A stretch of DNA of 64,000 nucleotides from Geodermatophilus obscurus (GTDB lineage: Bacteria > Actinomycetota > Actinomycetes > Mycobacteriales > Geodermatophilaceae): assembly GCF_900115395.1 (NCBI RefSeq), contig NZ_FOWE01000008.1, positions 1 through 64,000 on the forward strand, given 5' to 3'. The position numbers and the translations under genes were made by a program. Shown here piece after piece: positions 1-64,000 of this stretch (its first letter is position 1; the number at the start of each line of letters is the position of its first letter). A model generated the notes under the pieces. That model was not told the origin of the DNA. It searched no databases and saw nothing but the letters and a program-made list of their open reading frames with translations.

Positions 1-293
1 TCGCCGCGCCGTCCCAGCACGGCGGGCAGCAGCAGGATCGGGACGAGCAGGATCGCGTACGTCCAGGCGGTGGCGAACCACGTCCAGGTCAGGCCCGCCC
101 CGCCGGCGACGACGGCCGGCAGCACCACCGCAGCCGGTTCCCGCAGGACGTCCGGCCAGTCGAACGTCGAGGACAGCGCGGTGGCCGCCCCCGCGAACGC
201 CAGGGCGCCCGCCACGAACAGGGTCCCCGCCGTGCGGCGCAGGCGGTGGTCCACGGTCACGGTCACGACGGGCACTCCCTGGACGGCGTACAT
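1..293 (-). CDS. Integral membrane protein, 3' end beyond window
   Basis: The frame is open from an ATG at 293 to the left edge, so the C-terminus is missing. At least two hydrophobic stretches are visible: one around residues 23-40 and one around 55-95, rich in Ala, Val, Leu and Trp. I cannot name the family. It is divergent from a TetR gene, which is the usual arrangement for a repressor and its target. The ATG overlaps a GATAAT box read on this strand, so the real start may be the in-frame GTG at 275, which follows a CAGGGAG ribosome-binding site. Confidence 0.6.
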   Translation of the reverse strand, partial: MYAVQGVPVVTVTVDHRLRRTAGTLFVAGALAFAGAATALSSTFDWPDVLREPAAVVLPAVVAGGAGLTWTWFATAWTYAILLVPILLLPAVLGRRG

Positions 294-310
294 TATCTGG
301 ACGGCGTACA
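279..310. promoter_or_regulatory. Direct repeat and two-way -10 region between TetR and membrane gene
   Basis: The 14-mer CTGGACGGCGTACA occurs at 279-292 and again at 297-310, an 18-bp period. Between and over the copies lies TACATTAT, which reads as a -10 box on both strands (TACATT on plus, GATAAT on minus). It is likely the operator and promoter region for the divergent genes. Confidence 0.5.
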
Positions 311-359
311 GGAGCGTTCTCCTGTGTTGCCGGTGACGTCAAGGGGGTAGGGAGCACCG

Positions 360-1112
360 ATGTCCGTCTCGGAGATCCGACGCAGGCGCGGCCCGCGTCG
401 CGCGCTGACCGAGGACGAGATCCTCGATGCGGCGCTGGACCTGCTCGACGAGGGCGGCGCCGATGCGGCATCCATCCGCGGCATCGCCGCACGGGTCGGC
501 GTCGCCCCGAACGCGGTCTACACCTACTTCCCGGACAAGGCCGCCGTGGTGCGCGGCCTCGTCGAGCGGCTGCTCGGCGGGGTGGACCACGACGTGTTCG
601 CCGACCGGGCCCGGCCCTGGCACGAACGCGTCGAGGCCCTGGCCCTGGAGCTGCGGGCCCACCTCTCGGCCCACCCCGGCGCGGTCCCCCTGATGATCGG
701 CGGGCCCATGGACGGGCCCCACGCGCTCACCCTCAACGAACGACTGCTGCAACTGCTGGCCGACGCCGGACTCGGTCCGGCCGACGCCGCACGGGCGTCC
801 TACCTGCTCATCGTCTACGTCTTCGGGTCGATCGCGCTGGAGGTCGCCGACACCTCCCGTCCCGGTCCGCTGCCGCCGGAGGCCGAGCGCGTCGCCGCCC
901 GGAAGGCGGCCTTCTCCGCGACACCGGCCGACGACTTCCCCCGCAGCGCGGAGGCGGCCGCGACCATGGCCGGCTACGTCTCCACCGAGCAGTACCTGTG
1001 GGGACTGCACCGGATCCTGGGCGGCATCGCCGCACGTGAGGCGACGCCGGAGGAGCTCGGACCCGTCGATCTGCGCGACCGGACGGGCCTACGGGAGGCG
1101 CACTCCGCCTGA
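360..1112 (+). CDS. TetR/AcrR family transcriptional regulator
   Basis: This is a 250-residue DNA-binding repressor. The N-terminal helix-turn-helix lies at about residues 20-66, with the recognition segment around GIAARVGVAPNAVYTYF. The remaining 180 residues form a divergent ligand-binding domain of the TetR_C_1 type. The ATG at 360 follows a GGGGGTAGGGAG ribosome-binding site. It is transcribed away from a membrane protein gene, and the 66-bp gap holds a direct repeat that could be its operator. The ligand is unknown; regulation of the neighbour is inferred from the divergent layout. Confidence 0.9.
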   Translation: MSVSEIRRRRGPRRALTEDEILDAALDLLDEGGADAASIRGIAARVGVAPNAVYTYFPDKAAVVRGLVERLLGGVDHDVFADRARPWHERVEALALELRAHLSAHPGAVPLMIGGPMDGPHALTLNERLLQLLADAGLGPADAARASYLLIVYVFGSIALEVADTSRPGPLPPEAERVAARKAAFSATPADDFPRSAEAAATMAGYVSTEQYLWGLHRILGGIAAREATPEELGPVDLRDRTGLREAHSA

Positions 1113-1222
1113 CCGGCGGGGTCCGGATCCGGTCACGCGTCCGTGCGGCGTCCGGGTCCCGGGGTCCCCGTGCCGGCGCCTCCCGGACGGCCGCACGGGG
1201 ATCCCCCCTCGCGGCCGGACGG

Positions 1223-1747
1223 TCAGTGCCCCAGGCCGGGCGGTCGGCGGCCGCGGCCTCCCGGGCGCCGGGGGCGCCGGCGCGGGGACGCGCCGGGGCC
1301 CTCCGCGTAGGTGTAGTCCACCCGCGCCCACACCACCTTGCACCGGCCCTCGACGGTCCAGCCGTGGTCGGCGCAGATGGTGGCGACGAGGGACAGGCCC
1401 ATGCCGCCGTGCGCCGGGTCCCGGTGGACGGCCGGTGACGGGGGGCTGTCCACCGCGGCGTCCCTGACCTCCAGCAGCCAGGAGCGGCCGCTCCGGATGA
1501 CCGTCACCTCGGTCGGGGGGCCCCCGTGGCGCAGCGCGTTGGACGCCAGCTCCTCGAAGGCCAGGAGCAGCCGCTGCACCGCGCCCTCGACGGCCGCGGC
1601 CGGCCGGGCGCCGTCGTGCAGCGCGGAGCCGAGCTGGCGCCGGGAGACGGTGAGCTCGGCCAGCGTCTCGGGGTGCCACCGACCGACGACGGCGGACTCG
1701 GTGTCCCTGATCGGGAGTGCGCGGTGTGCCCACGGCGGCGCGGTCAT
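1223..1747 (-). CDS. RsbW-like ATP-binding anti-sigma kinase
   Basis: A 174-residue protein with a single GHKL-type HATPase domain. The N box ([11 protein letters not shown], with Glu65-Glu66 and Asn70), the Asp96 of the next ATP-binding motif (VRDAAVD) and the GGMGL box at 114-118 are all present. In actinobacteria such small stand-alone kinases bind a sigma factor or phosphorylate a STAS-domain antagonist. The C-terminus is a low-complexity Arg/Pro/Gly tail. A sigma factor of the SigB type lies 0.9 kb away and a STAS protein at 22 kb, but no direct operon link exists, so its partner is unknown. Confidence 0.85.
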
Positions 1748-1936
1748 CGGCCGACCTCCACGACCCGGGCCGGCTGTTCGACTCGGGTCCTCGTGTTTCG
1801 TCGGGCTCCGGCTCGCCGGCCGGGGCTCCGCGGCGGTCCGGGCCGGGACAACCTGTGACCGACGTTACGCGCACTTCCGGACGGCGGCGTCCCGGAGCGG
1901 TGCCGGTGGCTTCGGTGCCGGGCGCAGGATGGTCCG

Positions 1937-2368
1937 GTGCGCGCGGTGGTCAGCAGGGTCTCGTCGGCGTCGGTGACCGTCGACGGCGCCGTCGTCGGGG
2001 AGATCGGGCGGGGCCTGCTCGCGCTGGTCGGCGCCGGCCGGGACGACGACGCCGGCCGCGCCCGCACGCTGGCGCGGAGGATCCACGAGCTGCGGGTGTT
2101 CCCCACCGACGACGGCGCCCGCTCGGCCGGCGACCTCGGGCTGCCGGTGCTCGTCGTCAGCCAGTTCACGCTCTACGGCGACACACGGAAGGGCCGCCGT
2201 CCGTCCTGGGACGCCGCGGCTCCCGGCGAGGTCGCGGAACCGCTGGTCGACGAGGTGGTCGCCGAGCTGCGGCGGCGCGGCAGCGAGGTGGCGACCGGGG
2301 TGTTCGGGGCCCGGATGTCGGTCGCCTCGGTGAACGAGGGCCCGATGACCTTGCTCCTGGAGGTCTGA
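1937..2368 (+). CDS. dtd: D-aminoacyl-tRNA deacylase
   Basis: This cytoplasmic proofreading enzyme hydrolyses D-amino acids, and mischarged glycine, from tRNA. The 143-residue length is normal. Both family signatures are visible: SQFTLYGD (residues 75-82) and the Gly-cisPro loop NEGPMT (133-138). The GTG start at 1937 is preceded by CAGGAT with a 6-nt gap and no Shine-Dalgarno sequence, so the mRNA is probably leaderless. It stands alone before the sigma factor gene. Confidence 0.96.
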
Positions 2369-2610
2369 CGCGCGACCGGTCGGGTACCGAAGGTGACCGA
2401 ACACACGGCCTGTGCTTCTCCTGTGAACCCGGGCCTGCAGGAACACCAGGCCCCGTCGGAGCCGTTGAACGGGGTGTAACACAACGGACCACAACGGAAG
2501 AACAGCGGGGTGCCGCCCGGACAGCGGCGCTCCACCCCAGACGCGGGTGTCCCACCGGCCACGAGAGCCGGTACATGCATCCGAACTCCAGGCAAGGACG
2601 AAGACATCCC

Positions 2611-3594
2611 GTGACGCTCCTCCAGTCTTCCCCCAGTGACGCTCTCGAGGTCCGCTCGCCGCGACGCGAGCCGGACACCAGTGGCCTGGTGTCGACCGAC
2701 CTGGTGCGCGTGTACCTCAACACGATCGGCAAGACCGCCCTGCTGACCGCCGAGCAGGAGGTCGAGCTGGCCAAGCGCATCGAGGCCGGGCTCTACGCCG
2801 AGCGGCTGCTCACCGAGCGGCAGCTCACCCCGGCCCTGCAGCGCGACTACAAGGCCCTCGCGGCCGACGGCAAGGCCGCCAAGCGGCACCTGCTCGAGGC
2901 CAACCTGCGCCTCGTGGTCTCGGTGGCCAAGCGCTACACCGGCCACGGCATGACTTTCCTCGACCTCATCCAGGAGGGCAACGTCGGCCTCATCCGTGCC
3001 GTCGAGAAGTTCGACTACACCAAGGGCTTTAAGTTCTCGACCTACGCGACGTGGTGGATCCGCCAGGCGATCACCCGCGCCATGGCCGACTCCGGCCGCA
3101 CCATCCGGCTCCCCGTGCACCTGGCCGAGCAGGTCAACAAGGTGGTGCGGACCCGCCGGCGGGTGCACCAGGAACTCGAGCGGGAGCCCACCGCGGAGGA
3201 GCTCGGCCTCGAGCTCGACATGACCCCCGAGCGGGTCACCGAGCTGCTCGAGTACAGCCGCGACCTGGTCAGCCTCGACCAGACCGTCGGCGCCGACGAG
3301 GAGTCCCGCCTCGGTGACTTCATCGAGGACGCCGACGCCGCGGTGGCCGAGGACGCGGTGGCCTTCCAGATGATGAAGGGCGACGTGCGCACCGTCCTCT
3401 CCACGCTGGAGGACCGCGAGCGCGACGTCGTGGTGCTGCGCTTCGGCCTCGACGGCGGCCAGCCCCGCACACTCGAGCAGATCGGCAAGCAGTTCGGTCT
3501 GTCCCGCGAGCGGGTGCGCCAGATCGAGCGCGAGACGATGGCCAAGCTGCGCGACCCGCAGCGCGCCGACGCCCTGCGCGACTACCTGGGCTAG
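2611..3594 (+). CDS. sigB: Group 2 RNA polymerase sigma factor, SigB type
   Basis: A 327-residue sigma-70 family factor close in length to mycobacterial SigB. Region 1.2 is near residues 28-60, region 2 ([18 protein letters not shown] and the tryptophan-rich [11 protein letters not shown]) near 115-155, region 3 near 170-240 and the region 4 helix-turn-helix ([18 protein letters not shown]) near 290-307. It lacks the long acidic N-terminus of a primary factor. I chose the GTG at 2611, which has AAGGACG eleven bases upstream; an in-frame ATG at 2575 would add 12 basic residues. The 240-bp upstream gap probably carries its promoter, but I could not fix one. Confidence 0.93.
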
Positions 3595-3596
3595 TG

Positions 3597-3656
3597 AAGG
3601 ACCTCCTCGCCCCCCGACCCTCGCTCCGCTCGGGCCGGGTCCCTGCGAGGAGGCCG
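3597..3656. repeat. Dispersed palindromic element, copy 1
   Basis: Directly after the sigB stop. The outer stem pairs CCTCCTCGC (3602-3610) with GCGAGGAGG (3645-3653). It shares the GGCC...GGTCCTT ends and CGAG-rich centre with seven other copies in the window. It probably acts as a terminator here. Confidence 0.8.
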
Positions 3657-3669
3657 TTCCAGCCGCTCG

Positions 3670-3703
3670 GAGAGCCGGTTCCCCCCACGGGGAGCCGGCT
3701 CTC
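3670..3703 (+). terminator. Stem-loop terminator after sigB
   Basis: GAGAGCCGG (3670-3678) pairs with CCGGCTCTC (3695-3703), and inner TTCCCC/GGGGAG bases extend the stem to about 15 pairs around a 4-nt loop. There is no U-tract, as is common at high GC. Confidence 0.6.
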
Positions 3704-3738
3704 GGCGTTGACAGGGCCGCCCGTGCGGGCCACGCTAT

Positions 3739-3760
3739 TCCTCAACCGATCGGTTGAGGA
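3739..3760. promoter_or_regulatory. Perfect 22-bp palindromic operator
   Basis: The core AACCGATCGGTT is flanked by CCTC/GAGG and closes as a perfect 22-bp inverted repeat ending 7 bp before the ATG at 3768. A TTGACA at 3708-3713 and CACGCT at 3731-3736 (17-bp spacing) form a likely promoter just upstream. The shape is typical of TetR-family operators, so bound protein would block transcription. No TetR gene is adjacent. Confidence 0.7.
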
Positions 3761-3767
3761 GGCGGCG

Positions 3768-4331
3768 ATGACCACGACGGAACGGACGACGGCACAGCGG
3801 TGGCAGCGGCTGGCCGACGACTTCGGCCGGCGGGTGGACGCCGTGCCGGCGGATCGCTGGGACGCCCCCGCGCCGTGCGAGGGCTGGGTGGCGCGCGACG
3901 TCGTCCGGCACGTCGTCGACTGGATGCCCTCCCTCTACCTCGGCGCCGTGGGAGTGCCGCTGCCCGAGGGCCCGTCGGTCGACGACGACCCGGCCGGCGC
4001 GTGGCGGGCCGCCGACGCGGCGATCCGCTCGGTGCTCGAGGAGCCGGCGACGGCGCACCAGCAGACCTCCACCCGCGCCGGGGAGATGCCGCTCGAGGAC
4101 CTGGTGGCCATGACCGGCCTGATGGACCTGCTGGTGCACGCCTGGGACCTCGCCCGCGCCACCGGTCAGGACGAGAGGCTCGACGCCGCCGAGGCGTCGG
4201 GCTTCCTCGCCGGCATCGAGCCGTGGGACGCGGCCCTGCGCAGCAGCGGCCACTACGGCGCGCGGGTCCCGGTGCCCGACGACGCCGACGACCAGACGAA
4301 GCTGCTCGCCTTCACCGGCCGCCGTCCCTGA
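3768..4331 (+). CDS. TIGR03086-type DinB-like metal-binding protein
   Basis: A 187-residue member of the mycothiol-dependent maleylpyruvate isomerase/DinB superfamily. Visible features are the N-terminal helix with the PCEGW loop (residues 37-41), the following VRHVVDW helix carrying a metal-ligand histidine, and the LLVHAWDLARATGQ segment near residues 123-136 with the second conserved histidine. Family members are presumed mycothiol S-transferases, but this subgroup has no proven substrate. The ATG at 3768 follows GGAGGCGGCG. Expression is probably repressed through the palindrome immediately upstream. Confidence 0.85.
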   Translation: MTTTERTTAQRWQRLADDFGRRVDAVPADRWDAPAPCEGWVARDVVRHVVDWMPSLYLGAVGVPLPEGPSVDDDPAGAWRAADAAIRSVLEEPATAHQQTSTRAGEMPLEDLVAMTGLMDLLVHAWDLARATGQDERLDAAEASGFLAGIEPWDAALRSSGHYGARVPVPDDADDQTKLLAFTGRRP

Positions 4332-4413
4332 TCGGGGCGGCGCCCGGCCCGCCACCCCGATGAGTTCCGGTGCCGCCGGCGGTCATCCCGTCGCCGACAC
4401 CGAGGAGGGGATC

Positions 4414-5055
4414 GTGGGCCAGCTGAGGGTGCAGAACTTCACCGTCTCGAGCGACGGGTACGGGGCGGGCGAGGGCCAGAGCCTGGAACGCCCGTTCGGG
4501 CACGCCGACCCGGGGGTGCTGATGGCCTGGGCCATCGCCACCGCGAGCTTCCCCGGCCGCGCCGGGCCGGGCGGCAGCCGCGGCCTCGACGACCTCCTCG
4601 TCCGCGACTTCGCGCACGGCATCGGCGCCGAGATCATGGGCCGCAACAAGTTCTCGCCCCACCGCGGCCCCTGGCAGGACCACGAGTGGCGGGGCTGGTG
4701 GGGGGACGAGCCGCCGTTCCACACGCCCGTGTTCGTGATGACGCACCACCTGCGGCCCTCGTTCAGGCTGTCGGACACGACGTTCTCCTTCACCGACGCC
4801 GAACCGGCCACGGTGCTGGAGCAGGCCCGTGCGGCGGCCGGCGGCGCCGACGTGCGACTCGGCGGCGGCGCCACCGTGATCCGGCAGTTCCTGGACGCCG
4901 ACCTCGTCGACACGCTGCACGTCGCCGTCTCCCCGGTCGAGCTGGGCGCCGGCTCCCGGCTGTGGACGTCGCCCGACGAGCTGCTCGACCGCTTCCACCG
5001 CGACGTGGTCCCCAGCTCGAGCGGGGTCACCCACCACCTGTTCTGGCGGAGGTGA
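4414..5055 (+). CDS. Dihydrofolate-reductase-like (RibD C-terminal) oxidoreductase
   Basis: A 213-residue protein of the RibD C-terminal/DHFR-like fold, which binds NADPH. It starts VQNFTVSSDGYGAG after the initiator region, matching the family opening, and carries GGGATVIRQFLDADLVDTLHV (nucleotide-binding loop, about residues 149-168) and the HVAVSPVELGAGSRLW strand. I chose the GTG at 4414 because GAGGAGG precedes it by five bases; an ATG at 4360 is in frame but lacks similarity. Proteins of this group are usually annotated only as dihydrofolate reductase family; the true substrate is unknown. Confidence 0.85.
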   Translation: MGQLRVQNFTVSSDGYGAGEGQSLERPFGHADPGVLMAWAIATASFPGRAGPGGSRGLDDLLVRDFAHGIGAEIMGRNKFSPHRGPWQDHEWRGWWGDEPPFHTPVFVMTHHLRPSFRLSDTTFSFTDAEPATVLEQARAAAGGADVRLGGGATVIRQFLDADLVDTLHVAVSPVELGAGSRLWTSPDELLDRFHRDVVPSSSGVTHHLFWRR

Positions 5056-5071
5056 CACCCCGGCCGCGGCG

Positions 5072-7876
5072 CTACGCGGGGTCGCGCATCCGCCGCGGGC
5101 CGGGCGCGATGCGAGCCGTGGGCGGGCCCACGCGCACGGTGCCTCCGGCGACGACCAGCGACCGGCCGCCGTGCGGCGGGTCGGCCGGGCCGGCGATCAC
5201 CGGCGACAGCGTCAGGCCGAGCACCTCGGGCAGGTCGTCGGCCAGCCGCGCCACCCGCAGCAGCAGGTCCTCGAGCGCCGCGACGTCGACCGGCTCGGCA
5301 CCCCGCCAGCCGTCGAGCAGCGGCCAGGCCCGCGGCTCGCGCACCAGCTCGGCGGCGTCGAGGTCGGTCAGCGGCAGGGTGCGGTAGGCGCGGTCGCCGA
5401 GCAGCTCGGTGGCCACCCCGCCGACGCCGAAGCTGACCAGCGCGCCGAAGGACGGGTCGTCGACGACCTCGACGACCGTGGCCACGCCCGGCGCGGCCAT
5501 CTCCTGCACGATCACCGGGTCGCCGGCGGGGATGGCGCCGAAGGCGGCGCGGACGGCGGCGGCGTCGGCGAGGTCCAGCCGCACCCCGCCGAGGTCGGTG
5601 CGGTGCCGCAGCCACGGCGCCGTCGACTTGAGCACCACCGGGTAGCCGACCGCATCGGCGGCGGCGACGGCCTCCTCGGCCGTGGTCGCCACCCGGGTGC
5701 CCAGCAGCGGCACGCCGTAGGCCGCCAGCAGCGCCAACGTCTCGTCGTCGGTGAGCTGCCGCCCGCCCGGCGCCTCCGTGAGCGCGCCGAGGACGACCGA
5801 CCGCGCCCGCCCGGCGTCGACGTCGGGCAGGTCGGGCACGGTGCCGATCGGCCGCTGCCGCCAGCGGGCGTACTCGGTCACCCGGGCCAGCGCGATGACG
5901 GCCCGCTCGGGCGTGGAGTACGACGGCACCGATCCGCGGGCGGGCATGCCGGCCTCGTCGGGCACGGTCAGCTCCGGCGGGATGCCCTCGGCGGAGAGGA
6001 ACGTCGCCAGCACCGGCTTGGCCGACGCCAGCGACACCTCGCGCAGCGCCCGGCCGTAGGCGTCCGGGGACGTGCGCACCAGCGGCGGGAGGAACACCGC
6101 GACCACGGCGTCGACCCCGTCGTCGTCGACGGCGTCCTGCACCGCCGCCCGGAACGCCTCCGGGCTGCCGGCGCTGCCGATGTCGACCGGCGCCTCGTGG
6201 GACAGCGACAGCCCCTGGTCGAGGACGGAGTCGGCCACCAGCACGCCGAGCGCCGTGGAGTTGCCGACGACGGCGACGCGGTCCCCGGCCGGCAGCGGCT
6301 GGTGGGCGAGCAGCATTCCGACCTCGAACAGCTGGGCGACGGTCTCGACGCGGATGACGCCGGCCGAGGCGAACAGCGCGGCCACCGACTGCTCCGGCAC
6401 CGACACCGAGGTGCCGGCCAGGCCCGGGGTGAGCCCGCCGTGCCGGCCGCTCTTGACCGCGACCACCGGCTTGGTGCGCGCCACCCGCCGGGCCAGCCGG
6501 GCGAACTTGCGGGGGTTGCCGAAGCTCTCCAGGTGCAGCAGCACGACCTCGGTGCCGGGGTCGCTGGCCCAGTACTGCAGCAGGTCGTTGCCGCTGACGT
6601 CGGCGCGGTTGCCGGCCGAGACGAAGGTCGACAGGCCGATGTTGCGGTCGCCGGCCCGTTCCAGCAGCGCCACCCCGAGGGCACCGGACTGGGCGAAGAA
6701 GCCGACCCGCCCGCGCCCGGGCACGCGGGGGGCGAGGCTGGCGTCAAGGCGGATCGCCGGGTCGGTGTTGACGATGCCCAGGCAGTTGGGGCCGACCACC
6801 CGCATCCCCGAGGCCCGCGCCGAGGCGACCAGCCGCCGCTCGGCCGCCCGGCCTTCGGGGCCGGACTCGCCGAACCCGCCGGAGATCACCACCAGGCCGC
6901 GGACCCGCTTGCGGCGGCAGGCCTCCACCACGCTCGCGACCTCGTCGGCCGGGACGGCCACGACCGCGAGGTCGACGTCACCGGGGATGTCCTCGATGGA
7001 GGCGTAGGCGGGCACCCCGCGCACGTGCCGGGCGCCGGGGTTGACCGGGTACACCGGCCCGTCGAAGCGGTAGTCGAGCAGGTTGCGCAGGACCAGGTTG
7101 CCGATCTTGCCCTCGTCGTTGCTCGCCCCGACGACGGCGACCGACGACGGGGTGAGCAACCGGGCGATGGACCGCGACTCGCTGCGCTGCTCGCGCTCGT
7201 AGGCGACGGCGAGGGAGGTCTGCGTGGGCGCGATCGGGAAGGAGAGGTGGACCACGCCCTCCTCGTAGGAGCGGCTGGGCTGGTAGCCGGCGTCGAGGAA
7301 GACCCGCACCATCCGGCCGTTCTGCGCCAGCACCTCGGCGACGAAGGCGGTGATCCCGCGCTCGCGGGCGGCGGCGGCGAGGTGCTCGAGCAGCACCGAG
7401 CCCAGCCCGCGGCCCTGGTGGGCGTCCTCGACGAGGAAGGCGACCTCGGCGTCGGTGGTGCCGGGGTACCGGTCGTAGCGGCCGACGCCGATCAGCTGGT
7501 CGCCGAGCAGCAGCACGAAGGCGACCCGGTCGTCGTGGTCGACGTGGGTGAAGCGGTACAGGTCCTTGTCGCTGAGCCGCTTCATCGGCCCGAAGAAGCG
7601 GTAGTAGCGCGTCTGGTCGGAGCTGCGCTCCATGAGGCCGGTCAGCCCGTCGGCGTCCTCGGGGCAGATCGGGCGCAGGTGCACCGTGCCGCCGTCGGCG
7701 GCGATGATGTCGGCCTCCCAGTGCGCGGGCGGCTTGGGCGCGGGCGGCTCGGGCACGGGTGACCCTCCCCCGCCGGCGGGGTCCACGGTCGGCCCCGCCG
7801 CAGCGCCCGCGGCCCCGTCCAGAGGCTCGCCGCGAGCCTGCGAGTGGTGAGGAGGACGGGGTCCTTTGTCAGTCAC
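5072..7876 (-). CDS. GNAT acetyltransferase fused to ADP-forming acyl-CoA synthetase
   Basis: A 934-residue fusion. Residues about 45-205 are a GNAT domain with the acetyl-CoA loop QGRGLGSVL; about 235-365 a CoA-binding Rossmann domain (SVAVVGASNDEGKIGNLV); about 370-670 succinyl-CoA-ligase-like domains; about 700-915 an ATP-grasp domain (GYPVVLKSTAPWLRHRTDLGGV). Related Pat proteins acetylate and silence acyl-CoA synthetases, but in Salmonella Pat the GNAT domain is C-terminal. The GTG start at 7876 overlaps the end of acuC by 8 bp, so the acetyltransferase and a deacetylase are made together. Residues about 4-22 are encoded by a dispersed palindrome. Whether the ligase half is active cannot be judged here. 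Confidence 0.9.
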   Translation of the reverse strand: MTDKGPRPPHHSQARGEPLDGAAGAAAGPTVDPAGGGGSPVPEPPAPKPPAHWEADIIAADGGTVHLRPICPEDADGLTGLMERSSDQTRYYRFFGPMKRLSDKDLYRFTHVDHDDRVAFVLLLGDQLIGVGRYDRYPGTTDAEVAFLVEDAHQGRGLGSVLLEHLAAAARERGITAFVAEVLAQNGRMVRVFLDAGYQPSRSYEEGVVHLSFPIAPTQTSLAVAYEREQRSESRSIARLLTPSSVAVVGASNDEGKIGNLVLRNLLDYRFDGPVYPVNPGARHVRGVPAYASIEDIPGDVDLAVVAVPADEVASVVEACRRKRVRGLVVISGGFGESGPEGRAAERRLVASARASGMRVVGPNCLGIVNTDPAIRLDASLAPRVPGRGRVGFFAQSGALGVALLERAGDRNIGLSTFVSAGNRADVSGNDLLQYWASDPGTEVVLLHLESFGNPRKFARLARRVARTKPVVAVKSGRHGGLTPGLAGTSVSVPEQSVAALFASAGVIRVETVAQLFEVGMLLAHQPLPAGDRVAVVGNSTALGVLVADSVLDQGLSLSHEAPVDIGSAGSPEAFRAAVQDAVDDDGVDAVVAVFLPPLVRTSPDAYGRALREVSLASAKPVLATFLSAEGIPPELTVPDEAGMPARGSVPSYSTPERAVIALARVTEYARWRQRPIGTVPDLPDVDAGRARSVVLGALTEAPGGRQLTDDETLALLAAYGVPLLGTRVATTAEEAVAAADAVGYPVVLKSTAPWLRHRTDLGGVRLDLADAAAVRAAFGAIPAGDPVIVQEMAAPGVATVVEVVDDPSFGALVSFGVGGVATELLGDRAYRTLPLTDLDAAELVREPRAWPLLDGWRGAEPVDVAALEDLLLRVARLADDLPEVLGLTLSPVIAGPADPPHGGRSLVVAGGTVRVGPPTARIAPGPRRMRDPA
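7811..7867. repeat. Dispersed palindromic element, copy 2 (in coding sequence)
   Basis: CCCCGTCC (7813-7820) pairs with GGACGGGG (7854-7861) around the shared GCGAGCCTGCGAG centre. It sits in the first codons of the GNAT/acyl-CoA-synthetase gene and encodes a [18 protein letters not shown] segment with no domain similarity. Confidence 0.85.
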
Positions 7877-9050
7877 GGGGGTCGTCCGGGTCGAGGCCGA
7901 ACCAGGGGTAGGAGGCCTTGCGGGTGCGGCCGATGGCCCGGTCGACGCGGGACTCGGTGAAGGGGTCCCAGGCGGAGAAGCCGGTGTAGCCGCCCTCGGT
8001 CATGTGCGTGGGCGGCCGGGCACGCAGCCCGCGGGCGACGACGTCGTCGCGCCAGGACTGCGGGATCGCCGTCGCCGGGTCCAGCTGCTCGCCCGACGCC
8101 TCCGCCAGCAGGTGGGTCCAGGCCCGCGGCACGCAGCGCACCAGCCCGTAGCCGCCCCCGCCGAGGGCGATCCAGCGGCCGTCGCAGATCTCGTGCGCCA
8201 ACTCGTGGACGGCCCGGTAGCCGGCCCGCTGGCCGTCGACGGTGAGCGCGAGGTCGGCGAGCGGGTCCTCGTGGTGGGTGTCGCAGCCGCACTGGGTGAC
8301 CAGGATCTGCGGGGAGAAGGCCCGCAGCACGCCGGGGACGACGGCGGAGAAGGCGCGCAACCAGCCGGAGTCGTCGGTGCCGTTGGGCAGGGCGATGTTG
8401 ACCGCGCTGCCCAGCGCCTTCTCCGGGTGGCCGGTCTCCTCGGGGAAGCCGGTGCCCGGGAAGAGGGTCAGCGGGGTCTGGTGGATGCTGACGGTGAGCA
8501 CCCGCGGGTCGTCGTAGAAGACCGCCTGCACGCCGTCGCCGTGGTGCACGTCGAGGTCGACGTAGGCGATGCGCTCGTAGCCCTGGCCGAGCAGCCACCG
8601 GATGGCGATCGCGGCGTCGTTGAACAGGCAGAACCCCGACGCGCGGTCGGGCATGGCGTGGTGCAGGCCGCCGGAGATGTTGACCGCGTGCTGCGCCCGG
8701 CCGGAGTGGACCAGCTCGGCGGCCTGCACGCTGCCGCCGGTGATGAGCGCGGCGGCGTCGTACATGCCCTCGAAGACGGGGTTGTCCGCGGTACCCAGGC
8801 CGTAGGCGGGGTCGGGGTGGGTGGGTGCGCGCCGCACCGCCTCGAGGTAGGCCGGGTCGTGGACCAGGGTCAGCAGGTCCGTGCCGGCCGGGGTGGGGGC
8901 GACGACGTCGATGCGACTCGACGCCAGGACGCCGAGGCCGTCGGCCAGCCGCATGGTCAGGTCCAGCCGCACCGGGTGCAGCGGATGGTCACCGCCCAGC
9001 GTGTAGCCGAGCAGCGCGTCGTCCCAGACGACGGCCACCGAGTCGCTCAC
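7869..9050 (-). CDS. acuC: AcuC-type protein deacetylase (class I HDAC fold)
   Basis: A 393-residue zinc-dependent deacetylase of the histone deacetylase superfamily. The central catalytic region is intact: a GLHHAMPDRASGFCLFNDAAIA block near 130-151 and DLDVHHGDGVQ near 166-176, containing the zinc Asp and His and the charge-relay histidines. In Bacillus AcuC removes acetyl groups from acetyl-CoA synthetase. Here it is the first gene of a two-gene operon with a GNAT/acyl-CoA-synthetase fusion, which fits reversible acetylation of an acyl-CoA-forming enzyme. The start is GTG at 9050 after an AGGAGGG site. Confidence 0.93.
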   Translation of the reverse strand: MSDSVAVVWDDALLGYTLGGDHPLHPVRLDLTMRLADGLGVLASSRIDVVAPTPAGTDLLTLVHDPAYLEAVRRAPTHPDPAYGLGTADNPVFEGMYDAAALITGGSVQAAELVHSGRAQHAVNISGGLHHAMPDRASGFCLFNDAAIAIRWLLGQGYERIAYVDLDVHHGDGVQAVFYDDPRVLTVSIHQTPLTLFPGTGFPEETGHPEKALGSAVNIALPNGTDDSGWLRAFSAVVPGVLRAFSPQILVTQCGCDTHHEDPLADLALTVDGQRAGYRAVHELAHEICDGRWIALGGGGYGLVRCVPRAWTHLLAEASGEQLDPATAIPQSWRDDVVARGLRARPPTHMTEGGYTGFSAWDPFTESRVDRAIGRTRKASYPWFGLDPDDPRD

Positions 9051-9244
9051 GGGGCCCTCCTGTCACCGTCGGGGCGCCGGCGCCGGGACGTCGTCGTCCG
9101 CGGCCCGCCCTGCCGGGACGCTACCGCCGGTACCGGGGCGCCGCCCTCCCCACCGCCGCCTGCCCGCCCGTCGCCGACTCGCCGCGGACGACCGGGCAGG
9201 TGGCCCGTGCGCCGTAGGATCGGCGGCGACACGGAGGAGTGCCA

Positions 9245-9952
9245 GTGAACGACCTCATCGACACCACCGAGATGTACCTCCGCACGATCTTCGAACTGGA
9301 GGAGGAGGGGATCGTCCCGCTCCGGGCGCGGATCGCGGAGCGGCTGCACCAGAGCGGGCCCACCGTCAGCCAGACCGTCGCGCGCATGGAGCGCGACGGG
9401 CTGCTCACCGTGGAGGGCGACCGGCACCTGCAGCTGTCGGAGACCGGCCGCGCGCTGGCCACCGCGGTCATGCGCAAGCACCGGCTGGCCGAGTGCCTGC
9501 TCGTCGACGTCATCGGCCTGGACTACGCCGACGTCCACGAGGAGGCGTGCCGCTGGGAGCACGTCATGAGCGAGGCGGTCGAGCGCAAGCTGCTCACCCT
9601 GCTCGGCAACCCGACGGTCTCCCCCTTCGGCAACCCGATCCCCGGCCTCGACGCCCTCGGCGGGGAGACCTCCGCCGTGCTCGACGCCCTCGTCCTGCTG
9701 TCGACGTCGGCCACCGCCGAGGGGCGGCGGGTGACGATCCGGCGGATCAGCGAGCAGCTGCAGGAGGACGCCACCCTGCTGCGCCGGCTCGCCGACCAGG
9801 GCGTGCGCCCCGGCGCGACCATGGTCGCCCGGTCGGCCAACGGGACGGTCACCCTCGACGGGGTCGCCCTGCCACCGGGCGTGGCCCAGCACCTGTTCGT
9901 GGCCGCGCTCGACGAGGACCTGACCCCGGCGGAGGCCGCGGCCCAGCTGTAG
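9245..9952 (+). CDS. ideR: Iron-dependent repressor IdeR (DtxR family)
   Basis: A 235-residue Fe(II)-sensing repressor. An N-terminal winged helix (residues 1-73, with SGPTVSQTVARMERDGLL as recognition region), a dimerisation domain and an SH3-like C-terminal domain are present. All expected metal ligands can be counted: Met10, Cys102, Glu105 and His106 for the regulatory site, and His79, Glu83 and His98 for the ancillary site. The GTG at 9245 gives the exact mycobacterial N-terminus after CGGAGGAG; an upstream GTG at 9239 adds two residues. Likely targets in this window are the iron boxes near 60.17 and 63.92 kb. Confidence 0.97.
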   Translation: MNDLIDTTEMYLRTIFELEEEGIVPLRARIAERLHQSGPTVSQTVARMERDGLLTVEGDRHLQLSETGRALATAVMRKHRLAECLLVDVIGLDYADVHEEACRWEHVMSEAVERKLLTLLGNPTVSPFGNPIPGLDALGGETSAVLDALVLLSTSATAEGRRVTIRRISEQLQEDATLLRRLADQGVRPGATMVARSANGTVTLDGVALPPGVAQHLFVAALDEDLTPAEAAAQL

Positions 9953-9976
9953 GCGACGGGCCCCTCGCGGGCCCTC

Positions 9977-10012
9977 GGCGCCCGGCACCGCTCCCCGCGG
10001 GTGCCGGGCGCC
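9977..10012 (+). terminator. Terminator hairpin after ideR
   Basis: GGCGCCCGGCACC (9977-9989) pairs perfectly with GGTGCCGGGCGCC (10000-10012) around a 10-nt loop. It is 25 bp beyond the ideR stop. Confidence 0.8.
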
Positions 10013-10075
10013 GCTCGTTACGGTGGCGGCCACCGTCTGCCAGACGGAACCGCGCCCAGCCCGCGAGGAGCCCCG

Positions 10076-12169
10076 GTGAGCCAGCCCGACCACCCGACCG
10101 ACGACTCCGCGGAGGCTCCCGCCGCACCTCCCGGCTCCTCCTTCGAGCGCCTCGCCGACTTCGTCGCGCTCCCGCGGGTGTCCGGCCTGGCCCTGTCGGC
10201 CGACGGGACCCGGCTGGCGGTCTCGGTGCAGACGCTCGGCCCGGAGCGCACGCGCTGGCAGTCGGCGCTGTGGGAGGTCGACCCCGCCGGGCAGCGCCCG
10301 CCCCGGCGGCTGACCCGCAGCGCACCGGGCGAGTCCGCGCCGTCCTTCACCCCCGACGGCAGCCTGCTGTTCGTCTCCGCCCGACCCGACCCGGCCGCCG
10401 GCAAGGACGCCGGGGAGCCGGAGCCGGCGCTGTGGGCGCTGCCGGCCGGCGGTGGCGAGGCCCGCCCGGTGGTGACCCGCCGCGGCGGCGTGGGCGGCTT
10501 CGCGGTCGCCGCCCACAGCGGCGACGTCGTGGTGGTGGCCTCGGCCATGCCGGGTGCCGCGGACGCCGCCGAGGACGGCGAGCGCCGCACGGCCCGCAAG
10601 GACGCCGGGGTGACGGCGATCCTGCACGAGGCCTACCCCGTGCGGTACTGGGACGCCGACCTCGGCCCGGCCGTGCCGCACCTGTTCTGGGCCGGCGCCG
10701 TGCCGGCGGAGGACCCGGCCGGGGAGGCCTCCGAGCCGGTCGACCTCCGCGACCTCACCCCCGACGCCGGCCCGCCCGTCGGAGCCGGCGAGTGGGTGAC
10801 CCTCTCCCCCGACGGGACCCGGGCGCTGCGGCACGAGCAGGTGCCCGACGGCCCGGCCGGCCGCCGCACCCGGCTGGTGCTCGTGGAGACCGCCACCGGG
10901 GAGAGCCGGGTGCTGGCCGACGACCCGCTGGCCGACGTCCACTCCGGCGCCTTCTCCCCCGACGGCGCCTCCGTGGTGTGCGTCCGCGAGACGACGACCA
11001 CCTACGCCGAGCCGCCGGACTTCACGCTGCTGCTGGTCGACGTCGCCTCCGCGGGGACCCGGGAGCTCACCACCGGCTTCGACCGCTGGCCCAGCGCCCC
11101 GCAGTTCGCCGCCGACGGCGACGCCGTCTACTTCCTCGCCGACGACGACGGCCGGCACGCGCTGTTCCGCGTGGACCTGGCCGGCGGGGACCCGGTGCGG
11201 CTGACCACGGACGGCGCCTACAGCGACCTGCAGGTGGCCCGCGACGGCAGCGCCCTCTACGCGCTGCGCTCGGCCTACGACGAGCCACCGGTCCCCGTCC
11301 GGCTCGACCCGCGGGCGACCGGCCAGCACCCCGACCCGCTGCCCGCTCCGGGCGCGGTCGGCCGGCTGCCGGGGACGCTGACCGAGGTCCGCGCCACCGC
11401 CGCCGACGGCGCCGAGGTGCAGTCGTGGCTGGTCCTGCCCGAGGGCGCCTCGGCCGAGCACCCGGCGCCGCTGCTGCTGTGGATCCACGGCGGACCGCTG
11501 ATGAGCTGGAACTCCTGGTCGTGGCGCTGGTGCCCGTGGGTGCTGGCCGCCCGCGGCTACGCCGTCCTGCTGCCCAACCCGGCGCTGTCGCAGGGCTTCG
11601 GCCAGGACTTCGTGCGGCGCGGCTGGGGCGAGTGGGGCGGGGCGCCCTACACCGACCTCATGGCCGCCGTGGACGCCGCACTGGAGCGGCCCGACCTCGA
11701 CGCGGAGCGCACCGCGGCGATGGGCGGCTCGTTCGGCGGCTACATGGCCAACTGGGTGGCCACCCAGACCGACCGGTTCCGGGCGATCGTCACGCACGCC
11801 AGCCTGTGGGACCTCGACAGCTTCGTGGGCACCACGGACGCGGCCTACTACTGGGAGAAGGAGTGGGGCGACCCGCTCGCGACCCCCAAGCGCTACGAGC
11901 AGAACTCGCCGCACCGGTTCGCCGACGCCATCCGCACGCCGGTGCTGGTCATCCACGGCGACAAGGACTACCGCGTGCCGATCGGCGAGGGCCTGCGTCT
12001 CTGGTACGACCTGCAGAAGCGCGGCGTGCCCTCGCGGTTCCTCTACTTCCCCGACGAGAACCACTGGGTGCTCACCCCCGGCAACTCCGCGGTCTGGTAC
12101 GAGACGGTGATCGCCTTCCTGGCCGAGCACGTCCTCGGCCAGGAGTGGCAGCGACCCGCACTGCTCTGA
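10076..12169 (+). CDS. S9 family prolyl-oligopeptidase-like peptidase
   Basis: A 697-residue serine peptidase, probably cytoplasmic as no signal peptide is seen. The N-terminal two thirds contain WD40-like beta-propeller repeats (several SPDG motifs), and the C-terminal alpha/beta hydrolase carries the catalytic serine in GGSFGGYM, the aspartate in IHGDKDYRVP and the histidine in DENHWVLTP. The family cleaves short peptides, often releasing dipeptides or acyl-amino acids. The GTG at 10076 follows GAGGAG. The gene ends 3 bp from the convergent DUF4192 gene. Confidence 0.93.
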   Translation: MSQPDHPTDDSAEAPAAPPGSSFERLADFVALPRVSGLALSADGTRLAVSVQTLGPERTRWQSALWEVDPAGQRPPRRLTRSAPGESAPSFTPDGSLLFVSARPDPAAGKDAGEPEPALWALPAGGGEARPVVTRRGGVGGFAVAAHSGDVVVVASAMPGAADAAEDGERRTARKDAGVTAILHEAYPVRYWDADLGPAVPHLFWAGAVPAEDPAGEASEPVDLRDLTPDAGPPVGAGEWVTLSPDGTRALRHEQVPDGPAGRRTRLVLVETATGESRVLADDPLADVHSGAFSPDGASVVCVRETTTTYAEPPDFTLLLVDVASAGTRELTTGFDRWPSAPQFAADGDAVYFLADDDGRHALFRVDLAGGDPVRLTTDGAYSDLQVARDGSALYALRSAYDEPPVPVRLDPRATGQHPDPLPAPGAVGRLPGTLTEVRATAADGAEVQSWLVLPEGASAEHPAPLLLWIHGGPLMSWNSWSWRWCPWVLAARGYAVLLPNPALSQGFGQDFVRRGWGEWGGAPYTDLMAAVDAALERPDLDAERTAAMGGSFGGYMANWVATQTDRFRAIVTHASLWDLDSFVGTTDAAYYWEKEWGDPLATPKRYEQNSPHRFADAIRTPVLVIHGDKDYRVPIGEGLRLWYDLQKRGVPSRFLYFPDENHWVLTPGNSAVWYETVIAFLAEHVLGQEWQRPALL

Positions 12170-12172
12170 CCC

Positions 12173-13276
12173 TCAGCCGGCATCCGTCAGGAGCGTGCTG
12201 CGGATGAGCGCGCGCAGCTCGGCCGGCGGCACGCACGCGGCCAGGCCCTCGGCCAGCAGCCGGGGCAGCCGCGCGCCCGGGTCGGCGGCCATCGCCCGGT
12301 CGAGCGCGACGTTGGCCGTGGCGCCGTCGCCGCGCAGCCACGCGCTGACGGCCAGCAGCGTCGCGGGCGCGCCGTCGAGGGGCACCGGCGCGCGGCGGGT
12401 GCACTCCGTCCACAGCACCTCGGCGGCCGCGGCGTCCTCGCCGAGGGCCAGGGCGAGCGCCCGGTCACGGACGTCGGGCACGGTGAGCGCCCAGAGCACC
12501 TCGGCCACGCGGGCGTCGGGCAGCCGCGTGCCGGCGGTGGCCGGCCCCGGCCGGCAGGCGGCCACGGCGTCGGCGACCAGGGCGGCGCCCGCCTCGGCGA
12601 CCTCGTCCGCAGCACCGGAGCGCAGGCGGGCGGCGTGCCGCCGTCCGGTCCGCAGGCACTGCGCCGCCATCGCCGCGGCGGCGGGCCCCTCGGCCGGGGC
12701 GATGCGGGCGGCGAGCGCGTCGCGGTCGGGTGCCAGCACCGCGCCACCCGCGACCGCGGCCGCGGCCAGCGGGCTGGCACCCTCGGGGACGGGCGTGCCC
12801 GCGCCGGGCCCGCAGCACGGGTGCGGGCAGTCGTAGTCCCACCAGCGGCCGCCGCGGACCAGCAGCGCCTCGCGGACGGGGACGTCCCGCGCGTCGAGGG
12901 CGAGCACCAGCTCGTGCACCACGTCGCGGTGCGGCAGCTCCGGCCGGGCCTCGAGGTCGCCGGACCCGGGGGGCGCGACCGGCAGGACCGTGACGTCCGG
13001 CGCCAGGACGTCAGGGGAGTCGGACACCACCGCGAGGAGCACGGCCCCGGGGTCGTCGGTGACGAGCTTGACGGCGAGCGTGCGGGCCAGCGCCGCGGCC
13101 GCCCCGGGAGGCGGGAGGTCGGCGCGCACGGTGAGGCCGACCCGGCTGCCGCCGGGACCGCGCAGGCTGACCAGCACCACCGACTCGGCCGGCCGGAAGC
13201 CGAGCAGGTGCGGCAGGGCCGCGGCGACCTCGCCGGTGTCGCCGAGGCGGATGACGGGGATCGGGGGTTCGTCCAC
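12173..13276 (-). CDS. DUF4192 domain-containing protein
   Basis: A 367-residue soluble actinobacterial protein. The N-terminal block (IRLGDTGEVAAALPHLLGFRPAESVVLVSL) and the internal WWDYDCPHPCCGPG motif near residues 145-158, with three cysteines and a histidine, identify the DUF4192 family. The C-terminal half is Ala-rich and helical and may form repeat-like helices. Function is unknown for the whole family. It converges with the S9 peptidase with a 3-bp gap, and no other gene forms an operon with it. Confidence 0.9.
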   Translation of the reverse strand: MDEPPIPVIRLGDTGEVAAALPHLLGFRPAESVVLVSLRGPGGSRVGLTVRADLPPPGAAAALARTLAVKLVTDDPGAVLLAVVSDSPDVLAPDVTVLPVAPPGSGDLEARPELPHRDVVHELVLALDARDVPVREALLVRGGRWWDYDCPHPCCGPGAGTPVPEGASPLAAAAVAGGAVLAPDRDALAARIAPAEGPAAAAMAAQCLRTGRRHAARLRSGAADEVAEAGAALVADAVAACRPGPATAGTRLPDARVAEVLWALTVPDVRDRALALALGEDAAAAEVLWTECTRRAPVPLDGAPATLLAVSAWLRGDGATANVALDRAMAADPGARLPRLLAEGLAACVPPAELRALIRSTLLTDAG

Positions 13277-13369
13277 ACGAGCGACCCTGGGACCGCACGT
13301 GGGCCGGCGAGGGCGCCGACGACCCGCTGTGGACGACCGGGCGGCTGTGGACGGCGATCGGCGGACCCG

Positions 13370-14131
13370 TCAGTCGAGGGCCTCGGCCTGCGTGTCGTAG
13401 GCCTCCCGGAGCAGACCGGTGAACGCCGTCGGGTCCAGCCGGCCACCGCCGGTGTCGGTGGTGACCAGGACGACCACCCGCTCGCCGTCGTGCACAGCGC
13501 CCACCAGCGCCGGCACGGTCACCTGCTGCCCGTCGGGCCCGGTCGCGGTGGTGGTGGAGCTGATGCCCGCGGAGCCGTCGCCGAGGTCGGGGACGTCGAT
13601 CTCGTCGAAGGCGACGGTGACGGTGCCGACCTCCGGCGAGGTCAGCTGCACCGAGCGGCAGGCCCCGAGCTGGTCGTCGAAGTTCGCCACGGCGTCCTCC
13701 GCCGGCCCGCCCGACGTCAGCGCCTGCACCGTGGTGGTCGTCCCGAGGACGGCGACCTGCGCGGCGACGTCGTCGTACTCGTCGAAGGAGGGCTGGGTGC
13801 CCTGCACGGCCTGGTCGCACTCGGGCGGGGTCACCTGCAGTCCCTCGGTGGAGGCGCCGGCGGCGCTCTGCTCGAGTTGTTGCTCGGGAATCGGGGTGAC
13901 CTGGGCGCCGGGGCCGAACGCGTCGGCGGGCAGCAGCCCCGGGGCCAGGTCCGTCCCCGACGACGGCGCCCCCGACGACACCGACTCCGACGCCCCGGCC
14001 GACTCCGAGGGCGACCCCGACGCCGGCGACGCGGGCGAGGCGCTGCCCTCGACGTCGCCACCACCGCACGCGCTCAGCAGGACCGCGGCGGCCAGGCCGG
14101 CGGGGGCACGCAGACGACGGCTGGTGATCAT
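13370..14131 (-). CDS. Secreted lipoprotein with PknH-sensor-like domain
   Basis: A 253-residue lipoprotein. The signal peptide ends in the lipobox LLSAC (Cys near residue 18), followed by a 55-residue Ser/Pro/Gly/Ala linker. The remaining domain has the spaced cysteines (ECDQAV, GACRS) and the alternating strands typical of the actinobacterial extracellular sensor (PknH-like/DUF5642) group; this assignment is by pattern only. I used the ATG at 14131 because it gives a proper signal peptide; an earlier in-frame start at 14188 would place 19 charged residues before it. Confidence 0.75.
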   Translation of the reverse strand: MITSRRLRAPAGLAAAVLLSACGGGDVEGSASPASPASGSPSESAGASESVSSGAPSSGTDLAPGLLPADAFGPGAQVTPIPEQQLEQSAAGASTEGLQVTPPECDQAVQGTQPSFDEYDDVAAQVAVLGTTTTVQALTSGGPAEDAVANFDDQLGACRSVQLTSPEVGTVTVAFDEIDVPDLGDGSAGISSTTTATGPDGQQVTVPALVGAVHDGERVVVLVTTDTGGGRLDPTAFTGLLREAYDTQAEALD

Positions 14132-14184
14132 GGTCGGACGCTGATGGCGGCGGGACGACCCCGCAGGTCGACCGCCCGGACGGG

Positions 14185-14478
14185 TCACACCTCGTACTGG
14201 ACGGCGCTGCGCGCGGCCAGGTACGGGCGGACGTGCTCGGCGATGACCTCGAGGTGCACCGGGTCGGTGGCATAGCGGCGGAAGGCCCCGGCGTCGGGGA
14301 AGTCGGCCACCAGGACGGTGTGCGCGTTGCCCTCGACCAGGCCGGCGTCGGGCGCCACGGTGAAGGCCAGCGACCCCGGCACCTGCTCGGGCAGCCGGCG
14401 CAGCGCGGCGACCGTCGCGGCCCGGCGGTCCTCGTCGGCGGCGTCGGACCAGGTGAAGTGGACGACGTGTCGGATCAC
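14185..14478 (-). CDS. Dabb (stress-responsive A/B barrel) domain protein
   Basis: A 97-residue single-domain protein of the dimeric alpha-beta barrel fold. It opens with IRHVVHFTW and ends with VRPYLAARSAVQYEV, matching the Dabb family. Family members have few proven activities. The GTG at 14478 has CAGGGT seven bases upstream (14486-14491), so a leaderless mRNA is likely. It is divergent from the glycosyltransferase cluster, with only 53 bp between start codons. Confidence 0.85.
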   Translation of the reverse strand: MIRHVVHFTWSDAADEDRRAATVAALRRLPEQVPGSLAFTVAPDAGLVEGNAHTVLVADFPDAGAFRRYATDPVHLEVIAEHVRPYLAARSAVQYEV

Positions 14479-14485
14479 GCCGGTC

Positions 14486-14524
14486 ACCCTGTCAGGCGGG
14501 CGGACGGTGCGGGGTCGGTAGGGT
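14486..14524. promoter_or_regulatory. Divergent leaderless promoters (Dabb and GT4)
   Basis: On the minus strand CAGGGT (14486-14491) lies 7 nt before the GTG at 14478. On the plus strand TAGGGT (14519-14524) lies 7 nt before the ATG at 14532. Neither start has a Shine-Dalgarno sequence. Confidence 0.55.
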
Positions 14525-14531
14525 CCGGCGC

Positions 14532-15785
14532 ATGGGACGACGGCTGCGGATCGCACTGCTGTCGTACCGGAGCAAGCCGCACAGCGGCGGGCAGGGCGTG
14601 TACGTGCGGGCGCTGTCGCGCGAGCTGACCGCGCTCGGTCACGCCGTCGAGGTCCTCAGCGGCCAGCCCTACCCGGAGCTCGACGACGGCGTCCCGCTGA
14701 CCCGGGTGCCCAGCCTGGACCTCTACCGCGAGCCCGACCCGTTCCGCACGCCGCGGCCCTCGGAGTTCCGCGACGGGATCGACGTCCTGGAGTTCGCGGC
14801 GATGTGTACTGCCGGGTTCCCCGAGCCGCTCACCTTCACCCTCCGCGCGGCCCGCGCACTGCTCCCCCGCGCTCACGAGTTCGACGTCGTCCACGACAAC
14901 CAGTCCCTCGGCTACGGGCTGCTGCGGCTGGTCCGCGCCGGCGTCCCGACGGTGGCCACCGTGCACCACCCGGTGGCCATCGACCGGCGGCTCGACCTCG
15001 CGGCCGCGCCGTCGCTGCGCCGCCGGCTGACGCTCACCCGCTGGTACGGCTTCACCGCGATGCAGGCCCGCGTGGCGCCGCGGCTGGACGCCGTCACCAC
15101 GGTGTCGGAGAGCTCCCGCCGCGACATCGAGACCCACCTGCACGTGCCCGCGTCGGCCGTCGAGGTCGTCCCGGTCGGCATCGACCCCGGCGTCTTCACC
15201 CCGCCGCCGGCCGACCGGCTCCGCGAGGCCGACTCGATCGTGGTCACCACCAGCGCCGACGTCCCGCTCAAGGGCCTGGTGCACCTGCTGGAGGCGGTGG
15301 CGAAGCTGCGCACCGAGCGGCCGGTGCGGCTGACCGTCGTCGGTACCGCCCGGCCCGGTGGCCCCGCCGAGTCCGCGCTGGACCGCCTGGGCCTGCGCGA
15401 CGCCGTCCGCTTCACCGGCCCGTTGCCCGAGGCCGACCTGGTCGGGCTGCTGCAGACGGCCACCGTGGCCGCCATCCCCTCCCTCTACGAGGGGTTCTCC
15501 CTGCCGGCGGTGGAGGCGATGGCCTGCGGCACGCCGCTGGTCACCACCGACGCCGGCGCGCTGCCGGAGGTCGTCGGCACGCAGGCGGGGCTGCGGGTGC
15601 GGGCCGGCGACGTCGACGAGCTGACCGCGGCGTTGCGGCTGGTGCTGGAGAACCCGTCGCTGCAGGAGCAGCTCGGCCGGGCCGGCCGCCGGCGGGTGCT
15701 GACCACCTACACGTGGCGCTCCACCGCGGAGCGGACGGCCGACTGGTACACCGAGGTGCTGGAACGGAAGGGTCGCCCGTGCTGA
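14532..15785 (+). CDS. GT4-type glycosyltransferase
   Basis: A 417-residue GT-B retaining glycosyltransferase. The N-terminal Rossmann half starts LRIALLSYRSKPHSGGQGVYV with the glycine-rich acceptor loop, and the C-terminal half carries the EX7E nucleotide-sugar motif (EGFSLPAVEAMACGTPLV, near residues 320-337). It is the first gene of a five-gene cluster joined by short overlaps. The next start overlaps its stop by 7 bp. Donor and acceptor sugars are unknown. The start codon seems to be the first transcribed codon, after a TAGGGT box. Confidence 0.93.
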   Translation: MGRRLRIALLSYRSKPHSGGQGVYVRALSRELTALGHAVEVLSGQPYPELDDGVPLTRVPSLDLYREPDPFRTPRPSEFRDGIDVLEFAAMCTAGFPEPLTFTLRAARALLPRAHEFDVVHDNQSLGYGLLRLVRAGVPTVATVHHPVAIDRRLDLAAAPSLRRRLTLTRWYGFTAMQARVAPRLDAVTTVSESSRRDIETHLHVPASAVEVVPVGIDPGVFTPPPADRLREADSIVVTTSADVPLKGLVHLLEAVAKLRTERPVRLTVVGTARPGGPAESALDRLGLRDAVRFTGPLPEADLVGLLQTATVAAIPSLYEGFSLPAVEAMACGTPLVTTDAGALPEVVGTQAGLRVRAGDVDELTAALRLVLENPSLQEQLGRAGRRRVLTTYTWRSTAERTADWYTEVLERKGRPC

Positions 15786-16540
15786 CCGTCGACTACGACC
15801 TGCTCGACCTGCGGCCGGGCATGACCGTCCTCGACCTCGGCTGCGGCGAGGGCCGGCACGCGTTCGAGGCCTACCGGCGCGGCGCCCGCGTGGTCGCCCT
15901 CGACTGGGGCGTGTCCGAGGTGGAGACGACCAAGCGGTGGCTGGGCGCGATCGCCGAGGCCGGCGAGGCGCCGGCCGGTGCCCGGTTCGAGGTGGTGCGC
16001 GGCGACCTGCGGCACCTGCCCGTCCCCGACGCGAGCGTCGACCGGGTCATCGCCTCGGAGGTGCTCGAGCACGTCCCCGACGACGCCCGCGCGATGGCCG
16101 AGATCGCCCGCGTGCTCACGCCGGGCGGGCGGGTCGCGGTCACCGTGCCGCGCTTCGGCCCCGAGCGGATCTGCTGGGCGCTGTCGGACGCCTACCACGC
16201 CAACGAGGGCGGCCACGTCCGCATCTACCGCGGTGACGCGCTGCGCGCGCGGCTGTCGGTGGCGGGTCTGACACCCGGCCGGCAGCACCACGCGCACGCC
16301 CTGCACGCGCCGTTCTGGTGGCTCAAGTGCGCGGTCGGCGTCGAGCGCGACGCCGCCGTCGTCCGGGCCTACCACCGGCTGCTGGTCTGGGACCTCACCC
16401 GGCGGCCGTGGGTGACGCGGGTGGCCGAGCGGGTGCTCGACCCGCTCATCGGCAAGAGCCTCGTCGTCTACGCGGACAAGCCGGCCGTCGCGCGGCCGGC
16501 GGCCGCCCGCGAGCGGGAGCGGACCGCTGCCGCGCGCTGA
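15779..16540 (+). CDS. Class I SAM-dependent methyltransferase
   Basis: A 253-residue methyltransferase. The SAM motif I is VLDLGCGEGRHAFEA (about residues 18-32), the acidic motif II is VVALDWG, and VIASEVLEHVPDD is motif IV. This is the Methyltransf_11/25 pattern used on small molecules or lipids rather than on DNA. The GTG at 15779 lies inside the end of the glycosyltransferase gene, so translation is coupled. It ends about where the alpha-toroid gene begins. The likely substrate is the product of the neighbouring glycosyltransferases, by inference from context. Confidence 0.9.
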   Translation: MLTVDYDLLDLRPGMTVLDLGCGEGRHAFEAYRRGARVVALDWGVSEVETTKRWLGAIAEAGEAPAGARFEVVRGDLRHLPVPDASVDRVIASEVLEHVPDDARAMAEIARVLTPGGRVAVTVPRFGPERICWALSDAYHANEGGHVRIYRGDALRARLSVAGLTPGRQHHAHALHAPFWWLKCAVGVERDAAVVRAYHRLLVWDLTRRPWVTRVAERVLDPLIGKSLVVYADKPAVARPAAARERERTAAAR

Positions 16541-17615
16541 CCTGCCCGAGCTGCCCGGCGTCCTCGACGCCGCGGCGGTGCGGCGCACCGTCGCGAGCAT
16601 CGCCGCCGAGCAGGGGGCCGACGGGTCGCTGCCGTGGTTCCGCGGCGGGCAGCTCGACCCGTGGGACTCCGTCGAGGCGGCGATGGCGCTCGACGTCGGC
16701 GGTGAGCACGAGCGGGCGGTCGCGGCCTACCGGTGGCTGGCCGGTCGTCAGCGTCCCGACGGCTCCTGGGCCGCCGAGTACCGCGGCGGCGCGGAGACCT
16801 CCCCCGCCGTCGAGAGCAACCACGCCGGCTACCTGGCCGTGGGCGTGTGGCACTCGTGGCTGACCACGCGGGACGAGGCGGTGGTGTCCGGGCTGTGGCC
16901 GGTCGTGCGGCGCGGGCTGGACCTCGTGGTGCGCATGCAGCTCGACAGCGGCGCGGTCGGCTGGGCGATGCGACCCGACGGCACCCCCGACGACACCGCG
17001 CTGCTGACGGGCAACGCGAGCCTCTTCCAGGCGCTGCGCTGCGGCATCGCGCTGGCCGGGCTGGCAGGGGAGCCGCAGCCGGACTGGGAGCTGGCGGTCA
17101 CCGGCCTCGGCACCGCGCTGCGCACCGACCCCGCGGCCTTCGCCGACCGGTCGCGGTACTCGATGGACTGGTACTACCCGGTGCTCGCCGGCGCCGTCAC
17201 CGGCGAGGCCGCCCGCGCGCGGCTGGCCGCCGACTGGGACCGCTTCGTCGTCCCGGGGCTGGGGACGCGCTGCGTCGCCGACCACCCCTGGGTGACCGGC
17301 GCGGAGACCTGCGAGCTGGCCCTGGCGCTCGTCGTCGCCGGGCAGCCGGAGGCCGCCCGCGAGCAGGTGGCGGCCATGCAGCACCTGCGCCACGACGACG
17401 GCTCCTACTGGACCGGGCTGGTCTACGCCGACGACGCCCGCTGGCCGGTGGAGCGCCCCACCTGGACGGCGGCCGCGGTCGTGCTGGCGGTCGACGCGCT
17501 GGCGGGCACCGGCCCGGCGTCGGGGTTGTTCGCCGACCCGGCCGCGCTCCCGGCGCCGGGCACCGTGGACACCCCCGGTTCGGCGGCGCCGCTGCCGGGC
17601 AGGGGGCAGCCGTGA
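16527..17615 (+). CDS. Prenyltransferase/squalene-cyclase-like alpha-toroid protein
   Basis: A protein of about 362 residues made of repeated helical QxxDGSW-like units (GADGSLPWF, RPDGSWAAEY, RHDDGSYWTG), the signature of the alpha-alpha toroid shared by terpene cyclases and protein prenyltransferase beta subunits. The DxDD motif of squalene-hopene cyclases is not seen, so cyclase activity is doubtful. The frame stays coding upstream of the first standard start, GTG at 16578 (LPELPGVLDAAA precedes it). The only candidate at the right distance from GGGAGCGG is CTG at 16527, overlapping the methyltransferase stop. Start uncertain; family call reasonably firm. Confidence 0.75.
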   Translation: MPRADLPELPGVLDAAAVRRTVASIAAEQGADGSLPWFRGGQLDPWDSVEAAMALDVGGEHERAVAAYRWLAGRQRPDGSWAAEYRGGAETSPAVESNHAGYLAVGVWHSWLTTRDEAVVSGLWPVVRRGLDLVVRMQLDSGAVGWAMRPDGTPDDTALLTGNASLFQALRCGIALAGLAGEPQPDWELAVTGLGTALRTDPAAFADRSRYSMDWYYPVLAGAVTGEAARARLAADWDRFVVPGLGTRCVADHPWVTGAETCELALALVVAGQPEAAREQVAAMQHLRHDDGSYWTGLVYADDARWPVERPTWTAAAVVLAVDALAGTGPASGLFADPAALPAPGTVDTPGSAAPLPGRGQP

Positions 17616-18490
17616 CGAGCACGTGGGCCCGGCCCCGCCACCGTCCGCCCGCGAGCCCCGACGGCGTCACCGTCGTCGTCATGAGCCGCGACCGGCGCGA
17701 GGACCTGCTCGCGACGCTGCCCCGGCACGAGGCGCCGGTGGTGCTGGTGGACAACGGCTCCACCGACGGCACCGTCGACGCCGTCCGGGCCGCGCTCCCG
17801 GAGGTGACCGTGCTGCCCCTCGCCGAGAACGTCGGCGCCCGGGCCCGCACCATCGGCGCCGGGCACGCGGGCACCGAGTTCGTGGCCTTCGCCGACGACG
17901 ACTCGTGGTGGGCGCCCGGCGACCTCGCCCGGGCGGCGGCGGTCCTGCGCGCCCACCCGCGGCTGGCGGTGCTCAACGCCCGGGTCCTGGTGGGCCCGGA
18001 GGAGCGCCTGGACCCGCTGTGCCCGGTGCTCGCGGCCAGCCCGCTGGGCACCCCGCCGCACCTGCCGGGCCCGCGGCTGCTCGGCTTCATCGGCTGCGCG
18101 GCGATGGTCCGCCTCGACGCCTTCCTCGCCGTCGGCGGGTTCGACCCGGTGGTCCGCTTCCCCGGGGAGGAGGAGCGGCTGTCCCTGGACCTGGCGGCGG
18201 CCGGGTGGGACATCGCCTACGTCGACTCCGTCACCGTGCACCACCACCCCTCGACCCGCCGGCACGACGCCGCGGCCCGGCGGGCGGCGATCTCACGCTC
18301 GAAGGTGCTCACCGCGGTGATGCGCCTGCCGGCGCGCGACGTCGCCCGCACGGTGGCCGCCGCGGTCAGGGCCGGTGCGCCGGAACGCCGTGGCCTGCGC
18401 CGGGCGCTGCCCGACCTGCCGGCCGCGCTGCGCCGCCGCCGCGTGGTGCCGGGGTCCGTGCTGGCCGACCTGCGGCTGCTGGCACGGTGA
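17612..18490 (+). CDS. GT2 family glycosyltransferase (first of two paralogues)
   Basis: A 292-residue GT-A transferase. The nucleotide-sugar fold shows VDNGSTDGT near residues 46-54 and the metal-binding FADDDSWW near 92-99. A VGGFDP turn near 171 precedes the acceptor-site GEEERLSLDLAAAGWD. No membrane segment is seen, so it is cytosolic or peripheral. The GTG at 17612 overlaps the preceding stop by 4 bp, and its own stop overlaps the next start by 4 bp. It clearly resembles the following gene, suggesting tandem duplication. Confidence 0.9.
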   Translation: MTSTWARPRHRPPASPDGVTVVVMSRDRREDLLATLPRHEAPVVLVDNGSTDGTVDAVRAALPEVTVLPLAENVGARARTIGAGHAGTEFVAFADDDSWWAPGDLARAAAVLRAHPRLAVLNARVLVGPEERLDPLCPVLAASPLGTPPHLPGPRLLGFIGCAAMVRLDAFLAVGGFDPVVRFPGEEERLSLDLAAAGWDIAYVDSVTVHHHPSTRRHDAAARRAAISRSKVLTAVMRLPARDVARTVAAAVRAGAPERRGLRRALPDLPAALRRRRVVPGSVLADLRLLAR

Positions 18491-19455
18491 CCGCCACCGC
18501 CGGCCTCCCTGCAGGGGCCCGACGCGAGCCTGCGAGCGACGGGGGGCAGGGAGGTCCTTCCGCGGACCCCCGCGTCGCCGTCGTCGTCATCACCCACCAG
18601 CGGCGCGACGAGGTGATGCTGGCCCTCTCCCGCCTGCTGGCGCTGCCCGAGCGGCCGCACGTGGTGGTCGTCGACAACGGCTCCACCGACGGCACGGCGG
18701 AGGCGGTCGCCGAGCGCTTCCCCGCCGTCGAGCTCGTGGCCAGCCCGGAGAACCTGGGCGCGATCGGCCGCAACGTCGGTATCGCCCGGCTGTCGACGCC
18801 CTACGTCGCCTTCTGCGACGACGACACGTGGTGGGACCCGGGGTCGCTGCGGACGGCGGCCGACGTCCTCGACGCCCATCCGCGGCTGGCGGTGGTGACC
18901 GCGCGGATCCTCGTCGAGCCCGGGGCGCGGGAGGACCCGATCGTGCCGGAGCTGCGCGACTCCCCCGTCCGCGGCGCCGAGTGGCTGCCCGGGCCGGCGC
19001 TGGGCTCCTTCCTCGCCGGCGCCAGTGTGGTGCGCCGCGAGGCGTTCCTCGAGGTCGGCGGCTTCTGCGAGCGGCTGTGGCTGGGGGGCGAGGAGGAGCT
19101 CATGGCCGGCGACCTCGCCGCCGCCGGCTGGGAGCTGTGCTACCTCCCGCAGCTCACCGTGCACCACCAGGCGTCGAAGGCCCGCGACTCCCACCGCCGC
19201 CGCCGCGACGGCATCCGCAACACCCTCTGGACGACGTGGCTGCGGCGCCCGCTGCGCCCGGCGCTGCGCCGCACGCTGCACCTGCTGGGCACCCTCCCCC
19301 GCGACCGGGTGACCGCGCAGGGGCTGCTGGCCGCCGTCCGCGGGATCCCGTGGGTGGTGCGCGAACGGCGGGTGCTGCCCGCCCACGCCGAGGCCCGCTT
19401 CGCCGCGCTCGACGCCGTCCAGCGCCGCTCCACCGCCCGCCGCTACGTCAGTTGA
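18487..19455 (+). CDS. GT2 family glycosyltransferase (second paralogue)
   Basis: A 322-residue GT-A transferase parallel to the gene before it: VDNGSTDGT near residue 60, FCDDDTWWDP near 107, HPRLAVVTARILV and VGGFCERLWLGGEEELMAGDLAAAGWE. The first 25 residues differ because a dispersed palindrome encodes residues about 6-25 (AGARREPASDGGQGG). The conserved fold begins only after that insert, at RVAVVVITHQRRDE. The GTG at 18487 overlaps the previous stop by 4 bp. It ends the five-gene cluster, and another palindrome starts at its stop codon. Confidence 0.9.
   Translation: MTATAGLPAGARREPASDGGQGGPSADPRVAVVVITHQRRDEVMLALSRLLALPERPHVVVVDNGSTDGTAEAVAERFPAVELVASPENLGAIGRNVGIARLSTPYVAFCDDDTWWDPGSLRTAADVLDAHPRLAVVTARILVEPGAREDPIVPELRDSPVRGAEWLPGPALGSFLAGASVVRREAFLEVGGFCERLWLGGEEELMAGDLAAAGWELCYLPQLTVHHQASKARDSHRRRRDGIRNTLWTTWLRRPLRPALRRTLHLLGTLPRDRVTAQGLLAAVRGIPWVVRERRVLPAHAEARFAALDAVQRRSTARRYVS
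18502..18561. repeat. Dispersed palindromic element, copy 3 (in coding sequence)
   Basis: CCTCCCTGC (18504-18512) pairs with GCAGGGAGG (18546-18554). It lies in frame in the 5' end of the second GT2 gene. Confidence 0.85.
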
Positions 19456-19513
19456 AGGACCCCCTCGCCCCCCACCGCTCGCGGGCTCGCGGCAGGCCCC
19501 TGCGAGAGGGCCG
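19454..19513. repeat. Dispersed palindromic element, copy 4
   Basis: It begins in the stop codon of the second GT2 gene and fills the gap to the convergent DksA-like gene. The outer stem CCCCTCGC/GCGAGAGGG contains a G-T pair. It is probably a two-way terminator. Confidence 0.8.
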
Positions 19514-19522
19514 ACGACCGGC

Positions 19523-21869
<2,347 letters not shown>

Positions 21870-21914
21870 TCAGGCTAGGAGCCGCCGCGTCCCCCGCACC
21901 GCACGACACCGGGG

Positions 21915-22397
21915 TCAGGCGCTGCGGCCGCCGGGGCCGTCGGGCCGCCGGGTCTGCGCGCCCGACGGCGGCGAGCCACCCCCGTCGGCCGGGCCGGCGC
22001 CGTCCTCGACGACCTCGAAGCGCCGCCACAGACCGGTCAGCTGCAGCGGCCGGGCGACGGCCACGGGCGGCGAGACCAGGGCGACGGTGACCGCCCGCGG
22101 CGAGGTCATCCGCTGCAGCTGCACGAGGACGGCCATCCCCGCGGAGTTCATGAACGTCACCCCGGCGAGGTCGATCTCCAGCCGCCCGAGCGTGGGCACC
22201 GAGAGCATCTGGTCGGTGACCGCACGGACCAGGGGCCGCCGGGCTGCCTCGGTGAGCTCACCGGTGACGGTCACCCGGCTGACGTCGCCGTCGAGGGTGG
22301 CCGTCACCTCGGGACCGTCGTCGTGGTCGGCGGGCTGGTCGCCGGGCGGTACGGACTCGTCCATGGGGACGCACTGCCCGGTGTCCGGGCATCCCAT
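21915..22397 (-). CDS. STAS-domain anti-sigma factor antagonist
   Basis: A 160-residue protein with one STAS domain. The conserved loop VTFMNSAGMAVLVQLQ places the phospho-acceptor serine in DLAGVTFMNSAG (about residue 87). Such proteins release a sigma factor when unphosphorylated by an RsbW-like kinase, and one such kinase lies at 1.2-1.7 kb. The C-terminal 30 residues are low complexity. I used the ATG at 22397, which follows GGAGG; an internal ATG at 22364 lacks a ribosome-binding site. It lies 25 bp after gdhA in the same direction. Confidence 0.87.
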   Translation of the reverse strand: MGCPDTGQCVPMDESVPPGDQPADHDDGPEVTATLDGDVSRVTVTGELTEAARRPLVRAVTDQMLSVPTLGRLEIDLAGVTFMNSAGMAVLVQLQRMTSPRAVTVALVSPPVAVARPLQLTGLWRRFEVVEDGAGPADGGGSPPSGAQTRRPDGPGGRSA

Positions 22398-22422
22398 GCC
22401 CGGAGCCTCCGTCCCGCGCGGC

Positions 22423-25024
<2,602 letters not shown>

Positions 25025-25028
<4 letters not shown>

Positions 25029-25053
25029 CACCCCTGGGGGGTAGGGGTACAGT
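25025..25053 (+). promoter_or_regulatory. csoR promoter with embedded copper operator
   Basis: CTGACA (25025-25030) and TACAGT (25048-25053) are 17 bp apart. The spacer is filled by the G-tract inverted repeat CCCCTGGGGGGTAGGGG, the type of site bound by CsoR. The -10 ends 7 nt before the GTG at 25061. CsoR bound here would block the polymerase until Cu(I) releases it. Confidence 0.75.
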
Positions 25054-25060
25054 GAGCGGT

Positions 25061-25372
25061 GTGACCGACCCGGAGACCGCACCCGCCCACGTGCACGGGT
25101 ACATCCACCGCAAGGACGACCACCTCAAGCGGCTGCGCCGCATCGAGGGGCAGGTCCGCGGCCTGCAGCGGATGGTCGAGGACGAGAAGTACTGCATCGA
25201 CATCCTCACGCAGGTCTCGGCGGTGAACTCCGCCCTGCAGTCGGTCGCCCTGGGCCTGCTGGAGGAGCACCTCTCCCACTGCGTCGCCGAGGCGGTCGCC
25301 ACCGGTGGCCCGGAGGCCGACGCCAAGGTGCGCGAGGCCTCCGCCGCCATCGCCCGGCTCGTCCGCTCCTGA
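25061..25372 (+). CDS. csoR: Copper-sensing repressor CsoR
   Basis: A 103-residue all-helical repressor (DUF156). The Cu(I) ligands Cys-His-Cys are visible in EKYCIDIL and EEHLSHCV. The N-terminal HLKRLRRIEGQVRG is the usual DNA-binding start. CsoR releases its operator when copper rises. The start is chosen at the GTG at 25061 because a -10 box places transcription there; a GTG at 25052 would lie inside the promoter. It heads the operon csoR-copZ-exported protein-copA. Confidence 0.95.
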   Translation: MTDPETAPAHVHGYIHRKDDHLKRLRRIEGQVRGLQRMVEDEKYCIDILTQVSAVNSALQSVALGLLEEHLSHCVAEAVATGGPEADAKVREASAAIARLVRS

Positions 25373-25398
25373 CCCACGCCCACCCCCCGGAGGACCCC

Positions 25399-25608
25399 GT
25401 GAGCACCGCCACCTACACCGTCACCGGCATGACCTGCCAGCACTGCGTCTCCGCCGTCACCGAGGAGGTCAGCGGCCTGCCCGGCGTCACCGGCGTGCAG
25501 GTCGACCTGCCCAGCGGCGGCCTGACCGTCACCAGCGACGCCCCGCTCGACGACGACGCCGTGCGCGCCGCCGTCGGGGAGGCCGGCTACGAGGTCGTCG
25601 GCCGCTGA
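25399..25608 (+). CDS. copZ: CopZ-type copper chaperone (HMA domain)
   Basis: A 69-residue single heavy-metal-associated domain. The metal site [11 protein letters not shown] (residues 8-18) with its CxxC is intact, and the ferredoxin-like fold ends [11 protein letters not shown]. It carries Cu(I) in the cytosol to CopA. GTG at 25399 follows CGGAGGACC. Its stop TGA overlaps the next ATG by one base. Confidence 0.95.
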
Positions 25609-26474
25609 TGCGCACCCCCGTCCGGCTCGCCGCCACCGCCCTGGGCCTGGCCGCCGTCCTCGGCGCCGGGTGGGGCGCCGGCGCGCTCGCCGGCCCGGTC
25701 GGCGCCGCGCCGCCCCCCGCGCACGCCGAGGACGCCGGCCACGCCGGAGCGGACTCCCACGAGGCCGCCGCGGCGGAGCACGACCTGCCCGCAGGCCTGG
25801 CGGTCTCCGCGGAGGGCCACACGCTCGACCTGGCCGCCGACGCGCTGCCCTCCGGCGACGCCGTCCCGCTGTCGTTCCGGCTGCTCGGGCCCGACGGCGC
25901 CCCGGTGACCGCCTACGAGACCGTGCACGAGCAGGACCTGCACCTCGTCGTCGTGCGCCGCGACCTGAGCGGCTACCAGCACCTGCACCCCACCCTCGCG
26001 CCCGACGGCACCTGGACGACGACGGTCGCGCTGGCCCCCGGCTCCTGGCGGGTGGTCGCCGACTCGACGCCGACCGCGCACGACGCCGGGCTGGTGCTCG
26101 GTGCCGACCTCGCCGTCGGCGGCGCGAGCGAGCCGGTGCCGCTGCCGGCGTCGTCCCCGACCGCGGAGGTCGACGGCTACACCGTCACCGTCGAGGGCGA
26201 CCTGGTCGCCGGGCAGGAGTCCGAGGTGGTGGTGACCGTCGCCCGCGACGGCGTCCCGGTGACCGACCTGCAGCCGTACCTGGGCGCCCGCGGCCACCTG
26301 GTCGCGCTGCGCGCCGGCGACCTCGGCTACCTGCACGTGCACCCGACCGCCGCCACCGGCGCGGAGGTCCGCTTCGCCGTCGAGGTGCCCGCGGCCGGCG
26401 ACCACCGGCTGTTCTTCGACTTCCGGCACGGCGACGTCGTCCGCACCGCCGCCGTCACGGTGACCGCCCGGTGA
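25608..26474 (+). CDS. Exported copper-operon protein, histidine-rich
   Basis: A 288-residue protein with an N-terminal signal or anchor helix (residues 6-35) and a predicted exported beta-rich body. Histidines cluster after the signal ([20 protein letters not shown]), and two matching motifs, YQHLHP (near 123) and YLHVHP (near 245), could hold metal. No known enzyme domain is seen. Proteins of this kind recur between copper chaperone and copA genes in actinobacteria. Role in periplasmic-side copper handling is inferred from operon position. It is joined to both neighbours by overlapping stop/start codons. Confidence 0.8.
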
Positions 26475-28726
26475 CCGCGCAGGTCGAGCTCACGATCGGC
26501 GGGATGACCTGCGCCTCGTGCGCGGCCCGCATCGAGAAGAAGCTCAACCGGCTCGACGGCGTCACCGCCACGGTCAACTACGCCACCGAGAAGGCCCGCG
26601 TGGTCTACGGCGACGGCGTGACGCCCGAGGACCTGGTGGCCACCGTCGAGAGGACCGGCTACACCGCCCAGCCCGTTCGGCCCCGTCCAGAGGCTCGCCC
26701 CGAGCCTGCGAGGGGTGAGGAGGACGGGGTCCTCCGACCGGACGCCGCGCTGCGCACCCGGCTGGTGGTCTCGGCGGTGCTCACCGTGCCCGTCGTGCTG
26801 CTGGGCATGGTGCCGGCGCTGCAGTTCGACCACTGGCAGTGGCTGTCGCTCACCCTGGCCGCGCCGGTCGTCGTCTGGGGCGGGCTGCCGTTCCACCGCG
26901 CCGCCTGGACCAACCTGCGGCACGGCGCGGCCACCATGGACACCCTCGTGTCGCTCGGCACGGGTGCGGCGTTCCTGTGGTCGCTGTACGCGCTGTTCCT
27001 CGGCACCGCCGGCGACCCCGGCATGACGCACGAGTTCTCCCTCGCCGTCACCCGCACCGACGGCAGCGGCGACGTCTACCTCGAGGCCGCCGCCGGGGTG
27101 ACCACGTTCCTGCTGGCCGGCCGCTACGCCGAGGCACGCGCCAAGCGGCGTGCCGGGTCGGCGCTGCGGGCGCTGCTGGAGATGGGCGCCCGCGAGGTGT
27201 CGGTCCTGCGCGGTGGGGCCGAGACCCGGGTGCCGGTGGACGCGCTGCACCCCGGCGACCTGTTCGTCGTCCGCCCGGGCGAGCGGGTGGCCACCGACGG
27301 CGAGGTGGTCGAGGGCTCCTCGGCCGTCGACGCCTCCATGCTCACCGGTGAGCCGGTGCCGGTGGAGGTCGGGCCGGGCGACGCCGTCGTCGGGGCGACG
27401 GTCAACGCCGGCGGCCGGCTGGTCGTGCGGGCCACCCGGGTCGGCGCGGACACCCAGCTGGCGCAGATGGCCCGGCTGGTCGAGGAGGCGCAGAACGGCA
27501 AGGCCCAGGTGCAGCGGCTGGCCGACCGCGTCTCCGGGGTCTTCGTGCCCGTGGTGCTCGCGCTCGCCGCCGCCACCCTCGGCTTCTGGATCGGCACCGG
27601 CGCCGGGCTGGCCGGGGCGTTCCCCGCCGCCGTGGCCGTGCTGATCATCGCCTGCCCGTGCGCGCTCGGGCTGGCCACGCCGACCGCGCTCATGGTCGGC
27701 ACCGGCCGCGGCGCGCAGCTGGGCATCCTGGTGCGCGGACCCGAGGTGCTGGAGTCCACGCGCCGGGTGGACACCGTGGTGCTCGACAAGACCGGCACGG
27801 TCACCACCGGCCGGATGAGCCTGGTCGACGTCGTCGCCGCCGACGGCGAGGACGCGGCCGAGGTGCTGCGCCGCGCCGGCGCGCTGGAGGACGCCTCCGA
27901 GCACCCGATCGCGGCCGCCGTCGCCACCGCCGCCCGCGAGCGGGCCGGCACGCTGCCGGCCGTCGCCGGATTCCGGGCCGAGGCGGGGCTGGGCGTGCGC
28001 GGCACGGTCGAGGGCACGGCGGTCGTCGTCGGCCGGCCGGCACTGGTGGGGGCGCCGCCTGCGGAGCTGACCGCGGCGGTGGCCGCCGCCGACGCCGCCG
28101 GGCGGACCGCGGTCGCCGTCGGCTGGGACGGCGCGGTGCGCGGCGTGCTGGTCGTCGCCGACACCGTCAAGCCGACCTCCGCCGCCGCCGTGCGACAGTT
28201 CCGCGACCTGGGGCTGCGGCCGGTGCTGCTCACCGGCGACTCGGCGGCCGCCGCCCGTGCCGTGGCCGCGGAGGTCGGCATCGACGACGTGGTGGCCGAG
28301 GTGCTGCCGCAGGAGAAGGTCGACGCCGTCCGGCGGCTGCAGGCCGAGGGGCACACCGTGGCGATGGTCGGCGACGGCGTCAACGACGCGGCCGCGCTCG
28401 CCCAGGCCGACCTCGGGCTGGCGATGGGCACCGGCACCGACGTCGCCATCCAGGCCAGCGACCTCACCCTCGTGCGCGGCGACCTGCGCGCCGCCGCCGA
28501 CGCCGTCCGGCTGGCCCGCCGCACGCTCGCGGTGATCAAGGGCAACCTGTTCTGGGCGTTCGCCTACAACGTCGCGGCGATCCCGCTGGCCATGGCCGGG
28601 CTGCTCAACCCGATGATCGCCGGTGCGGCGATGGCGCTGAGCTCGGTGTTCGTGGTCACCAACAGCCTGCGGCTGCGGCGGTTCGCACCCCTGCCGGGCA
28701 ACGCGACCTCCGCGGTCCCGGGCTGA
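26471..28726 (+). CDS. copA: Cu(I)-exporting P1B-type ATPase
   Basis: A 751-residue membrane pump that expels Cu(I). One N-terminal HMA domain (GMTCASC at 11-17), about eight transmembrane helices, the actuator TGEPVPVE, the membrane metal site ACPCALG, the phosphorylation motif DKTGTVTTG, the HP of the nucleotide domain (SEHPIAAAV) and [10 protein letters not shown] are all present. Residues about 70-88 between the HMA domain and the first helix are encoded by a dispersed palindrome. GTG at 26471 overlaps the previous stop by 4 bp. It is the last gene of the CsoR-controlled operon. Confidence 0.96.
26679..26735. repeat. Dispersed palindromic element, copy 6 (in copA)
   Basis: CCCCGTCC (26681-26688) pairs with GGACGGGG (26722-26729). 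It is inserted in frame in the linker between the HMA domain and the first membrane helix and encodes [18 protein letters not shown]. Confidence 0.88.
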
Positions 28727-28732
28727 CCGGGC

Positions 28733-29314
28733 TCAGCGGGGGCGGAGGCCGTCGAGCAGGCCGTCGACGGTCTGCTCGAGCAGCGGGTCGACGTCGGCCC
28801 CGGGCAGGGCGCCGCTGACCGAGAGTGCGGCCACCCCGTGCAGGGCCGCCCACAGCGCGGTGGCGAGCGTCCCGGGGTCGCCGGGGCGCACCTCGCCACG
28901 GGCCTGCGCGTCGGTGACCACCGCCTGCGGCCCGGACAGGCCCGGGCCCTCGTGGCTGCCTCCGGCGGCCTTGCCGGCGAACATGAGCTCCAGCAGGGCG
29001 GGCTCGTCGGTGGCGAACCGCACGTAGGCCCGGCCGAGCGCGAGCAGCCGGGGGCGCAGCCCCGCCCCGGGGCCGGGGTCGGCGGCCGACAGCGCGGCGT
29101 CGAGCCGCTCCCAGCCGGCGCCGGCGAGCGCCGCGAGGAAAGCCTGCCGGTCGGGGAAGTGCCGGTTGGGTGCCGCATGGCTGACGCCGAGGTCGCGGGC
29201 CAGGGCGCGCAGCGACAGGTCGGCGACGGTGCCCGTGCGCAACCGCTGGGCCGCCCGCTCCAGCAGGGCGGCCCGCAGGTCACCGTGGTGGTAGGGCTGC
29301 TCGGCCGTGGTCAC
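28733..29314 (-). CDS. TetR family transcriptional regulator
   Basis: A 193-residue repressor. The N-terminal helix-turn-helix covers about residues 8-55 (LRALARDLGVSHAAPNRHFPDRQAFLAAL), and the C-terminal part is of the TetR_C_25/WHG type (ALWAALHGVAALSVSGAL). It diverges from an SDR gene, with an inverted repeat TGTAG-N7-CTACA lying over both promoters. It most likely represses itself and the SDR gene. GTG at 29314; no strong ribosome-binding site is seen. Confidence 0.9.
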   Translation of the reverse strand: MTTAEQPYHHGDLRAALLERAAQRLRTGTVADLSLRALARDLGVSHAAPNRHFPDRQAFLAALAGAGWERLDAALSAADPGPGAGLRPRLLALGRAYVRFATDEPALLELMFAGKAAGGSHEGPGLSGPQAVVTDAQARGEVRPGDPGTLATALWAALHGVAALSVSGALPGADVDPLLEQTVDGLLDGLRPR

Positions 29315-29332
29315 GTCCGGAGAGGGTAGTCC

Positions 29333-29371
29333 CCTGTAGACGTTGCCTACATTGTTGTCAGCGACTACATT
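29333..29371. promoter_or_regulatory. Divergent promoters with shared TetR operator
   Basis: Plus strand: TTGCCT (29343-29348), 17 bp, TACATT (29366-29371), then 7 nt to the SDR ATG. Minus strand: CTGACA (29361-29356), 17 bp, TACAGG (29338-29333). The inverted repeat TGTAG-N7-CTACA (29335-29351) overlaps the -10 of tetR and the -35 of the SDR gene. Confidence 0.75.
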
Positions 29372-29378
29372 CATCCGC

Positions 29379-30275
29379 ATGACACCTCCTCCCTTCACCG
29401 TCCCCTCCCAGGCCGGCCGCACCGCCGTCGTCACCGGCGCGACGAGCGGCCTCGGCCTGGCCACCGCGCGTGCGCTGGCCGCGGCGGGCGCCCGCGTGGT
29501 GCTCGCGGTCCGCGACGTCGCCCGCGGCGAGGCCGCCGCCGCCGGGCTGACCGGCGAGGTGGAGGTGCGCCGGCTGGACCTGGCCGACCTCGCCTCGGTG
29601 CGGGCCTTCGCCGGCGCCTGGACCGGCCGGCTCGACGTCCTGGTCGCCAACGCCGGGATCATGATGGTCCCGCGGGGCCGCACCGCCGACGGCTTCGAGC
29701 TGCAGTTCGGCACCAACCACCTCGGCCACTTCGCGCTCACCAACCTGCTGCTGCCGCACGTCGCCGACCGCGTGGTCACCGTGTCCTCGGGCGCGCACCG
29801 GATGGGCGGTCTCGACCTGACCGACCTGGCCTGGGAGCGCCGCCCCTACTCCCCCGAGCGGGCCTACGGCGCCTCCAAGCTGGCCAACCTGCTGTTCACG
29901 CTGGAGCTGCAGCGCCGGCTGACCGCGGCCGGCTCGCCGGTGCGCGCCACCGCGGCCCACCCGGGCTGGTCGGCGACGAACCTGCAGGGCCACACCGGCA
30001 ACCGGGTCAAGCACGCGGCCATGGCGCTGGGCAACCGGGTCGTCGCCCAGTCCGGCGAGCAGGGCGCGCTGCCCACGCTGTTCGCGGCCACCGCCGACCT
30101 GCCCGGCGGCAGCTACGCCGGCCCGGAGGGTGCCTTCGAGCTCCGGGGCCAGCCGACACTGGTCGGGCGCAGCCGCGCGGCGAGCGACCCCGGGCTGGCG
30201 GCCCGGCTGTGGACGGCGTCGGCCGAGCTGACCGGCGCCGACTTCCCGACCCCTCTGTCCGCCGCCCGCGTCTGA
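29379..30275 (+). CDS. Short-chain dehydrogenase/reductase
   Basis: A 298-residue NAD(P)-dependent oxidoreductase like the retinol-dehydrogenase/WW-oxidoreductase type. The cofactor loop [10 protein letters not shown], the [11 protein letters not shown] strand, the catalytic serine in [10 protein letters not shown] and the Tyr-Lys pair in [11 protein letters not shown] are intact. The ATG at 29379 is 7 nt after the -10, so the mRNA appears leaderless; an upstream TTG at 29343 lies inside the promoter and is rejected. Regulation by the divergent TetR protein is very likely. Substrate unknown. Confidence 0.92.
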
Positions 30276-30316
30276 GCACTTCCGCGGAAGTACACGGTGC
30301 ATCTCCGCGGACGTGC
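30276..30316. terminator. Two-way terminator hairpin
   Basis: GCACTTCCGCGGA (30276-30288) pairs with TCCGCGGACGTGC (30304-30316), 12 of 13 bases matching, in the 45-bp gap between convergent genes. A perfect 14-bp palindrome, ACTTCCGCGGAAGT, lies within it. Confidence 0.65.
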
Positions 30317-30320
30317 CCGG

Positions 30321-31259
30321 CTACAGGGCCGGGGCCAGGAGCAGGACGGTCGGGACCAGCAGCAGCAGGCCCGCGCAGGCCAGCGCGGCGGCGCGGGCGG
30401 CGGCCGGCAGGGGCGACGGCGGGCCGAGCAGCCGCGCCACCCGGGCGGACACCGCGCCGCCGGCGACCGCCAGCGCGCCGCTGGGCACGCCGCCGGCTCC
30501 CCCGGCCGCTCCGCCGACCGCGAGGACGATCGCCTGCGCCAGCGTGCGCCGCGGGTCCGGGCCGGCCAGCGAGGCCACGGCACGGTCGTCGGCGCGCATC
30601 TCGACCAGCTCCCGCACGGCGGCGTGCGCCCGCGCCGCCGCCGGCAGCACCGGCAGCGCCGCCTCCCAGGCCACGAACGGCAGCAGGTAGAGGTGGTGGT
30701 GCTCGGCCAGGTGCGCCCGCTCGTGGGCGACGACGGCGGCGAGCTGGGCGTCGTCGAGCTCGGCGACCATGCCGGAGGACAGCACCAGCAGCGGGCGGGC
30801 GCCGGGGATGCAGAACGCCACCGGCGCCGGGTGCTCGAGCAGCCGCGCGTCGGGGACGGCGTCGGCGGGCCGGACGACGAGCTCGAGCAGCTCGCGGTGC
30901 CGGCGGCGGGCGCGGGCGGTGCGCGCCCACGACAGCGCGAGCACGCCGAGCAGCTCGGCCGCGAGGACGGCGGCCAGGGTCAGCGCGACCCAGTGGTCGC
31001 CGCGGACCGGGTCGCGGGCGGGCTGCCCGGTGAGCACCGCCCAGCCCGCCTCGGGCAGCGAGTGACCCCAGGGTGCCAGGCCGTGGACCAGCAGCGCGCC
31101 GATGATCGACAGGCCGCCGGCCAGCCCGATCGCCTGCCAGCAGACCAGGGCGACCAGCGGGTCGCGGCGCGGCCAGCGGGCGCGGCCCAGCAGCGCCGGT
31201 ACCGGCCACGCCAGCAGCGCGGCCAGCACGGCGAGCGCGGCCGCGGTGGCGGGGAGCAC
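30321..31259 (-). CDS. M56 family (BlaR1-like) membrane metallopeptidase
   Basis: A 312-residue membrane protease. About four hydrophobic helices (residues 1-25, 40-62, 85-110 and the C-terminus) surround a zinc site with HERAH in VVAHERAHLAEHHHL near residue 180, plus a downstream EMRADDRA likely holding the third ligand. It lacks the penicillin-binding sensor of BlaR1. Such proteins cleave a BlaI-type repressor on signal. The start is one base after the blaI stop, so the two are cotranscribed. The signal it senses is unknown. Confidence 0.9.
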   Translation of the reverse strand: MLPATAAALAVLAALLAWPVPALLGRARWPRRDPLVALVCWQAIGLAGGLSIIGALLVHGLAPWGHSLPEAGWAVLTGQPARDPVRGDHWVALTLAAVLAAELLGVLALSWARTARARRRHRELLELVVRPADAVPDARLLEHPAPVAFCIPGARPLLVLSSGMVAELDDAQLAAVVAHERAHLAEHHHLYLLPFVAWEAALPVLPAAARAHAAVRELVEMRADDRAVASLAGPDPRRTLAQAIVLAVGGAAGGAGGVPSGALAVAGGAVSARVARLLGPPSPLPAAARAAALACAGLLLLVPTVLLLAPAL

Positions 31260-31260
31260 G

Positions 31261-31605
31261 TCAGCTCTCGGCCAGCAGCTGCCGCAGCAGCCGGGCCTCC
31301 TCCGGGTCGACCCCGCCGACGAAGCGCGCCAGCACCGCCTGCCGGTCGGCCGACGCGCCGAGCACCTCGTGCATGAGCTCGGCCGCGTGCTGCTCGCGGG
31401 TGGCGGTGGGGCGGAACCGGCGCGGCCGGGCGTCGTCGTGGCGGACGAAGCCCTTGCCCTCCAGCCGCGACAGCACCGTGTGCACGGTGGTGAGGGCCAG
31501 CTCGCGGTCGGCCAGGGCGTCGCGCAGCTCGGCCGCGGCCACCGGGCCGTCAGCCGCCCACAGCACGCCCATGACGGTGCGCTCCAGGTCACCCAGCGAC
31601 GCCAC
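31261..31605 (-). CDS. BlaI/MecI/CopY family repressor
   Basis: A 114-residue winged-helix repressor. LGDLERTVMGVLWAADGP opens the DNA-binding domain, TTVHTVLSRLEGKGFVRHDD is the recognition helix and wing, and the C-terminal helix dimerises. Members are inactivated by cleavage by the M56 protease encoded next to it. Three copies of GTTCTAC-N5-GTAGAA lie in the 170-bp divergent region: one before this gene and two before cydA, which makes cytochrome bd its probable main target. GTG at 31605 has GCAGGAGGAACC upstream. Confidence 0.93.
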   Translation of the reverse strand: MASLGDLERTVMGVLWAADGPVAAAELRDALADRELALTTVHTVLSRLEGKGFVRHDDARPRRFRPTATREQHAAELMHEVLGASADRQAVLARFVGGVDPEEARLLRQLLAES

Positions 31606-31623
31606 GGTTCCTCCTGCCGGTCG

Positions 31624-31642
31624 GTTCTACCCAGCGTAGAAC
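31624..31642. promoter_or_regulatory. BlaI-type operator 1
   Basis: GTTCTAC-ccagc-GTAGAAC, a perfect inverted repeat with 7-bp arms, 19 bp before the blaI-family start codon. Probably autoregulatory. Confidence 0.8.
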
Positions 31643-31691
31643 GGCCGCGCCACCGGCCGCACGGACCCTGTCGCGCACCTCACCCCGACTC

Positions 31692-31710
31692 GTTCTACGG
31701 GATGTAGAAA
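31692..31710. promoter_or_regulatory. BlaI-type operator 2
   Basis: GTTCTAC-gggat-GTAGAAA, with 6-bp perfect arms, upstream of cydA. Its centre is 23 bp from that of operator 3, about two helical turns, so two dimers could bind on the same face. Confidence 0.8.
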
Positions 31711-31714
31711 CAGA

Positions 31715-31733
31715 GTTCTACGAGGCGTAGAAA
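31715..31733. promoter_or_regulatory. BlaI-type operator 3
   Basis: GTTCTAC-gaggc-GTAGAAA, closest to cydA, ending 42 bp before its start codon. Same arms and 5-bp spacer as the other two sites. Confidence 0.8.
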
Positions 31734-31775
31734 GGAGGTGTCGGGACCGCGCCCGACAGGTGAGGAGCAGGTTCC

Positions 31776-33365
31776 GTGGACCTCCTGGGCATGGACACGC
31801 TGGACGTCGCCCGCTGGCAGTTCGGCATCACGACCGTCTACCACTTCCTGATGGTCCCGCTGACCATCGGACTGGGGATCCTGGTCGCGGTCATGCACAC
31901 GATGTGGGTGCGCACCGGCAAGCCGGAGTGGCTGCGGATGACCCGCTTCTGGGGCCGCGTCTACCTGGTCAACTTCGTGCTCGGCGTGGCCACCGGCCTC
32001 GTGCAGGAGTTCCAGTTCGGCCTGGCCTGGAGCGAGTACTCGCGCTTCGTCGGCGACGTCTTCGGCTCGCTGCTGGCGATGGAGGCGCTGCTCGCGTTCT
32101 TCCTCGAGTCGACCTTCCTCGGCCTGTGGATCTTCGGCTGGGGGCGCATCCCGAAGAAGCTGCACCTGGCCTCGCTGTGGGCCGCCGTCATCGGCTCGAT
32201 CGTCAGCGCGTACTTCATCATCGCGGCCAACTCGTGGATGCAGCACCCGGTCGGCGTCGTCGTCGGCGAGGACGGCCGCCCGCAGCAGGTCGACTTCCTC
32301 GCCGTGCTGACCAACAACACGGCCCTGGCCGCCTTCACCCACGCGATCGTCGCCGCGCTCGTGGTCGCCGGCGCCCTGCTGGTCGGCATCGGCCTCTACC
32401 AGCTGCGCAAGCGGAAGCTGGCCGGCGCCTCCACCACCGACGTCTCGGGTGGGCGGGTAGACGACACGGTGTGGCGCCGCTCGGTGCGCGTCGGCGGGTG
32501 GGTGTCGCTGGCCGCGTTCGTGCTGGTCGCCGTCACCGGTGACTGGCAGGGCAAGCTCATGTACCACCAGCAGCCGCTGAAGATGAGCTCCGCCGAGGCG
32601 CTCTGCGAGACCGAGGCGCCGGCGCCGTTCTCCGTGTTCGCCTGGGCCAAGCTCGGCAGCAACGAGTGCGACGACGTGCACAGCTACACCATCCCGGGGC
32701 TGCTGTCCTTCCTCGCCCACGGCGACTTCTCCTCCCCCGTCCCCGGCATCGAGGAGCTGCAGGAGGAGTACGCCGCCGTCTACGGCGAGACCTACCCCGA
32801 CGACCCGTCCTTCGGCGAGCGGGCCGGCGAGCCGGTCGACTACACCCCGGTGCTCGCGGCCACCTACTGGAGCTTCCGGATGATGATCGGCCTGGGCGGC
32901 GTCTCCGCCGGTGTGGCCGCCTACGCCCTGTGGGCCACCCGCCGGGGCCGGGTCCCGACGTCGCGGATCGGCGTCTACGGCTCGCTGGTCGCCGTCGGCG
33001 CGCCGTTCGCGGCCAACGCGGCCGGCTGGGTGTTCACCGAGATCGGCCGCCAGCCCTTCGTCGTGTACCCCAACCCCGACGTCCCGGTCGACGAGCAGGT
33101 GTGGTTCTTCACCGCCCAGGCCGTCTCCCCCGGCGTCACCGTCGCCGAGGTGTGGACCTCGCTGATCAGCCTGGGCCTGCTCTACGGCGCCCTGGCGGTG
33201 GTCGAGCTGGCCATCCTCGTCCGACTGTTCCGCCGCGGCGTCACCACCGGCGACACGACGCCGACGCCGCCCGCGGTGGGCAGCACGCGCACGGACGGCC
33301 GGTCCGACGACGACCGGTCCGACGACGAGCGCGCCGACGACGACGTCCTCTCCTTCGCGTACTAG
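31776..33365 (+). CDS. cydA: Cytochrome bd oxidase subunit I
   Basis: A 529-residue membrane subunit that carries the three hemes of the quinol:oxygen oxidoreductase. The first helix contains the heme b595 histidine in TTVYHFLMVPLTIG (His23), and GLVQEFQFGLAWSEYSRFVGDVFG carries the conserved glutamates. GWVFTEIGRQPFVVY is the family signature near residue 415. The C-terminus is an Asp/Arg-rich tail. GTG at 31776 follows GAGGAG. It heads cydA-cydB-cydDC, and two BlaI-type operators lie upstream. High-affinity oxidase is normally induced at low oxygen or when the bcc-aa3 chain is blocked. Confidence 0.97.
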   Translation: MDLLGMDTLDVARWQFGITTVYHFLMVPLTIGLGILVAVMHTMWVRTGKPEWLRMTRFWGRVYLVNFVLGVATGLVQEFQFGLAWSEYSRFVGDVFGSLLAMEALLAFFLESTFLGLWIFGWGRIPKKLHLASLWAAVIGSIVSAYFIIAANSWMQHPVGVVVGEDGRPQQVDFLAVLTNNTALAAFTHAIVAALVVAGALLVGIGLYQLRKRKLAGASTTDVSGGRVDDTVWRRSVRVGGWVSLAAFVLVAVTGDWQGKLMYHQQPLKMSSAEALCETEAPAPFSVFAWAKLGSNECDDVHSYTIPGLLSFLAHGDFSSPVPGIEELQEEYAAVYGETYPDDPSFGERAGEPVDYTPVLAATYWSFRMMIGLGGVSAGVAAYALWATRRGRVPTSRIGVYGSLVAVGAPFAANAAGWVFTEIGRQPFVVYPNPDVPVDEQVWFFTAQAVSPGVTVAEVWTSLISLGLLYGALAVVELAILVRLFRRGVTTGDTTPTPPAVGSTRTDGRSDDDRSDDERADDDVLSFAY

Positions 33366-33376
33366 GAGCCCCTGAC

Positions 33377-34396
33377 ATGGACCTGCAGACCCTGTGGTTC
33401 GCCGCCGTCGCGGTGCTCTGGACCGGTTTCCTGCTGCTCGAGGGGTTCGACTTCGGCGTCGCGGCGCTGCTGCCGGTGCTCGGCCGGCGCACCGCGGACC
33501 GCCACCTCATGCTGCGCACCATCGGCCCGGTGTGGGACGGCAACGAGGTCTGGCTCATCACCGCCGCCGGCGCCGTGTTCGCCGCCTTCCCCGGCTGGTA
33601 CGCCACCTGGCTGCCGGCGCTGTACCTGCCCTTCGTCGTGGTGCTGCTCGGCCTGATCGTGCGGGCGGTGGCCTTCGAGTGGCGGCACAGCTCGCACGAC
33701 CCGCGCTGGGACGCCACCTGGACCCGCGTCATCACCGGCGGCTCGCTGGTCGCGGCGGCCGGCGTCGGCGCGGCGCTGGGCGCCACCACGCTCGGCCTGC
33801 CGATCGACGCCGACGGCACCCGGGTCGGCGGCGCGTTCGCCGGCCTGGGCTGGTCCTCGCTGCTCGGAGCGGCCGCGGTGCTCGGCTTCTCGGTCGTGCA
33901 CGGCGCGCTGTTCCTCGCGCTGAAGACCGACGGCCCGGTGCGGCTGCGGGCGCGGGCGTTCGCGCTGCGCTGGTCCCCGGTGGCCGCGCTGCCGCTGCTG
34001 GCGTGGGCCGGGCTGGTGCAGCTGCGGTCGGGCACGACGGTCACCGCGGTGCTCTGGCTGGTGGCCGCGCTGGCCGTCGTCGTCACCTGGACCCGGGTGC
34101 GGCTCGACCGCGAGGGGCAGGCCTTCGCCGGCTGGGCCACCGTGCTGCTCGCCTCGGCGGCCACGCTGTTTGGCTCGGCCCACCCCGTGGTCGTGCCCTC
34201 GACGATCGACCCGGCGTTCGACGTCACGATCGCGCAGGCCTCGGTCAGCGACTACACCCTCACCGTCATGACCTGGGTGGCCGCCGTCGGGCTGCCGGTG
34301 GTGCTGGCCTACCAGGCGTGGACGTACTGGGTGTTCCGCCGGCGGCTGACCGCCGAGCCGGAGCACGACGACAGCGCCGAGCCGGTGGCCGCGTGA
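33377..34396 (+). CDS. cydB: Cytochrome bd oxidase subunit II
   Basis: A 339-residue membrane subunit with about eight to nine helices. It opens with TLWFAAVAVLWTGFLLLEGFDFGV and contains IGPVWDGNEVWLI, both typical of CydB. It pairs with CydA in the plasma membrane. ATG at 33377 is 11 bp after cydA, with TAGGAG as its ribosome-binding site. Its stop overlaps the cydDC GTG by 4 bp. Confidence 0.96.
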   Translation: MDLQTLWFAAVAVLWTGFLLLEGFDFGVAALLPVLGRRTADRHLMLRTIGPVWDGNEVWLITAAGAVFAAFPGWYATWLPALYLPFVVVLLGLIVRAVAFEWRHSSHDPRWDATWTRVITGGSLVAAAGVGAALGATTLGLPIDADGTRVGGAFAGLGWSSLLGAAAVLGFSVVHGALFLALKTDGPVRLRARAFALRWSPVAALPLLAWAGLVQLRSGTTVTAVLWLVAALAVVVTWTRVRLDREGQAFAGWATVLLASAATLFGSAHPVVVPSTIDPAFDVTIAQASVSDYTLTVMTWVAAVGLPVVLAYQAWTYWVFRRRLTAEPEHDDSAEPVAA

Positions 34397-37300
34397 GCAC
34401 CGCCCGCGGGCCGCTGGCGCCGCTGGCCGGTGTGCCGGGGCTGCCCGGCGCGCTGGCCCGGGCGGCGGCGGCCGCGCTGGGGTCGACGGCGGGGCTGGTG
34501 CTGCTCGCGGCCGGCCTCGCGCACGCCGTCGCCCGGGCGGCCGGGTACGCCGACGGCGCGGTGACCGGACCGCTGGCGCTGGCCGCCGCCGGCGCGGTGC
34601 TGCGCGCGGTCGCCGGGACGCTGGGCGAGCGCGCCGCCGTCCGCGACGCCCGCCGCGCCGAGGACGCGCTGCGCCGCAGCCTGCTCGAGCGGCTGGCCGC
34701 CTCCCCCGCCGCGGTCGCCGCCGCCGGAGGGCCGGCCCCGGCCGCCGTGCTGGCCACCACCCGGCTCGCCGACCTCGCCCCCGGCCTGGCCGGCTACCTG
34801 CCCGCGCTCGCGCAGGCGGCCGTCGTCCCGCCGGTGCTGCTCGTCGTCCTCGCCGCCACGGACCTTCTCTCGGCCGGCCTGGTCGCGGTCACGCTGCCGC
34901 TGGTGCCGCTGTTCCTGGCGCTGGTCGGGCTGGCCACCCGCGACGGCACCACCGGCGCCGCCCGCGCGCTGGACCGGCTCGCCGCGCACGTCGCCGAACT
35001 GGTGCGCGGCCTGCCGGTCCTGGTGGGCCTGGGCCGCGCTGCCGAGCAGGTGACGGCGCTGGCCGAGCTGGGCGAGGCCACCCGCCGCCGCACGCTGGCC
35101 ACGCTGCGACTGGCCTTCCTCTCCGCTCTGGTGCTCGAGCTGATCGCCACGCTGTCGGTCGCCCTGGTCGCGGTCACCGTCGGCCTGCGGCTGGTGCACG
35201 GCGACCTGTCGCTGGCCGTCGGGCTCACCGCGCTGCTGATCGCACCCGAGGCGTTCGCGCCGCTGCGCGCGCTCGGCACCGCCCACCACGCCGGGGAGGC
35301 CGCCACGCTGGCCGCCACCGAGGCGCGCGCCGTGCTCGCGGCCCCCGTCGCCGCACCCGCTCCGGCCACCGACGACGGCGACCCGCGCGGCGCCGACGTC
35401 GCCGTCACCGGGCTGACCGTGCGCCACGCCGGCCGCGCGCTCCCGGCCCTCCCGCCGACCGACCTGGTGCTGCGGCCCGGCGAACTCGTCGTGCTGCGCG
35501 GTGCCAGCGGCTCGGGCAAGTCGACCCTGCTCGCCGCGCTGACCGGCGGCCTCGACCCGGCCGCCCGGGTCGCCGGCACCGTCACCGGCGTGCCCGCCGG
35601 CAGGGTCGCGCTGGTCCCGCAGCACCCGCGGACGACGGCGCCCACGGTGGCCGACGAGCTGCGCCGGCACGCCGCCCCGGAGCCCGGCGTGGACGCCGTC
35701 GCGGCCGAGGCGCTCGTCGTCGCGGCGCTCGACGCCGTCGGCGCCACCGCGCTCGCCGGCCGCGCCTGCACCACCCTCTCCCCCGGCGAGCTGCAGCGCG
35801 TGGCGCTGGCCCGGGCGCTGGTGCGGGTCCGCCGCGGCGCCCGGCTGCTCCTGCTCGACGAGCCCACCGCGCACCTCGACGCCGCTTCCGCCGCCCGCGT
35901 CGCCGCCGTCCTCGCCGCCCTGCGCGGCACCGTCACCGTCCTGCTGGTCACCCACGACCCGGCCCTGGCCGCCCTGGCCGACCGCGCGGTGACGCTGCCC
36001 GGCGCGCCGGGCGCCGTCGCGCCGACTCCTGCGATCGCGGTGCCGTCGGCGGCCGATCGCCCCGAGCACGCTGGTCTCGCCGCCGCGCCCGCCCCGGTGA
36101 CCCCGGCGCACCCGGCCGCCCCCACGGCGCTCGGTTGGCCGCGGCGGGCGCTGGTCCGCGCGGTCGCGGCCGGTACCGCGTCGGCCGGCGCCGGCGTCGC
36201 GCTGACCGCCCTGAGCGGCTGGCTCATCGTCCGCGCGGCGGAGATGCCGCCGGTCCTCACGCTGCTCGTCGCCATCGTCGGCGTGCGCGCGTCCGGCCTG
36301 GGCCGGGCCCTGCTGCGCTGGGTCGAGCGGCTCACCTCCCACGACGCCGCGCTGCGCATGGCCGCCGACCTGCGGGTGCGGGTGTGGCGGGCGCTGGCCG
36401 CCCAGGGCGTGGCCGCCGACCGGACGCCGGGCGGCGCGCTGGCGCGGGTGGTGGGCGACGTCGGGCTGGTGCAGGACCTCTCGGTGCGCGTCGTCCCGCC
36501 GGCCGCGGTCGCCGTCACCGTGCCGGCGCTCACCCTCGCCGTCCTGGCCGTGCTCTCCCCCGCCGCCGCGGGCGCCGCCACGCTGGTGCTGGCGGCCACC
36601 GTCGCGCTCGTGTTGCTGGCGCACCGCCGCGTCGACGCCGGCGCCGCCCGCGAGGAGGCCACGCTGCGGGTGGCCGCGCTGCGCGACGTCACCACCGCGC
36701 TCGAGGGCGCGGCCGACCTGCGCGCGCACGGCCTGGCCGCCACCACCGCCGGCGACCTCGCCGCCGTCGCCGGGCAGCGGTCGGCCGTGGCCGCCGGGAG
36801 CGCGCGGGCCGGCGCGCTGGGCAGCGGGCTGGTCGTCCTCGGCACCGGCCTCGCCGCCGTGGCCGCCACCGCCGTCGGCGCGGGTGCCGGGCTCGGCGGG
36901 CCGGTGGTCGCGGTGCTCGGGCTGGCGCCGCTCGCCCTGGCCGAGCCGCTCACCGGCCTGGTCGCCGCGCTGCAGCGGCGCGGCGCGCTGGCCGACGCCC
37001 GCGCCCGCCTCGACGCCGTCCTCGCCGCCCCCGTGCCGGCCGACCCCGCCGACCCGCGCCCGGCCCCCGCACCCGTCCGCGACCTCGCCGTCGAGCACCT
37101 CACCGCCGGCTGGCCCGGTGGCCCCGACGTGCTGCGCGGCCTGACCACCGGGGCGTCGGCCGACGGCGGCTGGCTGGTCGTCCGCGGCCCCTCCGGCGCC
37201 GGCAAGTCGACGTTCCTCGCGGTCCTGCTCGCCACCCTCCGCCCGCGCGGCGGGAGGTACGCGCTCGGCGGCACCGACACCGCCGCGCTGACCGGCGACG

Positions 37301-37761
37301 CGGTCCGCTCGCGCACCGCCTGGCTGCCGCAGGACGCCCACGTGTTCGCCTCGACGATCCGCGCCAACCTGGCGCTGGCCGCGCCCCGCGGCGTGCTCGC
37401 CGGCCCCGGCGGCGAGGCGCGGATGACCGCGGCGCTCACCGCGGCGGGCCTCGGGCCGCTGCTGGCCGGGCTGCCCGACGGCCTGGACACCCCGGTCGGC
37501 GCCGGCGGCACGGCGCTCTCGGGCGGCGAGCGCCGGCGGCTGGCCGCGGCACGGGCGCTGCTCGCCGACCGCGACGTCGTCCTGCTCGACGAGCCGACCG
37601 CCCACCTCGACCCGCCGACGGCGGCCGCGCTGGTCGCCGACCTGCGCCGGGCCCTGGCCGGCCGGGTGGTCGTCTGCGTGACCCACGACGACGCCGTCGA
37701 GCGGCCCGGCGACACCGTCGTCCGGCTCGGGACCGGGCTGCCCGTGGGCGCGGCTACCTGA
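34393..37761 (+). CDS. cydDC: Fused CydD-CydC ABC transporter
   Basis: An 1122-residue fusion of two half-transporters. Each half has about six membrane helices and one ATPase: Walker A GASGSGKSTLL near residue 372 with LSPGELQRVALARAL and LLLLDEPTAHLD, and Walker A GPSGAGKSTFL near 932 with LSGGERRRLAAARAL and VVLLDEPTAHLD. CydDC exports thiols or heme-related compounds and is needed to assemble cytochrome bd. Fusion of both subunits is usual in actinobacteria. The gene overlaps the convergent response-regulator gene by 8 bp. Confidence 0.95.
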   Translation: MSTARGPLAPLAGVPGLPGALARAAAAALGSTAGLVLLAAGLAHAVARAAGYADGAVTGPLALAAAGAVLRAVAGTLGERAAVRDARRAEDALRRSLLERLAASPAAVAAAGGPAPAAVLATTRLADLAPGLAGYLPALAQAAVVPPVLLVVLAATDLLSAGLVAVTLPLVPLFLALVGLATRDGTTGAARALDRLAAHVAELVRGLPVLVGLGRAAEQVTALAELGEATRRRTLATLRLAFLSALVLELIATLSVALVAVTVGLRLVHGDLSLAVGLTALLIAPEAFAPLRALGTAHHAGEAATLAATEARAVLAAPVAAPAPATDDGDPRGADVAVTGLTVRHAGRALPALPPTDLVLRPGELVVLRGASGSGKSTLLAALTGGLDPAARVAGTVTGVPAGRVALVPQHPRTTAPTVADELRRHAAPEPGVDAVAAEALVVAALDAVGATALAGRACTTLSPGELQRVALARALVRVRRGARLLLLDEPTAHLDAASAARVAAVLAALRGTVTVLLVTHDPALAALADRAVTLPGAPGAVAPTPAIAVPSAADRPEHAGLAAAPAPVTPAHPAAPTALGWPRRALVRAVAAGTASAGAGVALTALSGWLIVRAAEMPPVLTLLVAIVGVRASGLGRALLRWVERLTSHDAALRMAADLRVRVWRALAAQGVAADRTPGGALARVVGDVGLVQDLSVRVVPPAAVAVTVPALTLAVLAVLSPAAAGAATLVLAATVALVLLAHRRVDAGAAREEATLRVAALRDVTTALEGAADLRAHGLAATTAGDLAAVAGQRSAVAAGSARAGALGSGLVVLGTGLAAVAATAVGAGAGLGGPVVAVLGLAPLALAEPLTGLVAALQRRGALADARARLDAVLAAPVPADPADPRPAPAPVRDLAVEHLTAGWPGGPDVLRGLTTGASADGGWLVVRGPSGAGKSTFLAVLLATLRPRGGRYALGGTDTAALTGDAVRSRTAWLPQDAHVFASTIRANLALAAPRGVLAGPGGEARMTAALTAAGLGPLLAGLPDGLDTPVGAGGTALSGGERRRLAAARALLADRDVVLLDEPTAHLDPPTAAALVADLRRALAGRVVVCVTHDDAVERPGDTVVRLGTGLPVGAAT

Positions 37762-38404
37762 CGAAGCCGGAGCGGTAGGCCAGCACCACGGCCTGCGTGC
37801 GGTCCCGGGCACCGGTCTTGGCCAGCACCGCCGCGACGTGGCTGCGCACCGTCTCCACGCCCACCACCAGCCCGGCCGCGATCTCGGCGTTGCTGCGGCC
37901 GTCGGCCATCAGCCGCAGCACCTCCCCCTCCCGCGCGGTCAGCCGCGCCAGCTCCGGCGCGCCGGCCGGCCCGGCCGACCGCACGTGCCGGCGGGCGAGC
38001 TCGCGCACCGCATCCGGGAACAGCAGCGACTCCCCGCGGGCCACCGTGCGGATGCCGTGCAGCACCTCCTCCGGGGTGGCGCGCTTGAGGAGGAAGCCGT
38101 CGGCGCCGGCGGCCAGGGCGTCGAACACGTGGTCGTCGTTGGCGAACGTGGTGAGGACGAGCACCCGCGCCGCCGACCCGGCCCGCACCAGCGCGCGGGT
38201 GGCCGCGATGCCGTCCACGCCCGGCATCCGGACGTCCATGAGGACGACGTCGGGCGACGTCCTGCCCACCAGGTCGAGCACCTCCGACCCGTCGCCGGCC
38301 TGACCGACCACTTCGAGGTCGGGCTCGGCGCCGACGACCGCGGCCAGGCCACCGCGGATGAGCGGCTCGTCGTCGACCAGCGCGACCCGGACCACGGCGC
38401 TCAC
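37754..38404 (-). CDS. NarL/LuxR-type response regulator
   Basis: A 216-residue regulator. The receiver domain (residues 1-120) has the acidic pair DDE near residue 10, the phospho-acceptor aspartate in DVVLMDVRMPG and the lysine in FLLKRATPEE. The C-terminal LuxR helix-turn-helix is LTAREGEVLRLMADGRSNAEIA. The GTG at 38404 overlaps the kinase stop by 4 bp. Its 3' end overlaps cydDC by 8 bp tail to tail. Its targets are unknown, though the upstream membrane-protein operon is a candidate. Confidence 0.94.
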   Translation of the reverse strand: MSAVVRVALVDDEPLIRGGLAAVVGAEPDLEVVGQAGDGSEVLDLVGRTSPDVVLMDVRMPGVDGIAATRALVRAGSAARVLVLTTFANDDHVFDALAAGADGFLLKRATPEEVLHGIRTVARGESLLFPDAVRELARRHVRSAGPAGAPELARLTAREGEVLRLMADGRSNAEIAAGLVVGVETVRSHVAAVLAKTGARDRTQAVVLAYRSGFVR

Positions 38405-39618
38405 CGGGCGTGCACCGGCAGCCGCACGGCCAGCACCCACCGGCCGTCGGCGTCGGGGCCGGCCTCGACGGTCCCGCGCAGGTCCCGGGCCCGCTCCCGC
38501 AGCCCCCGCAGGCCCCGCCCGCCGCCGGGGGCCCCGGGGACGGTGCCGGGTCCGTCGTCGGCGAGCCGGATCCGCAGGTCCTCCCCCGCCGCCACGTCGA
38601 GCCGGCAGGCCGCGCCGGGCGCGTGCCGCAGCACGTTGGTCAGCCCCTCCTGGACGATCCGGTAGGCCTCGCGGGACACGACGGCCGGCAGGGCGTCGAG
38701 CTCCCCGGTCACGTGGGTCTCCACCCGCGCCCCAGCGTCGCGGGCGGTGCCGACGAGCTCGTCGAGGTCGCGCAGGTCCGGCGCCGGGGCGGTGCCGGCC
38801 CGGTCGCCGGACTCCTCGCGCACCAGCCCCAGCACGTGGTCGAGGTCCACCAGGGCACGGCGGGCGGCGTCCTCGGTCGCGCGGATCGCCGCCTCGGCCG
38901 CGGCGGGGTCACGCGTGACCAGCCGGCGGGCGGCACCGGCCTGGACGGTGACCAGGCTGAGCGAGTGGCCGACGCTGTCGTGCAGCTCACGGGCCAGGCG
39001 ATCGCGGCCGGCGAGCACCGAGACCGCCGCCTCGGCCGCGGCCAGCCGCTCGGCCGCGGACCCGGCGAGCAGCCGCGGGGCCAGCCCGGCGAGGCCGCGG
39101 CCGAGCAGGTCACCGCCGGCGACCACCGCGGCGGCGAGGAGCAGCGCGAGCGCCGTCCGCACCGGCCACCCGCCCGGGACCGCGACGTCGCCGAACAGGC
39201 CGCCGGCGTCCGGCGTCGCCGCGAGCAGCACGGCCGTGGGCAGCCCGACGACGAGGAGCGCCCCGGCCAGCCCGCCGGCTCCGACGTGCAGCACGACCAG
39301 CAGGCCGGTGCGGGTGCGCTGGGCCGCCGTCACGGAGGGCCCGACGCGGTCCTCGGCGCGGCCGGTCAGCAGCGCCGCGACCGCCGCGCCCTCGACCGGC
39401 CGGGTCTCGGCGAGGGCACCCACGGCCGCGAGCGGCGCGGCCACGACGAGGAGGGCGAGCGGGACCGCGAGCACCAGGGGCAGGCCGGAGCTGACGAGCG
39501 CCTGCACCGGCCAGGCCAGGACGACGCCGAACGCCAGCGCCAGGGCACCGCCGAGCAGCAGGTACACCCAGCGGTGCAGCTCCCTCCGCAGCGCCGGGGA
39601 GGCGGGTACGCGCACCAC
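38401..39618 (-). CDS. Sensor histidine kinase (HisKA_3, NarX/DesK type)
   Basis: A 405-residue kinase. The first 200 residues hold about six hydrophobic helices, so the signal is probably sensed in or near the membrane. The phospho-acceptor is in RLARELHDSVGHSLSLV near residue 210, and the ATPase domain shows EGLTNVLRHAPGA and ADDGPG with GRGLRGLRERA. I used the GTG at 39618 after CCAGGA; GTG codons at 39639 and 39642 are alternatives. It lies between a membrane-protein gene and its response regulator in one operon. Confidence 0.92.
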   Translation of the reverse strand: MVRVPASPALRRELHRWVYLLLGGALALAFGVVLAWPVQALVSSGLPLVLAVPLALLVVAAPLAAVGALAETRPVEGAAVAALLTGRAEDRVGPSVTAAQRTRTGLLVVLHVGAGGLAGALLVVGLPTAVLLAATPDAGGLFGDVAVPGGWPVRTALALLLAAAVVAGGDLLGRGLAGLAPRLLAGSAAERLAAAEAAVSVLAGRDRLARELHDSVGHSLSLVTVQAGAARRLVTRDPAAAEAAIRATEDAARRALVDLDHVLGLVREESGDRAGTAPAPDLRDLDELVGTARDAGARVETHVTGELDALPAVVSREAYRIVQEGLTNVLRHAPGAACRLDVAAGEDLRIRLADDGPGTVPGAPGGGRGLRGLRERARDLRGTVEAGPDADGRWVLAVRLPVHAR

Positions 39619-39656
39619 GGCGCCATCCTGGCAGGCCACCACGTCCGGGCCCGCCG

Positions 39657-40865
39657 TCAGGAGCCGACGGCGAGCGGCGGGCCGCCCTGCCCGCACGAGG
39701 CGCACGCACCGCGGCGGCGGAGGGCGTAGGCGGTGACCGCGGCGGCCAGCGCCAGACCCCAGGGCAGCGTCGGGAAGAGCACCAGGAACGCCGCCTCGAA
39801 CAGCTCCCCGGAGCCCAGCCCCGCGACGCCGATCGCGAGCATCCCGGGGCTGGCGGCGAGCAGCACGACGGCGACCAGCCCGCCGGCGACCACGGGGACC
39901 CGCACCGGCACGGGCCGCCCGCGCAGCACGGGCACCCAGGACGGCCAGACCTCGCCCCACGGCCGGATGAGGCCGATGGTGGCGACGGCGCCGCCCAGCG
40001 CCGCCACGCCCAGCGCCAGGCCGAACAGCCGCAGCGCCGGGTCCGACCCGTCGGGCAGCCCGACCGGCCACGGCGTCAGCCAGGTCATGCGCAGGAGCCC
40101 GTAGGGCAGCGGGCCGGCCGCGGCCACCAGCGTGGCCACCCGACCCCAGCGGGCGGCGGCCTCCGGCCGGGTCCACGCGGCGCCGGGCCGGCCGCACGAG
40201 GCGCAGGCACCGCGCGCGGCGCGCAGCACCAGCACCCCGAGGGCGGCGAGGAGGACCGCGCCGCCGATCAGCAGCGCGAGGTGCCCGCGGGCGGGCAGCT
40301 CGCGGGCCAGCGGGCCGCCGAGCTCGCCGGCGAGCCGCCCGATCGTGCCGGGCCGCAGCACGCCGCTGACGAGCCCGGCGGCGACGACCAGGCCGACGGC
40401 GGCCAGCCACGGCCGTGCCCGGCGGCTGCGCAGCGCCCCGACGGTGAAGACGGCGAGGAAGGCGGCCGGCGCCACGATCGCGGTGAGGTACCCGAGCAGC
40501 ACCAGCGCCCGCACGTCCGCGGCCAGGACGCCGAGGCCGGCGGCGACGGCGAGAGCCGCTGCGGCGGCACGGGGCGACGGCCGGCGCAGCGAGGCCGCCG
40601 CCGTCGCGGCCAGCGCGCCCACGGCCAGGGCGAGCACCAGCCACGCGGTGACCGTGGGCGGCAGCACGGTGAGCAGTCCGGAGCCGCCGTTCTCCGCACC
40701 CCCCTCCAGGCCGGGACGGGTGGCGGGGACCAGCAGCCACAGGGTGGCGAGGGCCACGTGCAGGGCGCCCCAGGCCGCAGTGGCCCGGAGGACCGTGCGC
40801 GGGACCGCTGCCCCTCCGGTGGGGGCGGCGGTCCGGGGCGGGACGGCGGACGGCGGAGCGGACAC
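39657..40865 (-). CDS. Multi-spanning membrane protein with two CASCG motifs
   Basis: A 402-residue membrane protein with roughly ten hydrophobic helices. Two identical short motifs, CASCG, occur on hydrophilic loops near residue 218 and at the C-terminal end near 391, which could bind a metal or form redox thiols. No family is recognised. It is the first gene of an operon with a histidine kinase and response regulator, so it may be a sensor partner or the regulated product. The GTG at 40865 is the best start; the upstream frame is not conserved-looking. Confidence 0.75.
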   Translation of the reverse strand: MSAPPSAVPPRTAAPTGGAAVPRTVLRATAAWGALHVALATLWLLVPATRPGLEGGAENGGSGLLTVLPPTVTAWLVLALAVGALAATAAASLRRPSPRAAAAALAVAAGLGVLAADVRALVLLGYLTAIVAPAAFLAVFTVGALRSRRARPWLAAVGLVVAAGLVSGVLRPGTIGRLAGELGGPLARELPARGHLALLIGGAVLLAALGVLVLRAARGACASCGRPGAAWTRPEAAARWGRVATLVAAAGPLPYGLLRMTWLTPWPVGLPDGSDPALRLFGLALGVAALGGAVATIGLIRPWGEVWPSWVPVLRGRPVPVRVPVVAGGLVAVVLLAASPGMLAIGVAGLGSGELFEAAFLVLFPTLPWGLALAAAVTAYALRRRGACASCGQGGPPLAVGS

Positions 40866-40941
40866 GGAGGCCTCCCGGGAGCTGCCCGGGTCGCTCCCGG
40901 GCGGACGCGTCCAGCCTCGGGACGCCCGCGGCCGGGCTGCT

Positions 40942-40955
40942 CCCCCGCGCGGGGG
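40942..40955. repeat. GC palindrome with duplicated arm
   Basis: CCCCCGCGCGGGGG is a perfect 14-bp palindrome. Its right side GCGCGGGGGATC (40947-40958) is repeated exactly at 40969-40980. It sits at the end of the small gene that stops at 40979 and may terminate it. Confidence 0.45.
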
Positions 40956-40978
40956 ATCCCGCTCCGCCGCGCGGGGGA

Positions 40979-41251
40979 TCAGTGCGGCGGGACCCGGCGG
41001 ACCTCGAAGCCCGGGCTGCGGGGCAGCTGCGCGTCGGTCACCAGCGGCACCCCGGCCGGGTCGCCGAGCAGGCCCGCGGCGACCGCCGGCCCGAGCTGGG
41101 CGACCAACCGGTCGTGCAGCTCCGGCCGCACCCGGATCTCCCGCGGAGGCGCGGCGCCGGGCTCCCACGCCACGGCGAGCAGGTCGTCGGCGAGACGGCA
41201 GCACCGGCGCGGAACGGCGGTGGGAGGGGCGGTGAGCGTCGCGGTGGCCAT
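40979..41251 (-). CDS. Small hypothetical protein
   Basis: A 90-residue soluble protein that I do not recognise. It contains a CC pair near residue 17 and a central DDLLAVAWEPGAAPPREIRV segment; there is no signal peptide or membrane helix. ATG at 41251 has AGGAGG eight bases upstream, and codon usage shows the strong third-position GC typical of real genes here. No operon partner. Confidence 0.6.
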   Translation of the reverse strand: MATATLTAPPTAVPRRCCRLADDLLAVAWEPGAAPPREIRVRPELHDRLVAQLGPAVAAGLLGDPAGVPLVTDAQLPRSPGFEVRRVPPH

Positions 41252-41329
41252 GACGAGCCTCCTGGGTGGGTTCCCGTGCTCTCACCCGGAGGTCTACTCC
41301 CGGGGTGTGACGGTTCCCGTGCCGCACGC

Positions 41330-41363
41330 TCGTGCTCTGCACACGGTCGCGTGCAGAGCACGA
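41330..41363. terminator. Perfect 12-bp stem-loop
   Basis: TCGTGCTCTGCA (41330-41341) pairs with TGCAGAGCACGA (41352-41363) around a 10-nt loop. It lies 20 bp beyond the stop of the minus-strand YiiX-like gene and probably terminates it. Confidence 0.7.
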
Positions 41364-41383
41364 CCCGCCGCCGGAGCAGGTGG

Positions 41384-42025
41384 TCAGCCGGCCCCGGGGA
41401 CGGCGACGGGGACCTCCGGGCCGAGCGTCGCGCCCTGCAGGAGGCGCAGGTCGTCGCCGGACCAGAAGCTGCCCGGGTCGTACCAGTTGCGCGGCCGGTC
41501 GGCGGGCAGCAGGCCCATCGCGGTGTAGGTGGCGGCCACCAGCTCGGCGCAGAACACCGTCTCGGCCGCGGTCCCCCGGCGCAGCCGGCCGGTGACCCAG
41601 CCGCCCACCAGCCCGCGCGTCGTCGGGAAGGGCCGGCCGTCGAAGCGGGCGACGGTGCGCAGGACGGCGTCCTCCATCTCCCGGGTCACCCCGCCGTCGT
41701 CGGCCGGGCCGACCAGCTGCCGCAGCCACGCGCGCTGGCCGTAGCGCTGCCGCCAGGTGACGACGGCGTCGCGCAGGTCGTGCAGCTGCACCCCGCGCTG
41801 GTGCCGGCCGGTCCACGCGTCCGGCAGCGAGCGGCCCAGCTCGGCGTGCCACAGCAGCGGCGGCAGGTCCTCGAGGACGACGGCCATGCCGACGTGGTTG
41901 ACCGGTGCGTTGGTCACCGCCCGGATCGCCCGGTCGGCGAGCGAGGCGCCACGGAACACCCAGACGTCGCCGGTGCGGGTGAGGTCGACCGCCTCGTCCA
42001 GCGGGAGGGTGCGCGGCGGGACCAC
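41384..42025 (-). CDS. YiiX-type permuted papain-like (NlpC/P60 superfamily) protein
   Basis: A 213-residue protein. The order of catalytic elements is permuted: a histidine comes first in TNAPVNHVGMAVVLED (near residue 43), and the cysteine follows late in ETVFCAELVAATYTAMG (near 163). This fits the YaeF/YiiX (DUF830) group, thought to be amidases or peptidases. No signal peptide is seen. The GTG at 42025 has TACCGT six bases upstream and no Shine-Dalgarno, so it appears leaderless. It shares a symmetric promoter with the gene on the other strand. Confidence 0.75.
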   Translation of the reverse strand: MVPPRTLPLDEAVDLTRTGDVWVFRGASLADRAIRAVTNAPVNHVGMAVVLEDLPPLLWHAELGRSLPDAWTGRHQRGVQLHDLRDAVVTWRQRYGQRAWLRQLVGPADDGGVTREMEDAVLRTVARFDGRPFPTTRGLVGGWVTGRLRRGTAAETVFCAELVAATYTAMGLLPADRPRNWYDPGSFWSGDDLRLLQGATLGPEVPVAVPGAG

Positions 42026-42030
42026 GCGGC

Positions 42031-42037
42031 TACGGTA
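42031..42037. promoter_or_regulatory. Symmetric -10 element for two divergent leaderless genes
   Basis: CTACGGTAG reads TACGGT on plus (42031-42036, 8 nt before the GTG at 42045) and TACCGT on minus (42037-42032, 6 nt before the GTG at 42025). The two start codons are only 19 bp apart. Confidence 0.6.
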
Positions 42038-42044
42038 GGCGACC

Positions 42045-42302
42045 GTGCGCGTGTCCCCGCAGGTCTGGAAGCTGCTCGGTCTCGCCGGGCTGGCCGGTGT
42101 CGCGGCCACCGGCGCGGTGCTGGCCCGCGATGAGCGGCAGCGCCGTGCCCACACGCCCGACGAGGTCCGCGCGCGGCTGCACGAGCGGCACGCGGCCGCG
42201 CTGGCCGCCGCTCCGGGACCCGAGGCCGGGGAGGAGCCGCCCGGTCCGGTGCCAGTGGGTCTGCGCGCCCGGCTGCGCGTGGCGATGCGCCGTCGCCGTT
42301 GA
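42045..42302 (+). CDS. Small single-pass membrane protein
   Basis: An 85-residue protein with one N-terminal membrane helix (LLGLAGLAGVAATGAVLA, residues 10-27) followed by a charged, Arg- and Pro-rich cytoplasmic tail. No family is recognised. The GTG at 42045 appears to be the first base of the transcript. Its stop overlaps the following region closely, but the next gene has its own ribosome-binding site about 130 bp later. Confidence 0.65.
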   Translation: MRVSPQVWKLLGLAGLAGVAATGAVLARDERQRRAHTPDEVRARLHERHAAALAAAPGPEAGEEPPGPVPVGLRARLRVAMRRRR

Positions 42303-42433
42303 CGCGGGACGTCCTCCCGCGAACGCTCCGCGACCGCCACACCGGACCGCGCACCGGGTGCTCTCCTGCCGCGGACACCGGGTCGACACTGCTCGCGCCG
42401 TCCACGGGGGACCCGACCCGGGAGGAGAGCGCC

Positions 42434-42829
42434 ATGTCCGAGCACCCCAACCTCGCCCGTGCACGCGAGGGCTACGAGGCCTTCGCCAAGGGCGACCTGG
42501 CCACGCTCACCGAGCAGTGGCGCGCGGACATCCGCTGGCACGAGCCGGGCGCCTCCGAACTCGCCGGCGACTACGAGGGGCCGCAGGCCGTCTTCGGCAT
42601 GTTCGCCCGCCTCATGGAGCTGAGCGAGAACAGCTTCCGCGCCGAGCCGGTGCTCGTGTGCGCCGACGACGAGCACGCCACCGCCCTGGTCCGGTTCACC
42701 GCCCACCGCGGGGACCGGCACCTCGACACGCTGGTCGCCCAGGTCGCCCGCTTCGACGGCGATGGGAAGGTCGCCGAGTTCTGGAACGCGCCGACCGACC
42801 AGCAGGCCATGGAGCGGTTCCTCGCCTGA
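42434..42829 (+). CDS. SnoaL-like/NTF2-fold protein
   Basis: A 131-residue cone-shaped barrel protein of the NTF2 superfamily. The opening helix ARAREGYEAFAKGDLATLTEQW, the strand DIRWHEPG and the terminal GKVAEFWNAPTDQQAMERFL match the SnoaL-like ketosteroid-isomerase-related group. These bind small hydrophobic ligands; most have no assigned reaction. ATG at 42434 follows GGAGGAG. Convergent with eutC, with a shared terminator. Confidence 0.87.
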   Translation: MSEHPNLARAREGYEAFAKGDLATLTEQWRADIRWHEPGASELAGDYEGPQAVFGMFARLMELSENSFRAEPVLVCADDEHATALVRFTAHRGDRHLDTLVAQVARFDGDGKVAEFWNAPTDQQAMERFLA

Positions 42830-42838
42830 GCCCGCCCG

Positions 42839-42872
42839 CCGGCGCTCCCGTTCAGCCGGACGGGAGCGCCGG
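42839..42872. terminator. Two-way terminator overlapping the eutC stop
   Basis: CCGGCGCTCCCGT (42839-42851) pairs perfectly with ACGGGAGCGCCGG (42860-42872) around an 8-nt loop. The eutC stop codon lies in the loop, so part of the stem is coding. Confidence 0.75.
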
Positions 42873-43577
42873 CCCCTCGTCCTTGAGCGCCACCCCTGAG
42901 GCGCCGAGCTCGCGCGCGGCGGTGAGCAGCGCGGTGACGGTGTCGGCGGCCTGCGCGTAGGACAGCCCGTGCGGTGGGCGGACGTTGGAGACGCAGTTGC
43001 GCTCGGAGTCCACCCGTCCCGGCCGCGGGTCCCAGGTCAGGTAGACGCCCAGGGAGTCCGCCGAGGACAGCCCCGGCCGCTCCCCGATCAGCACGACGAC
43101 CGCGCGGACGCCGAGGGCCTCCCCCACCGCGTCGCCGAGCGCGACCCGCGCCTGGGTGGCCACCACCAGTGGGGCCAGCGACCAGCCGCCCAGGCGCTCG
43201 CGCAGCGCGGCCAGCAGCCCCGGCCCGTGCTCGTGCACCGCCCGCGGCGAGAGCCCGTCGGCCAGCACGACGGCGAGGTCGGCGCCCGCCCGCGGCAGCG
43301 CCAGCCCCTCGGCGAGCTGCCGGCCGAGGTCGGGGCGCTGCAGGTAGGTGGCCCGGTCGGGCGCGGCGGAGGCGACCGTCAGCACCTCGCCGGTCAGGGC
43401 GGCGCGCAGCGCGTCGACGTCGAGCGGGGAGTGCACGGCGTCGCGGGCGGCGGCGTGCGCGGCGCGGAACTCCAGCTCGCGGTGCGTGGGGAGCGCGTCG
43501 CCGGCCCGCCCGAGCGCCACCCGCGCCCGGGTGGCCGACCGCAGCACCGCCCAGGGGTCCTCCCCGACCAGGCTCAC
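42852..43577 (-). CDS. eutC: Ethanolamine ammonia-lyase small subunit
   Basis: A 241-residue subunit that helps bind adenosylcobalamin. Family motifs HRELEFRAAHAAARDAVHSPLD, ATYLQRPDLGRQL and VLIGERPGLSSADSLGVYLTW are present. With EutB it converts ethanolamine to acetaldehyde and ammonia. GTG at 43577 overlaps the eutB stop by 4 bp. No gene for a reactivating factor or for microcompartment shells follows. Confidence 0.95.
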   Translation of the reverse strand: MSLVGEDPWAVLRSATRARVALGRAGDALPTHRELEFRAAHAAARDAVHSPLDVDALRAALTGEVLTVASAAPDRATYLQRPDLGRQLAEGLALPRAGADLAVVLADGLSPRAVHEHGPGLLAALRERLGGWSLAPLVVATQARVALGDAVGEALGVRAVVVLIGERPGLSSADSLGVYLTWDPRPGRVDSERNCVSNVRPPHGLSYAQAADTVTALLTAARELGASGVALKDEGPALPSG

Positions 43578-44986
43578 GGCGTCGCCGCCGCGAGCAGGAC
43601 CCGGGCGGCCGGCGCGTCGGGGGCCAGCTCGCGCACCCGGCCGGCGTCGTCGAGCAGGTCCATCCGCGCCAGCCACGCCTCGAACTCCGGCGCCGGGCGC
43701 AACCCGAGCACCTGGCGGGCGGTGAGCACGTCGGAGAACGACAGCGACTGGTAGTGCAGCATCACGTCGTCGGCACCGGGGACGGCGATGACGAAGGAGC
43801 AGCCGGCCGCGCCGAGCAGCAGGGTGAGCGTGTCGGTGTCGTCGCCGTCGACCTCGGCGTGGTTGGTGTAGCAGACGTCCACACCCATGGGCAGGCCGAG
43901 CAGCTTGCCGCAGAAGTGGTCCTCCAGGCCCGCGCGCACCACCTGCTTGCCGTCGTAGAGGTACTCCGGGCCGATGAACCCGACGACGGTGTTGACCAGC
44001 AGCGGCTCGAAGTGCCGGGCGACGGCGTAGGCGCGGGCCTCCAGCGTCTGCTGGTCCACCGGCCGCCCGCCGACGCCGAGGTGGGCACCGGCCGACAGCG
44101 CCGACCCCTGCCCGGTCTCGAAGTACGTGACGTTGTCCCCCACCGTGCCGCGACCCAGGGCCAGCACACCGGCCCGGGCCTCGGCGAGCAGGTCCAGCGT
44201 CACGCCGAAGCCGCGGTTGGCCTCCTGCGTGCCGGCCACCGACTGGAACACCAGGTCCACCGGCGCGCCCTGCTCCAGCGCCCGCAGGGTCGTGGTGACG
44301 TGCGCGAGCACGCACGACTGGGTGGGGATCTCGTAGCGGCTGATCACCGCGTCGACCAGCTCGAGCAGGGCCACCGTGCGGGCCGGGGAGTCGGTGGCCG
44401 GGTTGATCCCGATGACCGCGTCGCCCGACCCGTGCAGCAGCCCGTCGAGGATCGAGGCGGTGACGCCGACCGGGTCGTCGGTCGGGTGGTTGGGCTGCAG
44501 CCGCGAGGCCAGCCGCCCCGGTAGGCCGATCGTGCTGCGCAGCCCGGTGACCACCCGCGTCCGCCGGCCCACGGCGACCAGGTCGGCGGTGCGCATGAGC
44601 TTCGACGTCGCCGCCACCATCTCCGGCGTCAGCCCGGGGGCCAGCGCGCTGATCGCCGCCTCGTCGCCGGCCGCCGTCCACGCCAGCAGCCGGTCGCGGA
44701 ACTCCCCCACCGTCAGCGACGCCACCGGCGCGAATGCGTCCGCGTCGTGGGTGTCGAGGACCAGCCGGGTGACGTCGTCCTCGTCGTAGCCGACCACCTG
44801 CTCGTCGAGGAAGGTGGCCAGCGGCAGGTCGGCGAGCAATGTCTGCGCGGCCACCCGCTCGGCGGCCGACCGCGCCGCGCACCCGGCGAGCACGTCGCCG
44901 GAGCGCAACGGGGTCGCCCTGGCCATCAGCTCGACCAGCGTCGGGAACTCGTACGTGTGCCCGCCGACGGCGGCCCGTCTCCTCAC
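43574..44986 (-). CDS. eutB: Ethanolamine ammonia-lyase large subunit
   Basis: A 470-residue TIM-barrel subunit carrying the active site. Recognisable segments include GLPGRLASRLQPNHPTDDP, the substrate-side SVAGTQEANRGFGV, TYFETGQGSALSAGAHLGVGG and DVCYTNHAEVDGDDTDTL. GTG at 44986 overlaps the permease stop by 4 bp. The operon order is permease, large subunit, small subunit, a minimal ethanolamine-use set giving nitrogen and acetaldehyde in the cytosol. Confidence 0.96.
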   Translation of the reverse strand: MRRRAAVGGHTYEFPTLVELMARATPLRSGDVLAGCAARSAAERVAAQTLLADLPLATFLDEQVVGYDEDDVTRLVLDTHDADAFAPVASLTVGEFRDRLLAWTAAGDEAAISALAPGLTPEMVAATSKLMRTADLVAVGRRTRVVTGLRSTIGLPGRLASRLQPNHPTDDPVGVTASILDGLLHGSGDAVIGINPATDSPARTVALLELVDAVISRYEIPTQSCVLAHVTTTLRALEQGAPVDLVFQSVAGTQEANRGFGVTLDLLAEARAGVLALGRGTVGDNVTYFETGQGSALSAGAHLGVGGRPVDQQTLEARAYAVARHFEPLLVNTVVGFIGPEYLYDGKQVVRAGLEDHFCGKLLGLPMGVDVCYTNHAEVDGDDTDTLTLLLGAAGCSFVIAVPGADDVMLHYQSLSFSDVLTARQVLGLRPAPEFEAWLARMDLLDDAGRVRELAPDAPAARVLLAAATP

Positions 44987-46452
44987 CGGACGTCGTCCTG
45001 GGCCTCGGCGAGCAGCTCGAACTCCTCCTCCGGCGCGGAGGCCACGAGGTGGTGGCGGCTGTAGAGGGCGAACCAGGCGAGGAAGACGACGTAGGCCGCG
45101 AGCGTCCACAGCGCGGCGGTGACGTCGACGAGGAAGGTGGCCACGACCGCGGCGGCGGCGAGCACCAGCGCGACGCCGGTGGTCGCCGTCCCGCCCGGCG
45201 TCCGGTACGGGCGCGGCAGGTCCGGCTCGCGGCGGCGCAGCACGATGTGGCTGACCATCATCAGCACGTAGGACACCGTCGCGCCGAAGACGGCCATGTT
45301 GAGCAGCATCGCGCCCTGGCCGGTCAGCGAGAGGGCGAAGCCGATCGCGCCGGGGACCAGCAGCGCCAGCACCGGCGCCTTGCGCCCGTTGGTCACCGAC
45401 AGCGCCCGCGGCAGGTAGCCGGCGCGGGACAGCGCGAAGGTCTGCCGCGAGTACGCGTAGATGATCGAGAAGAAGCTGGCGACCAGCCCGAACAGGCCGG
45501 CGTAGTTGACCACCCGGGTGAGGCCGTCGGAGGCGCCGGCGCCGGCCAGCGCGTCGACCGGCGGGTTGCCCGACTCCGCGATGGCCGCCGAGCCCGCGGC
45601 ACCGGGGGTGAACACAAGCATGAGGACGGCGAGGACGACCAGCACGCCCATCGCCGCGACGATGCCCCGCGGCATCGACCGGGCCGGGTCGCGGGCCTCC
45701 TCGGCGGCCAGCGGCACGCTCTCGATCGCGAGGAAGAACCAGATGGCGAACGGGAACGCCGCCCAGATGCCGATGATCCCGTAGGGCAGGAACGACGAGG
45801 CGCCGGCCGCGTCGGTGGGCGCGATGTCGAGCAGGTTGCCGGCGTCGAACCGCGGCACGGCGCCGACGAGGAAGACGACCAGGCCGGCGAGCGCGACGAC
45901 GGTGACGGCGAACATGGCCTTGAGCGCCTCGCCGACGCCCATCAGGTGGATGCCGACGAACAGCGCGTAGACGGCCAGGTAGACCCACCAGCCGTCGGTG
46001 ATGCCGAACAGCCCGAGGGACTCGACGTAGGCGCCGATGAAGGTGGCGATCGCGGCCGGGGCGATGGCGTACTCGATGAGCACCGCGACGCCGGTGGCGT
46101 AACCGCCCCAGGGGCCCAGCGCGCGCCGGGCGAAGGTGTAGCCGCCACCGGCCGTCGGCAGCGCCGAGCCGAGCTCGGCCAGGCCGAACACCATGGCGGT
46201 GTACATGACCGCCATGAGCACGGTGGCGATCAGCAGCCCGCCGAAACCGCCCTCGGCCAGCCCGAAGTTCCAGCCCGCGTAGTCACCGGAGATGACCGCC
46301 GAGACGCCGAGCCCGGCCAGCAGCAGCCAGCCCGCCGTCCCGGTGCGCAGGCGGCGCTTCTCGAGGTAGCCCGCCTCGACCCGCTCGGCCTCCACGCCCG
46401 CGCGCGCGGCCGCCCGGGTCGGGGTGGGGCGGGCGGTGGGATCGGCGGTCAT
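44983..46452 (-). CDS. eat: Ethanolamine permease (APC family)
   Basis: A 489-residue transporter with about twelve helices of the amino acid-polyamine-organocation family. The first helix region GVSAVISGDYAGWNFGLAEGGFGG and ELGSALPTAGGGYTFARRALG match the ethanolamine permease subgroup (TIGR00908 type). It brings ethanolamine into the cell for EutBC, whose genes follow with 4-bp overlaps. ATG at 46452 after GGGAGC. No cobalamin riboswitch or ethanolamine-sensing leader is evident in the 98 bp upstream. Confidence 0.93.
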   Translation of the reverse strand: MTADPTARPTPTRAAARAGVEAERVEAGYLEKRRLRTGTAGWLLLAGLGVSAVISGDYAGWNFGLAEGGFGGLLIATVLMAVMYTAMVFGLAELGSALPTAGGGYTFARRALGPWGGYATGVAVLIEYAIAPAAIATFIGAYVESLGLFGITDGWWVYLAVYALFVGIHLMGVGEALKAMFAVTVVALAGLVVFLVGAVPRFDAGNLLDIAPTDAAGASSFLPYGIIGIWAAFPFAIWFFLAIESVPLAAEEARDPARSMPRGIVAAMGVLVVLAVLMLVFTPGAAGSAAIAESGNPPVDALAGAGASDGLTRVVNYAGLFGLVASFFSIIYAYSRQTFALSRAGYLPRALSVTNGRKAPVLALLVPGAIGFALSLTGQGAMLLNMAVFGATVSYVLMMVSHIVLRRREPDLPRPYRTPGGTATTGVALVLAAAAVVATFLVDVTAALWTLAAYVVFLAWFALYSRHHLVASAPEEEFELLAEAQDDVR

Positions 46453-46550
46453 GGGCGCTCCCGCGGTCGGCCCGCCGACGGCGGGGAGGGCCAGCCTGGT
46501 GGCGCGGAGGACGCCTGGTCAACGGGGTGCGGCGGAACGGAACACGCCGT

Positions 46551-47432
46551 TCACGGGAGGCCGTGCCAGCGCCCCTCCTCGGCGTTGCCGGCCGGCTGCG
46601 AGGCGAAGACGTTGCCCTCGGTCGGCGGCGTCCGGTCGTCGTCGGCCAGGGCGAAGACCCGCAGCAGCGGACCGACCAGGGCGTCGTAGACGGCGGGGAA
46701 GAGCCGGAAGCCGAGGATGACCACCGGGTTGGCGAAGCCGGACTGCACCAGCCGCCGCGGCCGGTCCAGCCGGGCGACGATCGAGCGGGCCACCCGCTCG
46801 GGCGCGTAGATCGGGATGGGCGGGCGGCCCTTCAGGCCGATGTAGCTGCCGGCCTGCGAGTAGATCGGGGTGTTGACACCGCCAGGAGCGACGGCGGAGA
46901 CGTGGACGCCGGGGACGTCGCGGGTCTCCTGCTGCAGCACCCGGATCATGCCGAGCTGCCCCCACTTGGCGGCGATGTAGCTGCCCATGAGCGGGGTGGC
47001 GACCGAGGCGAGCAGCGAGCTCACGACCACGAGGTGGCCGGCCTCCTGGCGGCGGAACACCGGCAGCACCACCCGCGCGAGGTTGGCGGTGCCGTGCAGC
47101 GCGGTGTCGACGACCCGCTCGAACACCTCCTTGGGCACCTCCTCCAGGCGCCCGTAGGCGATGACCTGCGCGGAGTGGACGACGACGTCGAGGCTGCCGA
47201 AGCGGGTGACCGCGCCGTCGACGGCGGTGCGCAGCGCGTCCTCGTCGAGCACGTCGGCGGGGCAGACGACGACGTCGGCGGCGCCCTGCGCCCGCACCTC
47301 GGCCGCGGTCTCCTCCAGGGCCTCGCGGCCGCGGGCCAGCAGCACCAGCTCCGCACCCCGCTGCGCGAAGAGGCGGGCGGTGGCGCGGCCGATGCCGCTG
47401 GAGGCCCCGGTGATCAGCACGGTCTCGGGCAT
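46551..47432 (-). CDS. Short-chain dehydrogenase/reductase
   Basis: A 293-residue oxidoreductase. ITGASSGIGRATARLF binds the dinucleotide, VVVSSLLASVATP holds the catalytic serine and GSYIAAKWG the Tyr-Lys pair. The usual NAG motif is replaced by VHSAQ, a variant seen in this subgroup. The C-terminal 40 residues (VVILGFRLFPAVYDALVG) extend beyond the core fold and may be membrane-associated. ATG at 47432 follows AGAGGAG. Substrate unknown. Confidence 0.92.
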   Translation of the reverse strand: MPETVLITGASSGIGRATARLFAQRGAELVLLARGREALEETAAEVRAQGAADVVVCPADVLDEDALRTAVDGAVTRFGSLDVVVHSAQVIAYGRLEEVPKEVFERVVDTALHGTANLARVVLPVFRRQEAGHLVVVSSLLASVATPLMGSYIAAKWGQLGMIRVLQQETRDVPGVHVSAVAPGGVNTPIYSQAGSYIGLKGRPPIPIYAPERVARSIVARLDRPRRLVQSGFANPVVILGFRLFPAVYDALVGPLLRVFALADDDRTPPTEGNVFASQPAGNAEEGRWHGLP

Positions 47433-47469
47433 GGGTGCGGTGTCTCCTCTGTCTCGGGTCACCGCGCGC

Positions 47470-47868
47470 CTACCCCGATCCGTTGCCCGCCATGCGATCG
47501 AGCACGTCGAGCAGGCGGCCGGGACCGGTCACCGCCGTCCCCGCGGGCAGCCGGGCCCGCAGGCCGCGGTCGGCGGTCACCGCCAGCACCGCCCGCCCGG
47601 CCGCGGCCAGCCCGGTGGCGGTCGCGGCCAGGGCGTCGTCGCCGCTCCCGGCCGCACGGACCAGGCGGACGCCGTCGGGTGCGGGGACGTCGCGGGCCGC
47701 ACCCTCGACGACGACCACGACCTCGGCGACGACGGCGCCGTCGACCTCGCGCCCCGGCAGTCCGGCCAGGCGGGACAGGAGCCGGGCGGTGGCACCGGGC
47801 CGGTCGCGCCACCACCTGTCGGGCCGGGCACCGACGACGTTGGCCGCGTCGACCAGCAGGACGGTCAC
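47470..47868 (-). CDS. NYN/PIN-like domain protein
   Basis: A 132-residue protein. The N-terminal LLVDAANVVGARPDRWWRDRPGA places an acidic residue where PIN/NYN nucleases bind metal, and further acids follow in GSGDDALAA and VTADRGLRARL, the usual three-acid pattern. Related actinobacterial proteins have been labelled NTP pyrophosphohydrolase without good reason that I can see. Nuclease activity is inferred. GTG at 47868 follows GGGAGG; an upstream ATG at 47919 lacks support. Confidence 0.75.
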   Translation of the reverse strand: MTVLLVDAANVVGARPDRWWRDRPGATARLLSRLAGLPGREVDGAVVAEVVVVVEGAARDVPAPDGVRLVRAAGSGDDALAATATGLAAAGRAVLAVTADRGLRARLPAGTAVTGPGRLLDVLDRMAGNGSG

Positions 47869-47984
47869 GCCGACCTCCCATCGGGTGGTGCCGGCCGGGT
47901 CCCGGTTCGCGGTGATCACCCGCGGGTACCCGCAGGTCCGGTCGGGGATCCCCGACGGGGGCGTCGACGAGACGAGGAGGACCG

Positions 47985-48605
47985 ATGGCGAGCAACGACC
48001 GTACCGGGTACGACAGCGGCGCGACGGTGGGCGGCGAGGGGGCCTCCGCCACCCGCGGACCGGGCCGCGACGCCGTCGCCGCGCAGCGGGACCGCTTCGG
48101 CGGGATCAAGTGGGGAGCGGCCTTCTTCGGCTGGCTGTCGGCCAACGGGCTGGCCGTCCTGCTCATCGCCCTGGTGTCGGCGGGAGGCGTCGGCCTCGGT
48201 CTGGCGCAGGGCGTCGACAGCGTGGGCGAGGCGACCGACCAGGCCACCGGCATCGGCCTCGGCGGCGCGATCGCCGCCCTCGTCGTGCTGTTCCTGGCCT
48301 ACCTCGCCGGCGGCTACGTCGCCGGGCGGATGGCCCGCTTCGACGGCGTCCGGCAGGGCCTGGCCGTGTGGATCATCGGCCTGCTGGTCGTGGCCCTGCT
48401 CGCCGTCCTCGGGTACGCCTTCGGGTCGCAGTACAACGTGCTGCAGCAGCTGAACCTGCCGCGCATCCCGGTCGACGAGGGCACCGCCACCACCGCCGGG
48501 CTGGTCACGCTGGGCGCGGTCCTGGTCGGCACGCTCCTCGGCGCGCTGCTCGGCGGCAAGCTCGGCACCCGCTACCACCGCAAGGTCGACCGCGCAGGCT
48601 TCTAG
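47985..48605 (+). CDS. Four-helix membrane protein
   Basis: A 206-residue protein. A hydrophilic 40-residue N-terminus precedes four hydrophobic helices (about 43-75, 90-113, 122-145 and 168-190), with RMARFDGVRQGLAVWI between helices 2 and 3. It resembles the TIGR04086/DUF3792-like group of small membrane proteins; function unknown. ATG at 47985 follows GAGGAGGA. A dispersed palindrome begins at its stop codon. Confidence 0.8.
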   Translation: MASNDRTGYDSGATVGGEGASATRGPGRDAVAAQRDRFGGIKWGAAFFGWLSANGLAVLLIALVSAGGVGLGLAQGVDSVGEATDQATGIGLGGAIAALVVLFLAYLAGGYVAGRMARFDGVRQGLAVWIIGLLVVALLAVLGYAFGSQYNVLQQLNLPRIPVDEGTATTAGLVTLGAVLVGTLLGALLGGKLGTRYHRKVDRAGF

Positions 48606-48664
48606 GAGGACCCTCCTGCCCCCCGCCACTCGCGAGCTCGCGGCGGGTCCCTGCAGGAGGGCCG
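48605..48664. repeat. Dispersed palindromic element, copy 7
   Basis: CCCTCCTGC (48611-48619) pairs with GCAGGAGGG (48653-48661). It begins at the stop codon of the preceding gene and is probably its terminator. Confidence 0.85.
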
Positions 48665-48707
48665 TTCCCGCACCTCACCAGTCACCGGCCGTCCTACGCT
48701 GCGGCGC

Positions 48708-48977
48708 ATGTGCCGGAACATCCGCCCGCTGTCGAACTTCGAGCCGCCGGCGACCGACGAGGAGGTGCAGGCCGCGGCGCTGCAGTACGTGCGCAAGATC
48801 AGCGGCGCCACGCACCCCTCCCGGGCCAACGCCGAGGCCTTCGACCGCGCCGTCGCGGAGGTGGCGGCGGCCTCCACCCGGCTGCTCGACGCCCTGGTCA
48901 CGACGGCCCCGCCGAAGGACCGCGCCGTCGAGGCGGCGAAGGCCCGCGCCCGCTCCGCCGCCCGTTTCGGGAGCTGA
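48708..48977 (+). CDS. DUF2277 family protein
   Basis: An 89-residue protein of a conserved family with unknown function. The opening MCRNIRPLSNFEPPATDEEV and the ending LLDALVTTAPPKDRAVEAAK are strongly conserved in it. The CRN at residues 2-4 is invariant as I recall. ATG at 48708 is 7 nt after TACGCT (48695-48700), with no Shine-Dalgarno, so a leaderless mRNA is likely. Confidence 0.93.
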   Translation: MCRNIRPLSNFEPPATDEEVQAAALQYVRKISGATHPSRANAEAFDRAVAEVAAASTRLLDALVTTAPPKDRAVEAAKARARSAARFGS

Positions 48978-49077
48978 CCCACCGGGTCGTGCACGACCCG
49001 GTGGGCGACGGCGGGCATGGCCGCCGTGCGGACGGGTAGGTCTCGGGTCCACCTTCCCCGATCCGCAGGAGACCTCC

Positions 49078-49611
49078 ATGGCCCGCAACACCCTGTCCCG
49101 CGCGCTGCACGACCTCGGACTGTCGGCCTGGTTCGGCGGCACGCTGGCCAACGCCGTCGCGCTCAACGCCGCCGCGGGTGCGGCCGGCAAGGACACCGGC
49201 CGCGTCGCCAACGAGGGCTGGAACCGCTGGACCCCGGTCAACGCCGTCGCCATCGGCACCCACCTGGTGGGCGCCGTCGGCCAGCTGATCGGCAACCGCA
49301 GCCGGGTGGCCCAGCAGGAGGGCGTCGCGAGCATGTCGGTGGGCAAGACGCTGCTGACCGCCGCCGCGCTGGGCGCCACCGCCTACAGCCGCTCGCTCGG
49401 CATGGTCGTGAACAGCCAGGACAACCCGTCGTCGAGGTCGGGCACCAAGCCGACCAAGCGCACGAAGGCCGAGATCGCCGCCGCGCAGGAGCAGCTCGAC
49501 ACCCTGCAGTGGGTCATCCCGGCGCTGACCGGCGCGCTGGTGTGGGTCAGCTCCTACGCCGGTGAGCAGCAGCGGCCCAGCGAGGTGCTCCCGGGCATCG
49601 CGCGTCGCTGA
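49078..49611 (+). CDS. Hypothetical membrane protein
   Basis: A 177-residue protein that I cannot assign. Hydrophobic stretches appear near 13-35, 53-70, 87-102 and 145-160, separated by a Lys/Arg-rich loop (SGTKPTKRTKAEIAAAQEQ). ATG at 49078 follows CAGGAG. Codon usage is normal for the window. The following gene starts 43 bp later on the same strand. Confidence 0.75.
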   Translation: MARNTLSRALHDLGLSAWFGGTLANAVALNAAAGAAGKDTGRVANEGWNRWTPVNAVAIGTHLVGAVGQLIGNRSRVAQQEGVASMSVGKTLLTAAALGATAYSRSLGMVVNSQDNPSSRSGTKPTKRTKAEIAAAQEQLDTLQWVIPALTGALVWVSSYAGEQQRPSEVLPGIARR

Positions 49612-49654
49612 CCGCTCCGTCCCGCACCACCACGCAGCACCTCTGGGGGAACCC

Positions 49655-50161
49655 GTGGACAGCACCGAGACACGAACCGTCACCTTCGCCGGCAACCGGG
49701 CGGCCGGTGCCCGCGACGAGGGCGCCGGGCACTCCGGCGGCTCGACCGTCTGCGCCGACTGCACCGACGGCCTGGGCAAGCCGACACCGGTCGAGCCGGA
49801 CTCGTGGCGGGGACGGATCCGGGCCAAGCCGGGTATGCACCTGGCCTGGCGCGTCGGCGTCTTCGTCGTCGGCCTGCTGTTCGTGCTGCTCGGGGTGGCG
49901 CTGACGGTGCTACCTGGGCCGCTCACCATCCCACCGGTCCTGCTCGGGCTGTGGATCTGGTCGACCGAGTTCGACTGGGCGCGGCGGTTCTTCGCCGCGT
50001 TCCGCCGCAAGGCGGCCGCCGCCTGGCGACACGCCCGGCAGCACCCGGTCAGCTCGCTGGCGGTGACCGTCGGCGGTCTCGCGGCCGCGGCGGTGGTGTT
50101 CTGGGCGGTGGGCCACTTCGACCTGGTCGACCGGGCGAAGAGCGCCGTCGGGCTCGGCTGA
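49655..50161 (+). CDS. PGPGW-type membrane protein
   Basis: A 168-residue protein. A soluble 65-residue N-terminus contains a CADC pair. Two close membrane helices follow, joined by the PGP-containing loop VLPGPLTIPPVLLGLWIW that defines the PGPGW family, and a third hydrophobic helix lies near 140-160. Function is unknown. GTG at 49655 after GGGGGA. Followed by a strong terminator. Confidence 0.82.
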   Translation: MDSTETRTVTFAGNRAAGARDEGAGHSGGSTVCADCTDGLGKPTPVEPDSWRGRIRAKPGMHLAWRVGVFVVGLLFVLLGVALTVLPGPLTIPPVLLGLWIWSTEFDWARRFFAAFRRKAAAAWRHARQHPVSSLAVTVGGLAAAAVVFWAVGHFDLVDRAKSAVGLG

Positions 50162-50171
50162 GCCGCCCGTC

Positions 50172-50209
50172 CCCCGGCCGCCGTCCGCCTCCGCGGACGG
50201 CGGCCGGGG
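50172..50209 (+). terminator. Strong terminator hairpin
   Basis: CCCCGGCCGCCGTCCG (50172-50187) pairs perfectly with CGGACGGCGGCCGGGG (50194-50209), a 16-bp stem with a 6-nt loop, 10 bp after the PGPGW gene. Confidence 0.9.
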
Positions 50210-50239
50210 CGCGTGCGGGCCCGTGCGGCCGGGAGACTG

Positions 50240-51436
50240 GTGCCCGTGCCCGGACCGCGTGCCCTCCCGGCCCGGCTGGCCCGGCTGGTGCGGCCGGGAC
50301 GGACCCCCGGCCTGCGCACGGCGAAGACCGTGCTGGCCGCGGTGGTCGCGTTCCAGGTGGCGACCTGGCTCGACACCACCAGCTCCCCGATCCTCGCGCC
50401 GCTGACCGCGCTGCTGGTCGTGCAGCTCACCCTCTACGAGACGCTGGCCACCGGCTGGGAGCGGGTCGCCAGCGTCACCGCGGGCGTCCTGATCGCGGTG
50501 CTGTTCGCCTCGGTCGTCGGGCTCACCTGGTGGAGCCTCGGCCTCGTCGTCGGCCTGTCGCTGATCGTCGGCCGGCTGCTTCGGCTCGGGCCGCACCTGG
50601 CCGAGGTGCCGATCAGCGCGATGCTCGTGCTGGCCGTGGGCGGAGCCGAGAGCGCGGCGCTCGGCCGGATCACCGAGACGCTCATCGGCGCCGGCGTCGG
50701 CGTCCTCGTGAACGTGGTGATCGCACCGCCGCTGTACGTCCAGCCGGCCGGTGAGGCCATCGCGGAGCTGGCCGAGCGCATGGCCGCCTACTGCGAGGAC
50801 CTGGCGGCCGCACTGCGTGGCGAGTGGTCGCGTCGCGTCACCGACGACCTGCTCGACCGTGCCCGCGCGCTCGGCGCCGAGGTCACCCGGGCCGACGGCC
50901 GCCTCGCGCGCACCGAGGAGAGCGCTCGCCTCAACCCCCGGGGGTGGGTGGCCCGCGAGGCCCAGCCGCGGCTGCGCAACACGCTGACCGCGCTGGAGCG
51001 GGTGCACGTCACCCTGCGCACGCTCGCCCGCGTGCTCCTCGACCGCACCTACTTCGTGCCCGAGGACGAGGCCGGGCGCGCCTGGTCGCCGCCGGCACGG
51101 CAGGCGCTGGCCGACGTGCTGGTCACCGTGACGACGATCCTGCGCGAGGCCGGCGCGGTGGCCGCGGGCACCGTCCCGGCCGCGGGCGTCGACGCCGAGC
51201 GCCTCGCCGCCCTGCTCGACCTGCGCGCCCGGCTGGCCGAGGCCCTGCTCGTCGACCCGCGGGCCGACCAGGCCGCCTGGTCGCAGCACGGCACGCTGCT
51301 CGACGCCGTCGACCTGCTGCGCGTGGAGCTGAGCGCGGCGCTGCGCCCGACGTCGGCCACGTGGGCGCCGCCCCCGCTGGTCGGGGCGAGCCGGCGCGCG
51401 GTGCGCCGGGCGATGACCCGGCGCCGGCGGCGCTGA
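50240..51436 (+). CDS. FUSC family (aromatic acid exporter-like) membrane protein
   Basis: A protein of about 398 residues. The N-terminal 150 residues hold about six hydrophobic helices (TVLAAVVAFQVATWL, ILAPLTALLVVQLTLYETL, VTAGVLIAVLFASVVGL), followed by a long helical cytoplasmic part. This matches FUSC/ArAE proteins, usually treated as exporters of aromatic acids, though substrates of actinobacterial members are not known. The start is uncertain among GTG codons at 50213, 50240 and 50246; GGGAG lies just before the latter two. A tandem repeat begins in its last codons. Confidence 0.83.
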   Translation: MPVPGPRALPARLARLVRPGRTPGLRTAKTVLAAVVAFQVATWLDTTSSPILAPLTALLVVQLTLYETLATGWERVASVTAGVLIAVLFASVVGLTWWSLGLVVGLSLIVGRLLRLGPHLAEVPISAMLVLAVGGAESAALGRITETLIGAGVGVLVNVVIAPPLYVQPAGEAIAELAERMAAYCEDLAAALRGEWSRRVTDDLLDRARALGAEVTRADGRLARTEESARLNPRGWVAREAQPRLRNTLTALERVHVTLRTLARVLLDRTYFVPEDEAGRAWSPPARQALADVLVTVTTILREAGAVAAGTVPAAGVDAERLAALLDLRARLAEALLVDPRADQAAWSQHGTLLDAVDLLRVELSAALRPTSATWAPPPLVGASRRAVRRAMTRRRRR

Positions 51437-51473
51437 CCCGGCGCCGGCGGCGCTGACCCGGCGCCGGCGGCGC
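51414..51473. repeat. Three tandem copies of a 20-bp unit
   Basis: TGACCCGGCGCCGGCGGCGC repeats exactly at 51414, 51434 and 51454. The second copy supplies the TGA stop of the FUSC gene. Each unit has a GGCGCC palindrome. Confidence 0.9.
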
Positions 51474-51483
51474 TGACCGGCGC

Positions 51484-52266
51484 TCAGGGCAGGGTGAGGA
51501 CCACCGGGCCGTCGTCGGTCACGGCGACGGTGTGCTCGACGTGCGCGGCCCGCCGGCCGTCGGCGGTGACCACCGCCCAGCCGTCCTTCTTGTGCCGGTA
51601 CCGCTCGCCGCCGGCCAGCAGCATCGGCTCGATCGCCAGCGTGCTGCCGGCGTGCAGGCGCACCCGGTCCAGCCCCGCGTGCGGGCGGTTGGGCACGAAC
51701 GGCGGCTCGTGCATCGAGCGGCCGATGCCGTGCCCGCCGTGGTCGGGCAGGTGGGCGTAGCCGTACCGGCGGGCGACCGCGTCGATCGCCTGCGCGACGT
51801 CGATCAGCGTGGCCCCGGGCACGGCCGCGGCGATCCCCGCGGCCAGCGCCTCCTCGGTGGCGGTGACGAGGCGGGCGTCGTCGGCGGACCCGTGCGACCC
51901 GACCTGCACCGTGATGGCCGCGTCGCCGTTCCAGCCGTCCACGACGGCTCCGCAGTCGATGCTGAGCAGGTCGCCGTCCTTGAGCCGCTGGCCGCTGGGC
52001 CGGCCGTGCACCACCACCTCGTTCGGCGACAGGCACAGCGCGCCGTTGTAGGCCGTGGGCGCCCAGGCCGGCTTGTAGCCGAGGAAGGACGACGTCGCGC
52101 CGGCCTCGCGGATGCAGGTCTGTGCCAGGTCGTCGAGGTCGCGCAGCCGCACGCCCGGGACCGCCGCCGCCCGCACCGCCGCGAGCGTCTGCGCCACCAC
52201 GCGACCGGCGTCACGCATGGCGTCGAGTTCGGCGTCGGTACGGGCGGGCAACACAGTCAGGTCCAC
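51484..52266 (-). CDS. map: Type I methionine aminopeptidase
   Basis: A 260-residue pita-bread-fold metalloenzyme that removes the first methionine from new proteins. The five metal ligands fall in LSIDCGAV, NGDAAITV, GHGIGRSMHEPP, LAIEPML and AHVEHTVAV. The N-terminus is short, without the SH3-binding extension of some actinobacterial isozymes. Standing alone, away from the ribosomal secY-adk-map cluster, it may be a second copy. The GTG at 52266 has TACCGT 7 nt upstream, so it appears leaderless. Confidence 0.95.
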   Translation of the reverse strand: MDLTVLPARTDAELDAMRDAGRVVAQTLAAVRAAAVPGVRLRDLDDLAQTCIREAGATSSFLGYKPAWAPTAYNGALCLSPNEVVVHGRPSGQRLKDGDLLSIDCGAVVDGWNGDAAITVQVGSHGSADDARLVTATEEALAAGIAAAVPGATLIDVAQAIDAVARRYGYAHLPDHGGHGIGRSMHEPPFVPNRPHAGLDRVRLHAGSTLAIEPMLLAGGERYRHKKDGWAVVTADGRRAAHVEHTVAVTDDGPVVLTLP

Positions 52267-52323
52267 GTCCCCGACGGTACGAGACGGCGTGCTCGCCGCC
52301 GGCAGGGTCGCGGCGGCCCGCCG

Positions 52324-52581
52324 TCAGGCGATGCCGGGGCGGTGCACGTCGGCGGGGTCCGGCGTGCGGAAGACCGTGCCGACGTCGCCGGGGTCGGGTG
52401 CGAGTTCCGTCGTCGGCTCGTCGGGACGGTCGGTCTCCGCGGCGCGGTCGGGATCCTCCCCGGCGACGCCGAAGCCCTCGGCCGGCGGCGGCGCACCGGC
52501 TCCGGGATCGGCGGCGGCGATCTCGTCGGCCGGGCCGCCGGCGCCGGAGTCGGGGGTCATCGGTTCCCACATGGACGTCAT
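52324..52581 (-). CDS. Small acidic hypothetical protein
   Basis: An 85-residue Asp/Glu/Pro/Ala-rich protein, probably disordered, with no recognised domain. The start is taken at the ATG at 52581; another ATG at 52572 is equally possible and neither has a clear ribosome-binding site. Composition and third-position GC suggest coding, but the evidence is weak. Confidence 0.45.
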   Translation of the reverse strand: MTSMWEPMTPDSGAGGPADEIAAADPGAGAPPPAEGFGVAGEDPDRAAETDRPDEPTTELAPDPGDVGTVFRTPDPADVHRPGIA

Positions 52582-52738
52582 GGCGGTGCAGTACCCCCTT
52601 GCCAGGCGGGCGCGTGGCCGGCCGGTGACCGGACGGGGGACAGCAGGTGACGAGGAGGTGTCGGCCGGGCATACAGCCGGGAACGGCGACGGGGCCGAGC
52701 GGCCCCTGGGGGTGCGACGGACCGGAGAGGAGCTGGGC

Positions 52739-53284
52739 ATGGCCACGACGGGATCGGGACAGCGGGCAGGACGGGGCACGCGACCGGTGGTCGGGGACCC
52801 GCCCACCGGTGCCGACGGCCGGGACGAGACCCGGGCCGAGCGGATCGACCGGGAGCTGATGGAGCTGCTCAACGAGCTGCGCGTGGCGCTTCCCGGCGTG
52901 CAGTTCCTCTTCGCCTTCCTGCTGGTGGTGCCCTTCCAGCAGGCGACGGAGCGGGCGACGGACTTCCAGCGCGACGTCTACCTGGTGACCCTGGTGGCGG
53001 TCGTGGTGGCCACCGCGCTGCTCATCGCCCCGGCCGCGCAGCACCGCGCGCTGTTCCGGCAGCACGACAAGGAGGACCTGCTGCGGCGCAGCAACCGCTT
53101 CGCGTTCCTGGGCCTGTGCGTGCTGGCCGTCGCGATCGTCTCCGCGGTGCTGCTCGTCGTCGACTTCCTCTTCACGCTGACCCTGGCGCTGGTGACCGCC
53201 GGCGTCGTCGCCGTGCTGCTCGGCTGGCTGTGGATCGGCAGCCCGCTCACGCAGCGCGCCCGCGGATCCGCCTCCGGCGAGTGA
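52739..53284 (+). CDS. DUF6328 family membrane protein
   Basis: A 181-residue protein. After a 35-residue disordered N-terminus comes ELMELLNELRVALPGVQFLFAFLLVVPF, the family hallmark, and four hydrophobic helices in two pairs (about 58-75, 88-103, 122-140 and 145-165). Function unknown. ATG at 52739 follows GGAGAGGAG. Confidence 0.87.
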   Translation: MATTGSGQRAGRGTRPVVGDPPTGADGRDETRAERIDRELMELLNELRVALPGVQFLFAFLLVVPFQQATERATDFQRDVYLVTLVAVVVATALLIAPAAQHRALFRQHDKEDLLRRSNRFAFLGLCVLAVAIVSAVLLVVDFLFTLTLALVTAGVVAVLLGWLWIGSPLTQRARGSASGE

Positions 53285-53402
53285 GCCCGGGGCGACAGGG
53301 CCGTCCTGCGGATCCGTCTCGGCCCCGGCTGTCTCCGGAGGCCGCTCCGACGGGGACCTTGTCCCGTGTTCAGCGGCGCGTGCGAGAGAAAGGCTGCACG
53401 CC

Positions 53403-53765
53403 ATGACAGCGAGCCCGTTCCCGGATCCCCCGACCTCCGCCATCCCGAACCCCGCCGAGCCTCCTCGACCGGATCAGCCGTCCTGGCCGCCGGCACCGCC
53501 TGTACCCGCAGCCGGGGTCACGCACCGTCGCCTCCTCCGCAGCTCCACCAACAAGGTGCTGGGTGGCGTGTGCGGCGGCTTGGCCGAGTACTCCGACACG
53601 GACCCCCTGCTGTGGCGCGTCGGGTTCGTCGCCCTGGCGGTGATGGGCGCCGGCATCCTCGTGTACCCGCTGCTGTGGCTGCTCGTGCCAGCCGCCGGCC
53701 CGGACGCACCGGGCGCCTCCGGGCTCCACGAGACGCTCCGGAGGGGACGGGCTCCCCGCTCCTGA
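53403..53765 (+). CDS. PspC domain protein
   Basis: A 120-residue membrane protein with a Pro-rich cytoplasmic N-terminus (1-38) and one PspC domain: LLRSSTNKVLGGVCGGLAEY followed by the membrane helix VGFVALAVMGAGILVYPLLWLLV. PspC proteins act in envelope stress or, in actinobacteria, as membrane-bound sensor modules. No kinase or PspA gene is adjacent. ATG at 53403. Confidence 0.9.
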   Translation: MTASPFPDPPTSAIPNPAEPPRPDQPSWPPAPPVPAAGVTHRRLLRSSTNKVLGGVCGGLAEYSDTDPLLWRVGFVALAVMGAGILVYPLLWLLVPAAGPDAPGASGLHETLRRGRAPRS

Positions 53766-53809
53766 GGCGGCCCACCGCACACGAGTGCAGCCTGCAGCTG
53801 TCCCGGAGC

Positions 53810-53826
53810 CCGGCCCGTGGCCGGGC
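53810..53826. terminator. Two-way terminator hairpin
   Basis: CCCGGCC (53810-53816) pairs with GGCCGGG (53820-53826) around a 3-nt loop, and flanking GGAG/CTCC extend the stem. It lies between the convergent PspC and VOC genes. Confidence 0.6.
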
Positions 53827-53834
53827 CTCCCGGT

Positions 53835-54206
53835 TCAGTCGGGGGCGATCACCGAGAAGACGTTGCCCGAGGGGTCGGTGAACCAGGCGATGTCGGGGCC
53901 CTGTCCGCGCATGACCCCGTGCTCGTCCTGCGGGATCCCGTCGTATCGCTGGAAGCGCACGCCGCGCGCGGTCAACTCGCCGACCGCGGCCCCGACGTCG
54001 TCGACCTCGAAGTTCAGGACGGTGTAGCTGGCCGGGGTGGCCGTGGGCTGCTCGTAGACGAGGGTGTCCCGGCCGCCGGCCAGGTGCAGCCAGAGGTTGC
54101 CGTGGTCCTCGGACACGCGCAGCCCGAGCACCTCGCCGTAGAACTGCCGGGCCGCCGCCAGGTCGCGGACGGCGATGCCGCTGTACGCCTTCGTGTCGGT
54201 CAACAT
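53835..54206 (-). CDS. VOC (glyoxalase/bleomycin-resistance fold) protein
   Basis: A 123-residue protein with two beta-alpha-beta-beta-beta units. The opening YSGIAVRDLAAARQFYGEVLGL and closing DIAWFTDPSGNVFSVI match the vicinal oxygen chelate fold. The usual first histidine ligand is not evident, so it may bind a ligand without catalysis. ATG at 54206 follows GAGGGGAT. Confidence 0.9.
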   Translation of the reverse strand: MLTDTKAYSGIAVRDLAAARQFYGEVLGLRVSEDHGNLWLHLAGGRDTLVYEQPTATPASYTVLNFEVDDVGAAVGELTARGVRFQRYDGIPQDEHGVMRGQGPDIAWFTDPSGNVFSVIAPD

Positions 54207-54356
54207 CGATGTGATCCCCTCTTATCGGCGCTCATGGGGTAGACGGCGTGAGCCCGGCGATCTCATCGCTCCGGAGCGGACCTCGATCCCTCCGCGCAGG
54301 CCTCCCTCTCCTGCTCGGGGACACCTGTGGAGGCGTGCGCGCTCCGCAGGACGTGC

Positions 54357-55850
54357 CTAGAACGGGGGCCGGTGGTCGCCCGGACAGGCCGGTGACTGTC
54401 CGGCGACGTCCGGTGGTGGGTCCGCAGTCGGCGCTGGTGGCGGCATGCCCGGTGGCCGGGTGGTCCTGGTGATCCCGGACGGTGTGGTGACGGTGAGTGT
54501 CCCGTCGGCACCCATCTCGAACCGCCAGCCGCGGGCGAAGGTCTTGAGGCGGTGGTGGGAGCGGCACAGGCAGCAGAGGTTGGCGCAGTCGGTGGCGCCA
54601 CCTGCGGCGTGCGGGATGACGTGGTCGGTGTCGGCCCAGCCGATGCGTTGGCCGCAGGTGGGGAAGCGGCAGCTGCGGTCGCGGGTGCGTATGAACGCCT
54701 GCTGGGCGGCGGAGGGGGTGTAGCGGTCCTTCGCCGTCGGCCGGTCGAGCACCGCGCAGTCGCACTGCTCGTCGGGGTGCTGGGTGCAGCCGTGGGCGGC
54801 GAGCCGGCGCAGCCGGTCCAGCGTGCCGGTGGCGCGCAGGGTGCCGTCGTCGTCGGTGAGGGCCACGGTGACCGATCCGCCGTCGGGTGCCTGTACGCCG
54901 AGGGCGTCGAGCCGGGCGAGCAGGTCGCGCAGGTGTGCGGCGGTGATCGGCAGCCCGTTGACCGCACCGCACCCGGTCGAGGACCCGGCCAGCGAGGCGA
55001 GGGTGGCGGTGATCTGCAGGTGCGCGGTGACCGGCGGGCGGCTGTCGTCCCAGGGGCGCAGGATCAGGTCGGCGGCCACCTGGGTGTGCAGCTGCCCGAT
55101 CGGGCGGGGATCGCCGTCGGCCTTGAGCATCGCCGCGAGTGCGTCGATGACCGCGTGGCAGGCCGCGGCCACCTCCGCGGGCAGGTCGGCGGTCAGTCTC
55201 GCCATGCCCTCGTCGGGGGAGGGCTCGAGGCGGACGTCGGCGTGGCGCTGTGCCTGCTCCCGGCGGCGCTCGGCCGCGTCGGGGTCCAACTGCAGCAGCA
55301 GTTCCAGCGCCCGCTTCCTCAGCCTCCCCGCGGTCAGCTGCACGGCCTCGGGCAGCAGCCGCGCCTCCACCCGCCGCGCCAGCCCCGGGTCGGCGTACTC
55401 CAAGACCTCGACCAGGATCCGCGCCCGGTACTCGTCCAGGTCCCCGGCGGCCAGCGCCGCCCACGTGCCCGGCAGCGACTCACGGAAGGTCCAGGCCCGG
55501 TGGGCCAGCTTCGCCGCCGCCACCCGCCCGCAGTTGAGCACCAACGCCAGCTCGGCGGGAAAGAACTCCGACACCCCCGGCAACTCGGGATCCGGCTTCC
55601 ACGACCGCGCACCGGGCGTGCCGGGCGGCGGGTCGTCGCAGTCGGGGCGGAGCTCGGCCAGCCGCAGCACCAGCTCCGCCTCGTAGCCGGCCTCCATCGC
55701 CCGCCGTGCCTGCACCCGGGCCAGCTCGGCGGCCACCTGGTCGTCCGACAGCAGCTCCACCGGCAACCGCGACACCCGCACCGGCCGCGCCCCCAGCGCA
55801 CCGGCCAGCGCACCCTCGAACCGCGACCCGCGGACGGCGACCTCCTGCAC
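54357..55850 (-). CDS. DUF222 and HNH endonuclease domain protein
   Basis: A 497-residue protein of the family found in many copies in actinobacteria, often linked to 13E12-type repeats. The N-terminal DUF222 part (helical, EGALAGALGARPV to about residue 330) is followed by the HNH nuclease: DRSCRFPTCGQRIGWADTDHVIPHAAGGATDCANLCCLCRSHHRLK region near 405-450 with its paired cysteines, His-Asn-His and zinc site. The GTG at 55850 lies 11 bp from the end of a broken vsr gene. Its role, mobile or defensive, is unknown. Confidence 0.9.
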   Translation of the reverse strand: MQEVAVRGSRFEGALAGALGARPVRVSRLPVELLSDDQVAAELARVQARRAMEAGYEAELVLRLAELRPDCDDPPPGTPGARSWKPDPELPGVSEFFPAELALVLNCGRVAAAKLAHRAWTFRESLPGTWAALAAGDLDEYRARILVEVLEYADPGLARRVEARLLPEAVQLTAGRLRKRALELLLQLDPDAAERRREQAQRHADVRLEPSPDEGMARLTADLPAEVAAACHAVIDALAAMLKADGDPRPIGQLHTQVAADLILRPWDDSRPPVTAHLQITATLASLAGSSTGCGAVNGLPITAAHLRDLLARLDALGVQAPDGGSVTVALTDDDGTLRATGTLDRLRRLAAHGCTQHPDEQCDCAVLDRPTAKDRYTPSAAQQAFIRTRDRSCRFPTCGQRIGWADTDHVIPHAAGGATDCANLCCLCRSHHRLKTFARGWRFEMGADGTLTVTTPSGITRTTRPPGMPPPAPTADPPPDVAGQSPACPGDHRPPF

Positions 55851-55860
55851 GACACCCAAC

Positions 55861-56340
55861 CTACGCACGGGGTACGACAGAAACGTCGCTCTGAACAGCA
55901 CGGATGCGTCCCAGCTCGGCGCAGATCGCGTCGGCCACGTCGTCGGGGTCCTCGTGCTCCCAGAACCGCAGCACCCGCCAGCCGGGGTCTGTGAGGACGG
56001 CGTCGGCGCGGCGGTCGCGGGCGGTGTTGGCCGCCAGCTTGGCCGCCCACCACCCCCGGTTGGCCTTCGGCAGGTGCCCACACGATGGGCAGCCGTGCCA
56101 GAAGCACCCGGGAAGGACCCCGTCCCCCTCACCCCTCGCACGCTCGGGGCGAGCCTCGGGACGGGGCCGTGGCCGCACGTCCACCGGAAGCGCACTCCCC
56201 GCGCGTGCAGCCGACGGCGCACGGCCATCTCGTGACGGGTGTCGCGCCGGCCCTGCCGGCGGAAGCGGGCGGCGACGACCTCCGACGACGGCGCCGGCGC
56301 GGGACCGGGGCCGGCCGTCGGGTCCACCACACCGCGCATG
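55861..56340 (-). pseudogene. vsr: Broken very-short-patch-repair endonuclease (vsr)
   Basis: Two frames are needed to read it. The first (from about 56340) gives VVAARFRRQGRRDTRHEMAV and RRRLHARGVRFR; the second continues VDV, then GCFWHGCP, LPKANRGWWAAKLAANTARD and GWRVLRFWEHEDPDD, all Vsr motifs. The frame changes at about 56188, where CGGTGGAC looks like CGGGTGGAC with one G lost. Between the two parts, where Vsr proteins have the catalytic aspartate region (PGxPDxV then VAVFVDG), lies a dispersed palindrome instead. Both the shift and the lost aspartate mean that no active enzyme can be made. Vsr normally nicks T:G mismatches made by cytosine methylation. Confidence 0.85.
56112..56168. 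repeat. Dispersed palindromic element, copy 8 (in vsr)
   Basis: CCCCGTCC (56118-56125) pairs with GGACGGGG (56159-56166). It replaces the catalytic segment of the vsr pseudogene and, in the downstream vsr frame, encodes [18 protein letters not shown], almost the same as in copA. Confidence 0.88.
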
Positions 56341-56396
56341 CTGCACCGCCGCACCGACACCCGCCGGCAGGGAAGGCTCGCCTACCCTCGCTCCCC

Positions 56397-57830
56397 GTGA
56401 GCACGACGGCGGACCGGACCGCGCAGGCACCGGCGTCCGCCACCGCGACGCGGCGCTGGTCCCCCGTCGAGCTGATCCCGCCCGCGGTGCTCGGCCTGCT
56501 GTGCGCGGTGCTGCTCGCTCCCGGCCACGGGTTCTGGTTCGACGAGGCGTTCACCGCCGAGGTCGCCCGCAGGCCACTGGCCGACATCCTGCGCGCGATC
56601 GCCACCGGCGAGGGCGTGACGAGCTACCTCGCCGACGTCCCGCCCTCGTACAACGCGCCGTACTACCTCGTCGTGCACGCCTGGGTGTCGCTGCCCGGGG
56701 TGGGCGGTGACACCTCGCTGCGGCTGTTGTCGGTGCTGGCAACCGCCGGCGGGCTGGCGTGCGTCACGCGCGCGGTCACCCGGCTGGCCGGCCGCCCCAC
56801 CGGCGTGCTGGCCGGGCTGGTGCCCGCCTGCGCCCCGCTGCTGCTCGAGCAGGCCGTGGAGGCCCGCAGCTACGGGCTGGCGGTGCTGGCCACCGGCGGC
56901 GCGCTGCTCGGCCTGACCCGCTGGCTGCAGGACGGCCGCGGGCTGCTGCTGTTCGGCCTGGCCGGCGCGGGCATGGGCCTGGCGCACTGGTACGCCGTCA
57001 CCGTCCTCGCCGCGTTCGTGGTCGCGGCGCTGCTGCTGCGCGGCCGGGCCGCCGTCCGGGTCGCCGTCGCCGGCACACTGGCCGCCCTGCCGGCGGCCGG
57101 GCTGGTCGGCGTCAACCTGCTCAACGGCACCGGGTCGCGCAACGCCGAGCACCTGCGCGACACCGGGGGCACGCTGGCCGACCTCGCCGTCGAGGCCTGG
57201 GCCGGCGGCCGCACCCCGCTGCTGTACCTCACCGTCGGCCTGGCCGTCATCGGCGCCGTGCGCGGCGCCGGGGTGCGGGTCGTCGGTGCCTGCTGGGTGC
57301 TGGTGCCCCTGCTGCTCCTGCTCGTCGCCGAGACCGTCCGGCCGGTGTACCTCCCCCGCTACCTGCTCGCCGGGCTCGTGGGGCTCGGCGTCCTCGCCGC
57401 CGCGGGCGTGACCGCGCTGCCCCGGGGCTCACGGGCGCCGGTGGCCGCGGCGCTGGTCGGACTGTCCCTCGTGGCGAGCGCACCCCTCGCCGTGCGCGAG
57501 CCGCGGGAGCGGTCGGACGACGCCGTCGCCCTGCTGCTGGGCGAGCAGCGGCCCGGCGAGCCGGTGGTCGCCGCCGACCAGCGGGCGGCCATGGGGCTCG
57601 ACCACTTCGTCCGCACGTCCGGCCCGCGGCTGCGCCCCGACGTCGTCCTGCCACCCGCGGACGCCCCCGCCGACGCCGACCGCGTCTGGCTGGTCCGCCG
57701 CCTGGTCGACGGCGAGCCGGTGCCCACCGACGACGACGCGGTCCTCACCGGCGCCGGGTTGTACCTGACGCGGACCTGGGACCTGCCCGCCGTGAAGACC
57801 GACCTGGTCGTCCAGCTCTGGACCCGCTGA
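56397..57830 (+). CDS. GT39/ArnT-like membrane glycosyltransferase
   Basis: A 477-residue protein with about eleven membrane helices. The first extracytoplasmic loop contains GHGFWFDEAFTAEVARRP, the acidic motif of polyprenyl-phosphate-sugar-dependent GT-C transferases, and VPPSYNAPYYLVVHAW follows. Such enzymes move a sugar from a lipid carrier to a target outside the membrane. A DPM1-like GT2 gene, which could make the lipid-linked sugar, converges with it and overlaps its last 86 bp. GTG at 56397; no clear ribosome-binding site. Confidence 0.87.
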   Translation: MSTTADRTAQAPASATATRRWSPVELIPPAVLGLLCAVLLAPGHGFWFDEAFTAEVARRPLADILRAIATGEGVTSYLADVPPSYNAPYYLVVHAWVSLPGVGGDTSLRLLSVLATAGGLACVTRAVTRLAGRPTGVLAGLVPACAPLLLEQAVEARSYGLAVLATGGALLGLTRWLQDGRGLLLFGLAGAGMGLAHWYAVTVLAAFVVAALLLRGRAAVRVAVAGTLAALPAAGLVGVNLLNGTGSRNAEHLRDTGGTLADLAVEAWAGGRTPLLYLTVGLAVIGAVRGAGVRVVGACWVLVPLLLLLVAETVRPVYLPRYLLAGLVGLGVLAAAGVTALPRGSRAPVAAALVGLSLVASAPLAVREPRERSDDAVALLLGEQRPGEPVVAADQRAAMGLDHFVRTSGPRLRPDVVLPPADAPADADRVWLVRRLVDGEPVPTDDDAVLTGAGLYLTRTWDLPAVKTDLVVQLWTR

Positions 57831-58509
57831 CCCCGCGGCGTCGCGCCGCCCACGCCAGGGACCGCAGTGACTGCCGGAGCCGGGCCCGGGCGGTCCACGC
57901 CGACTCCCCCACCGGCCGGCGGTCGCGGGCGACGGGCACGCTGGCCAGCGGGGTCCCGGCCAGGCCCGCCGCGAGGACGACGCTGGGCGCCTGACCGCCG
58001 AGCACCGCGGCCACGACGGCGTCACGCACGGCGGGCCCGAGCGCGAGGAACGCGCCGGCGTCGGGCGGCAGGCCGGTGAGCGCGGCGGCGACCCGCCGGT
58101 GCAGCCCGCCGGTCAGCCGCCGCACCGGCGACTCGTAGCGGCCCCGGCGGCCGGCGAAGACCGCGCCGACGTCGCCCCGCGCCAACCGGTCGAGCAGCGC
58201 CGGCACCGCCTCGGGCGGGTCCTGCAGGTCGGCGTCGAGGCACACCCAGGCGTCGGCGTCCTCGGCGGCCAGCCCGGTGGCCAGCGCGCGGTGCTGCCCG
58301 ACGTTGGCCGCCAGGGCGGTCACCGCGACGCGGGGGTCGGCCGCCAGCTCCCGGGCCACCGCCAGGCTGCCGTCCGGCGAGGCGTCGACGACCAGCCGCA
58401 GCCGCCAGTCCCGCCCGTCGAGGGCCGCGGCGAGCCGGGCGGCCAGCGGGCGCAGCGTCGCCTCGTTGCCGTACACCGGCACGACGACGGCGATCCGGGG
58501 ACCGCTCAC
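57745..58509 (-). CDS. DPM1-like GT2 glycosyltransferase
   Basis: A 254-residue GT-A transferase without membrane helices. It opens with IAVVVPVYGNEATLRPL and has the acidic CLDADLQDPPEAVPALL motif near residue 93, as in dolichol/polyprenyl-phosphate sugar transferases. It would load a sugar onto a polyprenyl carrier at the inner membrane face. The last 29 residues are Arg/Ser/Gly-rich and lie antisense to the GT39 gene. GTG at 58509 overlaps the epimerase stop by 4 bp. Third gene of the aldolase-epimerase-GT2 operon. Confidence 0.87.
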   Translation of the reverse strand: MSGPRIAVVVPVYGNEATLRPLAARLAAALDGRDWRLRLVVDASPDGSLAVARELAADPRVAVTALAANVGQHRALATGLAAEDADAWVCLDADLQDPPEAVPALLDRLARGDVGAVFAGRRGRYESPVRRLTGGLHRRVAAALTGLPPDAGAFLALGPAVRDAVVAAVLGGQAPSVVLAAGLAGTPLASVPVARDRRPVGESAWTARARLRQSLRSLAWAARRRGVSGSRAGRPGRSSRRAGPRSASGTTRRR

Positions 58510-59363
58510 CCCGCCGCCCACGTGCGGGCCAGCCCCTCCTCGAGACCGACCGCCGGCGTCCAGCCGAGGAGCTCGCGCGCCGCGCGCGGGTCGCAGACCC
58601 AGTCGGCGGTGTCCCAGTCCCGGCCGGGGTGGGCGCCCGGCGCGGTCGCGACGGGCCGGCCGGTGACCCGCTCGGCGACGGCGACCAGCTCCTCCACCGA
58701 CGTCTGCACGCCCGTGCCCACGTTGACCACCGCACCGGGCGGGAGGTCGTCGGCCAGCGCCGCCCGCACGCACGCGTCGACGACGTCACCGACCCACACC
58801 CAGTCGCGCCGGCTCACCCCGGCCGGCAGCGGCACCGTCGCCCCGGTGCGGGCGGCGGCGAGCACGACCGGCACCAGCCGGGTCGGGTGGTCCCCGGGGC
58901 CGTACACCTGGAAGGCGCGCAGCACCGCGGCGCGCACCCCGCGCTCGGCGGCGGCGGCCTGCAGCAGCAGCGAGCCGGCCGCCTTGGTGGCGCCGAAGAA
59001 GCCGCGCGGGCGCAGCGGCGCGTCCTCGGCCAGCGGTGCCCGCCCGGCCGCGTATTCGGTCGACGACCCGAGCCGCACGACGGCCCGGCAGCGGCCGGGC
59101 AGCGCGTCGACCAGCCAGGGGCTGGTGTTCACGGCCACCGTCGCGGCACGCTCGGCGGGGGTCGCCTTCGCCCGCCCCGCCGCGAGGGAGAAGACGACGT
59201 CGGGGTCGGCGGCCCGCACCGCGGCCGCGGCGGCGACGGGGTCGGCGAGGTCGACGTCGGCGCGGGTGAGTCCGGTGACCGCCCAGCCGTCGGCCCGCAA
59301 CCGCGCCACCAGGTGCCGGCCGACGAAGCCCCCGGCCCCGGTGACCAGGGCCCGGCCGTTCAC
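58506..59363 (-). CDS. NAD-dependent epimerase/dehydratase lacking the catalytic tyrosine
   Basis: A 285-residue extended SDR. The Rossmann loop TGAGGFVGRHL, DVVFSLAAGRA, the catalytic serine region VVRLGSSTEYAAG and the C-terminal VNVGTGVQTSVEELV are present. Where the family has YxxxK the sequence reads FFGATKAAG, so the active-site tyrosine is phenylalanine while the lysine is kept. It may act on an unusual substrate or use another acid. GTG at 59363 overlaps the aldolase-like gene by 4 bp. Second gene of the iron-box operon. Confidence 0.87.
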   Translation of the reverse strand: MNGRALVTGAGGFVGRHLVARLRADGWAVTGLTRADVDLADPVAAAAAVRAADPDVVFSLAAGRAKATPAERAATVAVNTSPWLVDALPGRCRAVVRLGSSTEYAAGRAPLAEDAPLRPRGFFGATKAAGSLLLQAAAAERGVRAAVLRAFQVYGPGDHPTRLVPVVLAAARTGATVPLPAGVSRRDWVWVGDVVDACVRAALADDLPPGAVVNVGTGVQTSVEELVAVAERVTGRPVATAPGAHPGRDWDTADWVCDPRAARELLGWTPAVGLEEGLARTWAAG

Positions 59364-60151
59364 GCGGGGACGGCGACGGGGGCGGCCGCCCGCTCGACGG
59401 CGTCCACGAAGGCGGCCCGCCGCCCGTCGGCGGCCGACCGGTCGGCGCCGGCCAGGTCGGCGAGCGCGGCGAGCAGCCGCGGCACCTCGGTGAACGGGTC
59501 GCGCCCGGCCATGTCGGCGGTGAACGACCGGCGGAGGAAGGTGAAGTCGGTGCGCAGCCGGACCAGCTCGGCGGCCAGCAGGTCGCCCGGCACGGGGAAC
59601 CCGCCGCCGGGCAGCGTCAGCCCGCCGACGCCGAAGGGCACGGGGACGGCGGCGCGGACGGCGTCGACCGTCCCGTCGACCAGCGGCCGGAACAGCTGGT
59701 CCGACCGCCGGTCGATGCGCAGGTCGTTCAGCCCCACGTAGACCCGCGACAGCGGCCGCCGGGCCAGCTCGGCAGCACGGTCGACGGCGTCCTGGGTCTC
59801 CACCAGGATGCCCAGCCCGCAGCGGCCGCCGACCAGGTCGAGGGTGCGGTCGACCTCGTCGGGCGCGCGCACCATCGGCAGCAGGACCTCGTCGGCGCCG
59901 GCCGCGACCGCGTCGTCGACCTCCCGGGCCGTCCACGGACCGGCCGCGTTGACCCGGCAGACCAGCCGGCCGTCGGTGGCCGCGCGCATACGGACGAGGT
60001 CCTCGAGGGTGTCGCCGTTGATCTGGGTGCCCTCGCCGGCCTGCCGGCGGTGCTTGCCGCGGCGCTCCCAGTCGACGACGATCCCGGCGGCACCGGCCGC
60101 GACGACGTCCCGCCCCCAGGCGGGGTCCACGGTGAAGAGGAACAGCTGCAC
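59360..60151 (-). CDS. HpcH/HpaI aldolase-like protein
   Basis: A 263-residue TIM-barrel protein. IVVDWERRGKHRRQAG near residue 24, CRVNAAGP, the metal-side EVLLPMVRAPDEV (near 89) and GILVETQDAV (near 113) follow the HpcH/HpaI aldolase and citrate-lyase beta-subunit pattern. The reaction is probably an aldol cleavage or condensation of a keto acid; substrate unknown. Its GTG at 60151 lies 8 nt after TAAGCT (60165-60160), which overlaps an iron box, so the operon should be expressed when iron is low. It ends within the epimerase start. Confidence 0.82.
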   Translation of the reverse strand: MQLFLFTVDPAWGRDVVAAGAAGIVVDWERRGKHRRQAGEGTQINGDTLEDLVRMRAATDGRLVCRVNAAGPWTAREVDDAVAAGADEVLLPMVRAPDEVDRTLDLVGGRCGLGILVETQDAVDRAAELARRPLSRVYVGLNDLRIDRRSDQLFRPLVDGTVDAVRAAVPVPFGVGGLTLPGGGFPVPGDLLAAELVRLRTDFTFLRRSFTADMAGRDPFTEVPRLLAALADLAGADRSAADGRRAAFVDAVERAAAPVAVPA

Positions 60152-60159
60152 GGGCGGTG

Positions 60160-60177
60160 AGCTTAGGCAGGCCTAAG
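60160..60177 (-). promoter_or_regulatory. Iron box over the aldolase operon promoter
   Basis: CTTAGGCAGGCCTAAG (60162-60177) has perfect 7-bp arms and matches the TTAGG...CCTAA pattern of IdeR/DtxR sites. The -10 TAAGCT (60165-60160) overlaps it, and the start codon follows 8 nt later. The box also covers the stop codon of the upstream ATPase gene. Confidence 0.8.
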
Positions 60178-61261
60178 TCGCCGTCGGCACCCCGGGTCGG
60201 GCCGGCGCGGTCGCGACGGGCGGGACGGTCGGCGCCGCGGCGGGGAACGGTACCGCCGGGCCGGCGACCACCACGGTGACCTCGGCCCCCTCGGAGGGCA
60301 GGTCACCGCCCTCGGTGCGCGCGCTGACCCGCAGCCCCGAGGGCAGCTCCAGCTCGATCCGGGCGTCGTGGCCGTAGAAGTCGACGCCGCGGACCCGTGC
60401 GCGCGTGCCCGGGCCGCCCGACAGCCGCAGCTGCTCGGGTCGCAGCAGCACCCGGACCGGGCCGTCGGCGCACGGCCGCCCGAGGGACAGCTCCCCCAGC
60501 TCGGAGGTGACCCGCCCGCCGGCGGCCTCGCCGTCGAGGACCACGGCCTCCCCGACGAAGGCGGCCACCTCGAGGTCCGCGGGCCGGGAGTAGAGGGTCC
60601 GCGGATCGGCAAGCTGCGCGAGCCTGCCGCCACGCACCACGGCCACCTGGTCGGCGGTCGAGAGCGCCTCGGCCTGGTCGTGGGTGACCAGGACGGCGGT
60701 CGCGCCGGTGGCCCGCAGCGCGTCGGCGACGGCGCGGCGGGTGTCCTCCCGCAGCGCGGCGTCGAGGGAGGAGAACGGCTCGTCGAGCAGGACGAGGGAG
60801 GGCTCGGGTGCCAGGGCGCGGGCCAGCGCCACCCGCTGCTGCTGGCCACCGGAGAGCTGGTGCGGCACCCGGTCGGCCAGCGCGGCGTCGAGGCCGACGA
60901 GCGCCAGCAGCCCGGCGACGCGCGTGCGGTCGCGGCGCAGCCTGCGGGGCAGCCCGAACGCGACGTTGCCGGCCACGCTCAGGTGCGGGAACAGCCCACC
61001 CTCCTGCGGCACGAAGCCGATGCCCCGGGAGCGCGCGGGGACGCCGCGCCCGGCACCGGCCACCACCCGGCCGCCCAGCTCCACGGTCCCGGCGTCGGGG
61101 TCGTCGAACCCGGCGACGATGCGCAGCAGCGTCGTCTTCCCGCAGCCGGAGGGGCCGAGCAGCGCGGTGGTCGTCCCGGACGGGACGTGCAGGTCGACGC
61201 CGGTGAGCACCGGGGTGCGGCCGTGGGACTTCACCAGGCCGGTGACGGTCAGCGCGCTCAT
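60173..61261 (-). CDS. fbpC: Ferric iron ABC transporter ATPase
   Basis: A 362-residue ATPase. Walker A is LLGPSGCGKTTLL (near 34-46), the Q-loop VPQEGGLFPH, the signature LSGGQQQRVALARAL, Walker B VLLDEPFSSLD and the switch VTHDQAEAL. The C-terminal 130 residues form a TOBE-like regulatory domain (VLLRPEQLRLSGG). It powers the FbpAB importer encoded upstream. ATG at 61261 overlaps the permease stop by 4 bp. Confidence 0.95.
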   Translation of the reverse strand: MSALTVTGLVKSHGRTPVLTGVDLHVPSGTTTALLGPSGCGKTTLLRIVAGFDDPDAGTVELGGRVVAGAGRGVPARSRGIGFVPQEGGLFPHLSVAGNVAFGLPRRLRRDRTRVAGLLALVGLDAALADRVPHQLSGGQQQRVALARALAPEPSLVLLDEPFSSLDAALREDTRRAVADALRATGATAVLVTHDQAEALSTADQVAVVRGGRLAQLADPRTLYSRPADLEVAAFVGEAVVLDGEAAGGRVTSELGELSLGRPCADGPVRVLLRPEQLRLSGGPGTRARVRGVDFYGHDARIELELPSGLRVSARTEGGDLPSEGAEVTVVVAGPAVPFPAAAPTVPPVATAPARPGVPTAT

Positions 61262-62847
61262 GTGGTCAGACCTCGTCGGACGTCTCGGGAGAGCAGCACC
61301 GTGGCCGGTGCCGAGAGCAGGACCATGACCGCGGCGTAGGGCGCGGCGGCGCCGTACTCGAGGGCACTGCTCGCCGACCAGAACGCCGTGGCGAGCGTCT
61401 CGGTGCCCGTCGGGGCCAGCAGCAGCGTGGCGGTGAGCTCGGTGACCACCGCGAGGAACACCAGCGCCGCTCCCGCCCCGATCCCCGGGGCCAGCAGCGG
61501 CAGCGTCACCCGCCACAGCCGCGCGGGCGCGGAGACCCCGAGGGAGGCGGCGACGTCGTCGTGCACCGGCGGGGACTGCTCGACGGCCGCGCGCACGGTG
61601 ACGATCGCCCGGGGCAGGAACAGGACGGCGTAGGCGGCCAGCAGGACCGGCACGGTCTGGTACAGCCCGGGCAGGACGCGGATGCCGACCGCCACCAGGG
61701 CGAGGGCGACGACGATGGCCGGCACGGCGCTGCCCAGGTAGGTGGTGCGCTCGAGCAGCGTGGCCAGCGGCCCCCGGCGGCGCACCGCCAGCCACCCGGT
61801 GGGCAGCGCCAGCACGGTGGTGACGGCCGCGGCCGCGCCGGCCAGGGCGAGCGTCGTCCCCGTCGTGCCGGCCAGGACCGCCCAGTCGACCCGCGCCGAG
61901 GTGCCGGTGAGGAACCAGGACACCAGCGCGCCGAGCGGGACCAGCAGCGACAGCCCGACCACGGTGGCGAGGACGAGCAGGGCCGGGCCGGTGAGCGCCC
62001 CGAGCCGGACGGGGACCACCCGGCGGGCGGCGCCGGCCCCGGTGCGGGCGTAGCCGCGGGTGCCGCGCAGCCGGACCTCTGCCAGCAGCAGCACCAGGCA
62101 CAGCAGGACGAGGACACCGGCGAGCATCGTGGCGGCCGGGCCGTTGAAGGTGGCGCGGTACTGGTCGTAGACCGCCGTCGTGAGGGTCGGGTAGCGCAGC
62201 ATCGCCAGGGCGCCGAACTCGGCGAGCACGTGCAGCGCGACCAGCAGGGTCCCGCCGAGGACGGCCACCCGCAGCTGGGGCAGCTGCACCCGCCGGAAGA
62301 CCGCCCAGGCCGACAGGCCCAGACCGCGGGCGGTCTCCTCCAGCGCGGGGTCCAGCCCCCGGAAGGCGGCGACGACGGGCAGGTAGACGAAGGGCGCGTA
62401 GGCCAGCGACACGACCAGCAGGGCGCCGCCGTAGGTGTCCAGGCCGGGCAGCAGCGAGATCCACGCCGAGCTGCTGACGAAGGCGGGCAGGGCCAGCGGT
62501 GCGACCAGCAGCACGTGCCAGACGCGGCGGCCGGGCACCGTGCTGCGCTCGACCAGCCAGGCCGTCCCCACGCCCAGGACCGCGGTGACCGCGACGGTGC
62601 CGCCGACCAGCCGGACGGTGTTGCCGAGGAGCTCGGCCACCCGCGGGCGGAACACCAGCTCCGCGACGCCGCTCCAGCCGACCTCGGCGACGGCCACCGC
62701 GATGTGCACCAGGGGCAGCAGCGCGAGCGCGGCGACGGCCGCCGCCAGCAGCACCGTCACCGGCGAGCGCCGGGCCCGGGACGCGCGGCGGCGCCGCGAC
62801 GCCGGGGCGGCCGGGGTCGCGGGGCCGGGGACGGCGGTGGGGCTCAG
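61258..62847 (-). CDS. fbpB: Ferric iron ABC transporter permease
   Basis: A membrane protein of about 529 residues with roughly twelve helices in two fused halves, each with an EAA-type loop (LEETARGLGLSAWAVFRRVQLPQ and HDDVAASLGVSAPARLWRVTLPL regions). This fused layout is typical of FbpB/SfuB. The N-terminal basic stretch before the first helix is open back to a CTG at 62847, which overlaps the fbpA stop and follows AGGAGG at a normal distance. No ATG, GTG or TTG occurs in that part; the first standard start is GTG at 62760. I favour the CTG start. Confidence 0.88.
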   Translation of the reverse strand: MSPTAVPGPATPAAPASRRRRASRARRSPVTVLLAAAVAALALLPLVHIAVAVAEVGWSGVAELVFRPRVAELLGNTVRLVGGTVAVTAVLGVGTAWLVERSTVPGRRVWHVLLVAPLALPAFVSSSAWISLLPGLDTYGGALLVVSLAYAPFVYLPVVAAFRGLDPALEETARGLGLSAWAVFRRVQLPQLRVAVLGGTLLVALHVLAEFGALAMLRYPTLTTAVYDQYRATFNGPAATMLAGVLVLLCLVLLLAEVRLRGTRGYARTGAGAARRVVPVRLGALTGPALLVLATVVGLSLLVPLGALVSWFLTGTSARVDWAVLAGTTGTTLALAGAAAAVTTVLALPTGWLAVRRRGPLATLLERTTYLGSAVPAIVVALALVAVGIRVLPGLYQTVPVLLAAYAVLFLPRAIVTVRAAVEQSPPVHDDVAASLGVSAPARLWRVTLPLLAPGIGAGAALVFLAVVTELTATLLLAPTGTETLATAFWSASSALEYGAAAPYAAVMVLLSAPATVLLSRDVRRGLTT

Positions 62848-63866
62848 AGCAGCCCCACCTCCTGCATGAGCTCGGTGACGCGCTCCTGGTCGAGGGAGGA
62901 GGGGTCGACGGCCGGGGCGCCGAGGGTGTCCAGCGGCGGCAGCGCCCCGGCGGAGGGCACCCCGGTGCCGACGGCGTACTCGAGGGCGGTGCTCTCGGCC
63001 AGCCGCTGCTGCGCCTCCGGCGCGGTCAGCCAGGCGACCAGCCGCTGGGCGGCGTCCTGCTGGTCGGAGGAGGCCAGCACTCCGGCGCCGGAGACGCTGA
63101 GGAAGGCGCCCGGGTCGCCGTTGCCGAAGAGGTGCAGCCGCGCGTCGTCGCCCTTGAGGCCACCCTCGGCCTGGTCGCGGTACCAGTAGTAGTGGTACAT
63201 CACCCCGGCGTCGATCTCGCCCTCGTCGGCGGCGACCATCACGGCGGTGTTGCTCTGGTAGACGCCGGCGTTGCGCTCGAGGCCCTCCAGCCACGCCCGG
63301 GTGGCCTCCTCGCCCTGCGTGGCGAGGACGGCGGCGACGATGGCCTGGAAGTCCGCGCCGCCGGCGGCGATGCCGATGCGGCCCTCCCACGCCGGGTCGG
63401 CCAGGTCCATGATCGAGGCCGGCAACTGGTCCTCCGTCAGCGCAGCCGGGTCGTAGACCAGCACGGTCGAGCGGGCGGCGAAGCCGGTCCAGGTGCCCGA
63501 CGAGGGCCGGAACTGCTCCCCGACCTGGTCGAGGGTCTCCTGGTCCAGTGGCGCGAGCAGTCCCTCACGGTCGAGCACGGCGATCGAGGGGCTGTTCTCG
63601 GTGAGGAACACGTCGGCCGGCGAGGCCTCGCCCTCCTGCACGATCTGGTTGGCCAGCTCCGCGTCGTTGCCGTCGCGGAGCTCCACCTCGATGCCGGTCT
63701 CGTCGGTGAAGCCCTCGAGCATCGTGCGCACCAGGCTCTCGTGCTGGGCGCTGTACACGGTGAGCGTCTCGGGATCGGCGGCCCCCGCGCTGCCGCAGGC
63801 GGCCAGCGCCCCGGAGAGGCACACGGCGGTCAGCGCGGCAGCTGTCGCCCGGGCAGGGCTGGTCAC
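62844..63866 (-). CDS. fbpA: Ferric iron ABC transporter substrate-binding lipoprotein
   Basis: A 340-residue lipoprotein with the lipobox LAAC (Cys near residue 24). The mature part begins TLTVYSAQHESLVRTMLEGF, as in Fe(III)-binding FbpA proteins. The iron-binding tyrosines are probably those in VMYHYYWYRDQ near residues 224-229. It captures Fe(III) outside the membrane and delivers it to FbpB. GTG at 63866 follows GGAGGACCC. First gene of fbpA-fbpB-fbpC, with an iron box upstream. Confidence 0.94.
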   Translation of the reverse strand: MTSPARATAAALTAVCLSGALAACGSAGAADPETLTVYSAQHESLVRTMLEGFTDETGIEVELRDGNDAELANQIVQEGEASPADVFLTENSPSIAVLDREGLLAPLDQETLDQVGEQFRPSSGTWTGFAARSTVLVYDPAALTEDQLPASIMDLADPAWEGRIGIAAGGADFQAIVAAVLATQGEEATRAWLEGLERNAGVYQSNTAVMVAADEGEIDAGVMYHYYWYRDQAEGGLKGDDARLHLFGNGDPGAFLSVSGAGVLASSDQQDAAQRLVAWLTAPEAQQRLAESTALEYAVGTGVPSAGALPPLDTLGAPAVDPSSLDQERVTELMQEVGLL

Positions 63867-63909
63867 GGGTCCTCCACGGGTCGCGGGACGACGGTCTCGT
63901 CAGCCGCCC

Positions 63910-63927
63910 AGGATAGGCACACCTAAG
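63910..63927 (-). promoter_or_regulatory. Iron box over the fbpABC promoter
   Basis: ATAGGCACACCTAAG (63913-63927) resembles the better box at 60162-60177, with 11 of 14 core bases the same. On the minus strand TATCCT (63915-63910) overlaps it as the probable -10. IdeR with iron would block transcription. Confidence 0.7.
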
Positions 63928-63974
63928 CAGGGCACCGCCCGCCGCGGTACCGATGAGTCCCGGGACGCCGGCCC

Positions 63975-63989
63975 GTCTGACCGTCAGAC
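63975..63989. promoter_or_regulatory. Perfect inverted repeat at the right edge
   Basis: GTCTGAC-C-GTCAGAC has 7-bp perfect arms. It may be an operator for a gene outside the window or a small hairpin. No coding sequence is recognised between 63930 and 64000. Confidence 0.4.
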
Positions 63990-64000
63990 CCGTGCGGCAC

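Follow-up and report, generated by a model that had tools for sequence, protein, structure and literature searches.

What does a BlaI-type repressor control when its gene, together with that of a membrane protease, lies divergently from the genes of the cytochrome bd oxidase? This arrangement is found in Geodermatophilus obscurus within a window of 64,000 nucleotides, the whole stretch of DNA that was analysed (Table 1). Actinobacteria exposed to low oxygen, to nitric oxide or to inhibitors of respiration are helped to survive by cytochrome bd. It also limits the effect of bedaquiline and Q203 against tuberculosis, and there is little agreement on how its synthesis is turned on. Our comparison of sequences indicates that the BlaI module most likely controls respiration rather than antibiotic resistance.

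Table 1. Genes and predicted operators of the blaI-cyd locus, in window coordinates.
Feature	Position	Strand	Description
BlaR1-like membrane zinc metalloprotease	30321..31259	-	312 aa; HERAH and E220; lacks a sensor domain
blaI	31261..31605	-	winged-helix repressor, 114 aa, PF03965
Operator O1	31624..31642		GTTCTACCCAGCGTAGAAC; perfect 7-5-7 dyad, GTTCTAC and GTAGAAC around CCAGC; directly upstream of blaI
Operator O2	31692..31710		GTTCTACGGGATGTAGAAA; GTTCTAC and GTAGAAA around GGGAT; cydA side
Operator O3	31715..31733		GTTCTACGAGGCGTAGAAA; GTTCTAC and GTAGAAA around GAGGC; cydA side
cydA	31776..33365	+	cytochrome bd oxidase subunit I, PF01654, E 3e-148
cydB	33377..34396	+	cytochrome bd oxidase subunit II, PF02322, E 1e-89
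cydDC	34393..37761	+	ABC exporter for bd assembly, encoded by a single ORF (1122 aa) that holds two ABC_tran stretches

The repressor scores 74.2 bits against PF03965 where the Pfam cut-off is 22.6, and it is the only BlaI copy in the genome. The nearest solved structure is 2g9w, which is M. tuberculosis BlaI, and the profile of the protein also matches structures of M. tuberculosis BlaI, MecI and S. aureus BlaI. A weak NCBIfam match relates it to the CopY/TcrY copper repressors, but at 23.8 bits this score falls far under the cut-off of 121.95 bits. The start codon of the protease gene immediately follows the blaI stop. CydD and CydC were observed to be fused in one ORF with two ABC domains.

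The 170-bp gap between blaI and cydA contains three copies of GTTCTAC-N5-GTAGAA, one on the blaI side and two on the cydA side with their centres 23 bp apart. This had been described in an earlier note on the sequence, and both the reading of the letters and the pattern search agree with it. The centres of O1 and O2 are 68 bp apart, O1 lies 18 bp from the blaI start, and 42 bp separate the end of O3 from the start of cydA. An exact TTCTAC-N5-GTAGAA was found only at these three places in the whole 4.96 Mb genome, and base composition predicts about 1e-6 exact sites in a gap of this length. Within the window, the 18-base pattern with up to three mismatches gave 11 matches against 0.92 expected in shuffled sequence. 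Three places with one mismatch were found genome-wide and were dropped as candidates for extra regulon members since all of them lie inside coding ORFs. No operator was found before a beta-lactamase or PBP gene, as all three exact copies in the genome belong to the blaI-cyd locus, and this locus also forms the whole of the predicted regulon in the Geodermatophilaceae. A sigma-70 promoter scan of the gap gave no confident promoter. The predicted operators share the TAC...GTA arms and the position upstream of the repressor's own gene and its predicted targets that are expected of the BlaI/MecI type, and, as in the M. tuberculosis type, a predicted BlaI operator stands upstream of cyd, for which the Mycobacteriaceae show an equivalent.

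Inverted repeats of this kind could also act as RNA hairpins, either terminators or attenuators, and a scan does place two hairpins that resemble terminators on the minus strand of the gap. The arms of the repeats, however, are invariant in sequence and do not covary freely, their distance from the start codon differs widely across genes and species, and an Rfam search returned no family match. We ruled out an RNA element on account of the Rfam result and the lack of free covariation and regard this explanation as hardly credible.

The operators were then compared across related genomes. In the family survey of 114-115 genomes, in which a BlaI ortholog was defined by at least 66% identity and a dyad by an exact match, the ortholog was found in 90 of 114 genomes and the exact dyad in the identical 90, both being absent from the other 24. 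A backward-pattern control gave three matches over all the family genomes combined. Six genomes without the ortholog were examined and were observed to lack this cydA as well, two of them having only a relative of 28-30% identity; the module therefore appears to have been lost as a whole. Because blaI and cydA are lost together where this was checked, co-occurrence within the family cannot by itself tell regulation from linkage. The O2 and O3 pair is highly conserved, as it was found with up to two mismatches in all 48 aligned intergenic regions and with a spacing of 23 or 24 bp in 47 of them (shuffled regions gave 0.002 sites per region). O1 is restricted in this alignment to the Geodermatophilus subclade to which the window belongs.

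A wider set of 80 named loci, drawn from Geodermatophilaceae and Micrococcales, includes Geodermatophilus, Blastococcus, Klenkia, Modestobacter, Arthrobacter, Paeniglutamicibacter, Leifsonia, Microbacterium, Mycetocola and other genera. The dyad was observed upstream of blaI in 80 of 80 loci, and the order protease, blaI, dyads and cydA, with cydA divergent and adjacent, in 75. One Arthrobacter-like blaI-cyd locus (L150) lies on a contig whose record names Vibrio cholerae strain 35D; this is probably a contaminant or a mislabelled record.

Since linkage alone might mislead, we examined genomes in which blaI and cydA are separated. The two genes lie on different contigs in two Arthrobacter echini genomes, where cydA is preceded, at a distance of about 60-100 bp, by two exact dyads with a spacing of 24 bp. 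Another family supplied two genomes in which blaI lies megabases away from cydA; two exact dyads precede cydA in one (G161, at -68/-45) and one exact dyad together with a distal one with a single mismatch in the other (G204, at -69/-45). A further group, which its kinship and its match to M. tuberculosis BlaI suggest to be the Mycobacteriaceae, usually has blaI far from cydA. Here the shifted dyad TACTAC-N5-GTAGTA was observed upstream of cydA in 21 of the 26 genomes with BlaI, the other five being exceptions, and in none of the four without BlaI (Fisher p 0.005). Searches of eight of these genomes found exact copies at one to three places per genome: at cydA in all eight, at the unlinked blaI in six, and at three other places. 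At five loci (L220, L221, L222, L225 and L238) a second cydA subfamily (PF01654, 28-30% identical to the cydA of the window) likewise faces away from blaI, and two dyads spaced 18-19 bp are present there. As this distant subfamily is paired with blaI and dyads too, it seems that the association formed, or formed anew, on more than one occasion. As counter-evidence, most genomes of one family (f4) with a diverged cydA of 42-48% identity have a BlaI homolog, but no site was found upstream of their cydA.

These observations bear on whether the dyads could serve only the autoregulation of the blaI-protease operon, with cydA as a passive neighbour. Three Arthrobacter genomes in which cydA was not detected (L138, L140 and L149) do retain the dyad at blaI, and for this reason autoregulation of blaI is likely to be real. 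It would not, however, account for the sites that the unlinked cydA genes of A. echini, G161 and G204 have of their own, nor for the mycobacterial motif, which marks both cydA and blaI although the two are unlinked. Moreover, it is the O2 and O3 pair that is kept in 48 of 48 aligned species and not the blaI-proximal O1. A role in autoregulation only is therefore highly improbable, and it was ruled out because unlinked cydA genes retain their own sites.

We noticed that the letters of the operator change in parallel with the recognition helix of BlaI. Where the operators read TTCTAC, the helix is LALTTV(H/L)TVLSRL, i.e. LALTTVHTVLSRL or ..TTVLTVLSRL, and where they read TACTAC it is LAYTTVMTVLQRL. 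The pairing of BlaI with the dyads in G. obscurus is predicted from sequence, and a different transcription factor might in principle occupy them while BlaI acts elsewhere. This is very improbable, as the genome encodes a single BlaI, its presence and absence are identical to those of the dyad in 114 genomes, the dyads stand before blaI itself in every named locus, and the operator changes with the helix. The control of cydA by BlaI is a well-supported prediction; what the comparison shows is that the operators exist and are conserved, and that BlaI and the operators are linked to cydA both in cis and in trans. Control of cytochrome bd by BlaI had been proposed in the earlier note, and the conservation across 48 species, the matched presence and absence in 114 genomes, the operators of unlinked cydA genes and the joint shift of operator and helix in Mycobacteriaceae all argue for it.

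The partner of BlaI had been described as an M56 protease that lacks a penicillin sensor. The second part holds, since the protein is only 312 aa long and no penicillin-binding domain was matched in it by Pfam, so that it lacks the extracellular sensor domain which characterizes BlaR1/MecR1; its homologs are about 250-340 aa. The first part requires rewording. As expected of an M56-type gluzincin, the protein is a membrane protein of several helices in which the HExxH motif and the Glu downstream of it are intact, and the best fold match of its model is to BlaR1. The M56 family nevertheless scores under its curated cut-off (7e-4, 19.3 bits against 31) while M48 passes with a better score (2.5e-9, 37.7 bits). 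Because Pfam places it closer to M48 than to M56, the safe name is BlaR1-like membrane gluzincin. The AlphaFold (AF2) model is mostly helical with a pLDDT of 91, and its best PDB match, S. aureus BlaR1 (8exp), has a probability of 1.00 but is weak (E 0.023, TM 0.34); a direct search of PDB sequences gave chance matches only. In 31 homologs the HExxH motif (179-183; H179, E180 and H183), E220, H188 and D224-D225 are invariant, and W29, R32, P34, W41 and Q42 near the N-terminus are also common to all of them.

S. aureus BlaR1 cleaves BlaI between Asn101 and Phe102 (PMC9834060). Phe95 of the G. obscurus BlaI aligns with this P1' Phe102 and is invariant in 28 BlaI homologs, whereas the presumed P1 residue is Arg and not Asn, with Arg or His usually found there in the homologs. 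Given this invariant Phe, cleavage of BlaI by the protease is plausible and can fairly be inferred. BlaI might instead control cydA without being cleaved, by itself responding to a ligand, to redox state or to modification. This alternative draws on the P1 residue being unlike that of S. aureus, on a protease that has no sensor domain and resembles BlaR1 only remotely, and on a locus of Microbacterium halophytorum (L134:6607-7257) where blaI and the protease gene run in opposite directions, the sole pair among the 80 named loci that is not co-directional. Against these points, blaI and the protease gene are neighbours almost everywhere, and the catalytic residues and the P1' Phe are invariant. 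M. tuberculosis Rv1845c is also described as BlaR1-like in its action on BlaI (PMC5473688). We consider control without cleavage to be unlikely.

In the proposed mechanism, BlaI-family dimers would bind the three operators in the divergent gap and, when bound, would repress both cydAB-cydDC and the blaI-protease operon. O2 and O3, which are about two helical turns apart, would serve the cydA side, and O1 (and O2/O3) would serve blaI and the protease gene. Upon sensing trouble in the respiratory chain, the membrane metalloprotease would cut BlaI near Phe95, and with BlaI destroyed the high-affinity oxidase and the factor for its assembly would be made. Here we infer that the control is repression, that the protease cleaves BlaI and that the signal is respiratory or haem-related. 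The model as a whole, from repression of cydAB-cydDC and of the blaI operon through O1-O3 to cleavage of BlaI on respiratory trouble, appears to us quite probable.

An exact-dyad search of 17 Micrococcales genomes found 38 sites at genes other than blaI and cydA, and these sites were tallied by target gene. Nine of these precede hemQ (HemQ_actino over its cut-off) and eight lie between ctaE and qcrC of the bc1 complex (NF050122 over its cut-off). Flavohaemoglobin accounts for seven, in one case next to an Rrf2-family, NsrR-like gene, and a group III truncated globin for three. Haem, respiratory or NO-related targets therefore total 27 of 38, with the remaining 11 sites before stress, membrane or unknown genes, which include universal stress proteins, a 118-aa membrane protein, a 130-aa protein, a PNPOx-like protein and sucC. 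At the Arthrobacter-type loci (L184-L203 and L240-L255) the dyad was observed before qcrC, hemQ, flavohaemoglobin and the group III truncated globin in several genomes. This distribution suggests that in relatives of Arthrobacter the dyad marks a broader regulon for respiration, haem and NO. In Microbacterium and Frigoribacterium (L200:3015, L257:3060 and L258:3035) the dyad stands 2-3 bp from the start of the conserved 118-aa membrane protein (MEILRHA..), which has no Pfam or NCBIfam match. It precedes or overlaps the start of the 130-aa membrane protein, which is likewise without family matches, in two Arthrobacter-type genomes (L194:3021 and L243:3027).

Three observations point to electron-transport, haem or NO stress as a candidate inducing signal: the set of genes marked in Arthrobacter, the joint rise of cydABDC, qcrABC and ATP synthase when M. 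tuberculosis is starved of copper (PMC12140626), and the reported need of M. tuberculosis for blaR in growth on haem iron (PMC7058343). In M. tuberculosis, SenX3-RegX3 also controls cydAB (PMC5874750). A broader reading, which we offer only tentatively, is that the control of respiration and haem supply, and not of beta-lactamase, may be the ancestral and main role of the BlaI/protease pair in Actinobacteria. The protease might then monitor electron transport from within the membrane (by way of the quinol pool, haem or NO) through its invariant N-terminal residues W29, R32, P34, W41 and Q42, as a one-protein respiratory sensor that destroys a repressor.

The BlaI-cyd link is not wholly new, because binding of M. 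tuberculosis BlaI to the promoters of cytochrome bd and ATP synthase is reported in two papers (eLife 2017, PMC5473688, citing Sala et al. 2009; PMC5874750); the earlier note did not mention the cytochrome bd promoter in this connection. Like the present pair, M. tuberculosis BlaI (Rv1846c) and BlaR (Rv1845c) combine a PF03965 repressor with an adjoining sensor-less membrane protease, and binding at the cyd promoter is reported there. They differ in that blaC is a target and blaI does not adjoin cyd, whereas the predicted regulon of G. obscurus is one divergent locus. The operators differ as well, with TTCTAC in G. obscurus, whose genome has no further exact copy, and TACTAC in the Mycobacteriaceae examined. 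S. aureus BlaI/BlaR1 and MecI/MecR1 share the repressor fold, the HExxH...E membrane protease, the divergent layout and the Phe at the cleavage position, but the present pair lacks the penicillin-binding sensor domain, has other targets and carries Arg for Asn at P1. The operator sequence of S. aureus BlaI/MecI also differs from TTCTAC-N5-GTAGAA. HrrSA of C. glutamicum controls ctaE-qcrCAB, cydABDC, hemQ and other haem genes (PMC7337898), and a large part of the genes that carry the dyad in Arthrobacter belongs to this haem regulon; HrrSA is, however, a two-component system of unrelated proteins and the parallel is functional only. A literature search for BlaI together with cydA, qcrCAB, hemQ or Arthrobacter, with most subscription papers out of reach, found no paper linking them outside M. 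tuberculosis. What is new is the dedicated blaI-protease-cyd locus, its operator, its spread and depth, and the sites at qcr, hemQ, hmp and globin genes.

The question of what signal such a protease receives dates from the finding that mycobacterial BlaR lacks a beta-lactam sensor. A module dedicated to cyd provides a one-locus, genetically clean place to learn what sensor-less BlaR1-like proteases sense. The operators at qcrC, hemQ, flavohaemoglobin and truncated globin genes of Arthrobacter, together with the haem-iron requirement for M. tuberculosis blaR (PMC7058343), recast the actinobacterial BlaI as a candidate regulator of respiration and haem.

Reading of the ORFs brought out two further gene groups around the locus. 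About 3-6 kb from the blaI-cyd locus (25052-28726) lie a CsoR-like gene and one for a copper-type P-ATPase, and a LuxR-type response regulator with a sensor kinase (37754-40740) follows right after cydDC on the opposite strand.
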